Made by a program: the position numbers and the translations under genes
The notes under the pieces: model-generated
The model's input: the letters and a program-made list of their open reading frames with translations, nothing else
What the model was told of the DNA's origin: nothing
Database searches by the model: none
Source of the DNA: Powellomyces hirtus
Lineage: Eukaryota > Chytridiomycota > Chytridiomycetes > Spizellomycetales > Powellomycetaceae
Assembly (NCBI GenBank): GCA_025526995.1
Contig: JAHLKG010000003.1
Span: forward strand, 1,736,001 to 1,800,000
Length of the DNA stretch: 64,000 bases
Reading direction: 5' to 3'
Shown here: piece after piece, positions 1 to 64,000 of the stretch
How the letters are laid out: every line of letters starts with the position of its first letter
Numbering within the stretch: position 1 is the stretch's first letter

Positions 1-87
1 TGAGTTGATGCTTAATCGTTGTTCCCACGTATGCAAATTACAAAATACCTCTCAATTTCATCTGTTTAGCTTCGTTAAGAAACAACC

Positions 88-816
88 ATGGTTCGTCTTG
101 CAACGCTCTTGTCTGTCGTCGCTGTCTCACTTGCTCTCGTCGCGCCTGCCACGGCCTCTGAAAATGCTGTCTCCGCCGACCACCCCATCAAATGCCCCGT
201 TGCTGGAAAGGTTAGCAGAGCATGGTGTCCTAAAAGATGCTAAACGATGATGGGACACTATACTTATGCCCGCTTCTTCACGACGCACTACAGTGTCCTT
301 ACTACGAACACGCGAAGGACATCTCAAATGACAAGCACGGGGAAGAAGCGAAACACGCGGGATGCCCTCTAAAGGATGGCGGCTGCCCTTACTACTCGCA
401 ACACAAGAAGGACCATACGGTGGAGGAAACTCTTGTTACGGAAAGCGGTGACTGCCCTTTGGCGAAAAAGTGCAAGTGGTACCAGGACATCAAAGACGGC
501 AAAGCCAACGAAGTGGACTTTAGCAAGACTGACTGTCCGTTGGCTGGAAAGGTAGTACGCGTAGAGAAACGTTTCGGTGAACGACGTGCGTGAACTCATC
601 ATTTCTCTACAGTGTCCCTATTACGATGAACTGAAAAAGAATGGCACTGCAGGCGCGAGCGACTGCCCAGTTCTGCATGCTTGCCCGCATTTCACCAAAA
701 AGGATCTGGAGACCCAGCCCCATCCGCACGGACAGGCTCACGGTCACGGACACGATGCAAAGAAATGCCCGCACCTCCAGGCGCAGAAAGCTTCCCACAC
801 ACACAATGAGCTTTAA
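88..816 (+). CDS. Secreted Cys/His-rich repeat protein, three exons
   Basis: Exons 88-210, 294-551 and 613-816 join in phase 0 to a 194-aa protein. Residues 1-23 are a typical signal peptide (basic start, hydrophobic core, ending near ATAS). The mature part is built from short Cys-Pro motifs (CPYY, CPL, KCP, CPH), spaced so that many cysteines are followed by proline, and it ends in a His-rich tail (HPHGQAHGHGHD). Both introns fall at the same place in the repeat, after ...CP[V/L]AGK and before CPYY, so the exons are interchangeable modules. Cysteine and histidine density suggests metal binding or a disulfide-rich surface or secreted protein; that is inference. I do not recognise the family. 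The start is the first ATG before the signal peptide. Donors gttagc and gtagta are weak, but acceptors and phases agree. Confidence 0.72.
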
Positions 817-1180
817 GGCAGACCTCCAATGGGAGAGGACCTGCTTGCGTTTTCCCATGGTCGCTTGAAATCAGCGTTTCGTTTGTTACCGGAAGACATT
901 CACGGGTGACATCAGCACTCCGTTGTGACATGAATGCTTCGAAATAACTAGTATTGTGTTCCCGGCGTTGGACGTTTGGTGGGTGAGCTCTGGGCAGTCC
1001 GGGCCGAATCACGGCTCTTGACCGCGTGTCCGTGTTTCTGACGTTCTAGTTAGTGAGTCTCTCTTTCCTGTACCACTGTAGAAGGAGCTTTCCGTCTGCG
1101 AATGGGGGAGCCATTTGCAACCGCATACGGTCGGGGGCTCTACGCGTCTCGATGGTTTTGAAGAATATAAAATATCATTT
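817..1180. other. Convergent intergenic stretch
   Basis: This lies between the 3' ends of the Cys-rich gene and IFT46. No reading frame, RNA gene or repeat could be supported. Confidence 0.5.
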
Positions 1181-3504
1181 TCATGACGTATCAGGCGCTA
1201 CCTCGACGCGTTGCCGATGTCCAAAGTGCTGTGAGTTCTTGAATTCCAAATACAGCGTCAAAAACACATGGATGGATTCGATGAAATGACGGTCTTCTGG
1301 CTTCTTTTTCTTGTCTTTCGAGAAATAGACGGGTATGTCAATCATGTTGCAGATCAGTTGTCCATATTCCGCAAGAGTTAGGTCAATCTCGGCTGGTGGG
1401 ATGTCAACCTGGAAGAAAGGCACAAAGCTAGTCAGTATCGCCTCGGTTTGCCATCCATCTGTTGATGGAATGCGATTTCATTACCTCCCCAGATTGAAAT
1501 GCCCGTTCAACCTCCTCCGGCCATTGCTCCATCAGCGTCTCGATATCAGGCATCGCCTTGACATAATGCACGCTATCCGGCAACTTGTGCTGATGCAGAT
1601 TAGTCATGTTACTTATCCACTGATTGAGCGCCTTCTGGTGGGTTGCTCGCGTCGCCTCCGACGACGTCGCACTCAACGGGATCGATCGGATTTTTGTCGG
1701 TGACAGGTGTGGGGTCACCATTTGGGATTTGTGCAACGCGCGAATGTGTAAGTCCAGGACTGCGGGGTCTGATTGACTCGCTGACGGTTCATCGAGGATG
1801 GTGATGCCAAGATTCGGCAGTGTGGCTGGGTAGACAGCCGTGTTGGTGTCGGGGAAGCGGGAGGGTGGGACAACCTAGATTGGTGTGACCGAACGCAACT
1901 ATTAGCGGGGGCGAATGTGGGGGTGGGGTAGTGGGGTAGTGGAGTAGAGTACCTTGATCATGGGATCAATATCGCCGATACACGGCATGTATTCAGGTAA
2001 GAAGCACTGCAGTTTCTGCGGTAATTCACATTCCTGGGGTTGGTACGTGCCAATAAACGCAAACAGCTCGGTATACTCTGAGCTTGTAGACCACGACTCG
2101 GCGTGGGAGACACCGGCTGGTTGTGTGGCCTCTGGAAATATGATTTCACTGCTGGATGGAATACATAACTGTCAGCTGCTATTGATTGTAAATAAGGCGC
2201 GCGACAACACTTGCGTTTGGTGTGTGCTGTCTTCGCTACTGTTCTGGTTTTTAGGCAGGGAGTCGAACAGTTGCGGGCGAGATGATTCTGGACGTTGTTG
2301 TTGGGACTTGATGATGGGACTGTGGCTGGCACCACTGATTTCGGCGCTTTCCACTTGTTGCATGTACATGTCCAGATTGTCTTCTTCTTCGCTGTCGTCC
2401 TTTTGCAACTGAAAAGGGGGCTCTATCGTGAGTTCCCGAGATTCATGCATGTCCATGTGTTGGAGTGTCTCGAGCATACCAGTGAATGCCGGGGGACGGA
2501 CCTACGTGCGCTCTCGGGGCGGTGCGTCCGCCGTGGTGGTTGGGGGTTGGATTGTTGTGCTAGTTGTTGAGTGGGTGGGGATGACGTGGTGTTTCTGGAG
2601 TTTTTGGTGGCCAGACCAGATGGTTGCGGGAATCCGTCATCATCATCGTCCTCGTCATCCTCATCGGCGTGATCATTGTCTTTACTTCTCTGACCAGAGT
2701 ATGAAGCAGAAGAGGCCATTTCTTTGGTAGGTCCCAAGCTTGCATTTGAGGCGAGGTTCGTAGAAAGATTGGAGTCTGTGACCAGGCCCCCTTTCAGTGC
2801 TGACGCTCTGTAGGAAGCCTTCACTCATCAAACATCAGCACCATTCCCCACCATTACACCATCTTTCCTGCCTTCATATCAACTCACCGAATCCTTATCA
2901 GCCACCTTCTCATCCGCAGTCAAATCATGCAACGCACCACTCCGATCAATCACTGACTCCCGCAGATTGGCCGCCACGTCCAGCGGCAACTCGTCATGGC
3001 TGACATGCTCGCGGGAATTGTAGAGTTGGTTGCGAATCCGATTGCGGGAACTGCCGAGCTCGTTGCTGTTGGGGAGGTTGGTATCGTTGTTGCTCAGCAG
3101 GTTGGATTCGGATTTGGTGGGGATGGCACTCCGCATGGCGCTGAATGGCCGGATTTGGGGCTCGATGCCGGCGGCGAGGTCACTTTGGAGTCTGGAAAGT
3201 TTTTATCAGATTTAACGAGTCAAAGGTCGTGGATTGTATTAACCATATTTTTGCTTCTGATGCGAGGTATGTTGCAAAATGCTTACTTTCTAGCATATTT
3301 CTCATCCTCCTCGATAGCCAAAACCCGGGCCAACAACTCATCGTCAGAAGTCTGGTCTGCGCGGGCGAGCAACTGGCTTGTTGACGGGCGGGTGGAGTAA
3401 CCTTGCCTGCGAGATGAACTGCCACCACCGCCCGCCGCGCCTCCGGAGCCTGTTCGGCGTGCTCTGGATGACGAGTCATCGTCATCGTTTGGTTGTTGGA
3501 ACAT
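1181..3504 (-). CDS. IFT46: Intraflagellar transport protein 46 (IFT-B)
   Basis: Seven exons on the minus strand (3504-3287, 3191-2888, 2818-2480, 2408-2240, 2131-1953, 1874-1485, 1408-1181) sum to 609 codons (608 aa). The C-terminal half matches IFT46 closely: TELFAFI, FLPEYMPCIGDIDPMIK, LGITILDEPSASQSDP, SVHYVKAMPDIETLM, LTLAEYGQLICNMIDIPVY and LEFKNSQHF, in the family order. IFT46 is a core IFT-B subunit that carries flagellar cargo such as outer dynein arms. The first ~350 residues are acidic and Ser/Asn-rich low-complexity sequence, making the protein about twice the usual length. The start is the ATG at 3504, because the frame has a stop shortly upstream. The intron joining exons 4 and 5 is chosen by phase and has a weak donor (gtagcg). 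The other donors are close to consensus (gtaagc, gtgagt, gtatgc, gtactc, gtaatg). Confidence 0.9.
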
Positions 3505-4786
3505 GTTGGATTGTGAATTTAATGGGTCTGTTCTGGGGGTTGTTGTGCTTCGTGCCAATCATGAATATTGACGGGGTGCGGCCGAGTCGCCGGCCCCGTC
3601 AAAAAAGCTGGTTCAGACGCGACGCGGTGTTTGTCTGATTACGCGAATGACTGGCTGGCCGATAAAATATAGACATCCCGCCAATGAAAGAGGGAGCTAA
3701 GGCACATATTATTTAGGGGAAGCAGTATCTCTGTATGTAATCTACTACAGCGTGATCAAAAGAGACTATTGGAGAGGTTTGTGGCCACCATACCATAGCG
3801 TCAAGTGGAGCTGTTTTTCATTGTAGCCCACGCTGCCTTCTAATTCGAGCTTCACGTTACAACAAACACCTTTCCTTTTTCGCCTTTCGCTTCCTCTGCA
3901 CTTCATGTGCCCAGTGGTGTTTGAGTTGACGTGGTGCCCGGCTTCGCAAATTCTGCGGTCTTGTTGGTTTCTCCACCGCATGTCCGGATCATTTTTGATG
4001 AGGATGTCCCAACTGGAAGAAGGAGTCTCCGAATGAAGGTCCTCAAGCTGAATGTCGCATGTGCAAGCTGAACCTTGTCTGCAGGACCACCATGCGCGAT
4101 TTCTGCTTCTAAATGCTTTAGGTGATTTATGTGATGGGCGGCAAAACTTCTCCCCGTCCTCAAGCTGGCTGTTCAAATGACTTTCCTAGCAGGTCGGACC
4201 GGCCTTTTTCATGATTTGTCGAACCACAAAGGACTGCAGTCTGCAGTCTTGCACATCTTGCACAGCTCTAACGCAGGAATGGTGGGAAAGACTTTGCCTC
4301 AAACCAATGTCCGACTCCGACGGCGCCACTTGTTTCTCGAGCCCGTGCTTCACTTATGTAAGTGATTTCAGCTGGGTCGAATCCAGTCCCCGCGCTTGAG
4401 GGATTGCATAACTGATTTTGGCATCATTAATGTGAGGAAAGCATCAAGTTTCCTCGAGCTTTATTTTATGTTTTCACCGTTCATTTCTGCGGTCGATTCC
4501 CGTTCCGTCTTCTGGGCGTCGTCCGCAGCCATCGTGTTTTCCACAATTACAAAGACAGAGAACATCAGTTGGTGCCCATTGTGTGCAAGGATGCAACTTG
4601 CCTTGTCGGCGGGTAGTCTGTATTATGCTCGCTGTGGTTAATGAGAATCTTATGAGTCTTCTGAGTCTGATGAGTCACGGTCAAAATCGCTGTGGCTTAG
4701 AAACAAGAAATTTTGTTCAAACAACTTTCACGAAAACCCAGTGGAACTTTTAACATTTCCGTGCAAGGGTTTCCATTACACAGAAC
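3505..4786. other. Intergenic stretch without a supported gene
   Basis: This lies between the divergent starts of IFT46 and the GluRS gene. Two weak candidates exist. On the minus strand a 23-codon frame starts at 4532 with a good ATG context (MAADDAQKTERES...). On the plus strand a Cys-rich frame starts at 4210 and runs into a strong donor (gtaagt) at 4360. Neither could be extended into a convincing spliced gene. No tRNA could be folded. Confidence 0.4.
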
Positions 4787-7625
4787 ATGGCTGCCGCAAC
4801 CGACAAACAGCCAAAGGGAAAGGACCAAGGTTCCTTCGAGATCGGCCTGAAAGACGTTGTCCACGGACAGGTCGTCACACGATTCCCGCCCGAGCCGTCA
4901 GGCTACCTGCACATTGGTCACGCCAAAGCCGCTTTGCTGAACGACTACTTTGCGAAGACGTATGAGGGAAAGCTCATTGTGCGATTCGATGACACCAACC
5001 CCAGCAAGGAGAAAGTCGAGTTCGAGGAGTCGATCAAGGAGGACTTGCTGCTGTTGGGCATTAAAGCGGACCAGATCACCTATACGTCTGACAGCTTCGA
5101 TAAGCTTTATGAGTACGCGCTGCAGATGATCAAGGAGGGCAATGCTTACGTCGATGATACCGATGTGGACACCATGCGTGCTGAGCGAATGCAACAAGAC
5201 GGAATCGAGTCCAAATCGCGAAACCTGTCGATTGAGGAAAACCTGAAGCGGTTTGAGGAGATGAAGAACGGTACTGAGTTTGGATTGAAGTGCTGCCTGC
5301 GTGCAAAGATCGACATGAAAAACAAGAACAAGTGTTTGCGTGACCCAGTCCTGTACCGCTGCAACATCGCCGTACCGCATCACCGCACCGGGAACAAATG
5401 GAAGATTTACCCGATATACGATTTCGCGTAAGAGCGTCAAAGCGAAAGAGAGTCCTGGGATCTTATTAATCCCGTTTTTTTTTGTAGGTGTCCCATCGTC
5501 GACTCGCTGGAGGGTGTCACTCACGCTCTCCGAACGAACGAGTACCGTGATCGCAACCCACAGTACGAATGGATTCTCAACGCTCTCAAGCTGCGCCAAG
5601 TCCACATTTGGGACTTTAGCAGACTCAACTTTGTTTACACTTTGCTCTCAAAGAGAAAGCTTACGTGGTTTGTCGACGAGGGATTGGTGACCGGATGGGA
5701 TGACCCGCGTTTCCCTACCGTCCGCGGTATTCGTCGTCGAGGAATGACCATCGATGCTCTCCGTCAGTACATCCTCATGCAGGGTGCGTCGCAGAAGAAC
5801 TTGGAGCTCGAGTGGGACAAGATCTGGGCTTTGAACAAGAAGATCATCGACCCGGTTGCCCCGAGACACACGGCCTTGGACTCGGACAAGATGTAAGCAT
5901 TTATGCCGATTCCTTTTTTTCTCTGTTGCTGATTGTTCACTTTTCCAACTCGAAGCACTTCAGTGAAAATTGTCGGAGACGAGGTCAAGACCGAAATCAA
6001 GGAGATGCCGAAGCATAAAAAGAACCCCGATGTTGGCAACAAGCTCACCACCTTCTCCAGTGAGCTCTACCTCGCTTTTGAGGACGCCAAGACTTTGGAG
6101 GTCGGCGAAAAGGTTACCTTCATGGACTGGGGCAACTTCAACGTCGAGAAGATCCAGTGGGCGGCCGACAAGAGCCACATTGTCTTGATCGAAGTGAAGA
6201 TCAACCCGGACCTTGACTACAAGGGCACCAAAAAGATCACATGGTTGTCTCGCGCCGAAACCGGCAAAGACGAGTCGACGCCTGTGAAAGTCACGCTTTT
6301 CGACTATGACTACCTGATCACCAAGAAGAAGCTGGAGGAAACTGACGACGTCAAGAACTTTGTTACTCCTGTTACGGAGTTCAAGACTGATGCCATCTGC
6401 GACGCCAATCTCCGATCCGTCAAGAAAGGCGATATCATCCAGCTCGAGCGCAAGGGTTACTACATCTGCGACAAGCAGTTCGATGCCAGCAAACCTACCG
6501 AGCCCATCCACCTCATCTTCATTCCGGACGGCAAAGCCCTCTCCATGCAATCGAAAGCCGATGACAAGCAGCAGGATGCTGGTAAAACCGAGAAGGGTGG
6601 CCGTGAGAAGAAGTCAAAGGAGTCAAAGAAGCAAGCAAAGGCGGACAAGGCTAATGGATCATCGGGCAAGATGTACAAGGTCAACCCAGTGTACACTGAG
6701 AACCTGAACCTGGATCCCTCCAAGATCAGCAAGATGTACGTTGTGGACAACGTTTACGGAATTCAGGACAAGGACATCCCAGCTGTCGTAAGTCAAACCA
6801 TACGCTCAAATTACGCATTGTGTCAAGTGTCTCACGTTTTTTCAACATCTTCCCTCGCGCCATGAAGCAAGAAGGACCGGTCACCTCACTCCCCAACACC
6901 GACAAAGCTCCGGCACCCGAAAAGGAAAAGGTGAAGAAGGCCAAAGCCCCGAAAGCTGCTCCTGCTGCCGCCGCCCCTGAAGGTATGTAGGGCACAAAGC
7001 GACGCATGAACACACCTTACTCGAATTGTATCTCACTCCTTGGTGCCAATTTCTGCAGGCCCACAAATTTCCAAGCTCGACATCTGCGTCGGCAAGATCT
7101 TGTCTGTGAAACGCCACCCTGACGCCGACACGCTGTATGTCGAGCAGATCGACGTTGGCGAAGCCGAGCCCCGGGAAGTCGTCTCGGGACTCGTCAAGTA
7201 CATGACCGAAGACGAGATGACGGGCAAGCTGATTCTCGTATTGAAGAATTTGAAACCCCAAGCGTAAGTTATAACATTCTTCAAGAGCCCTGTGCCCAGG
7301 GTACCCAAGGTCCTGACAACTTTCCCTTTCTAGCATGCGAGGCATCAAATCATATGCCATGGTCCTCTGCGCCTCAGGCGACGACCACTCCAAGGTTGAG
7401 TTCCTCGTTCCACCCGAGGGCAGCGTCCCCGGCGACAAGGTCTATTTTGAAGGCCACGAAGGCGAGCCGGAGGCGCTCCTGAACCCGAAAAAGAAGGTTT
7501 GGGAATCTCTCCAGCCCGACTTCACCTCTGGCGCCGACCTTGTTGCCACCTGGAAGGGCCTGCCGTTCCGAACTGCCAAGGGTGTCGTGAAGGCTGCTAG
7601 CATTGTGAATGCGGAGATTAAGTAA
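4787..7625 (+). CDS. GUS1: Cytosolic glutamyl-tRNA synthetase fused to a C-terminal EMAPII/Arc1p tRNA-binding domain
   Basis: Exons 4787-5427, 5488-5892, 5956-6787, 6868-6982, 7059-7263 and 7334-7625 give 829 aa in one frame. Residues 30-600 are an archaeal/eukaryotic-type class I GluRS: HIGH box in [13 protein letters not shown], then [16 protein letters not shown], then the KMSKS counterpart [13 protein letters not shown], then the anticodon-binding beta-barrels. It attaches glutamate to tRNA-Glu in the cytosol. A Lys-rich linker leads to residues ~660-829, an OB-fold EMAPII domain ([29 protein letters not shown]...VVSGLV), otherwise found in Arc1p, AIMP1/p43 or MetRS. The N-terminal GST-like domain of yeast Gus1 is absent. 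Alternative: the last three exons form a separate gene starting at the ATG at 6862; the gtaagt donor at 6788 and the phase-0 join argue for fusion. Confidence 0.9.
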
Positions 7626-8151
7626 ATGAAATGGATAGGGAGTTAAAAATAGAGAACGTTGAAGAAGGGGGAATTGTATATTTGTACCTGATAATTGCAT
7701 GAGAGAATGAGAAGAACAATGAATCATGATCAGGGTATGCCCATTGATCGACGCTGCTGCTGTTTGGCGCACGAATCCTCATGCTGTCTAGAAATTTGCT
7801 GGTCAAATGTGACTACTGAGAACGACCGGAAGATGGTACTCCGCCGATCGGCACTGTCAACAACGGAGGGATACTGATGATTGTCATGAAAATTGGCTCT
7901 TCATCAGGCTCGGACCTGTCGGAGGACTCTGGCTCAGCAACTCGGCGGGGTAACCTCCGTCACCGACGCGTCGGTGGCGCGCCGTTTTCGTGACAGCTCT
8001 TTAAGTTCCGATGATTAGCCAGAACGAGAAAACATTCCATATTTCAGATATCAAGGTAGAGGTAGTCACAATAATGGGCGCTTAAAAAGGGTATGCAGTT
8101 GGTCTATCTCAATCAGCTACAGCTAAAGTCTATCTCATCTTCTCATCGCGT
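7626..8151. other. Convergent 3' intergenic region
   Basis: This is the 3' flank of the GluRS fusion gene and of the minus-strand LURP-one-related gene. It is AT-richer than the genes. There is a G+C-rich palindromic patch around 7950-7990 (accgacgcgtcggt). No reading frame is supported. Confidence 0.4.
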
Positions 8152-8868
8152 CTACTTCTTGTCATGGCACTTTTCGTCGAACGCCACGACCATGGCCGTC
8201 ATCAGCGCCATATCCATTCCCGGGGCGATCCGGAGGTAGTAAGTTTGCTTGTCCATGATCAGGTTCGCCATGTTCATGATGGGGCTACCAATGTCCCCGA
8301 CAATGACATAGTTCTCCTTGCCCTTGCACCCGCGGTCCAAGTACAAGACACACTTGCGGGCCATCAGGTTGGCCTTGCAAACGAGCATGCATCGCTCGCC
8401 AGAGTTGATGTCGGTGAACTTGGCGGTAAGCTTGGGCTTGAACCACGTGAACCGCTCGCAGATTACGGTGGCCTTTTCTTTGTCCCCATCGCCCTTGAAC
8501 ACGTTTTGTTTCATTCTCCACGAGATCAGTTTCTTTTGGATGTTGAAGACGGGCTCCTTGGCGACGTCCAGGAAGGTCTTTTTTCCTCGAAGACTGATCA
8601 TCTTGCCGTTCACCTTGAAGTAGGTCTGGTCGGTGTAAGGGTCCTTGATCGAGAAATCGTCTCCGGAGAAGGAGAAGCCTTTCTCTTTGAGCACCAATGT
8701 GACCTGGAAGCGCGGAAAAGATTGTCTAAGAAGCTGTTGTTGCTTTTCCACTAAATGGCGCAAAAATGTACTCACCATTTGCTGCGCGCAGAACTTGGGG
8801 TCAATGCAAGCGACAGGCTTCTCGAGAGCCGCAAGTTGGATGCCTTCGGTTGAAACTTTGTTACCCAT
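8152..8868 (-). CDS. LURP-one-related / tubby C-terminal-like protein
   Basis: Two exons (8868-8776 and 8703-8152) give 214 aa; the 72-nt intron is gtgagt...cttccag. The intron is in frame, so an unspliced reading of 238 aa also exists. The fold signature is that of LURP-one-related (DUF567) proteins: repeated beta strands with FKVNGKMISLRGKKTFLD, NIQKKLISWRMKQ, YVIVGDIGS and a C-terminal hydrophobic helix (MALMTAMVVAFDEKCHDKK). These proteins share the 12-strand barrel of tubby and phospholipid scramblases; their biochemical role is mostly unknown. The start MGNKVS could be myristoylated. The 5' side carries a TATA-like tatata near 8970. Confidence 0.8.
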   Translation of the reverse strand: MGNKVSTEGIQLAALEKPVACIDPKFCAQQMVSTFLRHLVEKQQQLLRQSFPRFQVTLVLKEKGFSFSGDDFSIKDPYTDQTYFKVNGKMISLRGKKTFLDVAKEPVFNIQKKLISWRMKQNVFKGDGDKEKATVICERFTWFKPKLTAKFTDINSGERCMLVCKANLMARKCVLYLDRGCKGKENYVIVGDIGSPIMNMANLIMDKQTYYLRIAPGMDMALMTAMVVAFDEKCHDKK

Positions 8869-10200
8869 GGTGGCTTGTCTAGTCTAGTGATTTAGTATGG
8901 ATAGTGGGTGTTCTGGTGGAGCAGTGGACAAGTTGCGGTGTTGTCGGAAGGGAGGTCATCCTGCCGCATGTTTTATATAGTCACCGAGGTATTGCCAGCT
9001 TGAGCCAAAACTTCAACAACAGCCGCTCAAGCAGCCTAAGAAGCGCAGCGACTCGTTAATTGTGGGAAAGCTTCGATGTGGGGCTCATGGGAATAAACAG
9101 AGAATTTCGTGGAGCCAGGACAAAAATAGCGTCGTGGCTACCTGGCGCCACGTTTCCCAAATTTTGTGGAAGCACAGTTACCATTTTTGTCCTAGCTGAA
9201 CCAGACAATGCTGCGGATTGAGCTGCTCAGGGTCTGGATCAGGCAGAAGCAGACATTTGGCGCTCTTCCCTCCATGGAGCCGACCCAAAATAACCCAGCT
9301 CTTTTGTTCTTTCCTCTACATTTTGTCCTCCCCACGCTGACTGCATTGATCCTCGTATAGTAATGTGCTATCAGCGCCTACCGGAGGTCATGAATCGCTA
9401 TTCAAACGTTTCTTCCTTTTTTAACCTCTGATCGATGACCGGCCGCTGCCATATGTCAATCAGGAGAGAGTAGACATTGCTCGCAGACCGTCTCTCGACA
9501 CCACTGAATGCAGTAAACATTGTTCGCGGCCTGTCCGCTCATCACCCTGTTGCATCGTTCACCGCCTCAAAATGCCATTTTTGGAAGCTTTGTTTCATCC
9601 ACATGTGCCAAGCGCCCAGGGATTATTCGAGTCGGAGTTTCGGCCTGCGTAAGCGCATTTCTTTTGGATGCAGGCTGACCAAAGCAAGTCGTCCGCGCGT
9701 CCGCCCCCTCCCAGCCATTGGTTAGATGTCATTGCCAAGTACAATGGCGACTCCGCCCGACCACGTTTCGGGCCTCGGCTATGTATACCTTGCAAGCACG
9801 TCGTATGTTCAGTGGTCCGCACTCTCCTTCGTGAAGTGGGTCAAGAACAGAATTTCGTGTTAGATGCTGAAGGTACTGCAAGGTGATGGAAGGCAGAATG
9901 TATGTCGCTTTATTCACCAGCAACTCACCGTTCAGGTTTGAAAGAGCTTCTCGACAGGGCGCTGCGCTTGGGGGTTAACCAGAGCAATGGCAGGAAGGTT
10001 TCTGGCAAGAAGGCCGCAAGATTGCTGCAGGGCTTGAAACGCGCTTTCAAATCCCTGACGTGGTCCGAGAAGTTGATCCAAGCAGCACACCAACATGAAA
10101 ACCGAGAAGGTAAGACGGCGGAGGGCTCTGTATGTTCGGTGTCTTGAACAGTCGATGGCGTTGCGGTCAATGTCAGGGCCTTTCATGTAAAGAACGCCTT
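8869..10200. other. Gene-poor upstream region
   Basis: Beyond the promoter of the LURP-one-related gene I see only short frames on both strands with no recognisable product and no consistent splice signals. No RNA gene was found. Confidence 0.4.
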
Positions 10201-10780
10201 GGCGTGCTGAAACCTCCGTAAGACCACTGGATGGTAGGGGCCGGCATGGGCAGTATGGCGCTGGCTCATAACGAGCTGGTGAGAAGATGGTTCAATCTTG
10301 CTTCCTTTTCTGCTACGGCGGTACAGATGGAGCGGGTGCGGGCTTTCCTACAGCTGGTTGACTGCGATTGAATTGGGTGTTGGTACCGAACTGGGTGTTA
10401 GTGGGAATGACCAGATGGCGTGCTGAAACCTCCGTAAGACCACGGGATGGTAGGGGCCGGCATCGGCAGTATGGCGCTGGCTCATAACGAGCTGGTGAGA
10501 AGATGGTTCAATCTTGCTTCCTTTTCTGCTACGGCGGTACAGATGCAGCGGGTGCGGGCTTTCCTACAGCTGGTTGACTGCGATTGAATTGGGTGTTGGT
10601 ACCGAACTGGATGTTAGTGGGAATGACCAGATGGCGTGCTGAAACCTCCGTAAGACCACGGGATGGTAGGGGCCGGCATCGGCAGTATGGCGCTGGCTCG
10701 CAACGAGCTGGTGAGAAGATGGTTCAATCTTGCTTCCTTTTTTGCTGCGGCGGTAAAGATGAAGCGGGTGCGGGCTTCCA
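10201..10780. repeat. 216-bp tandem repeat, about 2.7 copies
   Basis: Units begin at 10201, 10417 and 10633 with ggcgtgctgaaacctccgta. The first two are exactly 216 bp; the third stops after about 148 bp. Units differ at only a few bases (for example catgggcag versus catcggcag). Open frames crossing the units are unlike proteins, so this is treated as non-coding minisatellite DNA. Confidence 0.9.
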
Positions 10781-11256
10781 ACTCCTCTGAACCACAAATG
10801 TTTCTCGACTGTGCCTAGAAAGATATACGTATCTATACGTGCTTACCATCGTTTTTTGTTGAGCGCTAGGACTTTGAAGATTATGTTTGGAATAGGTTAA
10901 AGGAGGGATCGTTGGATCCAGTCAGATTTTCAAAATGTTCAAGTTTTCCAACCAATCCGCGATAACTGAAGAACTACCGCCGTCGGAATCCATTCAGTAA
11001 TCTTGTAGCAAAACGTATTTGCTAGACCCCTTCACCACATGCACTGCGATATCGGCCGCCTGCATATATGTCCCCGTGCCGGCCCGCGGGGCCGGTAAGC
11101 GCAAACTCCGAGAATCACGTCAAGGCAGAATTGTGGAGCCTTTTGCTTTCCAACGCTGTCAAATTCGGCAACACTGACTTTATCGCACTATGGGAAATGC
11201 AGCATCTATTTCCTGGCAACGCCGGCAGCGGGTCGTGAAGATCGGACTTTTCAGCA

Positions 11257-12063
11257 ATGACAATAGCCGGCGCGAATCAAGCGTATCCTTTCATGATTGC
11301 AGAGTTCGAGGTTAACGGCATGGCGGTCCACGAAGATCATCTAGTGATTGCCTCAGAGGCGGTTTATGAGCTTAATTCGATGATTGCGCGACTCTGCGAA
11401 TGTGAACGGGATCTTGGTAAACTTCGAACCGTCGTCGCGCTAGTCAACGATACAAATATCTCGTTTCGCATTATTCGGCCCCAGCTCTCCGAGGATGGTT
11501 CCCTCGTCTACTATACGGAAACCGACCCTGGAATGGTCTTTCGACTCGGCCACCCGGATTTGCGCGAGCGGATTATGGAGGCGTGTCGTCTGATTGTATA
11601 TATCAGAACGACGGTCTGTGAGGCTGGTAAGGATATCGCCGCACTAGCTGCGGATAAGACGACGACTGGTTTGTTCGATGATCGTCTCCCGCGACTTCCC
11701 CTGACGGGAGCACCCGCGAGACTCCACAGTACGCAATATACACCATTGAAGGGACGACGTGATGAAGGTATCTGTTTGACGGAGGGCACAGTGATGTTCC
11801 TTCTTAATGTCCCTCCTGGATTGTATTTAACCGGGATTGTTTTTGTTCTGGCGGCCGCTTCCAGACAAACATCAAGCAAGCTCCGAAGCTGCGATACTTG
11901 CTTACATAAACCGCTTACGCTTGGCGATCGGTCCCGGGCGCAGCAAGCGAGTGTCTCCTCCTGGACGCACAATGATGCAAAAGAAAATCTTCCACGCAAG
12001 TTTCGTAAGGTAATTTTTTGGGCGCCTGCCATGAAACCCTTGCACGCCTCGAACAGGATATGA
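11257..12063 (+). CDS. Hypothetical protein, weak support
   Basis: An ATG-started frame of 268 aa. Residues 15-150 look protein-like (balanced composition, G/C-biased third positions, for example SEAVYELNSMIARLCECERDLGKL), but I recognise no domain. The last third is less convincing. An ATG-started minus-strand frame (12230-11511, 239 aa, MGDAKLALLAPLTLPL...) overlaps the 3' half, and its first ~120 residues also look plausible, so this could be two convergent genes with mis-set ends. A second ATG at 11190 (MGNAASIS) opens another frame that stops after 41 codons. Confidence 0.25.
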   Translation: MTIAGANQAYPFMIAEFEVNGMAVHEDHLVIASEAVYELNSMIARLCECERDLGKLRTVVALVNDTNISFRIIRPQLSEDGSLVYYTETDPGMVFRLGHPDLRERIMEACRLIVYIRTTVCEAGKDIAALAADKTTTGLFDDRLPRLPLTGAPARLHSTQYTPLKGRRDEGICLTEGTVMFLLNVPPGLYLTGIVFVLAAASRQTSSKLRSCDTCLHKPLTLGDRSRAQQASVSSWTHNDAKENLPRKFRKVIFWAPAMKPLHASNRI

Positions 12064-12230
12064 TAGAAAGCAACCCACGGACCACGGTCGAGCTCCAGTT
12101 GCGGCACATCAGCATCTAGCGAGATCTTTTCCTCATGGTATCCCCTTTCTTTGAACGCCCAGAGCAAAGTTTTTCTCAATATCAAGGGTAAGGTCAATGG
12201 CGCCAGCAGGGCTAGTTTAGCATCACCCAA

Positions 12231-13297
12231 TCTGTAACTATGTCCTGGAACGACCCGTCCAACGGATTTAGCATATAGGCGGCTTAGGCACGCGTGTGTT
12301 TCTGCACAAATTCCTATTGATGTTCACATCCTGGCGGTAAGAGCCGCCTAAGTTCCAATCGCCGTAAAATCATGCGAGCCCAACGTGCAGTCATAATACA
12401 GTGGTTACTTCGCGTGCCAGTATCCCGGTGGTTGCATGTGTCTCACATACCCAAAACTGTTTTTTCTAATCCCGTGCTACGAGCCCAATTACGATGTCAT
12501 CTATGGGTGGAGCAAGAAGTTGAAACATTTGTTAAGTTGCCCTGCCCTCGAAGTCACGCTGGTACTTGCTCCTGCTGCTGCGATCGTTTTTTAAGCATGA
12601 GACTCCCGACGCTCCGAGGGAATGACAGGACGTCGCGGCTTTGAACGAGCTTGCAAACACCGGGCCAGATGGAGAGTTAGTATTGAGATCCAACAGAGGG
12701 AAAGTAGGAAGGCAGCGGATAATGTGATTGAGGCGCGGGAAAGGTCCCGGGCCGTCCCGCTGCATTCCCTGCAAGCGGACACGAAGTCGCTGCCTTCCCT
12801 GCTGCCTGCGCCCCGTTTTCTCCCTGGCCTTCTTCTTTGGCAGTATCATTGTTGGTGTTAGTGCTGGTGTTGGTATTGCTGCTGTTCAAGTTGGTGCTGC
12901 TGATGTTGCTAGTGCTGCTGAGGCTGCAACGGGGAAGCGGGCGACAGCTCACTCATTTGGAGAACCTTCGCGCGAAAGTTGTAACCGTGACGATCCGTTG
13001 GTTGCTGAAAAACGCCGGTTACGGGCAGCTGAGCCTTTGACAACGTGACAACGTACCAGCACAGTGCGCCCTCTGTTAATGCTCAAGTTTTGAAGACCAC
13101 GTTGTCCACCAAATCGCCGGGTGATAAAAGTACTGTATGTCGTCCAAGACGGTGGCCAGGCGTCTCAAACGTTCGCATAGCAAGCTGAGCAAAAGGCCGT
13201 TAAAAGAGGGCATTTTCGCTTCCATGGAGTCAAAATATCAAAACGGGAGGTGGGGAGATGATGCAGAGTTGTTGTTTTCATATATATATAACGATTG
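12231..13297. other. Non-coding or unrecognised stretch
   Basis: Only short frames, with a Cys-rich but ATG-less plus-strand frame around 12740-13050 and a low-complexity Ser/Thr/Asn minus-strand frame opposite it. A (tg/gtt)-rich patch lies at 12850-12930 and an AT dinucleotide run near 13280. Confidence 0.4.
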
Positions 13298-14011
13298 ATG
13301 GCAATGAAGTTCATCCTTGTGAAAGACCAGCGTTTGAACGAAGCTACTGTCACATTTGACGACTTAGTTGACAAGGTCCACAAACGATGAACAAGGAATT
13401 GACGATGGTGACTCAGCTTTGTGCAGCTGCATTCAGGAATCAGAACTCAAGAAGATTGTAGAGGAGGTCGCAAGGTCAGCAGCGCAAAATATGACAGCAT
13501 CCTCTGGTTAAGAACTTTCTTCCATCAAGCAAGAACTCTGGCTCACCAGCGAAAGCTGCAAGAATCCCGGCAAGTGCATCTTCCTTGCAGAAGATGGCAA
13601 ATTGACCATGGTCACTCAGGAAGAGCATGAGGATATAGAGAGATTCCTTATAGACAGAAAACGGTAACAGCAGCTGTATCGCTGCGATGAGCAACCTTAC
13701 CACCGTGACGACACATGGCGTCAAGGAGGGACATGGAACAGGCAGGCAGCACTACCGTATCCCATGCAACCGCCGCACACCAATTAGCACCAGCCTCAAT
13801 TGTCCAAGCCGATGGTAGAAGATGCTCTGCAGCAGGTGACAGCACTGCTCGCGCAGCTGCTTCAGCAGCAACAGTCTTCCAGATCCCCCACCGCCACAAA
13901 TCACTGCACCGATCGGCAGAAACCGCCAGCGAATGCTTCAACTGTGGAGAGATGGGACACTTCACACAAAGCTGTCCCCACCCCAGGAAGGATTTTGCTC
14001 CCCGGACCTAG
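13298..14011 (+). pseudogene. Broken gag-like gene with CCHC zinc knuckle
   Basis: A plus-strand frame starting MAMKFILVKDQRLNEA can be followed to a CCHC zinc knuckle (CFNCGEMGHFTQSC at 13934-13975), as in retroelement Gag proteins. It is broken by a frameshift near 13370, in-frame stops at 13509 (TAA), 13665 (TAA) and 13783 (TAG), and a frameshift just before the knuckle. In between are a helix-rich segment (SELKKIVEEVARSAAQN) and a Gln-rich segment (VTALLAQLLQQQQ). No protease or polymerase follows, and no LTRs were seen, so this is an isolated remnant. A domesticated gene cannot be excluded but the stops argue against it. Confidence 0.6.
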
Positions 14012-14608
14012 AAGACCGCCTGGGTCGGGCGGTGAAATGGTCGGACGACATGATGCCACATTTGAGAATGACGGCGTTGGGATGCCCAAATACCGTCATG
14101 CTCCTACGCCGTCCACGCTATGCCCTGTGTCCGTAGACACATTAACCAGCACTAAACCAACGAAAAAAGTAGAAAACGCCGGGTTTGTTTTTTCGGTATA
14201 GCATTCAGGCGCCGGGATCATATTCTCCTCAGGCGTCGGGCACGAGCAGTTGCTACGAGCTTGACTAGCGTGAGGGCAGCAAAGAGCTCTTTGTTTATTA
14301 TTTATAAGGAGCGAAAGCACAGTCGTCAAAAATGTGCTGGTTGGGGATGAGCAAAAGAAGGCAGTCTCAGCTTCGCCGTGCAAGCCACAGAACACGCTTT
14401 CGCTCCTCCGTCATCACCACAACCGACGGCCTCAAACTGATACGAAACTGAACTCCACCAGTCTCATCCCCATTGCCAGCACAAGCAGAACAATACCCGC
14501 AAAACCACCGCCAGAACCCCCTAACCTCTCCACACCCGATTCACGAGAACGTTGTTCAGCCTCGCCCGCTATCTCTTTGTAAAAAGCAACAAAGTACAAA
14601 ACAATAAC
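14012..14608. other. Upstream region of V-ATPase subunit E
   Basis: No supported gene. The last ~60 bases before the start codon are A-rich (aaaaagcaacaaag...) as expected for a 5' leader. Confidence 0.4.
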
Positions 14609-15827
14609 ATGGCAGGCCGACTGAACGATAGCGAGGTCGCACAGGAGATGGGCAAGATGGTGAGTGTCTGTGCTATCCGGAGCGATTTATATTTTCTACT
14701 GGGTATTTGTGCGGTCCGGGATTGCGGTTGAGCGAAACTTCCTCGATTGAACTTCTCCTGGCACTGGATGGGCTTCATGTGATCGAGCGCGTTCCCACCT
14801 CATTCATCCTCATGGGACTTTTCCGCTTATGTTACCTCGGGAACACGCTCTCCCGTTGTGCTCAACTTCGTCTTTGAATGCGTTTTAGGTGTCCTTCATC
14901 AAGCAAGAGGCCCTCGAAAAGGCCCGAGAACTCAAAGTCAAGGTACATAGTTCTTGCTCCAAAGTCTTCCGCGCTCGCAGGGTTCTCAACATTCTGCATA
15001 GGCGGACGAAGAGTTCAATATTGAGAAAGCAAAGATTGTTCGTCAAGAGACGGTTGCAATCGAAGCTTTCTACCAGAAGAAGCAGAAACAAGCTGAGGTT
15101 CAGCGTAAAATGTGAGCGCCACCAAGCACGCGAGTTTCCTCCCTGGGGAATTGGTCCTTACTCTCCATCGGACATAGTGCTCAGTCGAACCATATCAACA
15201 AGTGTCGTTTGAAGGTTCTCCAGGCGCGTCAGCAGGTTCTTACAGAGCTGCTGGCAGAGACCAAAGGCCAATTGGTCAACATCAGTAACGACCGAAGCAA
15301 ATACGAGGGTTTGCTGAAAGACCTCCTGCTCCAGGTGAGTCATTAGCTACAACAGTTGGCTTGTAAATTTTTTCCAATACGGTGTTTAGCTAATAATCTG
15401 CATTCTCTCAGGGATTCTATCAACTCATGGAAAAGGAAGTGAAAGTGAACTGCCGTCAAAAGGACAATGACATCGTCAAGCAGGCCATCGGGGAGGCGAA
15501 CATTCAGTTTGAGAAGGAATTTGGATATAAGGTGAAAGCGGAAATCGATGATGCCAACCCACTGCCCGAGAGCAGCGCCGGTGGCGTCGTGGTTGGCGCG
15601 CATGAGGGAAGAATCAGAGTGTCCAACACTCTGGAATCAAGGCTGGAACTCTTGTCCGAGCACGTAAGTAACATGGTTCTCACCTCTGCTCTTACTTTTT
15701 TCTTGTTTTGTCTGGCAAGGAAGAGACGGCAGAGTTGCTCATGGCACCTCTTTTTGATTTGTAGATGCTTCCGGACATTCGAATCCTCCTCTTTGGTCCC
15801 TCTATGACTCGCAAATTCTACAACTAG
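14609..15827 (+). CDS. VMA4: V-type proton ATPase subunit E
   Basis: Six exons (14609-14659, 14889-14942, 15002-15111, 15178-15334, 15412-15663, 15765-15827) join to 228 aa, close to yeast Vma4 (233 aa). Motifs run in family order: MAGRLNDSEVAQEMGKM, VSFIKQEALEKARELKVKADEEFNIEKAKIV, a basic coiled coil (FYQKKQKQAEVQRKI), KVLQARQQVL, GFYQLMEKEV, VKQAI, GGVVV, RIRVSNTLESRLEL and the end LPDIRILLFG. Subunit E pairs with G to form the peripheral stalks holding the V1 head of the vacuolar H+-ATPase. The long N-terminal coil is encoded by small exons. The first intron (229 nt) is the longest here. Confidence 0.96.
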
Positions 15828-16181
15828 AATATATGTTCCATCTTGTATATCGAGAGTTGTTTCAAACGTTGGAGGGTATCTCATGACGATATCTGCGCTT
15901 CTTCGCGCCTTTCGTTCCCTTTACATGTTTGACACCACCAAAACTGTGGTCAATGTGGTCAATCCCGTGCAGGCCACGCTCAAGTATCACCTCACACTGG
16001 CCCACCCCCTAATACACACTGGAGCGTCAAGGGCAGGAAAGTCCATTTCTCATCCAAGTTCAAGACTTGGAGGGATGGGGTTCGGCACACCGATATCTGA
16101 GCGCGACTGCAATCGAACGCGTCAGACGTTCCGTTGTCTTTTTCTTTTTTCTTCTTTTTTTGTGTGTCCTAAACAATTTAC
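15828..16181. other. Intergenic region with pyrimidine-rich promoter tract
   Basis: This is the 3' flank of the V-ATPase E gene and the promoter of the next gene. A long T/C-rich tract at 16135-16165 lies just before the downstream start codons. Confidence 0.4.
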
Positions 16182-16945
16182 ATGACTCATTTCCACGTGT
16201 GCCATGACCCAAAGCAAAGAAAAAGGAGAAACAGCATCTCCACCCGCGGAGAACTTCCTAGACATGCCAGACACACAGTCGCACTTGGGTGAGGGTGCCC
16301 CTACCCCTCCATTCTCTTCTGTTTTCAATAGTGACATTTCTCGTCACAGCGTCACTACTACTATCCTGTCAACCCACACCACAACCAACTACTCGCCCCA
16401 AGACATTCAGACCTGAGCCTCCATCCGCACGTAAGTGGAGTTTGACCAACGTTTTACAAAACAAAAACATGTATGCATACAATTGAGGAGTTGCTAATTC
16501 TCACGGACAACCAGTGCTATCTCGCGTCGCAGCTTTCCTCCCGCAACTATCTGCCGCCAACGCCACTCTGCAGAGCGAGATTGAGAGAGATGCGGAACAG
16601 CGCGAACAGGTCGATATTGAGAATGTAGAGGACGACGAGCAGTATATCGAAATGGTGCGCCACACTGACCACTTAGTTCTCCCTTGCCTGCTAAACTAAC
16701 ATATGATTCGGGAACAGAGTCTTGGCGTGGGAGTATTCGATACGCAACCAGTGGACGGGGAGAGAACAGAGGAGAGAAAGAGCGAGAAGGATATCATTAT
16801 GACTACACAGTCGCCGGTGGATGAGGACAGCAAACCGTTGATACAGGTTGTTTCAGATACCAGGTCGTCTACGGAAGAGGATGATTCTTCCGAAGAGGAG
16901 GCTGACGAGGACGAAAGTGAGGATGAGGACAGGATGAAGGAGTAG
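16182..16945 (+). CDS. NOPCHAP1: NOPCHAP1-like (DUF4598) snoRNP assembly chaperone
   Basis: The conserved core is clear: LSRVAAFLPQLSAANATLQSEIE, then VDIENVEDDEQYIEM, then SLGVGVFDTQ, then a long acidic Ser/Glu tail. This matches C12orf45/NOPCHAP1, which bridges the box C/D protein NOP58 to the R2TP complex. Exons 16515-16654 and 16718-16945 are firm. Upstream, a 20-nt exon (16411-16430) and a first exon ending at 16288 keep the phase only if translation starts at 16182 (164 aa). The ATG at 16204 gives a more natural N-terminus (MTQSKEKGETASPP) but the wrong phase with these splice sites. The start is therefore uncertain. Confidence 0.75.
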
Positions 16946-17376
16946 TCTCTCGGCAGGGGAGTGATCAAGGCAAAGAAAGCAAGAGTGAGCGTCAAGGGGG
17001 CGCGCATGTCAAGAAGAAGGGAAGGAAGGGATCAATTGGCCGTACTGATTTGAGGCACGTACATGGCACGGATCTGAAGGCGTGGGTAACTCGACTTGTG
17101 CGGGGCATGGGCGCTGAATAACAGTTGCTTCGCTGCTTTGCACATCTCCTCTGCACATTGGTCCTTACATGGGCGCTACCATCAAGGGCCTGGCAGTGCT
17201 GAATGTAGAAACCTTATGAAGCTTAGGAGACAACCCAGCGCCTCATCTAGTCAAAGAGCAATATTACCCTTCGTGCTACGATTCGCGAGCACCGGCACAC
17301 AGACGAAGAGTTTATCTACACATTACCTAGCCACTTGCATTTGTATATGAATCTAACTTAATACACATAAACCATA
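16946..17376. other. Convergent 3' intergenic region
   Basis: This lies between the NOPCHAP1-like gene (+) and the SET/MYND gene (-). No supported coding or RNA feature. Confidence 0.4.
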
Positions 17377-19239
17377 CTATGTAAACGACCCAGGCACGCC
17401 CGATCTAAGTAGCGCCAGTTTCTCCTTCGCCTCCTTCCACAATCCGCTCCGAGTTCCATGGCTCTTCTCCAGCAACATGACCGCCTCGTCGCCCAACCTG
17501 GCCAGCAGAGGCCGATCCTCAGGGGCACTCCACTCCGCCAACTTAAAGTTCATGTAGGCCTGCACGGATACGGCGGGGTGGTAACCCTGGTAGAGTACAC
17601 GGTACGCTTCCAACAACGCTTTCGAATACGAATATGCCGCTGGGTAGTCTTTTGCGGCGAGGCTGAGGGAGAGGAGGAGGCGATTGGTGTGCAACAGGGC
17701 AGAGTTAACGGGCGCCATGAGGCTTTCTTGCAGCGCGTGACACCGCAATGCTGTTTGGGACGCCTGCTTCGCATCCTTGTCCTGCAGCTGCACGGCTCTC
17801 TGGTACAGCTGAAAAGCGTTTGTAACATTTTCTTCCAGCGACGACTGTTCGTCAGGTGAGAGGGCCCTATGAGCAGTACATATCGCATTGTCCAAGCGAT
17901 CAGGCAGATCGATAATGCCTGCGCATCCGGGCCTTTTGCAAATGTACGTTGTTCGGGGATCCGGGGACTGCTTGTGTAACGTGCAAACCGGACATGCGCA
18001 GTCGAAAAAGTACGTGTCCTTCAGTTCCTTGTGTCGGACATACCGCGGCTCGGCAATTTCCATGTAGCTCTGGAATAGTTCTTCACCCGCCCCCACTTCT
18101 TTAATGGTTCGCAATACCCCTTTGGAGCCTGTGAAGATGATGGCTGCGTTGGGGGTGCATGAATGGTTGACGAGTGCCAATGTCGGGAACACGCCGACAC
18201 CTGATAGATTGATATTAGTACATGAGATATGAGGGAAGATGATTGCAACTCTCGTACCTATGTTCACTAGTTCTTCGTCTGATACCGAAATGCTGTTGCA
18301 GCTGAACTAGAGTGTTCCATAAGTTTAAAGGTAATGCTGTAATACTGTAGCCATACACTGCGCGGACTCACGCGACAAAGCAGATCCAACATATCTGGTC
18401 CCGACAAACAGACGTCTTCACCAACGAGCAAGCGTATCAGCATCGTCATCTGCGCAAAGGACTCCAGTTTTTCCGACGTGTAGTCAGTTCTATCTGTGAG
18501 AATGCGTCAAATCGCCATCGTTGTCACGTGGATCACTTTCGAATCACATACGTGAGACTAGCTTTTCTATAGCGCGATACTACATTGAGAGTGTTAGGCA
18601 CGATAGAGTAGGGCGCTGAGGACCGAATGTCAGCCTACCGAAGTTGGGTCTGCGCTTTTCCGCCATAGTATTCGACACAGAACGCGAATGGCTGTCGGCG
18701 GCTTTCGCGGCGCAACTTTGCGGAATCCTGCACACTCGGGCTTATGCAGAGCCCAGTCTTCTTTTTGACAGGTCTGCGAGCAATACTGAAGCGCGCCACA
18801 CTTTCCGCATCGGAAGCGAGCGTTCGATACAAAGCAAAAACTGCAATGCGTAGTCAGATGGAGGTCGTCAACAACTGCTGCGTATGGGGTTTCCTCTAAA
18901 GTTGCTTGTCCTACTCCCCGGAAATTGTAAACCGAGTGACGCAGTACCCAGGGAAACGGCTGCCTTACCTGCGGAAATCTTCTTTTGCGGATAGATGCCT
19001 CGACCTCTTTCTACACTTTTCTTCACACTCAGTGGTACGAGTGCTCCAGGGACGCTCGGGTCATATGTCGTCCCAGCTGCGGGAACCTCTACCGGAGAAG
19101 ATTTGGGGGCGGAGTCGTCCTTGAACACTTCGTTTGCCTTTGGCTTCCGGGCAGCCCGCGGGACATGAATCTGCACTGGATCCTCTTCTTCAGAATCTGC
19201 AGCCAAATCCTTTTGGCGATATGTACGTTGTCGACTCAT
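17377..19239 (-). CDS. SET and MYND domain lysine methyltransferase (SMYD family)
   Basis: Six exons (19239-18969, 18895-18639, 18579-18552, 18493-18372, 18306-18258, 18200-17377) sum to 516 aa. After an acidic N-terminus the split SET domain begins (SVERGRGIYPQKKISAGEE). It is interrupted by a MYND zinc finger (CSFCFVSNARFRCGKCGALQYC...WALHKPEC). SET resumes with the catalytic signature LVNHSCTPNA and GEELFQSY, followed by the Cys-rich post-SET (CACPVC) and a C-terminal TPR-like helical domain ending near residue 516. SMYD enzymes methylate lysines on histones or cytosolic proteins using S-adenosylmethionine. The third exon is only 28 nt but is needed for phase and encodes YRAIEKLVS. The start is the first in-frame ATG, since the frame opens with GTG upstream. 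Confidence 0.92.
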
Positions 19240-19541
19240 CTCTGTCACATGGGAATTTTGGGAAGACTGCCCTCACCCTGCTTTTTGATATCGTGTTTTG
19301 ATGAATCAACTTGCAAAAATGACAGGCGCGTGTGTGGGCGACCGCGTGGGTAAGGCAGATCTGCAAGCTTGTCAGTTTTCCCCCCTCCTTTCCATCTTGC
19401 AAATTCATCCACTCGAAAGCATACAAAAAAGACCCTCGTCGTTTAGCGCTGAATACCCGCTACAGTACTGCGAAGGCCTAGGGGTGTACTGTGAAGAACA
19501 GTTAGCAAAAGCACATTGTTTGTCTTTTTCTGGCGACACAA
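19240..19541. promoter_or_regulatory. Shared divergent promoter region
   Basis: 302 bp separate the start codons of the SMYD gene (-) and the small membrane-protein gene (+). A candidate bidirectional promoter by position only; no defined element was identified. Confidence 0.35.
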
Positions 19542-20290
19542 ATGGCAGGGCCCAGATACTCGGACGACCATGCCGCCCTCCGCCGCGCGGTGGTGGATGC
19601 ACGCAGCCTGCCATATGATGAAACGGGCATGGATTGGGCCATGGGTATGGACAGCTGGGGCAAAGGGAAATGATTGGTGATTTTGACTATGCTGACCGGG
19701 TGTTCACTGTCGTTTGTCCAGCCGCATGGGACGGGTCGTCAGGCGTGGTTACCGACTCGAATGGATTTATTCGAGCATCGTTTCCACATACACAACGGTT
19801 TACGCCACAGATTCTTCTCGACCTCCTTCTGCAGGCATGCCACACGCGGGTGTCACGGGTGCAGACGCCCTATCTCTCTCCTGCGCGGCCACGAACGCTG
19901 TCGTTTCTCGCATCCACAAATGTTCCCGAGGGCTCTATTGACGCTTTTGCTAATCTCGTTGAAACACTGAAGATGGGCGTTGTTGTTGCGCCCGTGTGGG
20001 ACGAGGACAAGCGCGAAAGTGAGGTGCTTGAGCGGATCGACAAAGGACCATGGTGGGGTTCTGCCGAGCGTGAGGTTGAACGCGAGTGGGTTGTGCGACA
20101 AAAGGAAAACGCAGAGAGGAAAGAAGATTGGTGGACATTTCTTTGGACGCTACTTCTGCTTCTTCCGCTGGTTAATCTAGTCGCGAAGCGGTGGAAGAGC
20201 ATTCAGCAACAACAACAACAACAACAGCAGCAGCAGCAGCAGCAAGTCCAATCAAGTAGCAAAACCGCGGCTTTCGTGACTCAATCGTGA
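19542..20290 (+). CDS. Hypothetical protein with one C-terminal membrane span and polyQ tail
   Basis: Exons 19542-19644 and 19722-20290 join to 223 aa; the intron has a gtatgg donor, a tgctgac branch-like site and a gtccag acceptor. No family recognised. The soluble N-terminal ~170 residues are mixed alpha/beta in composition (SFPHTQRFTPQILLDLLLQACHTR, MGVVVAPVWDEDKRESEV). A single hydrophobic span follows near residues 178-198 (WWTFLWTLLLLLPLVNLVA), then a basic-Gln stretch and a short tail. The layout is that of a tail-anchored or single-pass protein facing the cytosol; this is inference. Confidence 0.65.
20203..20245 (+). repeat. CAA/CAG microsatellite (polyglutamine)
   Basis: A run of CAA then CAG triplets inside the preceding gene encodes about 13 consecutive glutamines. 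Such tracts change length readily. Confidence 0.9.
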
Positions 20291-20716
20291 GCAACGTCTT
20301 AGGACAAAAGCATATACCCCCCACCCTGGCATTGTCACATATCTCTGGTAAATTTCCCTCCCCGTATATACCTGTCTCCCTCCGGTTCCCTTAGCGCTCC
20401 GCTGTGTCGTTCACATGCGTCAAAGTGTCATCTAGCATACATATCAATGTTCCCCTCGTCTGTTTATTCTATTTAGTATGCAAAATCAGATCAACGGTGG
20501 TGACAGAGATCGTTAGCGCGCGTGGCACGGGTGGCTTGGCAAGTTGATTAGTGCTCTAAAAGGAGACATGAACAATTCGCGAAAGCTGCAAATTCCATTC
20601 GGCATTCGACGGTTTTGACTTTTACGTTTTCCCCATTTTTGAGGCATCATAGCAGTAGGTATAGATGATTTGGCCTTGCACTCAGCATAGGGAACTCCGC
20701 AAGCATGCTGGTATAA
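20291..20716. other. Intergenic region
   Basis: This is the 3' flank of the membrane-protein gene and the 5' flank of the mitochondrial GluRS gene. No supported gene. Confidence 0.4.
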
Positions 20717-22443
20717 ATGGTGATTCTGATTCATTTCTATAGAATGGGATTTCCTCAAGCTGTTTTGCCGTCCTTATGGCGCTGCGGTCAGCGAGGCCCT
20801 ATCAAACTTCCAGTCATACTATCCACTTCACCTACCCTTCCACGCTTCAACGCCTTTGCTACAGCATCAGTCGAGAAAGGGATACCCGCCCGAGTCCGTT
20901 TCGCTCCAAGTCCCACCGGCTACTTGCACTTGGGCGGTCTGCGTACCGCGTTGTTCAACTACCTGTTAGCGAAGCAGACTGGAGGGTGGTTCATTCTGCG
21001 AATAGAGGATACAGACCAGGCTCGCACCGTAGAAGGCGCGGTCGACCACTTACAGCAGATGCTGAAGTGGGCGGGATTGAAATTCGATGAAGGACCAAAG
21101 GCAGGCGGGGACGTGGGGCCGTACATCCAGTCTGAACGATCCGAACTCTACCGCGCGAGGGCGGAAGAACTCCTTCAGCAAGGGAAAGCATATCGCTGCT
21201 TCTGCACCTCGGAACGCCTGGACAACGTACGCGCTTTGGCCAAACGGTCTGGTCGCACGATTGGTTATGACCAGCACTGTCGGCATCTAGAACCTGAGGA
21301 AGTGGAACAGAAACTACGGGACGGCACTCCATATACCATCCGATTCAAGATCTTGGAGGGAAAAACAACAATGCAGGACATTGTTCACGGCCAAATTGAC
21401 TTTGCGAATCGAACGTTAGATGACACCATTATATTGAAGTCTGATGGGCTACCCACATATCATCTGGCGAATGTCGTGGACGATCATGCAATGAGAATAA
21501 CACACGTTCTCCGAGGCGAAGAATGGGTCTCGTCGACTCCGAAACACATACTGCTATACAGGGCGTTTGGATGGGAACCGCCAAAATTCGCACATCTGCC
21601 GCTTCTGGTCAATAAGGACGGTAGCAAGCTCTCCAAGCGGCAAGGGGATGTTCACATCGAGGCACTGATAGATAAAGGCTACCTTCCCGAAGCTCTCCTT
21701 AACTTTGTTGCTTTTCTGGGGTGGGGGCCTGGAACGACGAAAGAGCTTTACACACTTGAAGAGCTTGTGGATGATTTCAATTTAGAAAACATCAACAAAT
21801 CACCAGCTGTCGTCTCCTATGACAAACTGAACCACCTGAACAAACTTCACATCAGCCGGCGGTTAGCGGACGAGACCCAGCGCAATGAGCTCGTGCGACA
21901 GGTGCAGCCTGTGCTGCAGAAGGAATATGAAGGCCGCATAGATGAGGAGGCTGCTGCATTGTTAAGCGACAAGGCATATCTCACGACGGTCGTCCTGGCA
22001 GTCAAGGAACGCATCCGCCTTCTTACCGAGGTGCCGAAATTCGCATTGCCATTCTTTGTCGCCCCGGACTACACGACGCCGGAAGCCCTCAAATGGAAAG
22101 AAAAACTCGACATGAAGGAGATCAATGTTGTGGTAGAAGCCACCGTAGCCAAGGTTGATCACATCACGGACGACAGATGGTCGGCGGAATCTGTGAAGGA
22201 CCTCCTCAATGCCATAGCGCTGGAGAAGGGTCTGGATTTTGTGCAGGTGATGAAGAATCTACGATATGCGGTCACTGGGACAAAGGTAAAGAGAAAAAGA
22301 GAGCATGTTCCGTAGCTGTGAACATGAGGTCACTCATGCGTGATGACGTTTTCCAGGTCGGCGTGGACATGATTACAATCATATATACATTGGGCCGGCA
22401 TCGAACACTGGCCCGTTTGCGATTGTTCCTGGAAAACATATAG
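20717..22443 (+). CDS. MSE1: Mitochondrial glutamyl-tRNA synthetase
   Basis: Exon 20717-22285 and exon 22357-22443 give 551 aa; starting at the second ATG (20744) gives 542 aa. This is the bacterial-type GltX enzyme: FAPSPTGYLHLGGLRTALFN (HIGH box), RIEDTDQART, RFCTSE-type Cys motif (CFCTSERL), the KMSKS loop SKLSKRQGDV and LNFVAFLGWG. The first ~45 residues are basic, hydroxyl-rich and free of acidic residues, as in a mitochondrial import signal. The second exon supplies the expected GltX ending (VGVDMITIIYTLGRHRTLARL); without the splice the frame runs into a short unrelated tail. It charges mitochondrial tRNA-Glu and possibly tRNA-Gln. Confidence 0.95.
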
Positions 22444-22649
22444 TCAAGGCGGACGTTCAACCATTTTTGTAAAGTAGTATAGTTGCAGAGAATAGAGCGT
22501 AAACACACATGCAAAATTCACTATCCAGATGTCCTAACTGAATGATCAAACGTAGCGGGAATTGACGCTCCCCAAACAGAACACAAAAGCTTCAGAGTAT
22601 AGCAGTCAAACGCGCAGTCAAAATCTGCGCACTCCTCCAAGGTTGTCCA

Positions 22650-23556
22650 TCAACCGTAGAATTCATCATGATCCTCATCATACGTCCCAAATGCCTCAAC
22701 ATCCAGTTTCAACTTCTCGCAAAGTTCTTTGAGGTTCGGTACTCTCGGCTCTTCGGGTATAATGTACTCGTTGTCTGCACCAGCTTTCATCATCCTGTTC
22801 TGGTTCGTGTTGTTCCCGTTGTTGAAATCTTCGTATCCCCACCCAGTATTTCCGATTTGAGGGTCGTCGGACATGAATATAGCTCCGATGGCGTCGCGGA
22901 ACGCTATGAGTGCCTCCCGGGATGCCGAACGCCATTTGATAATTAGGGAGTCAACTTTGGTGTCTTCGTTCTGTTGGGTCGGTGTTCGATCAGCACACAG
23001 AAACCATATGCCATTTCACATGCAAAATTGTACATTTGCCTGATACCCTGCCACCATCTTCAGCTTCCTTATCCGGTCCTCCGCAAGCATAATGCTGCGA
23101 GCCAACTCCTTCTGTTCTCTCCACATATCCGCATCATCACCCTGTCCGCCGGTGTTTTGTAATTGTTGTTTCACGTCTGTCCGGCCGGTCATGAGTGATT
23201 TTAGTGGTGATTTGAACGAGCGGTGAACCCCTACTGTCCGTGGTCCGAGAGACGATGATTTCGTAGATGTTGGAGTTGTTGGCTGAGGTGTGGAAAGTCG
23301 GAGTGGGGATCGAAACTTGTTGAATTGTGGGGATGAAGTCTAGTATGGCTATGATCAGGCGAATGTAACAACGACAGACAATAGAAGAGCGATGCAACAT
23401 GGTTTATGAGACTTACAGAGTTACGCGGTCTTTTTGCCGGTGTGGTCGGGGGCGCTTTGCTGGGTATTGAGACATCAGCCGTGGGCTGGTATACTACATT
23501 GGTGAGACTCCATCTCGTGACCACAGAGTGCAAACTCTGGGCGGGTTCATACCTGT
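22650..23556 (-). CDS. SFR1: Sfr1/Mei5-like DNA recombination mediator subunit, 5' end unresolved
   Basis: Three exons are clear: about 23556-23417, 23339-23034 (or to 23040) and 22970-22650, all joined in phase 0. The product shows two F[RK]SPL[RK] motifs (NKFRSPLR and RSFKSPLK), a coiled coil (DMWREQKELARSIMLAEDRIRKLKMV), the WR.ASREAL segment and the C-terminal LKELCEKLKLDVEAFGTYDEDHDEF. This order is characteristic of Sfr1/Mei5, which with Swi5 stimulates Rad51 and Dmc1 strand exchange. No ATG is in frame in the first exon seen, so at least one short exon with the start codon lies upstream of 23556. The donor of exon 2 is ambiguous: CAG|GCAAAT or AAT|GTACAA, differing by two codons. Confidence 0.75.
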
Positions 23557-23734
23557 GCTACTTTCTGATCTATCACAAAGAATAGGGACGCAAGCGAGAG
23601 CCTCCCGTCAATCAATAGGTCCCAGTACGCCAGCTCTGATCATGACCAATTGTAATAGGTACCGTTTCTGTCTCCTTTCGGTTTTAGCCAAAACACCGTC
23701 ACATTGTGGCCATTCCCGCTATACACATGCGAGC

Positions 23735-24252
23735 CTAGCGACCGACCCACCAAGTGTGGCAGCCGAGCCTATGACAGGGGCAGATGATAAGTATGCTTGA
23801 ATTGTTCAAAGACACACGGCAGCCAACACCACGCACTTTTATTTTCTCCCGACAGTCGGGCCGCGATGTGACGCTTTGGAAAATGAGCAGAAGCAGTTCA
23901 TCCTCTGTCAAGGGCGAAGGAGGCGACCCGGATGTCCTACTTCTCCACAAACACTCTATGCATCTCTCCATCAACGACATGTCTTGGTAAATCCTCGACA
24001 GACGATAATGAGTATCTTGACCAGAGAATCGCGCATTGACTGTGCACTGTCCGCCGGTCCCTGCGCCACTGACAGCATCAATTCGCGCCCCACCGTCGTC
24101 ATGTTGGCGAAATTATAAACCCCCCTATCACTCCAAGATCCTCCCGCATTCTCCATTGCAAGAACAACAGTCCCAGGGAGTAGCAGAATAGCAAAGCAAG
24201 TTAGAAGCAACAGGACAATGGACAAAGGATATTGCTCTTGTGGTTTCGCCAT
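23735..24252 (-). CDS. Hypothetical small membrane protein, 3' part uncertain
   Basis: The ATG at 24252 opens a frame with a strong hydrophobic segment near the N-terminus (residues 9-32, a signal anchor or signal peptide), then ENAGGSWSDRGVYNFANMTTVGRELML. The frame ends at 23971; sequence downstream in another frame (MSLMERCIECLW... to 23735) also looks coding, so an intron or another exon join near 23990-24030 is likely but could not be fixed. Family not recognised. Its start codon is only 28 bp from that of the divergent RabGAP gene. Confidence 0.45.
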
Positions 24253-24280
24253 CCACGTTTAAGCTCTCAGGACGTCCAGA

Positions 24281-25610
24281 ATGACCGATGCAAAGCGAGG
24301 AGGAGGGGAAGGATTTCGGAAGAGAGGAGGCACAAACCCCAAGAGACTCACAAAGCACGCCGCTGCCAAACAAAGGCAGATTCTCGATGCTCTGGCCAAT
24401 CAAGATCTGGAGCAGCTCCGCAAACTCGCTGGCACTCGCGGAGGCTTCTTATCGAACGCGTTGAGGCGCGAAGTATGGCCTGCTCTCCTCCACTGCAGAG
24501 GAGACAGCGACCCCAACTCTGGATCTAGCGATGGAGTTGATGGAGGTCTGTGGCATGGCCGTGCTTGACGGTGAAAGAGGAGGCAAAGTCTGACGAGTCG
24601 CAACCCATTAGATATTCCGCGGGATGCGGTGCAGGTCGAGTTGGACGTGAATAGGTCGCTGACGCATCTTCTCCCCCCCAACACGGGCGGAAAGCGTCTA
24701 GCGAGAATGCGAGCAGACCTATCCGGGTTGATCATAAGCGTACTGCAGAAACATCCTTATCTTCACTATTATCAAGGTATTGCCATGAAAGGGGTCTGCC
24801 GTTTCTCGATAAAGACTAATCGGCGCATTGCTAGGCTTCCATGATGTGGCTACGGTCTGTCTACTCGTTCTCAAGCCAGTGCTGGCCGCAAGATGCTTGG
24901 AGTCTCTAGCTCTCTTCTACCTACGCGATTACATGACTCCCACACTGCAATCGGCCCTTAACCAAATCCACCTCCTGTTCCCACTCCTCTCTCGCGCATC
25001 GCCTCCCATTCATACATTTCTGACACAAGTTGACGGGCTTTTGCCGTACTTTTGCCTCTCATGGGTCATCACATGGTACAGCCATAACATCAACAATGCA
25101 GAGCGCATCGCGCGCTTATTTGATTTCATGATAGCCTCGAACCCTCTGATGCCGATCTACATCGCCGCTGCCGTTGTGATCTCTCAAAAGGATCTTCTCC
25201 TCGAAGAAGAACCCGAGTACAGCAGCATACACCACTTTCTGTCACAATTCCCGGCCAACCACAACGTCGAGCACCTTATCAAACAGGCGCAGAGTCTTTA
25301 TAATTCCTACCCACCGCACATTCTCCAAAAGATTGCGCGCCAACGACTGGGTAAAGCTTCCTGCGTCACCAGACACGCCCAAGATATCGAGCGCTTACCG
25401 TTCGCGGAGCATTCGGATGGCAACAGGCCAAAGAATCTTATCCAGCGTCATATCGCCGATACGACGGCTTCAACGGCTCCTTCAAGGGCGCTCGGAGGCA
25501 GATTCGCTAGCAATGCCAAGCAGGTCGCGTGGCTTGCTGCGTTCGCCGCTACGACGGCGATAGCGTGGTACGCGCTTGAAATTGGAGCACAGTACGGTTA
25601 TTTAGCATAA
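24281..25610 (+). CDS. TBC-domain RabGAP, TBC1D20/Gyp8-like
   Basis: Exon 1 starts at the ATG 24281 and runs to about 24538; exon 2 is about 24584-24776; exon 3 is 24835-25610. TBC landmarks: LRREVWPALL (motif A), VELDVNRSL, ARMRADLSGLI, then PYLHYYQGFHDVATV (YQG finger split by the second intron, phase 1), LPYFCLSWVITWYSHNI and ASNPLMPIYI. A C-terminal hydrophobic segment (QVAWLAAFAATTAIAWYALEIG) resembles the membrane anchor of TBC1D20, an ER-bound GAP for Rab1. The exon 1/2 junction is uncertain: the frames differ and no standard donor is obvious. The arginine-finger motif IxxDxxR is degenerate here (ELDVNRS), as is usual in this subfamily. Confidence 0.85.
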
Positions 25611-26195
25611 GCGTTTTACTATGCAAACATAATATTGCATCCCATCGTTTTTTTGGTTAATCGGCAGTAGATGCAAACCCCGTGAACCCTCTAACCCTAA
25701 CCCAAAAGGGCGAAGCCGTCAGCAGACAGCGTGCAAGTCATTAATATGGTCATAAGGACGTCTAACATACACAAAAGATTGACACGTAGGTATCCGCAGC
25801 CTTCCTTGCGCACTGCCGCAGGTTAGGTAACAGATCAGATCTCGCCGCTGTATGGAGAACCTGGCATAAGTAAATTGCTGTAGTCATCAGAGAAAGCCGG
25901 CGGATTACCTACGTGTCACTCTTCAGCGTCTTGCGGTTTGCAATAATTCTTTACAATTCCTCTTTTGGCGCGCACTAGCAGGATGTATGCGAAGTTCTTG
26001 GGCGACGGGTAATTCGCTATACGAAGCAATCAAATCTCCACGTGGGGTGAGGATACTATTCTTTGTAATCGCTGGCAAAATACATTTGCATGCAGTTGAT
26101 TTATTTCGGTCAGTGTCTGTGTGAGGAACTCGAACGTGTACAGTGTATGTATGGGAATGAAAAATGTATGCGAGTCTGTGCGTTGCACAAGCTCT
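25611..26195. other. Intergenic region with a short telomere-like motif
   Basis: Convergent 3' flanks. At about 25689-25702 there is ctctaaccctaaccc, two units of the CCCTAA telomere-type hexamer. No gene or RNA is supported. Confidence 0.5.
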
Positions 26196-29100
26196 CTACT
26201 CGCTTGCCGGGGGAATATGTATTCCCGGCGGGCAGGAGATCCTCCGGCCATTTGTTGCTAATGAAGCCTTGGGCCTGCGCGGGAGTGCCACTGTTGTGGA
26301 CTGCATTTTCTTCTCCTCGAGGGACCGAATGTCGGCAAGCAGCGCATCGCGTTGGTCAAACAAATGGGCGAGCTCCTCGGAGACCGTCTCGTGCTTGTGC
26401 TGCAGGACCTGGAGAGCTTTTGTGGCAGCCGTCAAATGTTCAGCGGTAGTGTTGTCTTTACCCGAGGCGGCCGCAGGGCCAGCGTGGACCGTCGCACGTC
26501 GGATTTCCATCACTGCGTCTCGGATCTCCTTTAGTTCTGTAACGTCCATAACCGACGAAGATGCGACCGGACGTTGCGGCTGCAGTTGTGGCACGCCCGC
26601 CGGCTTCCCATTTGCAAACAGCCCATGGGCATCGAAACAATCCAGCACCCTCGCGAGCGAATGCTGGATAGAATCCAGTGCCGCCGAGGTGGCGTGCTCG
26701 CGCTGCGCAAGCTCTTGATGGAAGATGAGCAGCTCGCGTAGATCCTTCGGTGCTGCTGTCGTTGTTGGTGGTTGCGGGTGTTGGCCCAAGGTCCCCGGGC
26801 GCTGTGGGGAACTTGATCGGGAGAGGGACGTAAGAGAGGACTGGATTGAGGTGAGTCGGGAGTCGAGATCGATAGGGAGGTAGCTGACTAGACAGGAATG
26901 AATTGATTCGACAAGTCGGAGGATTTCCGAGTTGCAGCTGTTGCTGCTGGAGTGCGTTGAGGTCGCAAGACGCAACCGGTCAAGCTGCGACGCCACTTCT
27001 CGCAGCAGCACGTACGTTTGATCCGCACTCTCGGCCGTACCGTCAGTCCCTTTTCCCACAACACCTCCAACTTGCTTTTCAATCGCCGCCACCGCATCGA
27101 CCTGCCCGAGCGTCATCTTTTCAATGCGCTCCACTTTCTCCGCAACGGCACTATGTGTGTCCTGCGAGATCGCAAACATAGCCAACAGATCTTTCATACG
27201 GTCGCCCGTTACATCATCCGCGAGCTGTTCCTTGATGTCCACAAGTTCGTCGCGCATACGGCCAAGCAGAGCTCGTTGGTCAGATAAGGAGGCTACTATG
27301 CCATTATTGTTGCTGTTGTTGTTGCTGCTGTTGTTTTGTCCACCAACTGATTCAGAACCTGCATTGCTGGTTGCACAGGCCTCGTCTCCATTTCCCAACA
27401 TCCCGACCTGGACAAGCTTCGTGATAGTTCGATGCATATATTTGAGCTGGTCAGCAATGCGCTCCAACCGCCCATCAACCACATCATGTCGCGTCTGAGC
27501 TTCTCTCCCGACTCTCCCCAACCGCTCCTCCACGTTCTCCATACTATTTCTGATATCAGTCAGTTTATGCAACGTGATCATCTGCTGGGTATCTGTCTCG
27601 TCCGCATCACCGTTACCACCACCACCTGGCAATGCCGCTTGCAGGCGCTCATCGACGGACGAGAATCGTGTCGTCTGCGTTTCTTGCACGTGGTCTATTA
27701 GGCGGGATAGGTGGATCAACTTGTCGTTGATGGAGGTGATCATGTTAGTTGTTGGGCGGTCGAGACGATCCCCAATGCTGCTGCTTCGCGTCAGCGTGGA
27801 TAGTGGTGGAGCGGCGGCGGCGGCAGACACTTGCAATTTTATGTCCTCGAGTAACGCAACCACTGGCACCGCGTCTGATTTCGTGAACGCTGCTGCGTGA
27901 TGTGCGGTGATCGATGTTTGTAGCGAATCAACTTGTTCCCGTCCAGTACGCAAATCGCCGACGAGCACCCGCTGCATTTGCGTGACCAGCGTGACAAGTT
28001 CTCGATGATCCAAACTCTTCTGCACCATTTCCTGCAGTTTTGTCGAATCACTCGCGACGGTTGCCAGAGCGTCCGCTGCAGCTTTCTGCCGTTCCAGCAC
28101 AGTCAACACATTGTGTCCCACACTACGAAGCCCTTCGTCGCGCGCGCCCGCCGCTTTCTGGTTCCCCTCCGCCACCATTGTCATGATCTGCCCAAGATCC
28201 ATACCCTGGCGGCGTTGTGCTGACGCCAACTGTGCTATCTGCGTGTCCAGCGCTGCTGGTGTAGGCAGGGAGCGCTGCATATCGACAAGCGTGCTCATGA
28301 CTTCTTGTGTCAGCGTGTGCACTGATGTGAGCTTATCCGAAAGAGCCAAGCCTGTTTCTGGCTGCTTTTGCTGCTGTGACAGAGCCTGAACCTGTTGCGT
28401 TAGAGTGTCTAGGGATGTTTGAATCATGGTTTTGAGGTCCGCCTGATCTGCAGTGGCTGTCCGGTGCTGGAGCAGCTCATGCACCATTTTGGCAATCTTG
28501 CTAGTTCGCATTTCCATCGACTCAGTCAACTCCACCACGGCTGCCTCCAGATCTGCGTGCGGGGGTAGCGGAGCCGGTGCATTTTCTGCTACACCGTCCT
28601 CTTTGTTCATAGACATTCCTTCTCCTGCTTCCGTAATCCCGCGCGCGGCATCTTGTATTGCCTCAATTGCCGCTGTCAGTTGCTCACGCAGGGGTTCAAA
28701 CGCAGCCGCTGTCGCCGCCGCTGCCGTGATTGTCGTTTCGTTATCGTTGCCACCAGCATCCGCTCCAATGACCTGCGCATCCAACAATCTCAATACCAAA
28801 TCTTTTACATTCGCGAGTTCGGTCTGGATGTTGCTGCTCATAGTGGTTGCCCCTGCTGACGTGTTTCGCGCTGCGAATGCGCTGTTGCTGCTATGAGCAT
28901 GCGAATCGTCATTGGACTTTTTCCCAATGCCGAAACTCAGACTCGTGCTTCGAGATTCATAGCCACGGCCGTAGTGACCACCCGTCTCCTCGATCTGTTC
29001 AAAGTTTGGCGCGCTGGGGATTGGCCGCGGGGTCTCGCGTCCCGCACCATCATCTACGATGCAGTTGTCTCCACCTCCTCCATACGTATCGTCGTCGTCA

Positions 29101-29732
29101 TCATCATCTAAACGCGACGCGGCGCCACTATACACATTTGCGGTCCCGGCAGTCTCGCAAAGTCCCGCACTTGTGGTGTTGCTATTCCGTCTGGCAGCTC
29201 CTCCTCCAAACGCAATACCTGGATCAAGGCTCTCAAACTCGAACTCGAATGCATCAAGAAGTCCACCCCCGCCTCCAGTACTGGCTTTGGGAGTCACTTT
29301 AGCGGGAGAACTCGGCTGTGCACCCCCGCCACCGCCCCACAGTCCACGCAAAGGAGAAAACACAGGCGAGTTTTCAGATGTTGTGGGTGTTGGCGACGTT
29401 GCAAGCGGGCCGCCCCGGGTATTGCTGGTGTTGATGCTGCTAACGGTGGTGCTGGCATTGCTGCCGCTGCTGCCGCTGCTGCCGCTGCTGCTGCTGGCCA
29501 CTGTGGCCACCGTTTCTGTGACCGTTGATGCTGCACGGTGCAGTGATGGCGCATGTTGCGATTGGTGGTGATGCTGGTAGTGTGATGATGCAGGACTGGG
29601 CGATGAAACTGCTCGTGAGAGCCCGGATGCGGGTGTTGTTGCCCGGTGTTGCTGTTGCTGTTTTTGATTAGGAGACCCGGCAGCTTTTGAAAGCGCTACT
29701 TTTGCGGCGAGATAAGACCCGAGATTGTTCAT
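26196..29732 (-). CDS. Large low-complexity and coiled-coil protein, 1,178 aa
   Basis: A single uninterrupted ATG frame, remarkable among the intron-rich neighbours. Residues 1-300 are low complexity: Gln, Ser, His-Gln, Gly and Asp runs (QKQQQQHR, GGGGGAQP, DDDDDDTYGGGGD) around a small conserved-looking patch (LLDAFEFEFESLDPGIAFG). From ~300 to the end the sequence is mostly helical with heptad spacing (VKDLVLRLLDAQVIG, MRTSKIAKMVHELLQH, SLEEKKMQST), suggesting long coiled coils. The N-terminus MNNLGSYLAAKVAL may be an amphipathic helix. No catalytic domain and no family recognised. A scaffold or cytoskeletal role is a guess from architecture only. Confidence 0.8.
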   Translation of the reverse strand: MNNLGSYLAAKVALSKAAGSPNQKQQQQHRATTPASGLSRAVSSPSPASSHYQHHHQSQHAPSLHRAASTVTETVATVASSSSGSSGSSGSNASTTVSSINTSNTRGGPLATSPTPTTSENSPVFSPLRGLWGGGGGAQPSSPAKVTPKASTGGGGGLLDAFEFEFESLDPGIAFGGGAARRNSNTTSAGLCETAGTANVYSGAASRLDDDDDDDTYGGGGDNCIVDDGAGRETPRPIPSAPNFEQIEETGGHYGRGYESRSTSLSFGIGKKSNDDSHAHSSNSAFAARNTSAGATTMSSNIQTELANVKDLVLRLLDAQVIGADAGGNDNETTITAAAATAAAFEPLREQLTAAIEAIQDAARGITEAGEGMSMNKEDGVAENAPAPLPPHADLEAAVVELTESMEMRTSKIAKMVHELLQHRTATADQADLKTMIQTSLDTLTQQVQALSQQQKQPETGLALSDKLTSVHTLTQEVMSTLVDMQRSLPTPAALDTQIAQLASAQRRQGMDLGQIMTMVAEGNQKAAGARDEGLRSVGHNVLTVLERQKAAADALATVASDSTKLQEMVQKSLDHRELVTLVTQMQRVLVGDLRTGREQVDSLQTSITAHHAAAFTKSDAVPVVALLEDIKLQVSAAAAAPPLSTLTRSSSIGDRLDRPTTNMITSINDKLIHLSRLIDHVQETQTTRFSSVDERLQAALPGGGGNGDADETDTQQMITLHKLTDIRNSMENVEERLGRVGREAQTRHDVVDGRLERIADQLKYMHRTITKLVQVGMLGNGDEACATSNAGSESVGGQNNSSNNNSNNNGIVASLSDQRALLGRMRDELVDIKEQLADDVTGDRMKDLLAMFAISQDTHSAVAEKVERIEKMTLGQVDAVAAIEKQVGGVVGKGTDGTAESADQTYVLLREVASQLDRLRLATSTHSSSNSCNSEILRLVESIHSCLVSYLPIDLDSRLTSIQSSLTSLSRSSSPQRPGTLGQHPQPPTTTAAPKDLRELLIFHQELAQREHATSAALDSIQHSLARVLDCFDAHGLFANGKPAGVPQLQPQRPVASSSVMDVTELKEIRDAVMEIRRATVHAGPAAASGKDNTTAEHLTAATKALQVLQHKHETVSEELAHLFDQRDALLADIRSLEEKKMQSTTVALPRRPKASLATNGRRISCPPGIHIPPASE

Positions 29733-30546
29733 GGCGGTTTTATGTGTGTAGGTGCATGTCCTAACAGATCAGCAAACAGCCGGTTTCCCTGCCGCGTTTT
29801 CGCTTACGTTTTCTCTGCCAGTTGGGTGCGCGTCGGAAGTGGCTTATACGGTCGCGCCTACGCCACATTGGACGCGCAACTTTGCGTTTTGGATAAAGGA
29901 CTCAGAATACACTGTGAGCTCAGAATAAAAAACAAGTTGACAAGCGCACATTCAAAGCACTCTCACTCCGCCGTCGCCTCTGCCAAAGAACCGTATTGGT
30001 GGACATGTCACTGGCGGGAATCGCCCAAGAGAGATTTCACTTGAATCCAGGGCATTTGTGCGATAGAGTGTGTCAATCAACCATACATCCTCTACTAGAC
30101 TCTCTCACGAGGGACATGTGTGCAATGTGTGCCGCTGTGATCCCATAAGAAGGTACGTTTGGAGGGACTTCAGACAAAGACCTTACAGGTGGCCGTGAGC
30201 TGTTGACCCGCAGACCTGCCGCTGAAAGATGGTGCCCGCGTTGGACGGTTTGCTTTCCGCGGTTTCCTCCCCCACCCTGGCCGCATGGCAGTTTGAAATT
30301 GCTGTAACAGGTATGCATTTGCACCACACAGCCAAGGAATAAAGCAGCCAAGGACCAGAGAACGCACATAAGAACGGGGGAACGGGGGTTGCAATTCTTC
30401 CAACACCTCTCATGCTCTCGATAAACTTCAAATGCACAATCCGACATCAAGAATGAGCCCCGGGTTCTGGATCCACACATCTTGGGAGACGGCCGGTCGT
30501 CGACAACGATGACGAGTCTCCTCTTTCTCCGTCTCCGGAAATAGGG
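29733..30546. other. Upstream region without a supported gene
   Basis: This is the 5' flank of the coiled-coil gene. Minus-strand frames at 30073-30648 overlap the next candidate and look like shadows. No RNA gene was found. Confidence 0.4.
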
Positions 30547-30921
30547 ATGACGCCCGTCAAAGCTGTCCCGAAATGGCCTAAGAGACGGAGTTACACTCCC
30601 GTCGACAGTGACGGCGAGTCGGTGCCGCCTCCATTTTATCCAATGCATGCCAGCCTTGCAGCTACCATCGGACGAGGTCGCGAACCCGTCCGCTCCGCCC
30701 GCCCGGACGACGAACCGCCACTGACAGTCGCGGCCAAGATGTTCTTGTGCGCCAAGAAGTGCTTGGAAGAAGTACAGCGCAATCTACATGACGCAGCGAA
30801 GGTTGCAAATGCTACAGGAAGAGCTTGCCTATGGTCAGAAGAAGTCTTGGAAGACGACAACCGTTGCTGTTATCGTATTTTGAGCCAAAAATACTTCAAG
30901 AAACACCGCCAGTGTAGTTAG
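30547..30921 (+). CDS. Hypothetical small basic protein, weak support
   Basis: An ATG frame of 124 aa, Pro/Arg-rich at the start and helical near residues 60-85 (KMFLCAKKCLEEVQRNLHDAAKV). In the last third another frame reads as a coiled coil followed by a hydrophobic end (LQMLQEELAYGQKK...TTTVAVIVF), so the true 3' end may involve a splice that I could not fix. No family recognised. Confidence 0.35.
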   Translation: MTPVKAVPKWPKRRSYTPVDSDGESVPPPFYPMHASLAATIGRGREPVRSARPDDEPPLTVAAKMFLCAKKCLEEVQRNLHDAAKVANATGRACLWSEEVLEDDNRCCYRILSQKYFKKHRQCS

Positions 30922-31108
30922 GCACTACCCAAAAACACTAAAAAGATTAGTCGCGAGATGCAGACGGAGTAGTCCTTCTTTGGCTCGATGAGGCCTTTTT
31001 ATTTTGTACACGTAAGGTCCACACATTTGTCAAAGTACACGTCAGATAGACAAGAGCCCTCGTTAAACAAGGCAGTAACAAAAATTTACATGTGAGTTGA
31101 GATGAGTA

Positions 31109-32901
31109 TTATTCGCTGCGATATACCACATCAATCAAATCGCCTCTCTTGACAATGACCCGTCCTCCATCATTACCTTCAACCCATTTCCACCGAGCGC
31201 GCGTTCGAGCGTCCCCATCCACCGCAACCGCGTTTCTCACATGCTGCGCCCGGTCAAGCCAGTGGCAGGCTTCAGTGCTCAGTCGCTCACGTTCTGCGTC
31301 ATCTGCAGCTAAGGCCACAGCGCGGAGAAGCAGTGCGAGGCCGCGGTCGTAGTACGGGAGAGCGGAAGATGGGGAGTCGGTTGTGTATAGCCGTTCGGCC
31401 TTCGTTAACTCGTGAAGTGCATTTTGATATATTTTGGATGCAGCGGGTTCTGAGGCTTGTAGAGGGTGGTCGAGAGACGTGGAGAGATTGTCCCATGTTT
31501 GTGAAATGGTGGGATGCAGCGGATTTGGCGGAAGTCCCGATTCTTCGGACGACTGAAGCGCTGCTTGCAAATCAGCTTTGGGACCTCCCGCATGAGTCTC
31601 AGCTTTCAGAGCTTCCGCCTTGTCCATGTATTCGGTGATGCGATTGGTGAGATCGCCGACACCAGGATGCGCTGGCCCGAGATAGGTCCGGTAAGCCAAC
31701 AGATGTGCGATTCCATCAGTGTAGAGATCAACCAGCTCCTCTTTCAGCGCCAAACCATCCTTCCCCTTACGAAGGGGAGAGCGCGTGAACCTTCTTGACG
31801 CGGTCTCATCAGTGAGGCGACCTTCAAGTTCCATTGCAAGGGAGATGCGTTCCATTCCACGCGCTAAGGAATCCGGTGCTGGGATATGATTCAAGTCCAA
31901 ATATGAGTGGGTGTACAAGGTTTGGAAAGATAAGCGGTCAGTTGGTGAGCGGGTCAGCAGCGCCGAGACGAGATTTTGTGCTGCGGCGGATGTATTGGCG
32001 GCTATTAATGGCGGGAGAGCGAGGTTTGGCGGTATTGGGGAGAGGATTTGGGATAGAAGTGTGTCGATCGAAGTGACGGGATGGAAGGGAGGCTGTCCGC
32101 AGAGCATCTCTGGAGAGTGGTAGACTACTTACTTAACCACAGTATTGCGCATACAGCTTGGCACTTCATAACCCACCGTAAAACACAACTCCAACGGACC
32201 AGAGATCGCATCGAGCATCATAATGATCTTCCTTCAGAATTTCTGGCGCCATATACAGCAGTGTTCCAATCTTTTCCGTCAGCAAGCCTTTCGATGCGCC
32301 CTTCAGTTCATTCGTAGAGGCAGTTGAATGATCAGCAATCCCAAAGTCTGCAATCTTGAGAACCGGAAACGTCCCAGGAGGGTTGCTTTTCGAGGTGGCG
32401 AGCAAAATGTTCTCCGTTTTCAGATCACGATGCGATATGCTGTGGGTTGTCAAAAAAAAGAGACCTTTCTACGGCGGTATCAGCTTCATTCGCTCAATAC
32501 TTTCATAGATACTATTACAGCATACCTGCAGCAAGCTGACGCAGAAACATTCTCGCTTCTGGTTCCGCCAGCCGGCGCGTTCTCTGTCGAGCCAGGTAGC
32601 TCTTCAGACTGCCCAGTTGGCACAGTTCCATCACAATGAAGACATGCAAGGCGTCCCATTCCAAATCCACAAACTTGACGATATTTGGATGGCAGAGCCG
32701 TTTCAGCAATGATATCTCCCGAACAACCTGTTCTTGTTTGCGGGATTTGCGCAAGTCGGCGCGAGGAATGGCTTTGACGGCGAAATGCGGGGTCCCGGTG
32801 GGGTCCGACTTGCTGTATGCGCGGTAAACCGTGCCTGAAGTTCCCCTCCCTATCGGCGGATTCAGAAGAGAGTATGCTAATGGGGGTGTGCTAGCGGACA
32901 T
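31109..32901 (-). CDS. ULK3-like Ser/Thr kinase with MIT-type C-terminus
   Basis: Exons 32901-32526, 32464-32177 and 32109-31109 join to 554 aa. The kinase domain covers about residues 10-270: glycine loop IGRGTSGTVYRA, VAIK-type lysine in FAVKAIP, HRDLKTENILLA, DFG in KIADFGIAD, an ULK/ATG1-type MAPEIL, and the C-lobe CGQPPFHP with the RLSFQTLYTHSYL end. The C-terminal half has two helical repeats of MIT type (KEELVDLYTDGIAHLLAYRTYLG, SSALPYYDRGLALLLRAVALA), as in ULK3, which acts in ESCRT-linked abscission control and autophagy. Yeast Atg1 lacks this exact layout. Introns are in phase 1 inside the kinase domain. Confidence 0.88.
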
Positions 32902-33263
32902 ATTATACTTGCGTCCAGCGCAACTTCCAATACTGGTATGAATTTCAGCAAGGGTTGATTGGGAATTTCACACCTCCGAAGTGGCGCAAGAGATGAGCGC
33001 CACACTTGCTGACTCATACCGACTCATCAACATTGGTGTGCTTCGCCGCCAAGCCGAAAGCCAACAGTCACAAGGCGTCACACCTTTCTCGCTGCTTTTC
33101 CTGTTTTCCTTTTCCTTTTTCTTGCGTTGCACTGAAACGCTGGAAGCGCTGCGTTCACCCAGACCTCTTCAGTACGTTTGTGGCTGTCGATACATCCGCC
33201 TTCTCGCAAGCAACTTCATCTCCTTCCTCACCTTACCTCATCCAGTTTAACCGGCAGAAAGAG
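32902..33263. promoter_or_regulatory. Shared divergent promoter region
   Basis: 362 bp lie between the start codons of the kinase (-) and the transporter (+). A pyrimidine-rich patch (33095-33125) precedes the transporter start. Promoter function is inferred from position. Confidence 0.35.
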
Positions 33264-35176
33264 ATGGCAAACAAGGCCGGCCCAAAAACTAATGCGCCGT
33301 CACCAAATTCTCAGTCCCCTTACGAGTCGCTCCCCGGCTACTCGACGGGTGCATCCTCTTCCTTTGCGGACGTGAACCACGAGAGTTCGGAGGGAGATGC
33401 GCTCATGGGCGGTCAAAGTGAGAAGTTCAACCGAAACCCCAAGTACAAGGTGAGGCTGCAGCGTTTTGCCGCCTCATTTAAATAACTGCAGCTAACTCCT
33501 TGATTTTGCAGGATGTCTGGGCAACTTTCGCATTTCTTGGACATTTAGTTGTGCTGCTGCTCCTCACTGTTGCCGGATTCCGCGTCACTGTACCCGATAC
33601 CCCTGATCACGATGTTCCCAGCCGCCACCTTCCGAACCAGAGAATCCACAAGACTCCCACTGGCGCCGATCCCACCGTTCCAGTTGGCGACTATCCCAAA
33701 TTGTCTGAAGCTGGCCCCCTCTTTGCTGTTACTGTCCTGGGAGGCCTCGGTTTTACCGTCATGTATTTCATGCTCATGCAAAAGTATGTTTGGAGAATAT
33801 TGCGCAGATTCTGGACGCCTGATGCTAAACTCATTATAATGTTTTGAATTAGGTACGCCCGCCAGCTCATCAGCGCATCTTTTATCTTCAATACAGCTGT
33901 AGCCGGCCTTCTGGCCATCATCTACCTCGCATCAGGGGCGATGATTCCTGCCATCTTCGCTCTACTGTATGCCGGCGTCCACATCTTCATGTACTTTGCA
34001 TACCGCTCCAGGATGGAGTTTGCCAAAGTCATCTTGAACAATGTTGCAACGATCACCCGGGCATACCCCTCCCTCTTCGTCACTGGTATCATCGGGGCGG
34101 TGTCGCAAACCTTTTGGACTCTCACTTGGGTCATCAGCGCAATCGCAGCCGCTCGTCTGGTCCAGGCTATTGAAAGCGATGCTGCCAAGTATGCAGTTGT
34201 TACCTACATCATGTTCTCCATGTTTTGGACATCGCAGGTCATCAAGAATGTGGTGCACGTTACTGTGTCCGGAGGTGGCTACATTGCCTGTCTACTGATC
34301 TTGATTGGAAATCATCAGTTAATCTTTTGTTATTCCAGTCTTTGCGACCTACTATTTCACCGGAATCGCTACGGCTGACGGCACGGTAGTCGTACCCGTG
34401 CGTAACCCTACCCTCAAGAGCGCCAAACGCGCCTTGACCACCAGCTTCGGATCCATCGCATTTGGGTCTTTGATTGTTGCCTTAATTCAGACCCTGCGTG
34501 GTATACTCAACACAGTTCGCCGGAATGCACAGGACGACGGCAACAGGTACGTGGCATTTACGACCGCTCGCAAATGGAAGCGCCCCTTTCTAAATATCTC
34601 TTATTTTAGCGCTTTGGCTCTGGCCGCCACGTGTGCCGACTGTATCATGAGCGTGGTGGAAGGTCTTGTTGCCTTCATTAACGTCTACGCCTACACTCAA
34701 GTTGCCATCTTCGGCAAATCTTACTTGGAGGCCGGACGCGACACCTGGGCATTGCTGCAGGCCCGTGGACTCGACCTCGTTATCAACGATGACCTGACTT
34801 CTGGCGTCATTGGCCTTGGCGGTGTCCTGGTCGCGTTCCTGTCGGGCACTCTCGGATATGTCATTGGACTCATCAAAGACTTTGCCCCTGGCATGGTCTG
34901 GGCATTGGCTGGATGCGGGTTCATCGCCGGTCTGCTTCAATTCTGGGTGTTGGCTGAGATTGTCCGTAGTGGAGTCGCCACAACATTTGTCTGTTTGTAA
35001 GTCAACCGCTTCCTCCGGCGATCATTTGAGATCCGTGTTACTGTCTAATTGTAAATACTTCACTGTTAATCAGGGCCGAGGACCCCGTCGCACTGCGTCG
35101 CACGAAGCCCCAGCTGTACCAGCAGTTCATGGATTCGTACCCGCGCAGCGTCGTGGGAGGAGTCGATGATGTCTAA
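33264..35176 (+). CDS. PNS1: Choline-transporter-like (CTL/PNS1) membrane protein
   Basis: Six exons (33264-33449, 33512-33783, 33853-34274, 34339-34546, 34610-34996, 35074-35176) give 525 aa. A Ser/Pro-rich cytosolic N-terminus is followed by about ten hydrophobic spans. Family signatures include RNPTLKSAKRALTTSFGSIAFGSLIVALIQ, the IFGKSYLEAGRDTW segment and the end VATTFVCLAEDP followed by a short cytosolic tail (YPRSVVGG). Proteins of this family sit in the plasma membrane or organelles; animal CTL1 moves choline, while the substrate of fungal Pns1 is not established. All exon phases agree. Confidence 0.93.
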
Positions 35177-35511
35177 CTTCAATGCCTTTTACGGTCACTA
35201 TTCGTAGCTCCACATGATGTTCCTTCTGATCTGATCCAATAGTTGTTCCTAGTATCATGTGGTCCCTTGTGTGTTATCCTGTCTTAGTCTTCATGCCATG
35301 CACTCCAAGTTGTTACTCTGGTATATATACTGAACATACTTCTTGAGAAACGCTATACAGCTCCTTTTATTTGACGTGATGGCGAGGCGGAGTTCTGGCG
35401 GAGGGATGCGCATCGGAGATTGCGCGACAAGCCACATCGCGCCATTTGACAATTCCATTTACCCCGCACTTTGACTTCACCTTTTGTGCATTCGAATTCC
35501 ACACTATCACA
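35177..35511. other. Short intergenic region
   Basis: 3' flank of the transporter and 5' flank of HIS3, 335 bp, with a TATA-like tatatata at 35322-35330. No gene. Confidence 0.4.
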
Positions 35512-36335
35512 ATGAGCCAAACAGCCTATGTAACCCGCAAGACAAATGAGACGGACATCAGCATCACGCTGGCTCTCAACCAGTACTCGACGCAGTCAAT
35601 AGACGTGAGCACCGGGGTTGGATTTCTCGACCACGTAAGTGCCTTGACTTTGTTGCAGCACACGACCTACAAAAAAGACGCCCCAAAAGTGTCGCAGTAT
35701 TGTTTGGGGGCAGTCTGCTCTCGCATAGACAGCACCGACTCACCTCACTGTATGTGCTTCTGGAATTGCAGATGCTTCACGCGCTCGCCAAACATTCACG
35801 GTGGTCCCTTGCTCTGACCTGCAAGGGCGATCTCCACATTGACGACCACCACACCGCCGAAGACGTTGCCATTGCCTTGGGATACGCGTTCAAAGACGCA
35901 CTTGGCCCACCTGCTGGGATTCGAAGATATGGCTACGCCTATGCGCCTCTCGACGAAGCGCTTTCTCGCGCTGTCGTTGACGTGTCCGGCCGGCCTCATG
36001 CCGTGGTGGAGTTGGGATTGAAGAGAGAGAAGATTGGCGACTTGAGCTGTGAGATGATCCCCCACGTCATTCAGAGCTTTGCGACTGCAGCGGGACTTAC
36101 GGTCCATGTGGACTGTTTGCGAGGGTTCAATGATCATCATCGGTATGTGTGGGATGTTGTGAGAGACAGGCCTCATGCATTCCGTTGCTCTGGCCTGACT
36201 CTTGTCTTTCGCTTTTTCTTTGCTTCCAGTGCTGAGTCGGCATTCAAGGCTCTCGCGATTGCCCTACGAGAAGCCATCTCGCCGTTCGGATCACCTGATG
36301 ATGTGCCAAGCACGAAAGGAACATTGACTGCTTAA
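35512..36335 (+). CDS. HIS3: Imidazoleglycerol-phosphate dehydratase
   Basis: Exons 35512-35634, 35772-36142 and 36230-36335 join to 199 aa, a normal length for the monofunctional fungal enzyme. Diagnostic motifs: [37 protein letters not shown] (metal-binding histidines), [30 protein letters not shown] and [17 protein letters not shown] second metal site, then [14 protein letters not shown]. It removes water from imidazole glycerol phosphate in histidine synthesis, in the cytosol, using two Mn ions. The first intron falls exactly between FLDH and MLHA. Confidence 0.97.
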
Positions 36336-36629
36336 GAGGAATCGTCTGGTTTTGCCTTTTTCCACAGGCTCGCCCATAATTGAACAAACAGGTGTTGCGG
36401 GCGCCATTTTGATGCTCGCACATGGAGAACGCTTAAATAAGGGCCAGCCAGCGAAAGCTCATCTGGCGAGCTCACAGTTGGCGTATCCTGTCTAGCCAGC
36501 CAATGCCCCACATGAGTCCCTCGCACGCGGCGACTTGGCGTGCACATCATGTCATGCGTATATACATCTGTATAATGTCTAATTGCAACATGCTCTGCGG
36601 CCTTTTGTTTTTTATGCTCGTTGGTCGTA
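36336..36629. other. Convergent 3' intergenic region
   Basis: 294 bp between the stop codons of HIS3 and SMU1. A TATA-like tatatacatc is present at 36559, with no gene attached. Confidence 0.4.
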
Positions 36630-38891
36630 TCATGGTTTCCAAAGACTGACAACCCCATCCTCGCTATATACCGCTAACACATTCGAGAACGGATGATGCG
36701 CCAACCCAATGATTTCCGCTTCCGCGGCCTTGAAACTCGTCATGAGTTTCCCGCTCTCCGTATGAAACGCGTGAAGAACGTTGCCCTCGTTGGCACAGTA
36801 CGTGTATTCGGCTTTCGGGGAGGTGGTGACGGCGACGAGGTCGATGCCGGCTATTGATTTAGCAGCACCGCCGCCGGCAGCGGGTGGTGGGGGGGCAGCT
36901 GTCATGCTTTTCACAACCTGCGAAACGATTTCAGAACGGTCAGCTCGCTTGTGTTTGATTGTCTGATTGTGAGACTACATGGAGAGGGTTGCTCATACCT
37001 GTCCCTTGAGATTCATGACATATGCATATGGACTCTTGTTGCACAGCACAAAGCGGTCCAAAGCTCTTGGCAGCAGACAGATCTGCGTGGCTGTCGGGGA
37101 GTGGACGCCTGAAGATACGGCCTGCCCGTCGTGCAAGGTAATCGTCGCGACGCAGTCTGTGGTTTTGACGTCCCATATTTTGGTGGTCCCGTCGGAGCTG
37201 GCGCTGATGACCCGCGTGCCGTCCAGAGAAAAAGCTGCATCGTTGACAAAGGACGTGTGGCCGCGGAACTCTTTGGTCATTTTCCCTGATTTCATACCAT
37301 GGATTCTATAGTGAAATCAAAACGTAATGTTGAGACCTCTCATGTCGAGCGTTGGACGAAAGAAGGACTTGCGTTGGTGGAAAGGAGATAGTACCTTATT
37401 GTTTGGTCAAAACTTGAGCTTAGGACTTGCGTTCCGTCTTTGCTGAGGGAAACGGATGTGACACCCTGTGTGTGGGCATTGGGGAAGCGCCGCAGGCATT
37501 GTCCATTTTGTATCTTCCACACCTAAAGGACAACCGAGACTGCATCAGTTTTCTGTCCCGAGGGTTATTGATGCAAGCGGGAAGGCCCGAGTACCTTGAT
37601 CTTTCCGTCTTGCGCGCCAGAAGCCAGCGTTTCACTGTCCCGACTGAATCCGAGCGATAATACCGCGTCCTCCATCAGCATCAGATTGTCCTGTATCCGG
37701 GAAACAAGTCTCAGCAAAGTATTGCGAACCAAAAGGGGGGATAGTGGGGCTTTTACCTCAGCCTGGTACTTGAAATCTTTCCGGAGTTTGCCAGTCATGT
37801 AGTTCCATATCTCAATGAACCCGTCCACGCTGCCAGTGACAAGGTACTGCCCATCTGGCGAGAATATGACACATTCAGCGTGTTGCTTTTTGGGGAACTA
37901 GGAACAGAACCGGTCAGAACGCGTGATCTTGAATCTCAGCTGCGCTGGCGTTCCTCCTTACTTTGATGGAGTTGTAGCATTCGGTGGGGGGCGCATCATC
38001 CTCGGCAACGGCGGTTGGCGCCGCACCGCGGAACAGGTCGTAGGCTGTATCCGGCGGTAGCAGTCCTTGCGCGTTCTGCCATTTCAGCGCCTGCCCGAGG
38101 AGGGCCAGCAGTCGCGATGGCGCTACGACCGTAACTTCACCGGAGAGCGCTGAAAGTCGACCATGTCAGATGATGTGATCTGTCATTCCTGCCAAAGATG
38201 CGCCAAATCACCGCTCACCTTGAGCAATGACCGCTCGTCGCTTCTCCTTCGAACTCTCGTCTGGGTATGCCTGCAATCGGAATGGCATTGTGTAAGCCCA
38301 TTTTCCAGCCCGGCAAGTGCGCGGCAGTAACACATACTTCTTTCTCGTCAAAGTATGTTCGCGACAGGAGATGCTCCAAATGCAGATACCGCTCCGGATA
38401 GTGATCCTTCAAATACTGCATCGGATCTGTTTGCCGCAACAAGGACCTGGCCGCCCCCAGTTCTCGCAATTCCATCAATTCCAGTGTGATCTGCTCGTAC
38501 AGATCAACCAGCTTCTTCTGTGATATCTTTAGCTGGGATACGGTCTTGAGCACCACATCCCATCGTCCATTTTGTATGTCAGCCGTGAATCCCTCTATGC
38601 TGTCGACGGTGTTAAGCGCAACTGTTGACTCTTCCTATATGGAGGGTTTCTAGGCGTCATCGTTATGAAGACAACGGAAAGTTACGCGGAGAGAGATGCG
38701 ACGCTCGCTCATCGGCCAGAAATGTACCTGCAGTGTCTGCAAAGTGCGCTGGAGGTTGTTTTCCTTCAGAAATTGCTGGACGAGACGAATGACGCTGAAA
38801 GATCACCAGTAAGAACTATGGCCATAATATAGGAGACACAAAGCAGGATATGATTATTGACATACTCAGTGGCCTCTATCTCTAGAGACAT
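36630..38891 (-). CDS. SMU1: SMU1 spliceosomal WD40 protein
   Basis: Ten exons assemble to about 530 aa (human SMU1 has 513). The start is MSLEIEATE at 38891, a tiny first exon. Then a LisH/CTLH region ([21 protein letters not shown]), the diagnostic [46 protein letters not shown] and [12 protein letters not shown]. Seven WD repeats follow ([50 protein letters not shown]) and the end is [15 protein letters not shown]1 joins RED/IK in the B complex and helps activate the spliceosome; it is found in intron-rich fungi, which fits this genome. A Pro/Gly/Ala-rich insert (PPPPAAGGG) lies before the last repeats. Confidence 0.95.
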
Positions 38892-40258
38892 TGTAGCGTT
38901 GCAGTCTTGTCGAGCTAAACCACGCAAAGGATGCCGGAGGGAGCAGAATGCTGTATGAATTTGAGCGCAACTGCTGAATCACGCTACGAGCTACAAAAGC
39001 AGATGTTTTGATTGTTTGTTTGTTTGCGAGTGTATATACATCTGAATAACAGTTTCTGGTGTCCGATTTCACACTTTAACCAAAAACATCTTGTCCATGG
39101 TGCCTTGCTACAAGGATGTTTTGCATGGCTTAGTCAAAGCCCCCGCACAGTAGCACGCCCGCTGGTTCTCTTCACGTCGGCTCATCCGTTCATCGTCCCC
39201 TTCTCCCCAAGGTGTGTGTTTGGGCCATCTTCGAAGCTGTTAGGAGGCGAGCATATCCACAGACCCTATGGCGTCCCACTCGTGGGGACTCCAATGCTAG
39301 GCGGTGAACTCCCGGATCAAAACCAGCATTGGCAACTCCGGCCCGCTGAGGAACTGCACTCTCCCTGCATATTTGGCTAGATCAAAGCCCTCATACGGGG
39401 CAACTCGTTTTGGGGGAACTGCACTCTCCTGTTGCACTGCATGCTTCTGCTGCCACTGGGCCAGATCAAAACCTCAGTACGCCTGCCCGTTGTTGGAGAT
39501 GTACTTCCACGAACACCGCCTGAGTCTGCCCGACGTTTTCTCCTATGATCTGGCCTCCTTGGAGGTCCAGTATCAATGCTAGGCTACACCCTTCGGATCA
39601 AAACCAGCATTGGCAACTCCGCCCCGTTGAGGAACTGCACTTTCCCTGCATATTTGGCTAGATCAAAGCCCTCATACGCGGCAACTCGTTTTGGGGGAAC
39701 TGCACTCTCTTGTTTCACTGCATGCTTCTGCTGCAAATGGGATATATCAAAACCTCAGCACGCCTGTCCCGTTGTTGGAGATGTACTTCTGCGCTGTGGC
39801 CTGTAGAAATACCGGGTGTTCGAGATCGTTTACCGACATGATCCCCCCCCCCCCAACCAGCACCTACTCCGCCTACACCTCTTACACGCCCTACACCACT
39901 TCGTCTCGTCTCTTCGTCTCGTCTAAGACTTCATCTACGACTTCCCTCTGCGTTTCGTCCTTCGACTCCCCTTCTCGTCCAACCCTTCCTTTCCGTTTTC
40001 TTCGCTTCCCACGGGAATTACCTTTTCTGCCTCCTTCGTGAAAAGCCAGCCAGTTAAAGCTGGAATAAGGGCACATTATCCGGGCGTGTCGCTGTTGGAA
40101 GACTTCGGCGGCTTGCGTTCATGATATATAATACTGGTACTGTACGCTGTATGCACATACAATATGGACGGCAAAGACGCGGTTCCGAAAGTGTGCCTCG
40201 CGGGCTACGTTATCGCTCCTCTCCACTCTTCCCCACACACATTCACACATTCACGCAT
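38892..40258. other. Repeat-bearing intergenic region
   Basis: Upstream of SMU1. It contains the duplicated segment listed separately, a 12-base C run at 39843-39854 and a Tyr/Thr/Ser-type low-complexity stretch after it. No convincing gene. Confidence 0.4.
39296..39792. repeat. Direct duplication of about 215 bp, period about 281 bp
   Basis: The segment starting cggatcaaaaccagcattgg near 39316 recurs near 39595, and both run on through aactcgttttgggggaactg to ttggagatgtacttc. The copies differ at scattered bases. Confidence 0.85.
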
Positions 40259-41485
40259 ATGACTTTTGCCTCAGCATCGTGCGGATCCGCGAGTGGCGAT
40301 GAGAGTGAGATCGCTTGGCCTGTGGTGCCCCTTCCTGATCATTTCATACAGTCCACGGCGAACGCCACTTGGTCATCGTGGCTCGAATATCTCGGCCATC
40401 TCGAGAACCAGTTCAAAAGCATTCCGAAAACTAACAGGAACCGACGTAGGTGGAAGCGAACGGTACAAGAACTGTCCGCAGCACGCAAGGTAAGACAATG
40501 ATGTGCGAGTATCAAGCACCTGCCGAGGTGAAGCACTGCTATTGGCGGTGGGGGACGCAGTTTTGTTCGCTCAAATCCTGCAATCTCCTGGCAAGGCCGT
40601 ACTGGTACCTCGTGTTCGTTAGGCACTTGTCCAGGCAAGGCACACACTATCTCGGGTTTGTGTCGCACTTGTCCCGGCAGAGTGGTAGTGAGCTTTGATG
40701 CCTATCATATCTGAACGACTCGGCGGAAATGCGGCAAAGTGGTCTTGGGTGCTCAAATCCTGCGGTCTCCGGGCAAGGCACACACTACCTCGGGTTTGTG
40801 TCCTGGCAGAGTGGTAGTGAGCTTTGATGCCTATCATATCTGACCAACTGGGCGGAGGAGGGGACGCAGTTTTGTTTGCTCAAAATCCGATCACGGTAAT
40901 CAATGAGTTAATGAACTGCTTGCCAATTTGGCCTTTCTTTCTCTGCAAGAAAAAAAATGGTATTCGATGACGCAATGAACAGGGCGGTCAAGGTCAGTAT
41001 AGTCATCTCTTGCTTCCGTCGTCAGGCTACAAACATGGTCGCGTCGCAATGCACTCCGCAACATCTTTATGTGTAATTGACGCGTGTTCGCACAGGCCAG
41101 GACGTCTGAGGCACTGTTCAGGACACCTGCGGCTCGTCTGGTTTCGTCGCAGGCAAAAGCATGGGATACCACCGGGACTGCATGGGGTAGCCAACATGAA
41201 CTCATCAGTCGTATTCTTCCGGAATCGAAAAATGGAGCTGCTGCCAAAATTCAGGCCACATTGCCAGTTCCCATGTTGGCGAAGATGCGGGGGCCGCGGG
41301 GCGTCGCGGAGCTTCAACCTATCTCTACCTACTCTGAAGAATCCCAGTCGGTTCAAACCGGGGCTGGGACCCTTTCGGGGCTCCCACCCCGGTGTGAAGC
41401 CGTTTCCGACATTGAAAAAGAGACGGAAGCCCTCGCGCCGCCATGCGATGCGGTCAAACAAGTCTGGGGGATTTTGCGGCGTTGA
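40259..41485 (+). CDS. Hypothetical protein, tentative multi-exon model
   Basis: Exon 40259-40489 starts with ATG, encodes 77 aa (LPDHFIQSTANATWSSWLEYLGHLENQFKSI then a basic stretch) and ends at a good donor (gtaaga). A phase-0 acceptor at 41094 leads to a second coding-like exon (ARTSEALFRTPAARLVSSQAKAW...) ending at 41485. An intermediate exon around 40950-40991 (MVFDDAMNRAVK, followed by gtcagt) also looks real but is off by one base in an A8 run. The intron would contain a tandem repeat. No family recognised. More exons may follow to about 41700. Confidence 0.35.
40635..40855. repeat. Direct repeat, period about 138 bp
   Basis: gcaaggcacacacta..ctcgggtttgtg and the following agtggtagtgagctttgatgcc..tatctga occur twice, starting near 40635 and 40773. 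The first copy carries a small extra segment. Confidence 0.8.
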
Positions 41486-42645
41486 CACAACGGATAAAAG
41501 AGATTCGGCAATCCACTGACGGTAATGGAGGACTGAAGTGAGTTGGAGCCAGAAAGGCAGATCTTCAATATGGTTTTTCTAACGTTGCAGTAGTCCCTTG
41601 TTCTGGAGCGCCCTCGATATGCAACCTTGCTCCTCAGATCGCGACGACCCTTTACCGTCAGAGACCATGAAGAATGTGAAGGATCATGTCGCAAAGGTAG
41701 TCGACAGTGCGCTCTGACGGTTCTCCGACTCTGTTTCCGCGCTTATCTACGTGATGAAATCGATACTCATGAGCGGAGATGACACGAGGGGAACTCTGTT
41801 ACGTGCCTGTGATCAAGTGGGGGGGAAATGATGAAGGAGGGGGGGGGGGGGGGGTGTCCAAGGGGTCCCAGGGGTCATTTCGTACCTCGACGGCTATCTG
41901 AAAGACCTCAATTTCGCTCTTGGGTGCTATCCATAGAGAGCACCGTTGCTGATTCTAATTGTTGCTGGTACATGGACTCTGTATTGCCAGTCCAGGGGTC
42001 ATCCAGTTTGCATTGTCCAGACATTGATTTGTTGTGACAACACTTTGGAACGTTCAGGAACCCAAACCATACTGTATCAGCCACAGAATACTGTCGTCAG
42101 CCTCCCATCATTGTCTTGTGCAAAACAGCTTTATTGTGCATCCTGTGTGATTGAAAAAGTTATGTGCACGGTGTGGGATTTGTAACAACACGGCAGAGAG
42201 AGCAAAAATCTACTCATTAACATGATGTTTAAAAAGTACAGTGCATGGTATGGAATTCAAACCCACACGTTTTTTCAAGTAGATGACACAGTGTGAAATT
42301 TGAAAGTTTATTGATTGTCATCAACAGAAAAAGAAAGTGCCAGGTGTGGGATTGGAACTCACGCATTTGGAACCCACGCATTCTGCAATCGTTCAGTTTA
42401 TCAGAGAAAAACTATTGCACTATTGGAATGTTGAGCCTTGCGTACTCAACGCTAGTCCTTACATTAGAGCATCACCACCAGTTGGCTGAAAAGCCAGGTT
42501 TTTGCGTGTTGACTTTTTGCGAGACGCGTTCGAAGCGATTTTCAACCCCACCGGGACCTCAGAATTCAGCTGAAACAAAGCGATTTGGGATTCAGATAGC
42601 CTTGTTGCACAAAATGTAGCAATACGGGACTGCGTTTGCTGATGC
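41486..42645. other. Repetitive non-coding flank of the transposon nest
   Basis: Contains a 16-base G run (41839-41854) and three diverged copies of a motif like gtgca.ggtgtgggatt (near 42165, 42240 and 42332). No gene supported. Confidence 0.4.
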
Positions 42646-42647
42646 TA

Positions 42648-42677
42648 CAGTCGGTGGGCAAAAATGTGGAGCCCCCC
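42648..42677 (+). repeat. Left terminal inverted repeat of the mariner element
   Basis: Pairs with 54992-55021; begins CAG after TA and ends in a C run that touches the copia target site. Confidence 0.9.
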
Positions 42678-42680
42678 CAC

Positions 42681-42937
42681 TGTTGAGATTGGACTTTTGA
42701 GATAAACCTGTCAAATCGACAGCGCTCCAAGACTCCACGTGACCCCCGCTGCGCAATGGTGCTTCATCTGACCGCGAATGCTTAGATAGCTTGCACAGCC
42801 ACCTTTCTTCTTCGTAGTGTAGCTCTCCTTCACCCATCGTTTACACATAACAACAACACAATCATTCCATTGTCATCGAGAGTGTCGAGCTAGCTTTTCT
42901 CTGTTGCACTACCCCTTAACCGGACCTACGCACAACA
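42681..42937 (+). repeat. Copia LTR 1
   Basis: 257 bp, TGTTG...CAACA. By eye it is identical to the other two LTRs. It contains a cacgtg box near 42736. Confidence 0.95.
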
Positions 42938-42951
42938 GGTTATGAGCCCTG
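42938..42951 (+). promoter_or_regulatory. Primer-binding site, half initiator tRNA-Met (copy 1)
   Basis: GGTTATGAGCCCTG directly abuts the LTR. It is the reverse complement of the anticodon arm of eukaryotic initiator tRNA-Met (CAGGG-CTCATAA-CC), with CAT at the centre, as in Drosophila copia, which uses a tRNA cleaved in the anticodon loop. Confidence 0.8.
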
Positions 42952-43018
42952 TCAGCCCGCTCAACGCCTAAAACGACAAACATCCTGCATCCTTCTTCAC
43001 GTTGTTCAATACTCAATC

Positions 43019-44692
43019 ATGCCATTGTCCCGTAGCCCCATTCGGACCAGGTCCGGAACAAACACTGCCCCTGCGCCGACGCAGGATTCTGCAGATGAGG
43101 GTCCTCACAGTGAGGACGACAAGAGTCGAGCCGCTCGACCTGACGACGAGATCGTCACCAAGGAGTATTTGGAGAAGGCGCTGTTGGAATCCCAACGCAT
43201 TATCGCCGAAATGCAGGAACGCATGCTGCTGGAATCGCAGCGACTCGCCGCCGAGTCACAAAGGGAGTCTCAGCACCTTGCGGCTGAATCCCAACGAGAG
43301 ATGATGGAAAAGATGATTTCTACCTTCGCACAAATGCAAATGCAGACGGCCGCCGCTGCAAACCCTCACGTCTTCCCGGAGGACCGCCCACACTCTCGCT
43401 CATCAGAGAATTCTTCTCCCACGTCGTCCTCAATGAATTCCGTCGCAAAGGAGCTCCTTAAACAAGTTCCCAACTTTGATGGCGATATGAGTAGCCCGCA
43501 ATTACTTCTCGAATTCATTGCAAAACTGGACGACTTTTTCGAGGTTGCATACCTTCCGCCACTTCTCGAAGCAAAAATGGCGGTAAGCAAACTCACATCT
43601 ACCGCTCACATCTGGTGGAGGACCCAGGAAAGCCAGGGGACCGCCCCTCGAACATGGAATCATCTCAAAACAACGCTACGCCTGAGATTCACACCACCAG
43701 CGTTCAGCTCGATGATCCGCGATAAACTGGATGATCTTTCGCAGACCACGTCGGTTATTGCATACAACAATGCGTTCAACAAACTCGTCATGCAGATTCC
43801 CGACATGAACAAAGGAGAAATCGAGCATCGCTATCTCAAGGGACTCAAGCGTCCTATCTACTCAGCCATCATCTCAAAGGATCTCTTGGATCTGGACGCC
43901 ATGCAGGAAGCCGCAATCCGACAGGAACAGCTTACCTCAGAACGGGGCGCTCGTGTGCCCAAAACCGAGTCTCACGTTGAAGCCCATGTGATGCATGGCA
44001 ATTCGGACGCCAACACCAATGAACACGCGCCCCGAAAATCGTGGAAAAAACAACGCCGCCGCTCAGTTCCAGGATCTCCCTGCCTCCTCTGCGAACAAAC
44101 CGGTCATTGGATGAAGGACTGCCCGAAAATGAAGGACGCGCGCGAGCTCCTTAAACAACATCAGCAAGAACCTGCTGCCGAAGCAAACCTCGTTTTGGCA
44201 ACTAACCACAGGTCCTCGCACTCAATCGCCCTTGATTCTTGCGCAACGCACCACATTATCAAGGACGCTATTCTCCTTACTGACCTGCGACCCATCCCGG
44301 CAGTCCAAATCAGCGTCGCAAACGGCGAAAACCTTACCGCTCGCGAAGCAGGCACACTCACCATCAGCAATAACGACACGGACGAAGCCATTGTCTGCGT
44401 TGACGTGCTCTACGTACCTGAAGCGAGCCGCAACTTGGTTTCCACATCGCCACTGAACCGGGACGGTTACGAAATCACATTCTCAACTAACGGTTCCTCC
44501 ATTTTAAAGAACGGCCGCGTTATCCTACCGCTCCGCCACAACGGAAACCTGCCATTTATCGATGGTTATGTTGAAACCACCGCCGCTGCTTTTGCGACCA
44601 AAGCTGCAAAACAAAGGACCGCAATGTCTATAAACTATGGCATCAACGCTTTGGGCACATTGGACAACGAGCGCTTCAAGCTGCGAATCTGA
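43019..44692 (+). CDS. Copia copy 1 Gag-protease
   Basis: 557 aa. Residues 45-110 form a Glu/Ser/Gln/Arg coiled coil with ESQR repeats. A Gag core follows (VPNFDGD, WWRTQESQG, LKTTLRLRFTPP, YLKGLKRPIYSAI). A CCHC zinc knuckle lies near residue 358 (CLLCEQTGHWMKDC) and the aspartic protease near residue 405 (LDSCATHH, matching the copia D-S-x-A-[ST] pattern). The frame stops at 44690 just where the integrase zinc region begins in another frame. Protease and integrase are therefore not in one frame. Confidence 0.93.
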   Translation: MPLSRSPIRTRSGTNTAPAPTQDSADEGPHSEDDKSRAARPDDEIVTKEYLEKALLESQRIIAEMQERMLLESQRLAAESQRESQHLAAESQREMMEKMISTFAQMQMQTAAAANPHVFPEDRPHSRSSENSSPTSSSMNSVAKELLKQVPNFDGDMSSPQLLLEFIAKLDDFFEVAYLPPLLEAKMAVSKLTSTAHIWWRTQESQGTAPRTWNHLKTTLRLRFTPPAFSSMIRDKLDDLSQTTSVIAYNNAFNKLVMQIPDMNKGEIEHRYLKGLKRPIYSAIISKDLLDLDAMQEAAIRQEQLTSERGARVPKTESHVEAHVMHGNSDANTNEHAPRKSWKKQRRRSVPGSPCLLCEQTGHWMKDCPKMKDARELLKQHQQEPAAEANLVLATNHRSSHSIALDSCATHHIIKDAILLTDLRPIPAVQISVANGENLTAREAGTLTISNNDTDEAIVCVDVLYVPEASRNLVSTSPLNRDGYEITFSTNGSSILKNGRVILPLRHNGNLPFIDGYVETTAAAFATKAAKQRTAMSINYGINALGTLDNERFKLRI

Positions 44693-47313
44693 TCTACTCT
44701 CTCGATCTGCCAAACAACGTCGAACCGGAACACGCGCTGTGCTCCGGCTGCTCCCTCGGTAAATCCACTTGGCTGCCCTTCAATGGGCAAAACTCTCGAC
44801 CTGCAACCAAACCACTTGATCGCATACACTCGGACATTCTTGACATGGGCGCCAATCTTCTCTCCCTCTCTGGCGCCCGCTACATCCTCACGTTCATTGA
44901 CGAATACACACGGTATTCCGTCATCTACCTCCTCAAGACCAAAGATCAAACCAACGATTATTGGCAAAACTATCGCGCGTACGCTGAACGCCATCTCGAC
45001 TCCAAGATCAAGGAGCTGCGCTGCGATAACGGCGGTGAATACTATCCCCTACAGGCTGAGCTGCTCGCCGATGGGATCACGTTAAACCCTACTCACCCGT
45101 ACTCCTCTCAGCACAATGGCATTGCTGAACGGTTCAATCGTACGCTCATGGACCAGGTCCGAGCGATTCTTCATGACAGCCGCGCTCCTTTCAAACTTTG
45201 GGGAGAACTCGCTATGGCCATCAACTACCTGCGTCAACGGACGCCATCAACGTCTCTCAACGGAGAGACCCCATACCAACGTTGGTTTGGGACCCCTGCC
45301 GATGTATCGAACCTCCGCACCATCTGGAGCGTGGCCTATATGCATCAACCTGTGCGCCGTCGCACACACCGCAAGCTCGGAGCTTGCGCTGTCGGACCGT
45401 TCCGACTAGTGGGATATCACCCCACTAAACAAGGCAACTATCGCCTTTACGATGCATCGACGGATTCGATCATCGACGCACGAGACGTCACAATTAACGA
45501 GGCTGATTACGTCAGCCCTGTCGCTCAGAGCGACACCACTCCTGAATATGTGGTTGAGCGCATCTTACTCTCTCGCAACGGCGAAGGGGGAGAGGAATTC
45601 CTGGTCAAGTGGCTTGGCTACGACGAACCAACATGGGAACCCCTCGACAACGTCAAGGATTCAGAGGCCCTGACGCGATTCACCGGAATCGAAGATGACG
45701 GCACACCCGTAATCGCCGAACTGCATGCCGCATGCAGCACTGACATTGACGAGCCCGCCACTTACCAGGCGGCAATCAACTTGCCGTACGCGAAAGAGTG
45801 GAAACAAGCGATCGACGCTGAACTCTCGTCTCACCGCACTAACAAGACGTGGGACACGGACACCACGCAAACACCGTCTGGCACTCACCTTGTTGATTCC
45901 AAATGGGTCTTCAAAGTCAAACGCAACGCCGATGGTTCCATCAAGAAGTTCAAAGCCCGCCTCGTCGCCCGAGGCTTCACGCAGCGTGAAGGCATTGACT
46001 TCAACGAAACATATGCGCCCGTCGTCAAGTTTAACACCTTGCGGGCGCTACTTGCGCTTGCCGCTAAGCTCGACCTTCACGTCCATCAGATGGATGTCAT
46101 CACCGCAATTCTCAACGGAGATCTCGACGTAGAAATCTGGATGCGGCTCCCAGCCGGCGTCGCTGACGACGTCGTCAAACTACGCCGTTCCCTTTACGGC
46201 CTTAAACAATCGCCGCGCCTATGGAACAAGGTTCTCGACTCTTTTCTTCAACAGCTCGGGTTCTCAGTATCAGAACTCGACACCGCGCTCTACATTAAGC
46301 GGACTGACAAAACAAGGATCCTGATTGTTGCCGTCTACGTGGATGATCTCACGATTTTCGCATCAAACCTCGATGACCTGCTCGCTCTCAAATCCGCGCT
46401 TGCCGAACGCTTCAAGATGGAGGACATGGGGGAGATCTCTTTCCTTCTCGGTCTTCAGATTACGCGCGACCGGTCAAAGCGATGCATTACCATCGGCCAA
46501 CAGAAGTACATCAAAGACATGATCGACAAGTTTAACCTTAACGGCATGCGGCCGCATCACATCCCGATGGACCCGACCTTACATCTAAACGCGCACGATG
46601 GAGCCGACGCCCTCGACGCATCAGGAACCAAGGAATATCAGTCGATCATTGGAACACTAATGTATCTGATGTTAGGGACTCGCCCTGACCTGGCCTACTC
46701 AGTTTCCCGTTTATCTCAGTTTCTGGCAGCACCGACGGCTGCACACATGACGGCCGCAAAGAAAGTTTGCGCGTACGCAAACACAACCAGTGATCTCTCT
46801 CTTGTCTTCCAAGATGGGGGAGATATTGTCGGATATTCGGATGCCGACTACGCACGCTGTACGGACACGCGTCGCTCAACCTCCGGCTATGTATTCATGC
46901 TCAACGGAGCTGCTATTTCATGGAAATCTCAACGTCAAAAATCAACGGCGCTATCCACAGCAGAAGCAGAATACATTGCACTCGCAGAATGTGCAAAGGA
47001 AGCACTCTGGATCCAGGGTCTCCTATCCGAACTGTCAGCAACGGAGCAGACAGCAGTTCTCATCTATGAGGACAATCAGGCCGCTATCAAGCTTGCCGCC
47101 AATCCGACGCATCACCAACGAACCAAACACATCGATGTCCGTTATCACTTCCTGCGAGACCTCGTCGGTAACGAGCGCATTCACCTACAGTACATTGAGT
47201 CCAAGCTCATGCTGGCTGACGCCCTGACGAAACCGCTACCTCGCCCATTACTTGATGATCTGCGACATCGAACTGGACTCCGAACGAAATCAGATTACGC
47301 CAAATCTCACTGA
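44575..47313 (+). CDS. Copia copy 1 integrase-chromodomain-RT-RNase H
   Basis: Open from 44575 (after a stop at 44572) to 47313, in the -1 frame relative to gag-protease and overlapping it by ~118 nt. In order: HHCC zinc region (LWHQRFGHIG...CSGCSLGK), DDE integrase (IHSD, RCDNGGEY, GIAERFN), a chromodomain near 45541-45690 (EYVVERIL, EFLVKWLGYDEPTWEP), reverse transcriptase (FNETYAPVVKF, LYGLKQSPRLW, YVDD at 46336) and RNase H (SDADYARCTDTRRSTSGY, TAEAEYIAL, DNQAAI). First ATG in frame is 44845, inside integrase, so translation must come by frameshift. Copy 1 has H for Q in YSSQ[H/Q]NGIAE and I for F in TA[I/F]LNGDL, at usually conserved places. Confidence 0.93.
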   Translation, partial: NHRRCFCDQSCKTKDRNVYKLWHQRFGHIGQRALQAANLIYSLDLPNNVEPEHALCSGCSLGKSTWLPFNGQNSRPATKPLDRIHSDILDMGANLLSLSGARYILTFIDEYTRYSVIYLLKTKDQTNDYWQNYRAYAERHLDSKIKELRCDNGGEYYPLQAELLADGITLNPTHPYSSQHNGIAERFNRTLMDQVRAILHDSRAPFKLWGELAMAINYLRQRTPSTSLNGETPYQRWFGTPADVSNLRTIWSVAYMHQPVRRRTHRKLGACAVGPFRLVGYHPTKQGNYRLYDASTDSIIDARDVTINEADYVSPVAQSDTTPEYVVERILLSRNGEGGEEFLVKWLGYDEPTWEPLDNVKDSEALTRFTGIEDDGTPVIAELHAACSTDIDEPATYQAAINLPYAKEWKQAIDAELSSHRTNKTWDTDTTQTPSGTHLVDSKWVFKVKRNADGSIKKFKARLVARGFTQREGIDFNETYAPVVKFNTLRALLALAAKLDLHVHQMDVITAILNGDLDVEIWMRLPAGVADDVVKLRRSLYGLKQSPRLWNKVLDSFLQQLGFSVSELDTALYIKRTDKTRILIVAVYVDDLTIFASNLDDLLALKSALAERFKMEDMGEISFLLGLQITRDRSKRCITIGQQKYIKDMIDKFNLNGMRPHHIPMDPTLHLNAHDGADALDASGTKEYQSIIGTLMYLMLGTRPDLAYSVSRLSQFLAAPTAAHMTAAKKVCAYANTTSDLSLVFQDGGDIVGYSDADYARCTDTRRSTSGYVFMLNGAAISWKSQRQKSTALSTAEAEYIALAECAKEALWIQGLLSELSATEQTAVLIYEDNQAAIKLAANPTHHQRTKHIDVRYHFLRDLVGNERIHLQYIESKLMLADALTKPLPRPLLDDLRHRTGLRTKSDYAKSH

Positions 47314-47331
47314 TATACACCCGTTATAAGT

Positions 47332-47772
47332 CTAGTTGAAATACACCCGCCGCAACCACCATCTCAATCGACGGTCCGACTTGTTGCATTTCGGGCAACG
47401 TATTTCTCCACTTCGATGCACCAGACCCCGTGAACAGCTCTCACACAGAAAACAGGGGTTTCTTTCTCCACAGGCGTGCGGCGTCCGACAGTCTTTTCTT
47501 TCGTAACACCTGTCACACCGCCTTCTCGTTACTTCCCCTTCAAAGAGGTTAATCCACTCTTTTCTGTGCAATGCGAGATATCAGTACCCTGAAACCAGCA
47601 CAACGGGGCTCCTTCCTCACCTGCAGATAACACATCTGCGTGCGGCGTCGTCAGGTGTCACCCAAATGTACTTCAAACACCGGAAGCACAGCAGGTGCCC
47701 GCAGTCCCCACAGAATTCGGCATCTCGAAAAAGACAAACGGGACACTTCGGAGCTCGACCGTTTTGTGGCAT
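47332..47772 (-). CDS. Antisense RING/zinc-finger gene inside the copia element (copy 1)
   Basis: Two minus-strand exons, 47772-47621 and 47563-47332, separated by a 57-nt intron (gtgagg...cacag), join to 127 aa. The first half is a C3HC4 RING: CPVC, then FCGDCGHLLCFRC (C-x-H-x2-C-x2-C), then CVIC completed across the splice. The second half is a further Cys-rich zinc module (CDRC, CFLCESC, CPKC) and a basic tail. The ATG is 25 bp from the 3' LTR, so transcription would start in or near the LTR reading against the element; the stop lies 19 bp beyond the pol stop. No other product of this kind is known to me in Ty1/copia. A ubiquitin-ligase or nucleic-acid-binding role is inference. Confidence 0.72.
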
Positions 47773-47796
47773 GTTTGGTCTCCAAAGTCGGGGGAG

Positions 47797-48053
47797 TGTT
47801 GAGATTGGACTTTTGAGATAAACCTGTCAAATCGACAGCGCTCCAAGACTCCACGTGACCCCCGCTGCGCAATGGTGCTTCATCTGACCGCGAATGCTTA
47901 GATAGCTTGCACAGCCACCTTTCTTCTTCGTAGTGTAGCTCTCCTTCACCCATCGTTTACACATAACAACAACACAATCATTCCATTGTCATCGAGAGTG
48001 TCGAGCTAGCTTTTCTCTGTTGCACTACCCCTTAACCGGACCTACGCACAACA
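47797..48053 (+). repeat. Copia LTR 2, shared by both copies
   Basis: 257 bp, preceded by a purine-rich tcgggggag that serves as polypurine tract for copy 1 and followed by the primer site of copy 2. Confidence 0.95.
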
Positions 48054-48067
48054 GGTTATGAGCCCTG
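48054..48067 (+). promoter_or_regulatory. Primer-binding site, half initiator tRNA-Met (copy 2)
   Basis: Same 14 bases directly after LTR 2. Confidence 0.8.
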
Positions 48068-48134
48068 TCAGCCCGCTCAACGCCTAAAACGACAAACATC
48101 CTGCATCCTTCTTCACGTTGTTCAATACTCAATC

Positions 48135-49808
48135 ATGCCATTGTCCCGTAGCCCCATTCGGACCAGGTCCGGAACAAACACTGCCCCTGCGCCGACGCAG
48201 GATTCTGCAGATGAGGGTCCTCACAGTGAGGACAACAAGAGTCGAGCCGCTCGACCTGACGACGAGATCGTCACCAAGGAGTATTTGGAGAAGGCGCTGT
48301 TGGAATCCCAACGCATTATCGCCGAAATGCAGGAACGCATGCTGCTGGAATCGCAGCGACTCGCCGCCGAGTCACAAAGGGAGTCTCAGCACCTTGCGGC
48401 TGAATCCCAACGAGAGATGATGGAAAAGATGATTTCTACCTTCGCACAAATGCAAATGCAGACGGCCGCCGCTGCAAACCCTCACGTCTTCCCGGAGGAC
48501 CGCCCACACTCTCGCTCATCAGAGAATTCTTCTCCCACGTCGTCCTCAATGAATTCCGTCGCAAAGGAGCTCCTTAAACAAGTTCCCAACTTCGATGGCG
48601 ATATGAGTAGCCCGCAATTACTTCTCGAATTCATTGCAAAACTGGACGACTTTTTCGAGGTTGCATACCTTCCGCCACTTCTCGAAGCAAAAATGGCGGT
48701 AAGCAAACTCACATCTACCGCTCACATCTGGTGGAGGACCCAGGAAAGCCAGGGGACCGCCCCTCGAACATGGAATCATTTCAAAACAACGCTACGCCTG
48801 AGATTCACACCACCAGCGTTCAGCTCGATGATCCGCGATAAACTGGATGATCTTTCGCAGACCACGTCGGTTATTGCATACAACAATGCGTTCAACAAAC
48901 TCGTCATGCAGATTCCCGACATGAACAAAGGAGAAATCGAGCATCGCTATCTCAAGGGACTCAAGCGTCCTATCTACTCAGCCATCATCTCAAAGGATCT
49001 CTTGGATCTGGACGCCATGCAGGAAGCCGCAATCCGACAGGAACAGCTTACCTCAGAACGGGGCGCTCGTGTGCCCAAAACCGAGTCTCACGTTGAAGCC
49101 CATGTGATGCATGGCAATTCGGACGCCAACACCAATGAACACGCGCCCCGAAAATCGTGGAAAAAACAACGCCGCCGCTCAGTTCCAGGATCTCCCTGCC
49201 TCCTCTGCAAACAAACCGGTCATTGGATGAAGGACTGCCCGAAAATGAAGGACGCGCGCGAGCTCCTTAAACAACATCAGCAAGAACCTGCTGCCGAAGC
49301 AAACCTCGTTTTGGCAACTAACCACAGGTCCTCGCACTCAATCGCCCTTGATTCTTGCGCAACGCACCACATTATCAAGGACGCTATTCTCCTTACTGAC
49401 CTGCGACCCATCCCGGCAGTCCAAATCAGCGTCGCAAACGGCAAAAACCTTACCGCTCGCGAAGCAGGCACACTCACCATCAGCAATAACGACACGGACG
49501 AAGCCATTGTCTGCGTTGACGTGCTCTACGTACCTGAAGCGAGCCGCAACTTGGTTTCCACATCGCCACTGAACCGGGACGGTTACGAAATCACATTCTC
49601 AACTAACGGTTCCTCCATTTTAAAGAACGGCCGCGTTATCCTACCGCTCCGCCACAACGGAAACCTGCCATTTATCGATGGTTATGTTGAAACCACCGCC
49701 GCTGCTTTTGCGACCGAAGCTGCAAAACAAAGGACCGCAATGTCTATAAACTATGGCATCAACGCTTTGGGCACATTGGACAACGAGCGCTTCAAGCTGC
49801 GAATCTGA
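48135..49808 (+). CDS. Copia copy 2 Gag-protease
   Basis: 557 aa, same domains as copy 1. Five amino-acid changes were noticed by eye, including D to N near residue 34, L to F in NH[L/F]KTT, E to K inside the zinc knuckle (CLLCKQTGHW) and E to K after the protease motif. The CCHC ligands and DSCATHH are intact. Confidence 0.93.
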   Translation: MPLSRSPIRTRSGTNTAPAPTQDSADEGPHSEDNKSRAARPDDEIVTKEYLEKALLESQRIIAEMQERMLLESQRLAAESQRESQHLAAESQREMMEKMISTFAQMQMQTAAAANPHVFPEDRPHSRSSENSSPTSSSMNSVAKELLKQVPNFDGDMSSPQLLLEFIAKLDDFFEVAYLPPLLEAKMAVSKLTSTAHIWWRTQESQGTAPRTWNHFKTTLRLRFTPPAFSSMIRDKLDDLSQTTSVIAYNNAFNKLVMQIPDMNKGEIEHRYLKGLKRPIYSAIISKDLLDLDAMQEAAIRQEQLTSERGARVPKTESHVEAHVMHGNSDANTNEHAPRKSWKKQRRRSVPGSPCLLCKQTGHWMKDCPKMKDARELLKQHQQEPAAEANLVLATNHRSSHSIALDSCATHHIIKDAILLTDLRPIPAVQISVANGKNLTAREAGTLTISNNDTDEAIVCVDVLYVPEASRNLVSTSPLNRDGYEITFSTNGSSILKNGRVILPLRHNGNLPFIDGYVETTAAAFATEAAKQRTAMSINYGINALGTLDNERFKLRI

Positions 49809-52429
49809 TCTACTCTCTCGATCTGCCAAACAACATCGAACCGGAACACGCGCTGTGCTCCGGCTGCTCCCTCGGTAAATCCACTCGGCTGCCCTTCAAT
49901 GGGCAAAACTCTCGACCTGCAACCAAACCACTTGATCGCATACACTCGGACATTCTTGACATGGGCGCCAATCTTCTCTCCCTCTCTGGCGCCCGCTACA
50001 TCCTCACGTTCATTGACGAATACACACGGTATTCCGTCATCTACCTCCTCAAGACCAAAGATCAAACCAACGATTATTGGCAAAACTATCGCGCGTACGC
50101 TGAACGCCATCTCGACTCCAAGATCAAGGAGCTGCGCTGCGATAACGGCGGTGAATACTATCCCCTACAGGCTGAGCTGCTCGCCGATGGGATCACGTTA
50201 AACCCTACTCACCCGTACTCCTCTCAGCAAAATGGCATTGCTGAACGGTTCAATCGTACGCTCATGGACCAGGTCCGAGCGATTCTTCATGACAGCCGCG
50301 CTCCTTTCAAACTTTGGGGAGAACTCGCTATGGCCGTCAACTACCTGCGTCAACGGACGCCATCAACGTCTCTCAACGGAGAGACCCCATACCAACGTTG
50401 GTTTGGGACCCCTGCCGATGTATCGAACCTCCGCACCATCTGGAGCGTGGCCTATATGCATCAACCTGTGCGCCGTCGCACACACCGCAAGCTCGGAGCT
50501 CGCGCTGTCGGACCGTTCCGACTAGTGGGATATCACCCCACTAAACAAGGCAACTATCGCCTTTACGATGCATCGACGGATTCGATCATCGACGCACGAG
50601 ACGTCACAATTAACGAGGCTGATTACGTCAGCCCTGTCGCTCAGAGCGACACCACTCCTGAATATGTGGTTGAGCGCATCTTACTCTCTCGCAACGGCGA
50701 AGGGGGAGAGGAATTCCTGGTCAAGTGGCTTGGCTACGACGAACCAACATGGGAACCCCTCGACAACGTCAAGGATTCAGAGGCCCTGACGCGATTCACC
50801 GGAATCGAAGATGACGGCACACCCGTAATCGCCGAACTGCATGCCGCATGCAGCACTGACATTGACAAGCCCGCCACTTACCAGGCGGCAATCAACTCGC
50901 CGTACGCGAAAGAGTGGAAACAAGCGATCGACGCTGAACTCTCGTCTCACCGCACTAACAAGACGTGGGACACGGACACCACGCAAACACCGTCTGGCAC
51001 TCACCTTGTTGATTCCAAATGGGTCTTCAAAGTCAAACGCAACGCCGATGGTTCCATCAAGAAGTTCAAAGCCCGCCTCGTCGCCCGAGGCTTCACGCAG
51101 CGTGAAGGCATTGACTTCAACGAAACATATGCGCCCGTCGTCAAGTTTAACACCTTGCGGGCGCTACTCGCGCTTGCCGCTAAGCTCGACCTTCACGTCC
51201 ATCAGATGGATGTCATCACCGCATTTCTCAACGGAGATCTCGACGTAGAAATCTGGATGCGGCTCCCAGCCGGCGTCGCTGACGACGTCGTCAAACTACG
51301 CCGTTCCCTTTACGGCCTTAAACAATCGCCGCGCCTATGGAACAAGGTTCTCGACTCCTTTCTTCAACAGCTCGGGTTCTCAGTATCAGAACTCGACACC
51401 GCGCTCTACATTAAGCGGACTGACAACACAAGGATCCTGATTGTTGCCGTCTACGTGGATGATCTCACGATTTTCGCATCAAACCTCGATGACCTGCTCG
51501 CTCTCAAATCCGCGCTTGCCGAACGCTTCAAGATGGAGGACATGGGGGAGATCTCTTTCCTTCTCGGTCTTCAGATTACGCGCGACCGGTCAAAGCGATG
51601 CATTACCATCGGCCAACAGAAGTACATCAAAGACATGATCGACAAGTTTAACCTTAACGGCATGCGGCCGCATCACATCCCGATGGACCCGACCTTACAT
51701 CTAAACGCGCACGATGGAGCCGACGCCCTCGACGCATCAGGAACCAAGGAATATCAGTCGATCATTGGAACACTAATGTATCTGATGTTAGGGACTCGCC
51801 CTGACCTGGCCTACTCAGTTTCCCGTTTATCTCAGTTTCTGGCAGCACCGACGGCTGCACACATGACGGCCGCAAAGAAAGTTTGCGCGTACGCAAACAC
51901 AACCAGTGATCTCTCTCTTGTCTTCCAAGATGGGGGAGATATTGTCGGATATTCGGATGCCGACTACGCACGCTGTACAGACACGCGTCGCTCAACCTCC
52001 GGCTATGTATTCATGCTCAACGGAGCTGCTATTTCATGGAAATCTCAACGTCAAAAATCAACGGCGCTATCCACAGCAGAAGCAGAATACATTGCACTCG
52101 CAGAATGTGCAAAGGAAGCACTCTGGATCCAGGGTCTCCTATCCGAACTGTCAGCAACGGAGCAGACAGCAGTTCTCATCTATGAGGACAATCAGGCCGC
52201 TATCAAGCTTGCCGCCAATCCGACGCATCACCAACGAACCAAACACATCGATGTCCGTTATCACTTCCTGCGAGACCTCGTCGGTAACGAGCGCATTCAC
52301 CTACAGTACATTGAGTCCAAGCTCATGCTGGCTGACGCCCTGACGAAACCGCTACCTCGCCCATTACTTGATGATCTGCGACATCGAACTGGACTCCGAA
52401 CGAAATCAGATTACGCCAAATCTCACTGA
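49691..52429 (+). CDS. Copia copy 2 integrase-chromodomain-RT-RNase H
   Basis: Same layout and same -1 frame relation as copy 1. This copy keeps the family-typical YSSQQNGIAERFN and TAFLNGDL, so it is closer to an active sequence. Chromodomain near 50657-50806, YVDD near 51452. Confidence 0.93.
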   Translation, partial: NHRRCFCDRSCKTKDRNVYKLWHQRFGHIGQRALQAANLIYSLDLPNNIEPEHALCSGCSLGKSTRLPFNGQNSRPATKPLDRIHSDILDMGANLLSLSGARYILTFIDEYTRYSVIYLLKTKDQTNDYWQNYRAYAERHLDSKIKELRCDNGGEYYPLQAELLADGITLNPTHPYSSQQNGIAERFNRTLMDQVRAILHDSRAPFKLWGELAMAVNYLRQRTPSTSLNGETPYQRWFGTPADVSNLRTIWSVAYMHQPVRRRTHRKLGARAVGPFRLVGYHPTKQGNYRLYDASTDSIIDARDVTINEADYVSPVAQSDTTPEYVVERILLSRNGEGGEEFLVKWLGYDEPTWEPLDNVKDSEALTRFTGIEDDGTPVIAELHAACSTDIDKPATYQAAINSPYAKEWKQAIDAELSSHRTNKTWDTDTTQTPSGTHLVDSKWVFKVKRNADGSIKKFKARLVARGFTQREGIDFNETYAPVVKFNTLRALLALAAKLDLHVHQMDVITAFLNGDLDVEIWMRLPAGVADDVVKLRRSLYGLKQSPRLWNKVLDSFLQQLGFSVSELDTALYIKRTDNTRILIVAVYVDDLTIFASNLDDLLALKSALAERFKMEDMGEISFLLGLQITRDRSKRCITIGQQKYIKDMIDKFNLNGMRPHHIPMDPTLHLNAHDGADALDASGTKEYQSIIGTLMYLMLGTRPDLAYSVSRLSQFLAAPTAAHMTAAKKVCAYANTTSDLSLVFQDGGDIVGYSDADYARCTDTRRSTSGYVFMLNGAAISWKSQRQKSTALSTAEAEYIALAECAKEALWIQGLLSELSATEQTAVLIYEDNQAAIKLAANPTHHQRTKHIDVRYHFLRDLVGNERIHLQYIESKLMLADALTKPLPRPLLDDLRHRTGLRTKSDYAKSH

Positions 52430-52447
52430 TATACACCCGTTATAAGT

Positions 52448-52888
52448 CTAGTTGAAATACACCCGCCGCAACCACCATCTCAATCGACGGTCCGACTTGT
52501 TGCATTTCGGGCAACGTATTTCTCCACTTCGATGCACCAGACCCCGTGAACAGCTCTCACACAGAAAACAGGGGTTTCTTTCTCCACAGGCGTGCGGCGT
52601 CCGACAGTCTTTTCTTTCGTAACACCTGTCACACCGCCTTCTCGTTACTTCCCCTTCAAAGAGGTTAATCCACTCTTTTCTGTGCAATGCGAGATATCAG
52701 TACCCTGAAACCAGCACAACGGGGCTCCTTCCTCACCTGCAGATAACACATCTGCGTGCGGCGTCGTCAGGTGTCACCCAAATGTACTTCAAACACCGGA
52801 AGCACAGCAGGTGCCCGCAGTCCCCACAGAATTCGGCATCTCGAAAAAGACAAACGGGACACTTCGGAGCTCGACCGTTTTGTGGCAT
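52448..52888 (-). CDS. Antisense RING/zinc-finger gene inside the copia element (copy 2)
   Basis: Exons 52888-52737 and 52679-52448, exactly 5,116 bp from copy 1 and, by eye, identical in sequence. The same splice signals and the same 127-aa product are kept. Confidence 0.72.
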
Positions 52889-52912
52889 GTTTGGTCTCCA
52901 AAGTCGGGGGAG

Positions 52913-53169
52913 TGTTGAGATTGGACTTTTGAGATAAACCTGTCAAATCGACAGCGCTCCAAGACTCCACGTGACCCCCGCTGCGCAATGGTGCTTCATC
53001 TGACCGCGAATGCTTAGATAGCTTGCACAGCCACCTTTCTTCTTCGTAGTGTAGCTCTCCTTCACCCATCGTTTACACATAACAACAACACAATCATTCC
53101 ATTGTCATCGAGAGTGTCGAGCTAGCTTTTCTCTGTTGCACTACCCCTTAACCGGACCTACGCACAACA
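52913..53169 (+). repeat. Copia LTR 3
   Basis: 257 bp, preceded by the same purine-rich tract, followed by the target duplication CCCAC and then mariner sequence. Confidence 0.95.
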
Positions 53170-53315
53170 CCCACAAAGGACACTACTTCATATCACCACT
53201 GTTTGACGGCGATGCCTTGCTTATGCTTGCTTACATTTGCTTCGGACACCCAGCTAAACAACATGTGCCCGCAATTCCGTTGCATTGAGAATCTAATACC
53301 TAGTGGATTGGACCT

Positions 53316-53760
53316 TCCGCCATGTTAACATTGTAGAACAGACCCTGGCAAGTCCAGAACTGTCTTCCTTTTGTCAATTGGACAGGTATTGACAGAGTTA
53401 TTCCATTTCGCGTGTTTTCAACGGTTTTTTAACTGTGAACGACATCTCTGCAGGCAGTTCACATCCTAGACACACCAGACCACCCTCCGCCATGTTCATA
53501 TTGTAGAACAGACCCGTGCGAGTCCAGAACTGTGTTCCTTTCATTATTTGGACCATTTTTGGAGGGAGTGGTAGGTAGAAATGCAATTTCTGCACGTTTT
53601 CGCACATCTGCTCATACCCCTTCCACCCCTGCACAGATACCACCCTCTCACTATCACCACATCGTAGCACAAGCTCTGGGGATTATGGAACTGTCTTCCT
53701 TTTGTCATTTGGACCATTTTTGAGGGAGTGGTGAGGGAAACTGGGTTGAACTGTTGGTGC
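53316..53760. repeat. Diverged tandem repeat, period about 160-170 bp
   Basis: The block ...gtagaacagaccc...gtccagaactgt.ttcctttt..tcattt.ggacc recurs three times (anchors near 53353, 53523 and 53682) within the left arm of the mariner element. Confidence 0.65.
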
Positions 53761-53787
53761 GCATGAACAAATTGTCTATCCTACTGT

Positions 53788-54868
53788 CTAATATCTAGTG
53801 GATCCCCCATGCACATCTATGATAGCCTGCATACGGTAAGGCATGCTCTCTATGAGCTTGTCTAAAAACTCTCGCTCGAGGGACAGCCAAGCTAAATCTA
53901 TGTGGAACTTGAGCTCGTCAACACTTGTTGGACGTGAATGGAGGGCAAAGACCTTGCGCTTGATGACAGCCCAGATGTTCTCGATGGGGTTGAGATCAGG
54001 GCTGTTGTCAGGCCACTGCATTGGCTTGATGCCTCGCTGTGCAAGCCAGACCATTGTTGCGGCAGAGGAATGGATGGGAGCACCGTCCTGCATGAAAATG
54101 AGCGGGTTTATAGGATCTGCAGCGTTTTCCGCATCATAGAAGTTCATGACGTAGCAGTTGAGATGCTCGATATAGGCAGTGGAATTGATGCCCTTGGTTT
54201 GCTTCTCCTTTGAGCCAGCAGGCTGAATAATTTTCATGATTTCGTTGAGCGGTCCAGTATTGTTTCCTACAAAACAACCCCACAACATGACTGACTTTCC
54301 CTTGCGTAAAATATGATGAATGTTGCGCTCATCATACCTTTGCCCTCGTCCCCGCAGCACCCGCTTTGCGTACCAACCTCCAATCATAATTGAAGTCTTG
54401 TCAGTCCACATAACACGTCACCCCTGATCGAGGGTCCAATTGGGGTGAGCTTGAGCATAGGCGAGTTGATTGAGACAATGGGTGGCGTTGAGAGTGGGCT
54501 TACGAGCAGCCCAGCAACTTGAATAGTTGAGATAGACAAGGAACCAGCGTTGGAGGGTTTTTTTGTTGGGGTGCTGTCCTGTGGTCAAAAATCAATGATG
54601 CACCATAGTTGTCATATCCAACCAGCGGTTATTGTTTGCAAAAGCTCTCAGTACCTCTACCTCTTGTGCAGAATTTCCAAGTTTACGGGAGCGTCCAGTC
54701 TACTTCCTGCTCGCCACGGTTTTCTCTTCCCACCAACGCTTCCAGGTCTTTTGAATGAGGCTTCTAGAAACCCCGTGCAGTGCCATTATCTTGATGATGG
54801 GTGATGCCAGCCTCCTTAAGAGCAACGATGGCAGCTCGCTTCTCGGAGGTCAAGTGCTTTCTGGACAT
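53788..54868 (-). pseudogene. Tc1/mariner transposase, inactivated
   Basis: The N-terminus MSRKHLTSEKRAAIVALKEAG (helix-turn-helix region) starts at 54868. The catalytic part runs from 54411 to 53788: MWTDKTSI, LWGCF, FMQDGAPIHSS and WPDNSPDLNPIENIWAVIKRKV, the DDE pattern of the family. It is broken by a frameshift within the first 90 nt, an in-frame TAG near 54700 and a TGA just before WTDKTSI (near 54421). The C-terminal end (YRMQAIIDVHGGSTRY) is complete. It encoded the enzyme that moved the surrounding element. Confidence 0.88.
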
Positions 54869-54991
54869 GCTGCCGAGAAGATTGCGGGAATGCAGGAATG
54901 CGAGAAGGAATGCGGCAGCGTCGCGGCAGCGTTGCGGCATGTCCGGACAGAAGTCAGCTGGCGAAGGACGCTAACCAACAGTTACACAAGA

Positions 54992-55021
54992 GGGGGGCTC
55001 CACATTTCTGCCCACCAACTG
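54992..55021 (-). repeat. Right terminal inverted repeat of the mariner element
   Basis: Begins with a run of six G and ends CAACTG before TA; reverse complement of the left end with two mismatches. Confidence 0.9.
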
Positions 55022-55023
55022 TA

Positions 55024-55526
55024 TAGGGGAGGATGAACCTTTGAGACCCCAACTTTCATATGGGGGATACACAAGGGGTTTTATGGGTGGGGTTGCCATC
55101 TGAATGCTTGAAGGGTTACTTCTTCCCAGGACGCTGGTAAATGTGTCCAATTGAAGGTTTATGAGGTTGTACAACTTCTAAATCTAAGGTACTCTGACAC
55201 GGTTTTTTTGTGACACATGCAGACGTGCTCTGTGTTGTGTTCTGTGTGGTACAGTACTGCAACAGTGCACACAAGTGCAATTGCGCTTTGCAGGAGAGTG
55301 CAATTTCATAAATCCATGTTTGGACACCATAAACCCATGTTTGGGTGGATTTACTGATGTTTTGGAGCCTTTAGGGGCTCAACGGTTGGGGCTGCAAGCT
55401 GAAAGTGAAATGCTACAGATTCAGCGTCCAATCAAATCATGGCTGATGTCAGCAGCTATTGGGTCAACTTCAAACGTTTCAGCCAATCGGTGGAGATGCT
55501 CGTAAATCCTAACTTGGAATCTCCGT
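55024..55526. other. Flank between mobile elements
   Basis: No coding feature supported; one ATG-less frame at 55275-55505 is low complexity. Confidence 0.4.
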
Positions 55527-56193
55527 TTGTAACGTGTGACCGTTATACCAGTAACGCTAAGAGCTGAATTGGATCACGTGTAATCACGTGATTGCAGAAA
55601 AAAGTAGATCAAACCATTTGACAAGCTAGACATTACTCATAAAACTAAGTGTCATACGCCCCCCGTCCAAATACCACCATAGTAGTGATGTGGACTATCT
55701 CCCTAAACCACTGGTTTGATCCCCAAGAAACGCGGGTCAGATTTAGCTAAGGAGTGGCTGAAATAAGCCTTATTTTATCATATGCCTCTTGGAACTAGAA
55801 TAAGGCGTATCTTTGTATCCAGTGAACTAGTCGCTGTATCCGCAATAACAAAGCGGCTAAATAGTTGTCACAATAAACAAAATGGGCGCAAAGTATAAAT
55901 AGTAGAGTACTTTCCGCTCCCGTTTAAAGAAATACATGCAATTCTGAACCCAGACTTAGTACATACTACTTGTTGCTTTCCACTATCTTAATTAAAGTCA
56001 AGTGTATTACACTAAGACATAGAAATACACTTCCCATACATACATCTCCGTGCAAGTAACAATGTTACACTGTCATCCGCATCACAGAAGAGCTATGTCA
56101 CTCCCTTACAAAGGTCATACAAATGGTGTGATCTGAATTTAGCCAATCCTCTGCATTTTTAATAAAGTACTAGAAACGCTGATATCTCTAATA
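55527..56193 (+). repeat. Probable degenerate copia-type LTR
   Basis: Ends directly before a tRNA-Met-type primer site at 56194. Contains a TATA-like tataaatag (55896) and an inverted CACGTG pair (55572-55593) like that of the intact LTRs at 57417 and 63346. The left boundary is a guess, because the partner LTR is not in the window. Confidence 0.45.
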
Positions 56194-56207
56194 GGTTATG
56201 AGCTCTG
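56194..56207 (+). promoter_or_regulatory. Primer-binding site of a degenerate copia-type element
   Basis: ggttatgagctctg, one base different from the sites at 42938, 48054 and 57656. Confidence 0.65.
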
Positions 56208-56310
56208 AGAACACCGGTCAAACTCTCATGATTCTCCCTTAGAAAAACTTCGAAACTACAAGTCTTCCGTCAAATTCAAGTGCCAAGAAAGTACCGAGCA
56301 CACCATCAAG

Positions 56311-57368
56311 ATGCCTACTGCCAGATCTCCCATTCCAGGAGTGCAGACCCGCCAACAAGCCCGTCAAGCCACACAAAATGCCTAACAGGGTCCTGACATT
56401 GAAGAAGATATTAATACTGAAGCTTTAATCTACCATGATTCCCACGACAAAGATCCCGTTGCGGATGAGATGAATCCTGGAAAAATGCACACCCAACTGG
56501 CAACAGAACTGACTGAACCGCAGGCTGACATAGTCTTGCACATTCTGCAGAGGTTCAAGATGAAAATGGACAAAAAGTTCAACTATCGGATGGAGAAGTT
56601 AGAGAAAAACTTATTGACTAAGTCAAATCCTCTTGTTACATCACCTTCCCATCAACACGAAAAGATCGAAAATGGGAACGCTCACATCGGGAGTTACAAT
56701 GGCTCTGCAACATCAACGATGCGAGACCTACCCGTTTCACCAATGCACACCCCTTCCCTCAAAATCTCGTTACTCACGGCGAAGTTGAAGCCCCTGGTGC
56801 CCCTCACTTTTGTCCGTCTTCTCCAACAAAGAGCACAACAACCACGAGCAGTTGAAGTGAAGTCCGTGAAGCCCATCGCCTTTCATTCCAATTTTTTGAA
56901 TCAGCGATCATTGAAATCATGAAGTACGTCAGAACAGGAAATGATTTGAAACTTGTCGATTTTGTTGACCAAGTCAATGTGATCTTTTTCCTCAAATCTG
57001 TACCTGCAGATGAACAACTTTCCTTCATAACCGGCAAGCTCACTGGCAATGCAAGGCAATTTTATCAGAACTACTGCAAGAAGGCTGACGAAGGGAAATA
57101 CCCTCCCATTACCAATTGGCCAACTTTCAAGCGACCTTTCCTGCAACGTTTCCACCCACACAATCACAAAGAGACCCTACTATCTCAGTTTGAAAGACTA
57201 CGGCAAGGAACACACACTATTCAGTCATTTGTCCAGCTTATGGGGGCGGATGAATTTGGCCGACTCTCGAAATGCAACTTAGAGATTGAGGTTGCAGATG
57301 AGGGGGACCACAAGTGTTTCCTGATTCCACATTCCGGTGTGTTACTGCGGTTCAATCTTATCCAATGA
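56311..57368 (+). pseudogene. Degenerate copia-type gag
   Basis: Starts MPTARSPIPGVQTRQQ, resembling the MPLSRSPI start of the tandem copia Gag. Broken by a TAA near 56383 (CAA to TAA would explain it) and a frameshift near 56910. After that a Gag core is readable: VDQVNVIFFLKSVPADEQLSF, TGNARQFYQNY, WPTFKRPFLQRFHP, LRQGTHTIQSFVQLMGADEFGRL. Coding similarity fades before 57368. The younger copia element at 57417 then interrupts the locus. Confidence 0.75.
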
Positions 57369-57416
57369 CGTTTTTGGAATGGCTTCCGGGTAACATTCTT
57401 TGTCCACAGCCAATCC

Positions 57417-57655
57417 TGTTAGCACGTACAGACTCTGTCATTGAGTCACAACTGCGCCATTGCAGGGCATATCACGCGATCACGTGAACCCACGTGATCA
57501 ACTCCGATATAAGTAGTTTTCCTTCCATACTTAATATATTGGTGGGACTTTTCTCTTTTTCTCCAGTAGAGCGGGATTAAGTTACTTCGTTGTTCTGCTC
57601 AGTCAACTACCCTAAAGCTTCCTCAACTATCTACTCAGATACTCTCAGACCAACA
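57417..57655 (+). repeat. 5' LTR of the second copia family
   Basis: 239 bp with a GATCACGTG-aacc-CACGTGATC inverted repeat (57478-57499) and gatataagtag TATA-like box. Differs from the 3' LTR at 57442, 57469 and 57540, each a CG in the 3' LTR. Confidence 0.95.
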
Positions 57656-57669
57656 GGTTATGAGCCCTG
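57656..57669 (+). promoter_or_regulatory. Primer-binding site overlapping the polyprotein start codon
   Basis: GGTTATGAGCCCTG directly after the LTR, matching the initiator tRNA-Met anticodon arm. Its internal ATG (57660) is the first codon of the long Gag-Pol frame (MSPEMVGNE). Confidence 0.78.
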
Positions 57670-60600
57670 AAATGGTAGGCAACGAAACGAGCCCCCGGTA
57701 CACTCGTAGTATGTTAAGACGCCTAACGGGTCGGCAGACCCCAGGGTCCAATACGCTACAACGAGCCGTAGAACGTGCAGCAAAGAAAAGCGCACGAGTG
57801 CCTGGTGAATGGACATCACCAGACAATGGAGGGAAATCTGCCGGTAACAATACACTGGCAGAGCCAACGCCTTTGAGTGTCGACGCCAACGAGGGCAACG
57901 ACGCATTGGAAGGGCGTACCCGAAACGTCGACCGACGCGATGGCAAGGTCGATACCCGTCCCCTATCAAGCAGTACAGATGATCACAGAACGATCAACTA
58001 CAGTACTCCAGCGGCATTCCCAAGTGGGGAATCAGCGAACACCATGCATGTCCGCCCGCGTGAGGCGGACATGGATAGGATAGATCGGCTTGAGAATTCT
58101 CTAGCCCAACTAACGGAAATGCTCCAAATGAAATGGCGCATGGATCAGGATGTGAATATCTCGGTCAACCCTCAAGTACGTACGGCGCAACGGCGCATAC
58201 ACACACCATCACCCACTCGCAACGACGGGTTCGCTGCACCGTGGACAGAGTACAATCAGGAGATTGGAGCTCAACAGGAATACCAACGTTCTCCATTTGA
58301 ACGCCGCCCTACATCACCGACATTGAGCATACACAGCGTGACGACCAAAATCGTCGACAGTCGAGGTGCGAAGGCTTTCGTGGATGGAACGCTGAAAGAT
58401 ATTGGATCTTACAACGGGGAAGCCAATATGGTCAAACTTCGAACGTTCATCGACAAGATTGAGACAGTTGTGAAGTACGAAATGGTTCCGCCCGAGTTTC
58501 TCGTAGATTTTGTGGCTACAAAACTCACAGGATGGGCATACACTTGGTGGCAGTTGCTCTCACCAAGTAAAAGGAACGAAATTACGACGTGGCATGACTT
58601 TGAAGACGTTGATTCAGGACGAACCAACACCGGTCTTAGGTCCGCCCTTCTGGCGCGCTTCGCGCCACGAAACCACACTAGGGATTCGCTGCAGAAATTA
58701 CGGGAATTGCGTCCCAAAGGCCGCATGGATGAGTACATCACTCAGTTCAACATGCTGGCATTTTCTCTGCCAAAAACCCCGGATTACGTCCTTCAGGATT
58801 ACTTCATCAACGCGCTAACACCAGACCTTGCGGCCTTGGTTCAGGCTAATGAAGAAAACATAACTGATTTGAGCAGTTTACAGGCCGCTGCATCCAGGAT
58901 CGCCGCCAACATGGCTAAGAAACCTAGCGGGACCACAACGGATACGCGACCAGGTGCCGCACACACTGACGCCTCTAAGAAACAAAAGGGTGGCAAGAAC
59001 CACGGGGAGAAGTCAACAAACGGCAAGAAGGACAAGGAATCTACTCCATCAAACAAAGGTCAACAATCACAAAAGTCGGGTTGTTGGGCCTGTGGAGACC
59101 CTAAACACCGAACACAGGAGTGCGAAGTGTTAAAGAAGTTCAAATCCGAGATGGAGAAGAACAAGACAAAGCAGTCGTCTGATGGTGCTGTTAGCACAAA
59201 TGCTGTGGAAGCATTACACGTCTGGGTCCGCCAAGAACAACCGTATGAAGCCCTCATCGACTCTGGCGCTACGGACCACATGACACCTCACAAAGCGACC
59301 TTGGATCACTCAACCGTGTACAGTGATGTCAGAGCTGTTATGCTTGCTGACAAAACATCACTACCCTCTACAGTTCGAGGTACGGTACGAGTAGAAGTTA
59401 ACGACTATCCGAATCCGCTCGAGTTGGGCGGAGTCCTGCATGTGCCAGGATTACGACAAGATCTCGTATCGGTAGCGAAATGCAACGATCAAGGCGTTGA
59501 CGTGCTCTTCAAGTCGAATGGAGACGTCATTTTCACGCGAGACGGCAAAGATATCGCCAAAGGCGTACGCCGCAACAACGCGTATTACCTGCAAGGTACG
59601 CTGCTGTCTGAAAGTCTGTGGACGGATTCAGAAGCATGCACTGTCGAAGTCTCTCCTACACTCGCTCATGCTCATCTTGGACACGTTGGCAAACACGTCC
59701 TGGAGAAGATGGCATCGGTTACGAACAGTTGGTCCGTAGTGGGGGATCCAAGCGACTTCAAAGATTGTGAAGCCTGCGTGTTAGGAAAAGCCGCTCGTCT
59801 TCCATTCTCCCTTGGTAACGTTGAAGCCAGGGAGATCTGTGAGCTGATTCATTCAGACCTACAGGGACCATTTCGCATCCCTGGTTACGAAGGATCACGC
59901 TATTCGCTGGAGTTCATTGAACACACATCCAGATACGTGACTGTTTTCCCTATTCCTTCAAAGGATTCAGCAGTCATACTCAAAAAGTTTCTCATCTACA
60001 AGGCTTGGATTGAGAAACAGACTGACCGACAAATCAAGATCCTACGTACGGATTGAGGCACCGAATACTTTGGCGAGGTTCTAGAGTACCTATTGGAAAA
60101 TGGTATCACTCATCAAAAGTCCGCGGCCTATTCGAGTCAGCAAAACGGGATTGCCGAACGATGGCATCGCACGGCGCTGGACAGGGTCCACGCCACCTTC
60201 GCGGATACGAAACTACCCCGAAGATTCTGGCCCGCTCTACTGATAGCGGCTGGATACATCTATTCCCTTACGTACAACCGCATCAACAAGAAGACGCTGC
60301 ATGAAATACTGTTTGGCCAGCGTCCTGATGTCGCCCATCTTAGGCATATCGGTTGCGTGGCGTATCCCGTTCTAACAAGCAAAGGATGGAATAAAATGGG
60401 GAATCGAGCAAAGAAGGCTTTCTTGGTGGGCTATGCTCAACCCTCAGGTACCAAGGGGTATCTGGTTTGGGATCCTATCACTGACAAGGTCAAAGTGTCA
60501 CGAGACGTGATCTTCAAAGAAGACTTGGGACTCGAACCCAAATATCAACAGGATCCAGCACATCTTGATCTTCTAGATGAGGAGAGTCAGGAGGATGACG

Positions 60601-62520
60601 TCGAATACGCCGTGGAGGCAATTATCGACGAGCGCCGCAGTAAGGCGCACACAAAAGAGTACTTGGTTAAGTGGGAGGGATATCAAGAACCTACGTGGGA
60701 GTCCCAACTTTCATTACTCGATACTACAGCATTGGATGACTGGGAGAATCGAGTAGCCGCGTACAATGTTGGCACACGACGAAATGACCCCATCGCTGCA
60801 TACGCCGCCCGCGCGCGGACTCAAGCAACGATCAACGAAGACGCCATGACATGGAAGCAAGCAATGAAAACACCTCAGAAGGAGGAATTTCTCAAGGCTG
60901 CACGCATTGAGTACCAATCCCTGGTCGACAACGGTACATGGGAGCTCACCAAGCGTCCACGTAACAAGCGCGTGATCGGAACAACATGGGTCTTTCGAAC
61001 GAAGGTCAATCCCGATGGCACTTTTAACAAGTTCAAAGCCAGAGCAGTGGCTCAAGGCTTCTCTCAACAACCCGGTCACGACTTTGGTGATACATATTCA
61101 CCTACGCTACCATTCACAGCGCTACGCCTCTTCTTGGCGTATTGTGTCCAGCACGGGCTGGACATCCACAGTATGGACGCTGTCACCGCCTTCCTTAACA
61201 GCGATATTGATAAGGATATCTATATTGAGCAGTTTGAGGGATTCGAAGATCCGGATCACCCCAAAGGCGATTGGGTCCTGAAGCTACTGAAAGCTCTATA
61301 CGGCCTGAAGCAATCACCTCTTCGTTGGTATGAGACCTTGAAGACTGCACTGTTGAAGCTCGGCTACGAAGCGGTTTCTGTTATCTTTTTCAAGTACGCG
61401 ACAGACGACCGTACACCTCCGTCGAACGAAAATTTGGTCCTTATTCTCGTCTTCGTCGACGACCTGCTGATTGCAGCGAAGGATTCGGAGATTCTGGCGA
61501 ACAGCAAAACGGAGCTACATTCGAAGTTCAAGTTTACGGAACAAGGTCGCGTAACCAGTCACCTTGGTCTCGTCTACAAATATGACTTCGACTCTCCTGT
61601 TCGTACCCTCGAAATCTCAAATGTCAAGTACATCGACGACGCTCTTGCACAATTTGGCATGAGCGACTGCCATCCTGTCTCCACCCCGTACGCCGTGTCA
61701 GCGCGTAACCAACAACCGGAGGATTCGACCCCATTCACGAATCTGAAAATGTATCAGGAAGCAGTGGAGGTCCTCACTTGGGCCTCCATCACATGACGAT
61801 GGGACATCGCCACTGCCGTCGGTTACGTTGCGCGCCGCGTGGCCGCACCTACCAACTCCGACTGGAACAACGTTAAGCGCATTTTCCGCTATTAGAAGGG
61901 TACCCGCAATTATGCCCTCAAGTTTACATCCAAACGAAATGATCCGCGTGGCTTACGCGTATTCACGGATGCGGATTATGCAGGAGAACTCACCGACCGG
62001 ACGTCCACTACAGGTATTTTGGCCCTTTACAATGGGTTCCCTGTTCTGTGGAAAAGCAGCAAGCAGAAGTGCACCGCCCAAAGTACGACTGAGCGGAGTA
62101 TATAGCTGCAAGTACCGGCCACAACGAAGCCAAATGGCTACGCCAACTCTTGGCGGAAGTTTTGGGACCTCAACCGGATTACAAATCTCGACCGGTCCCT
62201 CTCCATGTCGATAATCAGAGCGCCGGGGCCTTGATTCAGTCTAAGGCTATCAACCAACGCACCAAACACATTGACGTTCGGTACCACGCTATACGCGATT
62301 CGTTCGCGAAGCAAATTATCGAAATCATCGACACCAATACGGACGATCAACTGGCGGACATCTTTACGAAGCCTTTTCCCACTGTGAAACATAAGGACAC
62401 TGTCCTGAGGATTACGAATGGGACTCATATATTTGATGAGAGAATACGCAATGAGGGCGCGTCTACGGAAGCACACCGAGCTCAAGTGTTACTTGCTGAA
62501 TGTCAGGAGAATTACTCACA
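57660..62520 (+). pseudogene. Gag-Pol polyprotein of the second copia family, inactivated
   Basis: One frame with Gag (DIGSYNGEANMVKLRTFIDK), CCHC knuckle (CWACGDPKHRTQEC), protease (LIDSGATDHM), integrase (CEACVLGKAARLPF, IHSDLQGPF, SSQQNGIAERWHR), chromodomain near 60601-60755 (VEYAVEAI, EYLVKWEGYQEPTWES), RT (LYGLKQSPLRWYE, FVDD) and RNase H (FTDADYAGELTDRTST). Broken by TGA at 60054 (RTD*GTEY), TGA at 61794, TAG at 61893 and a one-base loss near 62091 (TTE-AEY). The RNase H end is then read in another frame (HVDNQSAGALIQ, RTKHIDVRYH, LADIFTKPF). The 3' limit of pol is approximate. Confidence 0.92.
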
Positions 62521-62540
62521 ACACTGGCTTACCTTGGCAT

Positions 62541-63164
62541 CTACACCACAATTGTGGAACCCGAAACAATGCCCCCCAAGGAGGATGGGCCTGCCCCTCC
62601 TCCACCATCCTCATCGCTTGAGGGTGAGCGTCGGCTTGAAGAACCCGATGGTCCCTCCAACTCTTCGGCTGTCCCCTCCTCCTCCTCCTCTTCCTCATCA
62701 TTATATGGAGCTTCCCGCTCCAGGATGTCCCACATCCTCTTCACCTCCGCTACAGACTTCTTGTCCGCAGCCCTCTTCTTTGTCTGGGCCGTATCCTTGC
62801 CCTTCCCAACTGCCAGCTTCCGGCTCCGCCGGTCCTCTAGTATGGACCTCAGTCCATCAAGCGTCCCGGTCGCCCGTGCGCGACCAAGAGGCGTACCAGA
62901 CCTCGCCCGGTCTTTCACCCGGTCTTTTGCCTGCTCGATGTGACGTTCAAGGACCCCTTGACGGTCCTTGCGGTGGAACTGTCGGGCATGCGCTGCTGAC
63001 ATCGTTCGAATCTCCGCTCGGGACAACCCCGCAGCGGGTGCGCCTCCCTGTGGCGCAGAGGGCACCACTGACGATGGCACAGCAGGAGCTGTGGTCGTCG
63101 CAGGAGCGGTTACCGGCGGTCCCGTCTTTCTCGCCGTCTGCTTCGCTTTGCCCGAACCTGACAA
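62541..63164 (-). CDS. Antisense open frame in the second copia family
   Basis: A 207-codon minus-strand frame between RNase H and the 3' LTR. It has no in-frame ATG at its start; a short splice from an ATG near 63204 (donor gtaagc, branch-like ctaac, acceptor tgtcag, 34-nt intron) would keep the phase but is unusually small. The product is Ala/Pro/Thr-rich, then strongly basic and helical (LERHIEQAKDRVKDRARSG, RSILEDRRSRKLAVGKGKD), then KSVAEVKRMWDILEREAPYNDE followed by an acidic run of eight Glu. No zinc motif and no known family. The position equals that of the RING gene in the tandem family. Confidence 0.45.
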   Translation of the reverse strand: MSGSGKAKQTARKTGPPVTAPATTTAPAVPSSVVPSAPQGGAPAAGLSRAEIRTMSAAHARQFHRKDRQGVLERHIEQAKDRVKDRARSGTPLGRARATGTLDGLRSILEDRRSRKLAVGKGKDTAQTKKRAADKKSVAEVKRMWDILEREAPYNDEEEEEEEGTAEELEGPSGSSSRRSPSSDEDGGGGAGPSSLGGIVSGSTIVV

Positions 63165-63345
63165 CTACACCGGCACATAGTTAGAGCTTACGCCTCATTT
63201 GCGCGGATCTCATAGACGTACCCTAGCCATTCCTCGTAATCTCAAAGTGTAATAAATGGGGGTGTTTGGGGGTGTGCGCGGGGCTGTGTAGTAAAAGTAG
63301 ATAGAGCAACTCTCTCACTGCCAGACTGACAGGTCTGAGTGGGGG

Positions 63346-63584
63346 TGTTAGCACGTACAGACTCTGTCATCGAGTCACAACTGCGCCATTGCAGGGCGTA
63401 TCACGCGATCACGTGAACCCACGTGATCAACTCCGATATAAGTAGTTTTCCTTCCATACTTAATATATCGGTGGGACTTTTCTCTTTTTCTCCAGTAGAG
63501 CGGGATTAAGTTACTTCGTTGTTCTGCTCAGTCAACTACCCTAAAGCTTCCTCAACTATCTACTCAGATACTCTCAGACCAACA
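63346..63584 (+). repeat. 3' LTR of the second copia family
   Basis: 239 bp; preceded by the purine-rich gagtgggggtg. Confidence 0.95.
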
Positions 63585-63780
63585 AATCCCCACTGCCGCA
63601 TGGGTGTTACAAGTGTTGCTTTCCACTTGTCCAGTGGAGAGAGCAATGCAAAGTGAGAATCCTACAACTACCTCAGCTCAACGGTGAGGATCACGTCAAC
63701 GAACCATGTCAAACACGAACATCATCATCATGTAACCCTAATGCATCAATGTTTGGGTCAGTAAAAGGTTCGAAAGAGTG
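63585..63780. other. Flank of the second copia element
   Basis: Continues the sequence interrupted at 57416. No coding assignment possible. Confidence 0.4.
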
Positions 63781-64000
63781 ATGCAACTGTGCATCAAGAT
63801 TCTCGCAGTGCACCACAATGTTCCAGTTGTCTTTGGCGAGACCGAAATGAAGCGCACAGCGGAGAGAGTGGTGAAGGGAAAGGTGAAAATGCTGTTGAAT
63901 GAAACAGAGAAGGGGAAAGAAAAGGGAAAGAGGGTGGTCCAGGAGAAAGAGAAGGAAAATGCGAAGGCAGACGGGAAGCGGAAGGTTGACGAATATAGAA
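63781..64000 (+). CDS. Partial Lys/Glu-rich open frame running off the window
   Basis: From ATG 63781 the frame is open to the window end: MQLCIKILAVHHNVPVVFGE, then TEMKRTAERVVKGKVKML and a Lys/Glu-rich charged stretch (NETEKGKEKGKRVVQEKEKE). It may be part of the old retroelement interrupted at 57416 or of a host gene. No family recognised. Confidence 0.3.
   Translation, partial: MQLCIKILAVHHNVPVVFGETEMKRTAERVVKGKVKMLLNETEKGKEKGKRVVQEKEKENAKADGKRKVDEYR

Follow-up and report, generated by a model that had tools for sequence, protein, structure and literature searches.

A predicted intron-bearing antisense RING gene carried by a copia retrotransposon of a zoosporic fungus

Two copia families and their antisense genes

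The window, a stretch of 64,000 nucleotides from a genome of 29.3 Mb in 60 contigs, contains elements of two copia families. This genome encodes chitin synthase and the flagellar ribbon protein RIB43A (two marker families tested), so the host is a zoosporic fungus. Family A is represented by two tandem units on the plus strand (42681..53169), arranged LTR-internal-LTR-internal-LTR with the middle LTR in common and surrounded by a CCCAC target duplication (42676-42680 and 53170-53174). Its plus-strand LTRs (42681..42937, 47797..48053 and 52913..53169) are 257 nt long, run from TGTTG to CAACA and are identical at all three positions; the units themselves show 18 differences over 5116 nt, none of which falls within the antisense gene described below. 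In each unit a plus-strand gag ORF (43019..44692 and 48135-49808), with Pol_BBD at its end and a weak CCHC knuckle match, is followed by a plus-strand pol ORF (44845..47313 and 49961-52429) encoding integrase, SH3-like, Chromo and RVT_2 domains. An integrase preceding an RVT_2-type reverse transcriptase, TG..CA LTRs and a 5-bp target duplication identify the element as Ty1/copia. A bacterial promoter scan of the LTR was uninformative, the host being a fungus.

In the gap between pol and the downstream LTR, the minus strand carries a two-exon gene that we call gene A, as the original prediction had proposed from this DNA. The gene ends with a stop codon 18 nt beyond that of pol and starts with an ATG 24 nt short of the LTR. 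Exon 1 (47621..47772; second copy 52737..52888) encodes a C3HC4 RING, RING1, and is separated by a 57-nt, phase-2 GT-AG intron (47564..47620; 52680..52736) from exon 2 (47332..47563; 52448..52679), which encodes a second Cys-rich module and a basic Trp-rich tail. The spliced frame yields the same 127 amino acids at 47332-47772 and 52448-52888, and so the presence of the gene in both copies, its intron and its second module all stand as predicted. RING1 has eight ligands in RING spacing (C-x2-C-x10-C-x-H-x2-C-x2-C-x14-C-x2-C). The splice had been thought to complete the last RING residues, but all eight ligands are within exon 1; what the join completes is Arg51, just past the last ligand, and it attaches the second module. 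Translation of unspliced RNA would be predicted to stop after Arg51. An intron was also expected to be tolerated only in antisense orientation, and its presence here agrees with replication by way of the sense RNA alone: we propose that it survives because packaging and copying are limited to the gag-pol strand.

Family B, also on the plus strand (57417..63584), has LTRs at 57417-57655 and 63346-63584, an AATCC duplication and a pol that is interrupted in this copy. It bears an antisense gene of its own, unrelated to gene A, with a predicted first exon of only ATG GCT AGG (63222..63230, minus strand), a predicted 57-nt intron with a CTAAC branch-like site (63165..63221) and a second exon (62541..63164) encoding a charged protein without Pfam match. 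At least 124 genome matches to gene B, fragments included, were found, most of them without internal stops. All 26 loci retrieved, which represent 24 distinct places (the window's included), keep ATG, GT and AG; the intron is 57 nt long, or 56-61 nt by eye in some copies. Across the 24 distinct copies the antisense frame has an internal-branch omega of 0.45 (z -4.2), with a single stop. Of the sense frames over the gene, one has the same wobble positions and ratio but 57 stops, and another is nearly open (4 stops) with a ratio of 1.57. Gene B is thus apparently spliced and under purifying selection, and of the three copia families seen in this genome, two carry antisense genes that bear splice signals.

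Several other features of the window deserve mention. In both families, GGTTATGAGCCC lies directly 3' of the 5' LTR (42938-42949, 57656-57667); we take it to resemble the anticodon arm of an initiator tRNA. In both, a Chromo domain (PF00385) also separates integrase from reverse transcriptase (44845-47313; 60093-61796). Chromodomains are usually described from Ty3/gypsy elements, and one narrow literature search for the domain in copia elements found nothing. The accessible part of a fungal LTR survey likewise speaks of chromodomains for Gypsy (PMC3248453). A DDE_3 transposase fragment on the minus strand (53788-54411) adjoins three 71-nt repeats at 53328-53729.

Gene A across the genome: linkage, splice sites and zinc ligands

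Scoring 150 of 542 candidates gave at least 39 family pol 3' ends at 72% identity or more. Antisense exon 2 is found within 400 nt of 37 of the 39 listed, at the same spacing in 24, and the gene is in sense orientation at none of the 39. Conversely, 37 of 44 exon-2 places adjoin a listed pol end. After double fetches of one place were dropped, 42 copies of the gene were extracted; L026, L048, L052, L053, L055 and L056 were left out, one exon being wholly or largely absent there. As would be expected of a spliced gene, GT-AG is kept in all 41 intron-bearing copies (the remaining one, L054, is intronless), and the complete set of donor variants is GTGAGG, GTAAGG, GTAGGG, GTGAAG, GTGATG and GTGAGT. 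The final 9 intron bases show one change in 28 copies, a figure as low as that in 10 of 432 windows of the same size in the gene, and the probability that four intron sites drawn at random show no change is 0.06. Inside family A, splice-site conservation is therefore suggestive, not overwhelming; it is strengthened by a second RING subfamily, at 50% protein identity, whose intron has the same phase and place.

In 29 copies, stops in the gene frame number 4 for exon 1 and 9 for exon 2, as against 7-49 and 42-118 in the other five frames. When the window gene is compared with subfamily 2, its 16 ligand codons differ at 0 first, 0 second and 10 third positions, and the 103 other codons at 53, 35 and 67. 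Inside the family, ligand codons carry 6 nonsynonymous or stop changes versus 28.7 for class-matched codons, and 5 first-two-position changes versus 31.7 for random codons; of 464 ligand cells, L047_1 has lost 4 and L043 has lost 2, or 6 in all. Third positions of ligand codons are slow too (0.5 vs 1.2 changes per site), so the weight rests on the comparison between subfamilies. The ratio of nonsynonymous to synonymous changes in ligand codons on internal branches becomes low only when L047_1, a decayed copy, is excluded, and out-of-frame triplets gave p=0.07. Antisense linkage to pol ends, retention of GT-AG and fixed ligand codons together indicate that gene A is not a chance frame, and the anticipated conservation in other family members is borne out for the gene, its cysteines and its splice sites, with ligands fixed between subfamilies.

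Outside the ligands the picture is quite different. For omega we used the 29 of 42 copies with a 384-nt frame (28 distinct), 13 having been dropped for frameshift, truncation or distance; stops are present in 10 of these 29, and frameshifts and truncations are confined to single copies or one duplicated pair. A maximum-likelihood branch model gave omega 1.03 on internal and 0.68 on terminal branches, and a single omega of 0.83 tested against 1 gave 2 delta lnL 4.9. With substitutions divided into CpG transitions, other transitions and transversions, the values are 0.96 internal and 0.60 terminal for gene A, and 0.21 and 0.65 for a 3' piece of pol in 28 copies, 10 having been discarded because they aligned poorly or only in part. 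With the pol tree, gene A has an internal omega of 0.74; at 0.74-0.96 over all codons versus 0.21, the gene is less conserved than pol. Without ligand codons its internal-branch dN/dS is 0.79-1.00, against 0.21 for pol by the same method, and by codon range the non-ligand values are 0.75 (1-33), 1.37 (34-66), 1.46 (67-95) and 0.45 (96-127), none significant alone. The original expectation of dN/dS below 1 thus fails for the non-ligand codons, which are near 1 on internal branches; what stands is that the ligands are fixed in amino acid between subfamilies. Synonymous divergence of gene and pol differs between the same copies (L037, for example, 0.233 vs 0.136), so recombination may give parts of the element different histories. 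Taken together, the codon patterns describe a predicted zinc scaffold that is kept on a fast-changing surface.

Origin and possible function of the RING protein

The closest copia family among the matches listed has an RNase H 53% identical to that of family A and occupies at least 111 places. At the 111 listed, no RING exon-2 match lies within 2 kb, and in the one copy read, the pol stop appears to abut the LTR directly, the LTR edge being inferred from its PPT and TGTTG. The second RING subfamily, by contrast, is placed outside recognisable elements: locus L049 holds an intact gene placed head to head with one for a dynein light chain, and since L051 closely duplicates the stretch, the pair exists at two places. 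This setting suggests that gene A was derived by capture of a chromosomal gene, although transfer the other way, from element to chromosome, may have taken place instead. As a separate observation, the relative family (L087; G000 places) has its 111 listed places on 21 contigs, mostly in one compact cluster per contig (two on C7), with 1368-aa open frames common; the clusters are candidate centromeres. Another stretch, L054:3872-4180, is a frameshifted RING-gene relative amid transposon fragments, from which the intron is precisely absent. It is possibly the trace of a spliced RNA copied back. As proof of splicing it was set aside, since no LTR was found beside the gene copy and the upstream DNA is nearly single-copy, and it remains a lead.

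What might the protein do? RING E3 ligases carry a hydrophobic E2-contact residue and a linchpin, and RING1 keeps both, V/I12 and R51, in 29 of 29 copies. Its closest solved relatives by PDB sequence match are ubiquitin ligases, the best being of RNF4 type, with like spacing and E2-contact residues and a match confined to the short RING region. RING1 thus looks like a predicted E3 RING that retains the residues expected for E2 binding. The profile search suggested by the original prediction was only partly favourable: exon 1 of the window matches a RING profile by E-value alone, at 23.3 bits for a curated cut-off of 30, and module 2 falls in no clear family (zf-C3HC4_3 in 4 of 14 members, weakly, best E 0.025). 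A structure model of exon 2 reached pLDDT 51. Sequence and alignment searches of the protein database found no homologue outside this genome at E<=1.

We favour, with about an even chance of being right, an accessory gene of the element whose spliced antisense RNA encodes a two-module zinc protein acting by ubiquitylation. A family A element would have gained it after the split from its closest listed copia relative, probably from a chromosomal two-exon gene. Judging by the position of the ATG, antisense RNA would start in the 3' LTR, be spliced at the conserved sites and be translated. RING1 would then recruit ubiquitin-loaded E2, while module 2 and the basic Trp-rich tail may bind a partner or nucleic acid. 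The protein would most likely act on a restriction or silencing factor of the host, or on proteins of the element itself, and such a role would leave the metal scaffold alone fixed and the surface free to change.

Alternatively, the Cys modules and tail could form a zinc-binding adaptor, not a ubiquitin ligase, that binds element RNA, cDNA or chromatin. The nearly invariant tail motif NxxDxxLRxWxRxVYF would suit this, as would weak PDB matches of module 2 to uS14-type zinc ribbons (best E 0.04), but the ligase relatives of RING1 and its unbroken E2-contact and linchpin residues argue otherwise, and gag already has its own possible knuckle; we consider such an adaptor unlikely, if the strongest of the competitors. 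Somewhat less probable still is a passenger gene captured from the host, which the element carries along at no gain to itself and which is decaying. Omega near 1 outside the ligands, the stops in about a third of framed copies and the weak within-codon signal at ligands inside the family are what such decay would leave; yet the ligands are fixed between subfamilies although their third positions have changed, splice sites are retained, damage is limited to isolated copies and the gene has stayed at nearly all listed pol ends. Finally, the antisense RNA itself could be the active product, pairing with gag-pol RNA to limit copy number and making the protein irrelevant. The gene does overlap the 3' end of the sense RNA, and Ty1 antisense RNAs offer a precedent. 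A role of this kind is also discussed for plant aORFs, in the part of PMC7264820 available to us, but it does not predict amino-acid-level constraint at zinc ligands, and we regard it as very improbable. Returning to the accessory ligase, a recognisable RING, a conserved intron consistent with antisense capture, a subfamily outside recognisable elements and a related family that lacks the gene make both its origin and its function testable. Should the protein indeed be a ligase, its target would give a clue to how retroelements are restrained in a flagellate fungus.

Comparison with known antisense accessory genes

HBZ, the antisense gene of HTLV-1, is spliced and encodes a retroviral bZIP protein with no RING. 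We can tentatively envision, at odds well short of even, that copia elements of this zoosporic fungus repeatedly capture host-like, intron-bearing antisense genes for an HBZ-like counter-defence, one family having acquired a RING ligase and another a charged protein. In this picture the RING protein would break down a silencing or restriction factor, and the ensuing arms race would keep nothing but the zinc scaffold constant. The promoter of the HTLV-1 accessory gene lies in the 3' LTR (PMC7264820). In the text available, plant elements and Boty of Botrytis and Sclerotinia are established carriers of antisense ORFs in the interval from pol to the 3' LTR (PMC7264820), and those of plant LTR elements also appear in PMC11963269, in agreement with the original prediction that some plant elements carry such genes. 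The plant aORF-3R genes (Grande gene23, RIRE2, Retand) are antisense, as gene A is, but the examples listed are plant elements (Retand being Ty3/gypsy) coding for TRP28 or other proteins (PMC7264820, PMC11963269). Conservation similar to that of other retroelement proteins is described for them, not required, and the same text names neither a clear protein similarity nor a known origin for aORFs (PMC7264820). Text searches of the accessible portions found no mention of RING or intron in PMC7264820 and none of RING finger or intron in PMC11963269; the words "antisense" and "RING" do not occur in the fungal survey PMC3248453. The gene brtn of Boty, cited in PMC7264820, is like gene A an antisense extra gene of a fungal LTR element, but Boty is Gypsy-type (BcGypsy1, PMC8365987) and the element of gene A is copia; we liken the two by description only.

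Literature searches, with subscription papers outside their scope, found no RING-coding or intron-bearing antisense gene in copia. Antisense accessory genes as such are known; one that encodes a RING, has an intron and belongs to a copia element is new, and gene A would be a fungal counterpart of the antisense accessory genes of plant retroelements and some retroviruses.
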